The notes under the pieces: generated by a model
What the model was told of the DNA's origin: nothing
The model's database searches: none
Seen by the model: only the letters and a program-made list of their open reading frames with translations
Made by a program: the position numbers and the translations under genes
In this document: positions 1 through 10,123 of the stretch, one piece after another
How positions within the stretch are numbered: the first letter of the stretch is position 1
Layout: each line of letters starts with the position of its first letter
NCBI GenBank assembly: GCA_030453005.1
Contig: JAKDLE010000054.1
Location: 1-10,123 of the forward strand
DNA: 10,123 bases
Direction of reading: 5' to 3'
From: Pseudonocardia sp.
GTDB lineage: Bacteria > Actinomycetota > Actinomycetes > Mycobacteriales > Pseudonocardiaceae

Positions 1-182
1 AGATCCGGTACCCCGACGGCCAGCGTGCCGATGACCACGACGGCCGCGAGCCCCGCCAGGAGCAGCCCCGTGCGTCCGCGCGAGCACCCGGCCACCAGGC
101 CGATCACGAGCACGGCCACCAGCACCCGGCCGCCGACGACGATTCCGGCGTCTCCGGGCAACGGGATGGCGGGGAACGTCAC
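1..182 (-). CDS. Small membrane protein, 3' end outside window (partial)
   Basis: I do not recognise this protein. The frame opens with a GTG at 182-180 whose last two bases are the first two of the TGA stop of the Uma2 gene upstream (GTGA overlap), and it stays open to the window edge, giving 60 residues. The N-terminus reads MTFPAIPLPGDAGIVVGG, followed by a hydrophobic stretch (about residues 19-32, VLVAVLVIGLVAG), a short basic turn (CSRGRTG) and a second hydrophobic stretch (about 38-56). That layout is a two-helix hairpin or the start of a polytopic membrane protein. The 4-bp overlap suggests translational coupling to the Uma2 gene. No separate ribosome binding site is evident, which fits coupling. 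The function cannot be told from this fragment. Confidence 0.55.
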   Translation of the reverse strand, partial: MTFPAIPLPGDAGIVVGGRVLVAVLVIGLVAGCSRGRTGLLLAGLAAVVVIGTLAVGVPD

Positions 183-754
183 GGGCGGGTGCCGTCGAGC
201 AGCCGCGCGGGGACGACGGTGACGGGGAACGGGCGCTGCGACCCGTAGCGCTCGTCGCCGACCACGTGGGCGACCTGCTCGTAGCTCCCGCCCGTGTGTT
301 CGAACACCGTCAACGAGCCGGGCTCGGTGGGGTCGAGGAGCCAGTAGGTCGGTACGCCCATGCGTTCGTAGTGCGCCTTCTTCGTGTTCCGGTCGTGCAG
401 CTGGGTGCTGCGGGACAGCACCTCCGCCACCATCAGCGGCGGGACCGGCAGGTGCTTCGACGTGAGGTCGGTGAAGCGGGTGACGAGGACGTCGGGCTGC
501 ACCTCGTTGTCGAACGCCGTCTGCACGGCGAACGGCGCTATCATCACCCGCTTGTCGCGGGGACACGCCGCGCGCATGTCGACATAGAGGGTCGCGCCCA
601 TCTCCTGGTGCTCCCAGCTCGGCGCGGGGCTCACGATGAGCACCCCGTCGATGAGCTCGTACCGGTTGCCGTCATCGGGCATGCCCTCCAGGTCGTCGAC
701 CGTGAACGGGCGACCTGTCGGGATGTGCGCGTGGCCGGTGGTCATGACCGCCAT
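179..754 (-). CDS. Uma2 family (DUF820) PD-(D/E)XK-type putative endonuclease, copy A
   Basis: A 191-residue protein of the Uma2/DUF820 family, the usual length. The family has a restriction-endonuclease-like fold; its biological role is not settled. Visible family features are the N-terminal TVDDLEGMPDDGNRYELIDG (E33 in RYELIDG), the central QPDVL with D88, EVLSRST with E111, the following D121-K126 stretch, and YWLLDP at 137-142. D88, E111 and K125/K126 are the likely metal-site residues. The ATG start is preceded by a strong AAGGAGGGG (plus-strand 758-766) at good spacing; a second in-frame Met4 is possible. The gene is about four-fifths identical to copy B at 1092-1667 with no length difference. 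Its stop overlaps the start of a membrane protein gene. The catalytic residues look intact, so it is probably functional. Confidence 0.9.
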   Translation of the reverse strand: MAVMTTGHAHIPTGRPFTVDDLEGMPDDGNRYELIDGVLIVSPAPSWEHQEMGATLYVDMRAACPRDKRVMIAPFAVQTAFDNEVQPDVLVTRFTDLTSKHLPVPPLMVAEVLSRSTQLHDRNTKKAHYERMGVPTYWLLDPTEPGSLTVFEHTGGSYEQVAHVVGDERYGSQRPFPVTVVPARLLDGTRP

Positions 755-757
755 GGT

Positions 758-766
758 CCCCTCCTT
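758..766 (-). promoter_or_regulatory. Ribosome binding site of Uma2 copy A
   Basis: Minus-strand AAGGAGGGG, with AGGAGG five bases before the ATG at 754. It decides the start at 754 over the internal Met4. The same sequence precedes copy B (1671-1679). Confidence 0.8.
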
Positions 767-815
767 CCGTCACCAGGCATAGACGGGATCGGGGGCGCCA
801 CGGTTCCCTCGTGTC

Positions 816-1043
816 GTGGCGCCGTCGCGCTGCGATCCGCGGACCCTCGCCCGCGTCGAATCCGCCCTGTGGAACGAGCTGCCCGCCACGTTCGAGGGGG
901 CCGGGCTGTCGCCGCTCGTTCCGCTGGGCACGTGTTCGGTACTGGGGCGCACCGACCTCGGCGACGGCGACGCCAAGCAACGGTGCCTCACCTCGTGTCT
1001 CGCCACCGAGCGCCTGGCCCTGCGCGCGCCCGCTCCTTCGTGA
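816..1043 (+). pseudogene. Probable gene remnant between the two Uma2 copies
   Basis: This plus-strand open frame of 75 codons (GTG at 816, TGA at 1041-1043) shows strong GC bias at the third codon position. It encodes protein-like sequence, for example RTLARVESALWNELPATF followed by GLSPLVPLGTCSVLGRTD, rather than the Arg/Pro-rich text typical of shadow frames here. There is no clear ribosome binding site, and the frame ends abruptly after an unconvincing C-terminus. I read it as the surviving piece of a larger gene, probably truncated or frameshifted near codon 48. I cannot name the family. The alternative is a chance open frame in GC-rich DNA. It lies entirely in the spacer not shared by the two repeat copies. 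Confidence 0.35.
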
Positions 1044-1091
1044 CCCGCCCGCGCCGCAACCGAACGCACGTCTCCGGACCGCCGCCGGTCG

Positions 1092-1667
1092 TCACGGGCG
1101 GGTGCCGTCCAGCAGGCGGGCCGGGACGACCGTGACCAGGAAGGGGCGCCGCGCCGCGTACTCCTCGCCGCCGACGACGTGGGCGACCTGCTCGTACCCC
1201 CGGCCGATGAGGTCGAACACGGTGAGCGAGCCGGGCTCGATGGGGTCGAGCAGCCAGTACGTCGGCACGCCCATCCGCTCGTAGTGCGCCTTCTTCGTGT
1301 TCCGGTCGTGCAGCTGGGTGCTGCGGGACAGCACCTCGACCGCCAGCAGCGGCGGCACCGGCAGGTGCTTCGAGGTCAGGTCGGTGAAGCGCGCGACCAG
1401 CACGTCGGGCTGCACCTCGCTGTCGAACGCCGTCTGCACCGCGAACGGGGCGATCAGCACGCGCATGTCCCGAGGACAGGCCGCGTCCAATCGGATCCCC
1501 GCAGCGAAACCCATGGCCTGGTGTTCCCAGCTCGGCGCCGGACTCACGACGAGCACTCCGTCGATGACCTCGTACCGGTTCCCGTCATCGGGCATGCCCT
1601 CCAGGTCGTCGACCGTGAACGGGCGACCTGTCGGAATCGATGCCTGCTGGCTCGTCATGGACTTCAT
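1092..1667 (-). CDS. Uma2 family (DUF820) PD-(D/E)XK-type putative endonuclease, copy B
   Basis: A 191-residue paralogue of copy A with the same family signatures: RYEVIDG near residue 33, QPDVL at 87-91, EVLSRSTQLHDRNTKK at 111-126, and YWLLDP at 137-142. The likely metal-binding D88, E111 and K125/K126 are all present. About 155 of 191 residues match copy A. The differences cluster at the N-terminus (2-10), in a block at 54-61, and at 152-177. The ATG start is supported by AAGGAGGGG in the minus-strand leader. It begins 53 bp after the lepA stop on the same strand, so it may be co-transcribed with lepA by read-through. Unlike copy A, no membrane protein gene follows; the frame opened by the equivalent GTGA closes after about 35 unconvincing codons. 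Likely functional, role unknown. Confidence 0.9.
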   Translation of the reverse strand: MKSMTSQQASIPTGRPFTVDDLEGMPDDGNRYEVIDGVLVVSPAPSWEHQAMGFAAGIRLDAACPRDMRVLIAPFAVQTAFDSEVQPDVLVARFTDLTSKHLPVPPLLAVEVLSRSTQLHDRNTKKAHYERMGVPTYWLLDPIEPGSLTVFDLIGRGYEQVAHVVGGEEYAARRPFLVTVVPARLLDGTRP

Positions 1668-1670
1668 GGT

Positions 1671-1679
1671 CCCCTCCTT
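1671..1679 (-). promoter_or_regulatory. Ribosome binding site of Uma2 copy B
   Basis: Minus-strand AAGGAGGGG, with AGGAGG five bases before the ATG at 1667. It is identical in sequence and spacing to the site of copy A. Confidence 0.8.
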
Positions 1680-1720
1680 CCGTCAGCAGGCATAGACGGA
1701 GTCGGAGGCGCCGCGGTTCC

Positions 1721-3598
<1,878 letters not shown>

Positions 3599-3680
3599 TC
3601 AGTGTTCCATTACGGTTGCAGGGTTCAGCTCCGGGGACGACCCCATCGTCCCATGTCGAGCGGGGTGCGCCGCCGGCGGC

Positions 3681-4046
3681 GTGAACGGCGAAGCGCGCCA
3701 CCAGCTCGTGGCAGGCCTTCTCCGACGCGGGGCCCGCCGGGTGATCTCGGCGGCCGACATCCACGCCGTCATCCGGGGCGCGGCGGACCGGGAGTCGTTC
3801 GCGGTCGCGCTGCGCGAGCGGCTCCTCGGCCGACGGCTGGCCCAGTTCACCGCCCTCGTGCAGGAGTTCCTGCTGGGCGACCTGGCGCCCGGCGTCGACG
3901 CCGACGAGGCGGGGCAGCGCTACGCCGCGCTGGTCAGCCCCGAGCTGTACCACCTCGTGATCGAGGAGCTCGGCTGGACACCGGAGCGACACCGACGGTG
4001 GTCGGGGCGGCTGCTCCAGTCAGAGCTGCTCGCCCCGGGTACATGA
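3681..4046 (+). pseudogene. TetR-type C-terminal domain without HTH (truncated regulator)
   Basis: The frame from the GTG at 3681 to TGA at 4044-4046 (121 codons) has near-perfect third-position GC and reads like the ligand-binding half of a TetR/AcrR repressor: LVAGLLRRGARR, then ESFAVALRERLLGRRLAQ, then GDLAPGVDADEA and ELYHLVIEEL. This is the usual order of helices in TetR_C domains. The N-terminal helix-turn-helix of about 50-60 residues is absent. Only about 80 bp separate the frame from lepA, and no convincing ribosome binding site precedes any start (3681 or 3741). A different frame from ATG 3653 gives a basic, Arg-rich segment that could be the leftover N-terminal tail, suggesting an internal deletion. 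The MFS transporter gene downstream is a plausible former target. It could instead be a small orphan domain protein. Confidence 0.5.
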
Positions 4047-4106
4047 TCAGCGGAACCGGGACATGCCCGCCACGGGTGGCGGGTATGTCCCGGTCCTGGC
4101 GATCAT
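4043..4106. repeat. Long inverted repeat / hairpin after the TetR remnant
   Basis: Arms of 18 bp (4055-4072 and 4077-4094) around a 4-base CGGG centre match at all but one position, and that mismatch is G-U compatible in RNA. The symmetry continues outward: arms of 30 bases (4043-4072 and 4077-4106) match at about 25 positions, including ATGATC at the outer left and GATCAT at the outer right. It overlaps the TGA of the TetR remnant. There is no T-run on either side. It could act as a factor-assisted terminator, a dyad operator, or be a palindromic repetitive element. Confidence 0.8.
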
Positions 4107-4207
4107 CGGCCGTCGAAGCCGAGTCTGTGTCACGCGCCGTGCTCCGAGCGTCGACCGGATGGGCGAGCCCGCAGCCGGTTCACCCTCGCCGCGATGCTAC
4201 CGGCACG

Positions 4208-4220
4208 TAGGGTCACCATC
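4208..4220 (+). promoter_or_regulatory. Possible -10 box of a leaderless transcript for the MFS gene
   Basis: TAGGGT at 4208-4213 fits the actinobacterial TAnnnT -10 pattern and lies seven bases before a GTG at 4221. Transcription would then begin at or next to the start codon. No good -35 box is seen at 16-18 bp; TTCACC at 4179-4184 is too far away. Confidence 0.3.
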
Positions 4221-5426
4221 GTGGATGTCGCAGGCGGGAAGATCACGGTCGTGGACGCGCGGAGCGGGTGGATCACCGTCGCCGCGGCGTTCACCTCGAT
4301 GGCCGTGGTGTTCGGGGTGGCCTACAGCTTCGGGGCGTTCTTCGCGCCGATGGCCGCGGAGTTCGGCACCGGCAGCGGCGCCACCTCGATGGTCTTCGGG
4401 GTCACGGCGTTCTGCTGGTTCGCCCTCGGCTCGGTCAGCGGGCGCGCGGTCGACCGGTACGGGCCGCGACCGGTGCTGTTGGTGGCCGCCGTCGCGCTGG
4501 CAGGCGGGCTGCTGGTCACCGCGGCCGTGGAGCAGCTGTGGATCGGATACCTGTCCTACGGGCTGGGCGTCGGTGTCGCCGTCGCGTGCGGATACGTGCC
4601 GATGGTGGCCGTCGTCGGGGCCTGGTTCGACGCCCGCCGCGCCATCGCACTCGCCGTGGCGGTGTCGGGCATCGGGATCGGCACGCTGGCCGGGGCGCCG
4701 CTGGCCGCGGCGTTGATCGACGCCGTGGGGTGGCGTCGCACCCACGTGGTCTTCGGGATCGCGGGTGCGGTGTTGCTGGTGGGCTGCGCGTTCGTCGTGC
4801 GCCGACCACCGGCGCCGCCTGCAGGCCCGTCGATACGGGTCGGGGCGCTCGTGCGCACCGTCGCGTTCCGTTCGATGTACAGCGCCACGGTGCTGTCCTC
4901 GCTCGCGCTGTTCGTACCGTTCGTGTTCCTGCCCACCGACGCGCTCTCGACCGGGGTGTCGCCGGTGGCGGCGGCCGCGCTCGTCGGCGTCATCGGCGTG
5001 GCGAGCGTCGTCGGGCGCCTGGCGATGGGCGCCGTCGCCGAACGCCTCGGGCGGATCCGGACCTTCCAGTCCTGCTTCGCGCTGCTGGGCGTCAGCTTCG
5101 CCATCTGGTTCGCCGCCGACTCCTACGCCGTGCTCGTGGTGTTCGCGGTCGTGCTGGGCCTCGGCTACGGCGGCTGGATCGCGCTACAGCCCGCCGTCAT
5201 CGCGGAGCTGTTCGGGCTGCGCGGGCTCGGCGGCGTCGTCGGCCTGATCTACACCTCCGGTGGCATCGGCGCGTTGCTCGGAGCCCCGCTGGCCGGGGTG
5301 CTCATCGACGTCACGGGCGGGTTCGGATGGGCGATCGCCTTCGCCGGGATCTGCGGTGTGGGCTCGTTCCTCGCCCTGCTCCCCCTGGGCCGGGCCGATG
5401 TCGTCCACCCCGACGCTGCGCTGTAG
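4221..5426 (+). CDS. MFS transporter, 12 membrane helices, monocarboxylate-type
   Basis: A complete major facilitator superfamily permease of 401 residues from GTG 4221. In-frame alternatives are ATG 4194 (410 residues) and GTG 4251, the latter with GGGAAG upstream. Helix 1 starts at GWITVAAAF. The helix 2-3 loop carries motif A as GRAVDRYGPR (about 74-83), repeated in the second half as GRLAMGAVAERLGR (about 265-278). The halves are joined by a Pro/Ala-rich cytoplasmic loop (about 193-217). The opening GVAYSFGAFFAPM and GAWFDARRAIALAVA are typical of the monocarboxylate/oxalate-formate-like branch. The substrate is unknown, perhaps a small organic acid. It stands alone, after a TetR remnant and before rpsT. 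It lies between rpsT and lepA, which are usually close neighbours. Confidence 0.92.
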   Translation: MDVAGGKITVVDARSGWITVAAAFTSMAVVFGVAYSFGAFFAPMAAEFGTGSGATSMVFGVTAFCWFALGSVSGRAVDRYGPRPVLLVAAVALAGGLLVTAAVEQLWIGYLSYGLGVGVAVACGYVPMVAVVGAWFDARRAIALAVAVSGIGIGTLAGAPLAAALIDAVGWRRTHVVFGIAGAVLLVGCAFVVRRPPAPPAGPSIRVGALVRTVAFRSMYSATVLSSLALFVPFVFLPTDALSTGVSPVAAAALVGVIGVASVVGRLAMGAVAERLGRIRTFQSCFALLGVSFAIWFAADSYAVLVVFAVVLGLGYGGWIALQPAVIAELFGLRGLGGVVGLIYTSGGIGALLGAPLAGVLIDVTGGFGWAIAFAGICGVGSFLALLPLGRADVVHPDAAL

Positions 5427-5549
5427 CATGGCCAGTCGAGCGTCCGGCGTGTCCTGAAGAGTGAGCACAATCTCCTCGCCGTCTGGGCCTTCCGGACAGA
5501 GACCGATCAGCGGCAGAGAAGTCAGCGCAGAGAAACCCGAGGCATACGC
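5427..5549 (+). promoter_or_regulatory. rpsT leader region with candidate -10 and short repeats
   Basis: This is the 123 bp between the MFS stop and rpsT. TAGCAT at 5424-5429 is a possible -10 box, without a good -35. CAGAGA occurs three times (5497-5502, 5514-5519, 5528-5533). The last two sit inside a longer direct repeat, TCAGCGGCAGAGAA against TCAGCGCAGAGAA. GAGG at 5539-5542 is the ribosome binding site for the GTG at 5550. bS20 is known in E. coli to repress its own translation; whether these repeats take part is unknown. Confidence 0.35.
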
Positions 5550-5816
5550 GTGGCCAACATCAAGTCCCAGATCAAGCGGGTCAAGACCAACGAGAAGCGC
5601 CGTCAGCGCAACAAGTCGGTCAAGTCCTCCGTGCGCACCGTCGTGCGTCGCTTCCGCGAGGCCGTCGAGGCGGGCGACACCGAGAAGGCCACCGAGCTCT
5701 CCCGTGCCGCGTCCCGCGCCCTCGACAAGGCCGCGGGCAAGGGCGTCATCCACAAGAACCAGGCCGCGAACCGCAAGTCGGCGATCGCGAAGCGGATCCA
5801 GTCCGTCTCCGCCTGA
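5550..5816 (+). CDS. rpsT: 30S ribosomal protein bS20
   Basis: An 88-residue, strongly basic protein with the classic bS20 sequence: [20 protein letters not shown] at the start, an alanine/glutamate-rich middle ([19 protein letters not shown]), and the family signature [19 protein letters not shown] near the C-terminus. It binds 16S rRNA in the body of the small subunit and forms a three-helix bundle. The GTG start gives the expected MANIKSQ, with GAGG a few bases upstream. Length and sequence are normal. It converges with holA across a 70-bp gap that holds a terminator hairpin. The same neighbours (holA, lepA) are found in many actinobacteria. Confidence 0.98.
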
Positions 5817-5836
5817 GTTCCGCGCACCTCAGCTTT

Positions 5837-5866
5837 CGGCGTCGCCCCCTCCGGGGAGCGGCGCCG
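5837..5866 (+). terminator. Hairpin terminator between rpsT and holA
   Basis: The 13-bp GC-rich stem (5837-5849 with 5853-5866) has one G-U pair, a single bulged A at 5857 and a TCC loop. It begins 20 bases after the rpsT stop. In the plus direction it is followed by TTGGTCTGT, only moderately T-rich. It probably ends rpsT transcription and may also serve convergent holA. Confidence 0.7.
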
Positions 5867-5886
5867 TTGGTCTGTGCGGGCCGGGG

Positions 5887-6891
5887 TCAGCGAACCCCGC
5901 GAGCGTCGCAGATGCGCATCACCGCGAGTTCCAGGGCGTACGCGGGGTCGGCGGCCGCTCCTTTGACCTCCGCATTGAGCTGTGCCGCGACGGCGAATGC
6001 CGCGACGAGGCCAGCCGGCCGCCAGTTGCGCACCTGTTGCTGAGCCTTGCGGATCTTTCCGGACGGCATACCGAGCGTGGCGGCCAGCCGGTACGGGTCA
6101 CCGCCTCCAGCCGATCCCACCCTCGCCACCGTGCGGACGCCGTCGGCGAGCGCGTCGGCGATCAGCACGGCGGCCACACCGCCTGCCTGCGCCCACCGCA
6201 ACGCCTCCAGCGCTCCCGCGCGGTCGCCCGCCATCGCCTTGTCGGCCACGGTCCAACCGGTGACCTCGGCGTGGCCGCGGTGGTAGCGCCGCACCGCCAC
6301 CCCGTCCACCGTGCCACCGGTGTCGGCGACCAACTGGGCAGTGGCGGACGCCAGCTCGCGCAGGTCCGCCCCGACGGCCTCGACCACCATCTCGACGGCG
6401 TCACGGCTGATCCGTCCGCCGGCACGACGAACCTCCGCCGCGACGAACTCGGCGCGCTGCTCCGGCCACCTGACCCGCTCGCACGAGGTGACGACGGCTC
6501 CGCCTTTGCGCAGCTGATCTGCGAGCGCCTTGTTGCGCGCCCCACCCGCGTGGGCGACCACCAGCACGATGCCCTCGGCGGGCTCGACCGACTGCTCGAC
6601 GATCGCGCCCGCCAGGTCCTTGCCCGCATCGTGCGCCGCCTGCACCACGACCACGCGGCCCTCCGCGAACAGCGACGGGCTCAACGCATCGGCCAGCGCG
6701 ACCGGGGTGAGCTCGGAGGCGCGGTAGCGACGCAGCTCGGCGCCGGGCTCGGACTCGCGCACCTCCGCGACGACGTCGGCGACGGCCCGTTCGACCAGCA
6801 GCTCCTCCTCGCCGAGCACGAGCCGGACCGGTGCGGGAGCCACCCGGACATGGTGGCGCACGACCCCGACACCACGTGAGCCGCCTCCCAC
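5887..6891 (-). CDS. holA: DNA polymerase III subunit delta
   Basis: At up to 334 residues this matches the usual size of HolA, the clamp-loader delta subunit that opens the beta clamp. The N-terminal domain starts with VRLVLGEEELLVERAVADVV. The central part contains SLFAEGRVVVVQAAHDAGKD and the GIVLVVAHAGGARNKALADQ segment, and the C-terminal helical domain has WTVADKAMAGDRAGALEALR and PAYALELAVMRI. The start is uncertain: GTG 6891 is the longest, but family alignments usually begin a few residues before LVLGEEELL, so GTG 6861 or GTG 6843 is also possible. In related actinobacteria holA follows comEC directly. Here the thrC unit lies between them in the opposite direction, so holA must be transcribed from the 6892-6956 interval or by read-through. 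Confidence 0.95.
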   Translation of the reverse strand: MGGGSRGVGVVRHHVRVAPAPVRLVLGEEELLVERAVADVVAEVRESEPGAELRRYRASELTPVALADALSPSLFAEGRVVVVQAAHDAGKDLAGAIVEQSVEPAEGIVLVVAHAGGARNKALADQLRKGGAVVTSCERVRWPEQRAEFVAAEVRRAGGRISRDAVEMVVEAVGADLRELASATAQLVADTGGTVDGVAVRRYHRGHAEVTGWTVADKAMAGDRAGALEALRWAQAGGVAAVLIADALADGVRTVARVGSAGGGDPYRLAATLGMPSGKIRKAQQQVRNWRPAGLVAAFAVAAQLNAEVKGAAADPAYALELAVMRICDARGVR

Positions 6892-6905
6892 ATCGCGGGC
6901 CCGGC

Positions 6906-6935
6906 TTGGGCGCGGCCCCGATGATGTCGTATCGT
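6906..6935 (+). promoter_or_regulatory. Candidate promoter of the riboswitch-thrC transcript
   Basis: TTGGGC (6906-6911) and TATCGT (6930-6935) are separated by 18 bp and resemble SigA-type -35 and -10 boxes. Transcription would start near 6942, some 15 bases before the riboswitch P1 stem. This is the only reasonable pair I see in the divergent holA/thrC interval. Confidence 0.45.
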
Positions 6936-6956
6936 GACCCGCACAACTGAATATGG

Positions 6957-7086
6957 CTCATCCAGAGGGGCAGAGGGAACGGCCCGTTGAAGCCCCGGCA
7001 ACCGGCGAGACACGCAGCGTCTGACGCATCGACGACGTGCTCGATCACGGTGCCAATTCCGACCCGCACGGTGCGGGGAAGATGAG
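6957..7086 (+). ncRNA. SAM-I (S-box) riboswitch upstream of thrC
   Basis: All hallmarks of the SAM-I aptamer are present in order. P1 is closed by CTCATC (6957-6962) and GATGAG (7081-7086). The conserved AGAGGGGCAGAGGGAAC follows. P2 is GGGGC/GCCCC (6967-6971 with 6992-6996) with GAAGCCCCGGCAACC. A P3 arm spans about 7003-7050, then the near-invariant GGTGCCAATTCC, and finally a P4 arm (CCGCAC/GTGCGG) leading into GGGAAGATGAG. SAM-I riboswitches bind S-adenosylmethionine and usually turn expression off. The 3' strand of P1 overlaps the GAGGAG ribosome binding site of thrC, and only 10 bases separate P1 from the ATG, with no terminator hairpin. I infer that SAM binding blocks translation initiation rather than transcription. 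Confidence 0.96.
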
Positions 7087-7089
7087 GAG
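7084..7089 (+). promoter_or_regulatory. thrC: thrC ribosome binding site overlapping riboswitch P1
   Basis: GAGGAG lies seven bases before ATG 7097 and fixes that start. Its first three bases are the last three of the P1 3' strand, so the site is partly paired when SAM is bound. Confidence 0.75.
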
Positions 7090-7096
7090 ATCTTCG

Positions 7097-8368
7097 ATGT
7101 CGCTCGTTGCTGAGCACTCTGCGTCCACCACCTACGACCTGGGGCCCGCGCGCGCCCTGTCCTGCCGGGAGTGCGGCCACCAGACGCCGCTCGCGGCGGA
7201 GTTCGCGTGCCCCCAGTGCTTCGGCCCCCTCGAGGTGGCCTACGACTTCGGTGGCGTCACCCGCGCCTCCATCGAGGCGGGCCCCCGTTCGATCTGGCGC
7301 TACCGCGGCCTGCTGCCGGTGCCCTCGACCGTGCAGGACCACGCCAACACCGAGCCCGGCATGACCCGGCTCATCAAGGCCGACCGCCTCGGCGCCGCGC
7401 TGGGCCTGCGCAACGTCTGGATCAAGGACGACACCGGCAACCCCACGCACTCGTTCAAGGACCGGGTGGTGGCCGTGGCGCTGGCCGCCGCCCGGGAGCT
7501 GGGCTTCACCGTGCTGTGCTGCCCGTCGACCGGCAACCTCGCCAACGCGGTGGCGGCCGCCGCCGCGCGTGCAGGCTGGGACTCGGTGGTGTTGATCCCC
7601 GAGTCGCTGGAGCAGGCCAAGGTGCTCACCACGGCGGTGTACGACGGCACCCTGCTCGCCGTGGACGGTAACTACGACGACGTCAACCGGCTCGCCACGG
7701 AGCTCGCCGCCGAGCACGAGGACTGGGCGTTCGTGAACGTGAACGTGCGGCCCTACTACGCGGAGGGCTCCAAGACGCTGGGCTACGAGGTGGCCGAGCA
7801 GCTCGGGTGGCGGCTGCCCGAACAGATCGTGGTGCCGGTGGCGTCGGGCTCGCAGCTCACGAAGGTGGACAAGGGCTTCGCCGAGTTCGGCGCACTGGGG
7901 CTCGTGGAGCCCACCCCGTACACGGTGTTCGGGGCGCAGGCCACGGGCTGCTCGCCGGTGGCGAAGGCGTTTGAGGACGGCCAGGACTGGATCCACCCGG
8001 TGCGGCCCGACACCATCGCCCGCTCGCTGGCGATCGGCAACCCCGCCGACGGCCCGTACGTGCTCGACACCGTGCGCCGCACCGGCGGCTCGGTCGGGCA
8101 CGTCACCGACTCCGAGATCGTCGACGGCATCCGCCTGCTCGCCCGCACCGAGGGCGTGTTCGCCGAGACCGCGGGCGGGGTCACGGTGGCCACCACGCGC
8201 AAGCTCATCGAGGCCGGGAGGATCGACCCCGACGCCGAGACGGTGCTGCTGATCACCGGCGACGGCCTCAAGACCCTCGACGCCGTGGCCGGGCACATCG
8301 GCCCGACCGCCACCGTGCCCTCCACGAGCGCAGCGGTGCGCGAGGCGCTGGAGAACCGGGGACGCTGA
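7097..8368 (+). CDS. thrC: Threonine synthase with N-terminal zinc ribbon
   Basis: A 423-residue fold-type II PLP enzyme that would convert O-phosphohomoserine to threonine. The start ATG 7097 has GAGGAG upstream; a longer frame from GTG 7037 would begin inside the riboswitch and is rejected. The N-terminus carries a zinc ribbon with C23-x2-C26 and C38-x2-C41 (LSCRECG, FACPQCFGPLEVAYDF). PLP-binding elements are NPTHSFKDR with the Schiff-base lysine K121, and STGNLAN (144-150); VASGSQLTK follows later in the protein. It stands alone, not in a hom-thrC-thrB operon, and is controlled by a SAM-I riboswitch. It lies between comEC and holA, antisense to both. A related activity on another phosphorylated amino acid cannot be excluded, since paralogues of threonine synthase with other substrates exist. 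Confidence 0.93.
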   Translation: MSLVAEHSASTTYDLGPARALSCRECGHQTPLAAEFACPQCFGPLEVAYDFGGVTRASIEAGPRSIWRYRGLLPVPSTVQDHANTEPGMTRLIKADRLGAALGLRNVWIKDDTGNPTHSFKDRVVAVALAAARELGFTVLCCPSTGNLANAVAAAAARAGWDSVVLIPESLEQAKVLTTAVYDGTLLAVDGNYDDVNRLATELAAEHEDWAFVNVNVRPYYAEGSKTLGYEVAEQLGWRLPEQIVVPVASGSQLTKVDKGFAEFGALGLVEPTPYTVFGAQATGCSPVAKAFEDGQDWIHPVRPDTIARSLAIGNPADGPYVLDTVRRTGGSVGHVTDSEIVDGIRLLARTEGVFAETAGGVTVATTRKLIEAGRIDPDAETVLLITGDGLKTLDAVAGHIGPTATVPSTSAAVREALENRGR

Positions 8369-8394
8369 GCGCCACCGTGGTCGCCGTCGACGGC

Positions 8395-10123
8395 GGGCGG
8401 GCAGCGGGTCGCCCCGGGTGACCAGCTCGGCCGAACCGTCGCCCGCGACCACCGCGACGTCGCCGCCCTCGTCGGTGCGCACCACCGCCACCCCGGCCCG
8501 TTCCAGCCCGCCGACCAGGCCGGGGTCGGGGTGGTGGTAGCGGTTGCCCGCTCCCACGCTGACCAGCACCGCGCGGGGCGCGACGGCGTTGAGGAACTCG
8601 ACGCTCGTGTAGCGGCTGCCGTGGTGGGGCATCTTCAGCACGTCGGCGCGCAGGTCGATCCGCGAGGACACGAGGTCGGCCTGCGCGGCGAGCTCGACGT
8701 CCCCGGTGAGCAGCGCCGTACCCGCGGGGGTGGTGGCCCGTAGCACCAGCGACCCGTCGTTGACCGCCGTGCCGTCCTCGGGGTCGAGGTGGGTGTCGGG
8801 ATGTCGGGGGCCGAGGCCGTCGAGGACGAGGCCGGGCCACGCCAGCCGCCGCCCGGCGGTGAGCTCCACCAGCTCGGCGCCCGCGTCCGCGGCGGATCCG
8901 GCGACGTCGGCCAGCGCCCACCGCGGCTCGTGCACCGGCCCGACCGCGACCGTGCCGACGGCCCGCCCACGCAGCGCACCGTCGAGACCGCCGACGTGGT
9001 CGGCGTGCAGGTGGCTGAGCACAACCAGCGCGAGGGTGTGGACGCCCAGGCGGTCGAGGCAGGCGTCGACCGGGCCGGTGTCGGGCCCGGCGTCGATGAG
9101 GACCGCGTGGCCGGGAACCCCGGTGGCGAGCACGACGGCGTCGCCCTGCCCGACGTCGCACGCCACGACGTGCCACCGCGGCGGGGGCCAGCCCGGCGGC
9201 ACGATCCGGGTGGGCACGAGCACCAGCGCGAGGCCGAGCAGCACGGCCAGCAGCAGCGCACGGCTCCGCGGCGCGCGTCCACACAGCACCAGCAGCCCCA
9301 GCGCGGCCACCAGCAGCAGCGCTCCGCCGACGCCCTCGGGCCACGGCACCACGGCTCCGGGTACCGCCGCCGCCCGGTCGGCGATCCCCACCATCCAGCC
9401 CACCGCGGGCCCCGCGAGCCACGCGCAGGCTCCCGCCGCGGCCGGGCTGAGGGGCGACACCACCGCGGCCAGCACCCCGAGCACCGTGGCCGGGGCGACG
9501 GCGGGCACCACGAGCAGGTTCGCGAGCATCGAGACCGGAGCGACCTGCCCGCCGAGCCCCGCGATCACCGGGGCGGTGGCGATGAACGCGGCGGCAGGCA
9601 CGACCAGCGCCGAGGCCGCCCACATCGGCAGCCCGCGCCCGCGCAGCGTCTCCGCCCAGCCGGGAGCCACGAGCACCAGTGCGCCGGTGGCCAGCACCGA
9701 GAGCGCGAACCCGGGGTGCACGGCCAGCGCCGGGTCGACCAGCAGGAGCACGATCACGGCCGCCGCCAGCGCGGGTACCGCCGAGCGGCCGCGACCGAGG
9801 GCGAGCGCGAGCAGCACGATCGCGCCCATCACCGCCGCCCGCACCACGCTCGGCGACGGTCGGGCGAGCACCACGAACGCCGCCGTCGCGACCATGCTCA
9901 GCACCGCGCTTCCCCGCGGGCCTGCGCGCGCCAGCCGCGCCAGCCCCAGCACCGCCCCGGCGATGATCGTGAGGTTCGCGCCCGAGACGGCGGTGAGGTG
10001 GGTGAGGCCGGACGCGCGGAAGTCGTCCTGGACCTCGGTGGTCTGCCTGCTCGTGTCGCCGACGGCCAGGCCGGGCAGTAGCCCGGCCGAGGGCTCCGGC
10101 AGCACCCCCGCCGCCTCGCGCAA
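8395..10123 (-). CDS. comEC: ComEC/Rec2 DNA uptake channel, 5' end outside window and no proper stop
   Basis: The window holds the competence domain and C-terminal metallo-beta-lactamase domain of ComEC, the inner-membrane channel for single-stranded DNA in transformation. Numbering from the right edge, LLPGLAVGD and LTHLTAVSGANLTIIAGAVL (about residues 15-59) open the competence domain, followed by a series of membrane helices to about residue 310. The beta-lactamase-like domain has DVGQGDAVVL (323-332), HLHADH (371-376), LLTGD (to 475) and MPHHGS (498-503), then GAGNRYHHPDP. Metal ligands look intact. The recognisable protein ends at about VTRGDPLP (residue 573, near 8400). No stop follows in frame: the frame remains open antisense to thrC and into holA, to 6401. 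The end given is the end of recognisable sequence, not a stop codon. The 5' part lies beyond the right edge. Confidence 0.92.

Follow-up and report, generated by a model that had tools for sequence, protein, structure and literature searches.

The window examined here (a 10,123-nt stretch from Pseudonocardia sp., i.e., contig JAKDLE010000054.1 of assembly GCA_030453005.1) carries a SAM riboswitch directly in front of a gene annotated as a threonine synthase, which raises the question of what such a switch would control and in which direction. SAM-I elements normally shut off methionine and SAM genes. Threonine synthase competes with methionine synthesis for the homoserine-derived branch point, and the initial annotation, made from the sequence alone, accordingly found a SAM OFF switch at odds with simple branch logic. 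It proposed three ways out: an ON switch, an enzyme that in fact serves methionine or sulfur metabolism, or a cell that throttles both branches together.

A complete SAM-I aptamer overlaps the Shine-Dalgarno sequence

Searching the window with cmscan returned a single family above its gathering score, RF00162, i.e., the SAM-I (S-box) riboswitches, with 79 bits against a curated threshold of 44.4 and a match over the full length of the model (Table 1). This is also the only RF00162 match in the host assembly (4.45 Mb in 1058 contigs, 72% complete). P1 consists of six standard pairs, formed between 6957-6962 and 7081-7086; the alignment flags the two outermost pairs of the consensus as non-standard. 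The 3' strand of P1 shares three of the six bases of the full GAGGAG, or two bases when the overlap is taken against the scored core, AGGAG (7085-7089). A simple scan of positions 6700-7300 found no terminator-like and no sigma-70-like sites. The initial annotation had described the leader in just these terms, as a complete SAM-I aptamer whose P1 3' strand shares bases with the Shine-Dalgarno sequence, with no terminator and with control probably at translation; the covariance model, the alignment and the scan bear out the first three, and the layout of aptamer and Shine-Dalgarno sequence is compatible with control of translation initiation. The terminator type of SAM-I riboswitch is best known from Bacillus; the window element differs from it in having no terminator-like site and a P1 that overlaps the Shine-Dalgarno sequence.

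Table 1. Features of the riboswitch-gene locus, in window coordinates
Feature	Position	Strand	Basis
SAM-I riboswitch aptamer (RF00162), complete	6955-7088	+	79 bits, E 1e-17, model positions 1-108 of 108
P1 5' strand, CUCAUC, standard pairs only	6957-6962	+	covariance-model alignment
P1 3' strand, GAUGAG, three bases in common with the Shine-Dalgarno sequence	7081-7086	+	covariance-model alignment
Shine-Dalgarno sequence, GAGGAG, seven bases 5' of the ATG	7084-7089	+	read from the sequence
Possible ligand-free hairpin, GAGGAG in the loop, excluding P1 (7078-7083 with 7090-7095)	7078-7095	+	fold model
metM-like gene, annotated type threonine synthase, 423 aa, PLP-dependent, zinc-ribbon-like N-terminus	7097-8368	+	ORF and profile matches

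Modelled leader folds support an OFF switch at translation

In the modelled short leader of the window, the Shine-Dalgarno core was unpaired at 0.98 when folding was unconstrained, compared with 0.50 when P1 was enforced; with P1 enforced in an RNA that includes 35 nt from the start codon onwards, its openness was 0.26. For the short leader, the unconstrained ensemble was 2.4 kcal/mol better than the P1 state without ligand, a difference that is small for such models. When the whole leader (6955-7120) was folded, P1 did not form and the stability was not unusual (z -0.73); enforcing P1 in leaders that stop close to the start codon was more informative.

A similar tendency was observed across a set of 81 leaders, in 75 of which P1 overlaps the scored Shine-Dalgarno sequence (the overlap is absent in L034, L076, L079, L081 and L083, and no site was scored in L068). 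The core was more open without enforced P1 in 47 of these leaders when they were modelled short and in 62 when they were modelled longer, the mean openness (free vs P1) being 0.38 vs 0.22 and 0.33 vs 0.13, respectively. Of the 21 Pseudonocardia leaders, only 5 (short) and 14 (longer) have a Shine-Dalgarno sequence that is more accessible when P1 is not enforced. As modelled, leader folding favours an OFF switch at translation and supports it short of proof.

The hairpin listed in Table 1 was considered as the switch helix and dropped, its conservation being limited to some Pseudonocardia. When the loop is required to be GAGGAG exactly, the window, L006, L007 and L020 are alone in forming 6-7 pairs; the helix has 5 in L012, L014, L015, L018 and L021, 4 in L008, L011 and L075, and either 3 or no pairs in the remaining leaders that were parsed (63 of the 81; 18 were not). 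As a separate observation, in leaders L023-L062 the spacer between the Shine-Dalgarno sequence and the start codon is, outside Pseudonocardia, often ACCTCGCG, which is able to pair with the Shine-Dalgarno sequence.

The gene product is distinct from the host's hom-linked threonine synthase

By profile, the window protein passes for a canonical ThrC: it lies above the cut-off of the NCBIfam threonine synthase model TIGR00260 (280.7 vs 167.1 bits), matches the same PLP fold family (PF00291) and has threonine synthases as its best solved relatives (E 1e-48). Its nearest named relative is a Pseudonocardia oceani protein (91% over the best segment, in a list that may omit records very near the host). 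We aligned it in 126 rows, i.e., the window and 125 loci, with two genomes present twice and 5 of 130 loci left out for a stop in their BLAST stretch; each cysteine of the N-terminal CxxC...CxxC (C23, C26, C38, C41) is kept in 118-119 of these rows.

The host, however, has a second threonine synthase on contig C113, the gene of which starts at the end of the homoserine dehydrogenase gene, and the window gene has no such hom linkage, its neighbours being rpsT, holA and a comEC-like frame (comEC by our reading of the frame). The two proteins are 35% identical, and the hom-linked ThrC scores 293.1 bits on TIGR00260, so TIGR00260 does not tell these groups apart. Of 126 positions at least 99% invariant in the window group, 56 carry another residue or a gap in the host ThrC, including L148-A149, after a conserved STGN, and A249-S250-G251; judging from the fold family, we take these residues to lie near PLP and substrate. 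Unlike canonical ThrC, then, the window protein is encoded apart from hom and behind a SAM-I element, and it carries other residues beside conserved motifs. Elsewhere in the window, two similar 191-residue Uma2-family (PF05685) genes lie close together and in the same direction on the minus strand (179-754 and 1092-1667), apparently a tandem duplication.

The window gene is most likely metM

The substrates of MetM are reportedly O-phosphohomoserine and a carrier protein in thiocarboxylated form, MetO (Hasebe et al. 2024, AEM). SCO4293 of S. coelicolor is presumably the same gene. In the passages of a citing paper that concern it, MetM is a homocysteine synthase found in Streptomyces by Hasebe et al., S. 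albulus metM is, unlike the Microcystis gene, preceded by a SAM riboswitch, and a cyanobacterial protein with 51.6% identity to MetM shows threonine synthase activity in vitro while apparently not working fully as MetM in the cell (PMC12172450). As in the Streptomyces MetM/MetO route, so far as it is described there, the window holds a threonine synthase homologue behind a SAM riboswitch, more specifically a threonine-synthase-like PLP enzyme that is distinct from the hom-linked ThrC and has SAM-I upstream. A further trait of the MetM operon, metO downstream, was found neither at the window locus nor in 80 named relatives.

We therefore consider the window gene most likely to be metM, likening it to S. 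albulus MetM by description and not by sequence. We assign a probability of about 0.8 to the reading in which the SAM-I aptamer is a translational OFF switch for metM, encoding a homocysteine synthase that uses O-phosphohomoserine and a thiocarboxylated carrier. SAM binding and the sign of control are what we infer for the window element, and the activity of the enzyme would be that reported for the published MetM. Because the MetM-like cyanobacterial protein has threonine synthase activity (PMC12172450), a dual threonine/homocysteine synthase activity of the window protein is possible, and homology by itself does not fix what the enzyme does. To judge from the same passages, an upstream SAM riboswitch on metM is already in print, and the window is a further and largely ordinary case of it.

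Read as metM, the locus loses its apparent paradox: since the enzyme likely serves methionine synthesis, an ordinary OFF switch is logical, and of the ways out offered by the initial annotation, an enzyme of methionine or sulfur metabolism becomes the likely one, the gene fitting the MetM homocysteine-synthase group. The annotation had also proposed looking for a second thrC beside hom elsewhere in the genome; that pair exists, on C113, and the idea that the window gene is the cell's threonine synthase gives way to it. Its parallel with the plant threonine synthase, which SAM activates as an enzyme, does not apply to a MetM. Nor would the enzyme be one without a link to the homoserine branch, a finding that the annotation had named as counting against its view, MetM reportedly drawing on O-phosphohomoserine.

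In the mechanism we propose, MetM would convert O-phosphohomoserine to homocysteine, the sulfur being supplied by a thiocarboxylated carrier protein. At high SAM, P1 of the aptamer would close and sequester half of the Shine-Dalgarno sequence, MetM would not be made, and O-phosphohomoserine would remain available to the ordinary ThrC; at low SAM, the Shine-Dalgarno sequence would open and the branch point would be divided between threonine and methionine.

metM is paired with the riboswitch across actinomycete genomes

Among 197 actinomycete genomes, the host included, 131 have a metM match (E <= 1e-100), and in 131 of 131 an RF00162 element lies on the same strand upstream of the protein match, at a distance of 9-282 nt (median 46 nt). 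Only 7 of the 138 RF00162 elements in the 197 genomes sit elsewhere than before metM, and the aptamer core motif was found upstream of the gene in all 80 named relatives fetched. The only match in the plasmid collection (L170, NZ_LT559118.1) is a Nonomuraea record labelled plasmid I, which, at 11.85 Mb in size, looks like a chromosome.

The gene's distribution was compared with that of MetX, counted at E <= 1e-60 because none of the 197 genomes passed the 500-bit cut-off of the MetX model, and of MetY, counted at E <= 1e-130. metM and metX occur together in 64 genomes, metM only in 67, metX only in 62 and neither in 4, and all 67 metM-only genomes are also without a MetY match. MetX and MetY are thus both missing in 67 of the 131 metM genomes vs 2 of the 66 genomes without metM (MetX is missing in 4 of the latter), with a Fisher value of 3e-11 that ignores kinship and is descriptive only. 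In the host, MetY and MetX are encoded side by side on C1052, a contig with no SAM-I match; with both present, MetM is not the host's only candidate route to homocysteine.

Downstream of the gene, a MetO-like ORF is present in 37 of 49 class loci, i.e., in 36 of 47 distinct genomes from outside the host's family. This set is non-random (29 loci were the best matches to the window, and 5 of the other 20 were picked after the adjacency had been seen), and one of its loci, L163, ends about 400 nt past the gene. Both the class-wide pairing with the riboswitch and the frequent MetO-like neighbour agree with the Streptomyces MetM/MetO route as far as we know its description.

Could the gene nonetheless encode a genuine additional threonine synthase, or an enzyme with both functions, that SAM turns OFF so as to throttle both branches together? 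Its passing of TIGR00260, the threonine synthases among its closest solved structures (best E 1e-48) and the in vitro activity of the cyanobacterial MetM-like protein in the passages cited above (PMC12172450) would suit this reading. We hold it to be unlikely, given the hom-thrC pair already in the host, the 56 of 126 group-invariant positions that the host ThrC does not keep, a distribution that tracks the absence of MetX/MetY, and the MetO-like carrier gene that often comes next elsewhere. As for an ON switch, in which SAM would raise expression, a methionine gene would be fed at high SAM, part of the Shine-Dalgarno sequence lies within P1 itself in the window, and, averaged over the 81 leaders, the core is more accessible when P1 is not enforced. 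What speaks for it comes from the many relatives outside Pseudonocardia in which a CCTC in the spacer can pair with the Shine-Dalgarno sequence while P1 is open, and in which the ligand-free state is not clearly open; we regard an ON switch as highly improbable. An OFF switch on metM is the reading that we carry forward.

A possible shared sulfur carrier in the host's family

The 80 named relatives belong to Pseudonocardia, Saccharothrix, Lentzea, Actinokineospora, Amycolatopsis and kin, which we take to be Pseudonocardiaceae, and in 0 of 81 loci (the host locus and these relatives) did we find a MetO-like gene beside metM. In this respect the window and its relatives differ from the Streptomyces route as reported (Hasebe et al. 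2024), and the host differs further in keeping MetX and MetY.

In a 60-genome sample of the host's family, metM was present in 60, MetX in 37 and MetA (PF04204) in none; the search covered these three and the carriers, and other homocysteine routes, through MetY or cystathionine, may exist there. One strong CysO-like carrier (62% or more) was found in 59 of the 60 genomes, and the order mec-cysO-cysM in 30 of 30 fetched loci (the best 30 of 59), that of the host included. A second carrier match, at 29-43% identity to CysO, occurs in 30 genomes. Of the 23 genomes without MetX, 7 have a CysO-like match only, 15 have a weaker second carrier in addition and one (G231) has none (E <= 0.001); the fetched mec-cysO-cysM loci cover 5 of the 7. 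The two complete genomes of the host's genus in the sample have MetX, and CysO is their sole CysO-like match.

Because no metO adjoins the gene and 7 of the 23 MetX-less genomes have CysO only, MetM and CysM may share CysO. That MetM draws on CysO in the host's family is the simplest reading, and we infer from it, tentatively and at slightly less than even odds, that in Pseudonocardiaceae CysO feeds both CysM and a SAM-gated MetM, such that cysteine and methionine synthesis compete and the riboswitch sets the split. The Mec-CysO-CysM cysteine route of actinobacteria is known from Mycobacterium tuberculosis; the host and 29 family loci keep its gene order, yet here, unlike in that route, CysO may also serve MetM. 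A weak, listing-level search of the open-licence literature found no report of CysO serving MetM, and what is possibly new may be local, i.e., metM without metO and a candidate sharing of the carrier with CysM.

In place of CysO, the sulfur donor of MetM in the host's family could be sulfide, ThiS or the second, weaker carrier, a prospect that falls a little below an even chance. The host has two ThiS-family genes, half of the 60 family genomes hold the second carrier, and the 12 of these 30 second carriers that were fetched share 36-48% identity with one MetO and 32-43% with CysO; where present, such carriers are possible sulfur donors. Against this stand the seven MetX-less family genomes in which CysO-like matches are alone at E <= 0.001, and the position of the other carriers, none of which lies near metM in the loci fetched, with 0 MetO-like matches in these 81 loci.

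Several features of the carrier genes were observed along the way. At its end, the host cysO (L088:3528-3613, G000:C56) repeats a 30-base unit about three times head to tail, and the tail of its product reads ILPAVAGG three times, compared with one copy in 29 family relatives, be it a real change or an assembly fault. Among the CysO frames of L121-L149, 19 of 29 continue beyond the di-glycine by one to eleven residues and the other 10 stop there; many CysO would need trimming, perhaps by the adjacent JAB-domain (Mec) protein. In L171, L172 and L178, a second sulfur-carrier-like gene adjoins one for a 360-388 residue protein with LAIGTRKGLWLA near its start.

Implications

With the gene read as metM, the apparent threonine synthase paradox becomes a naming problem: a methionine route would be shut by its own product, SAM. 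Genes of the window group are likely labelled threonine synthase, since TIGR00260 accepts the window protein and the host ThrC alike, and the riboswitch-gene pairing in 131 of 131 genomes offers a simple marker for the MetM route. For the host's family, metM without metO poses a testable question, namely whether one carrier serves both cysteine and methionine synthesis.
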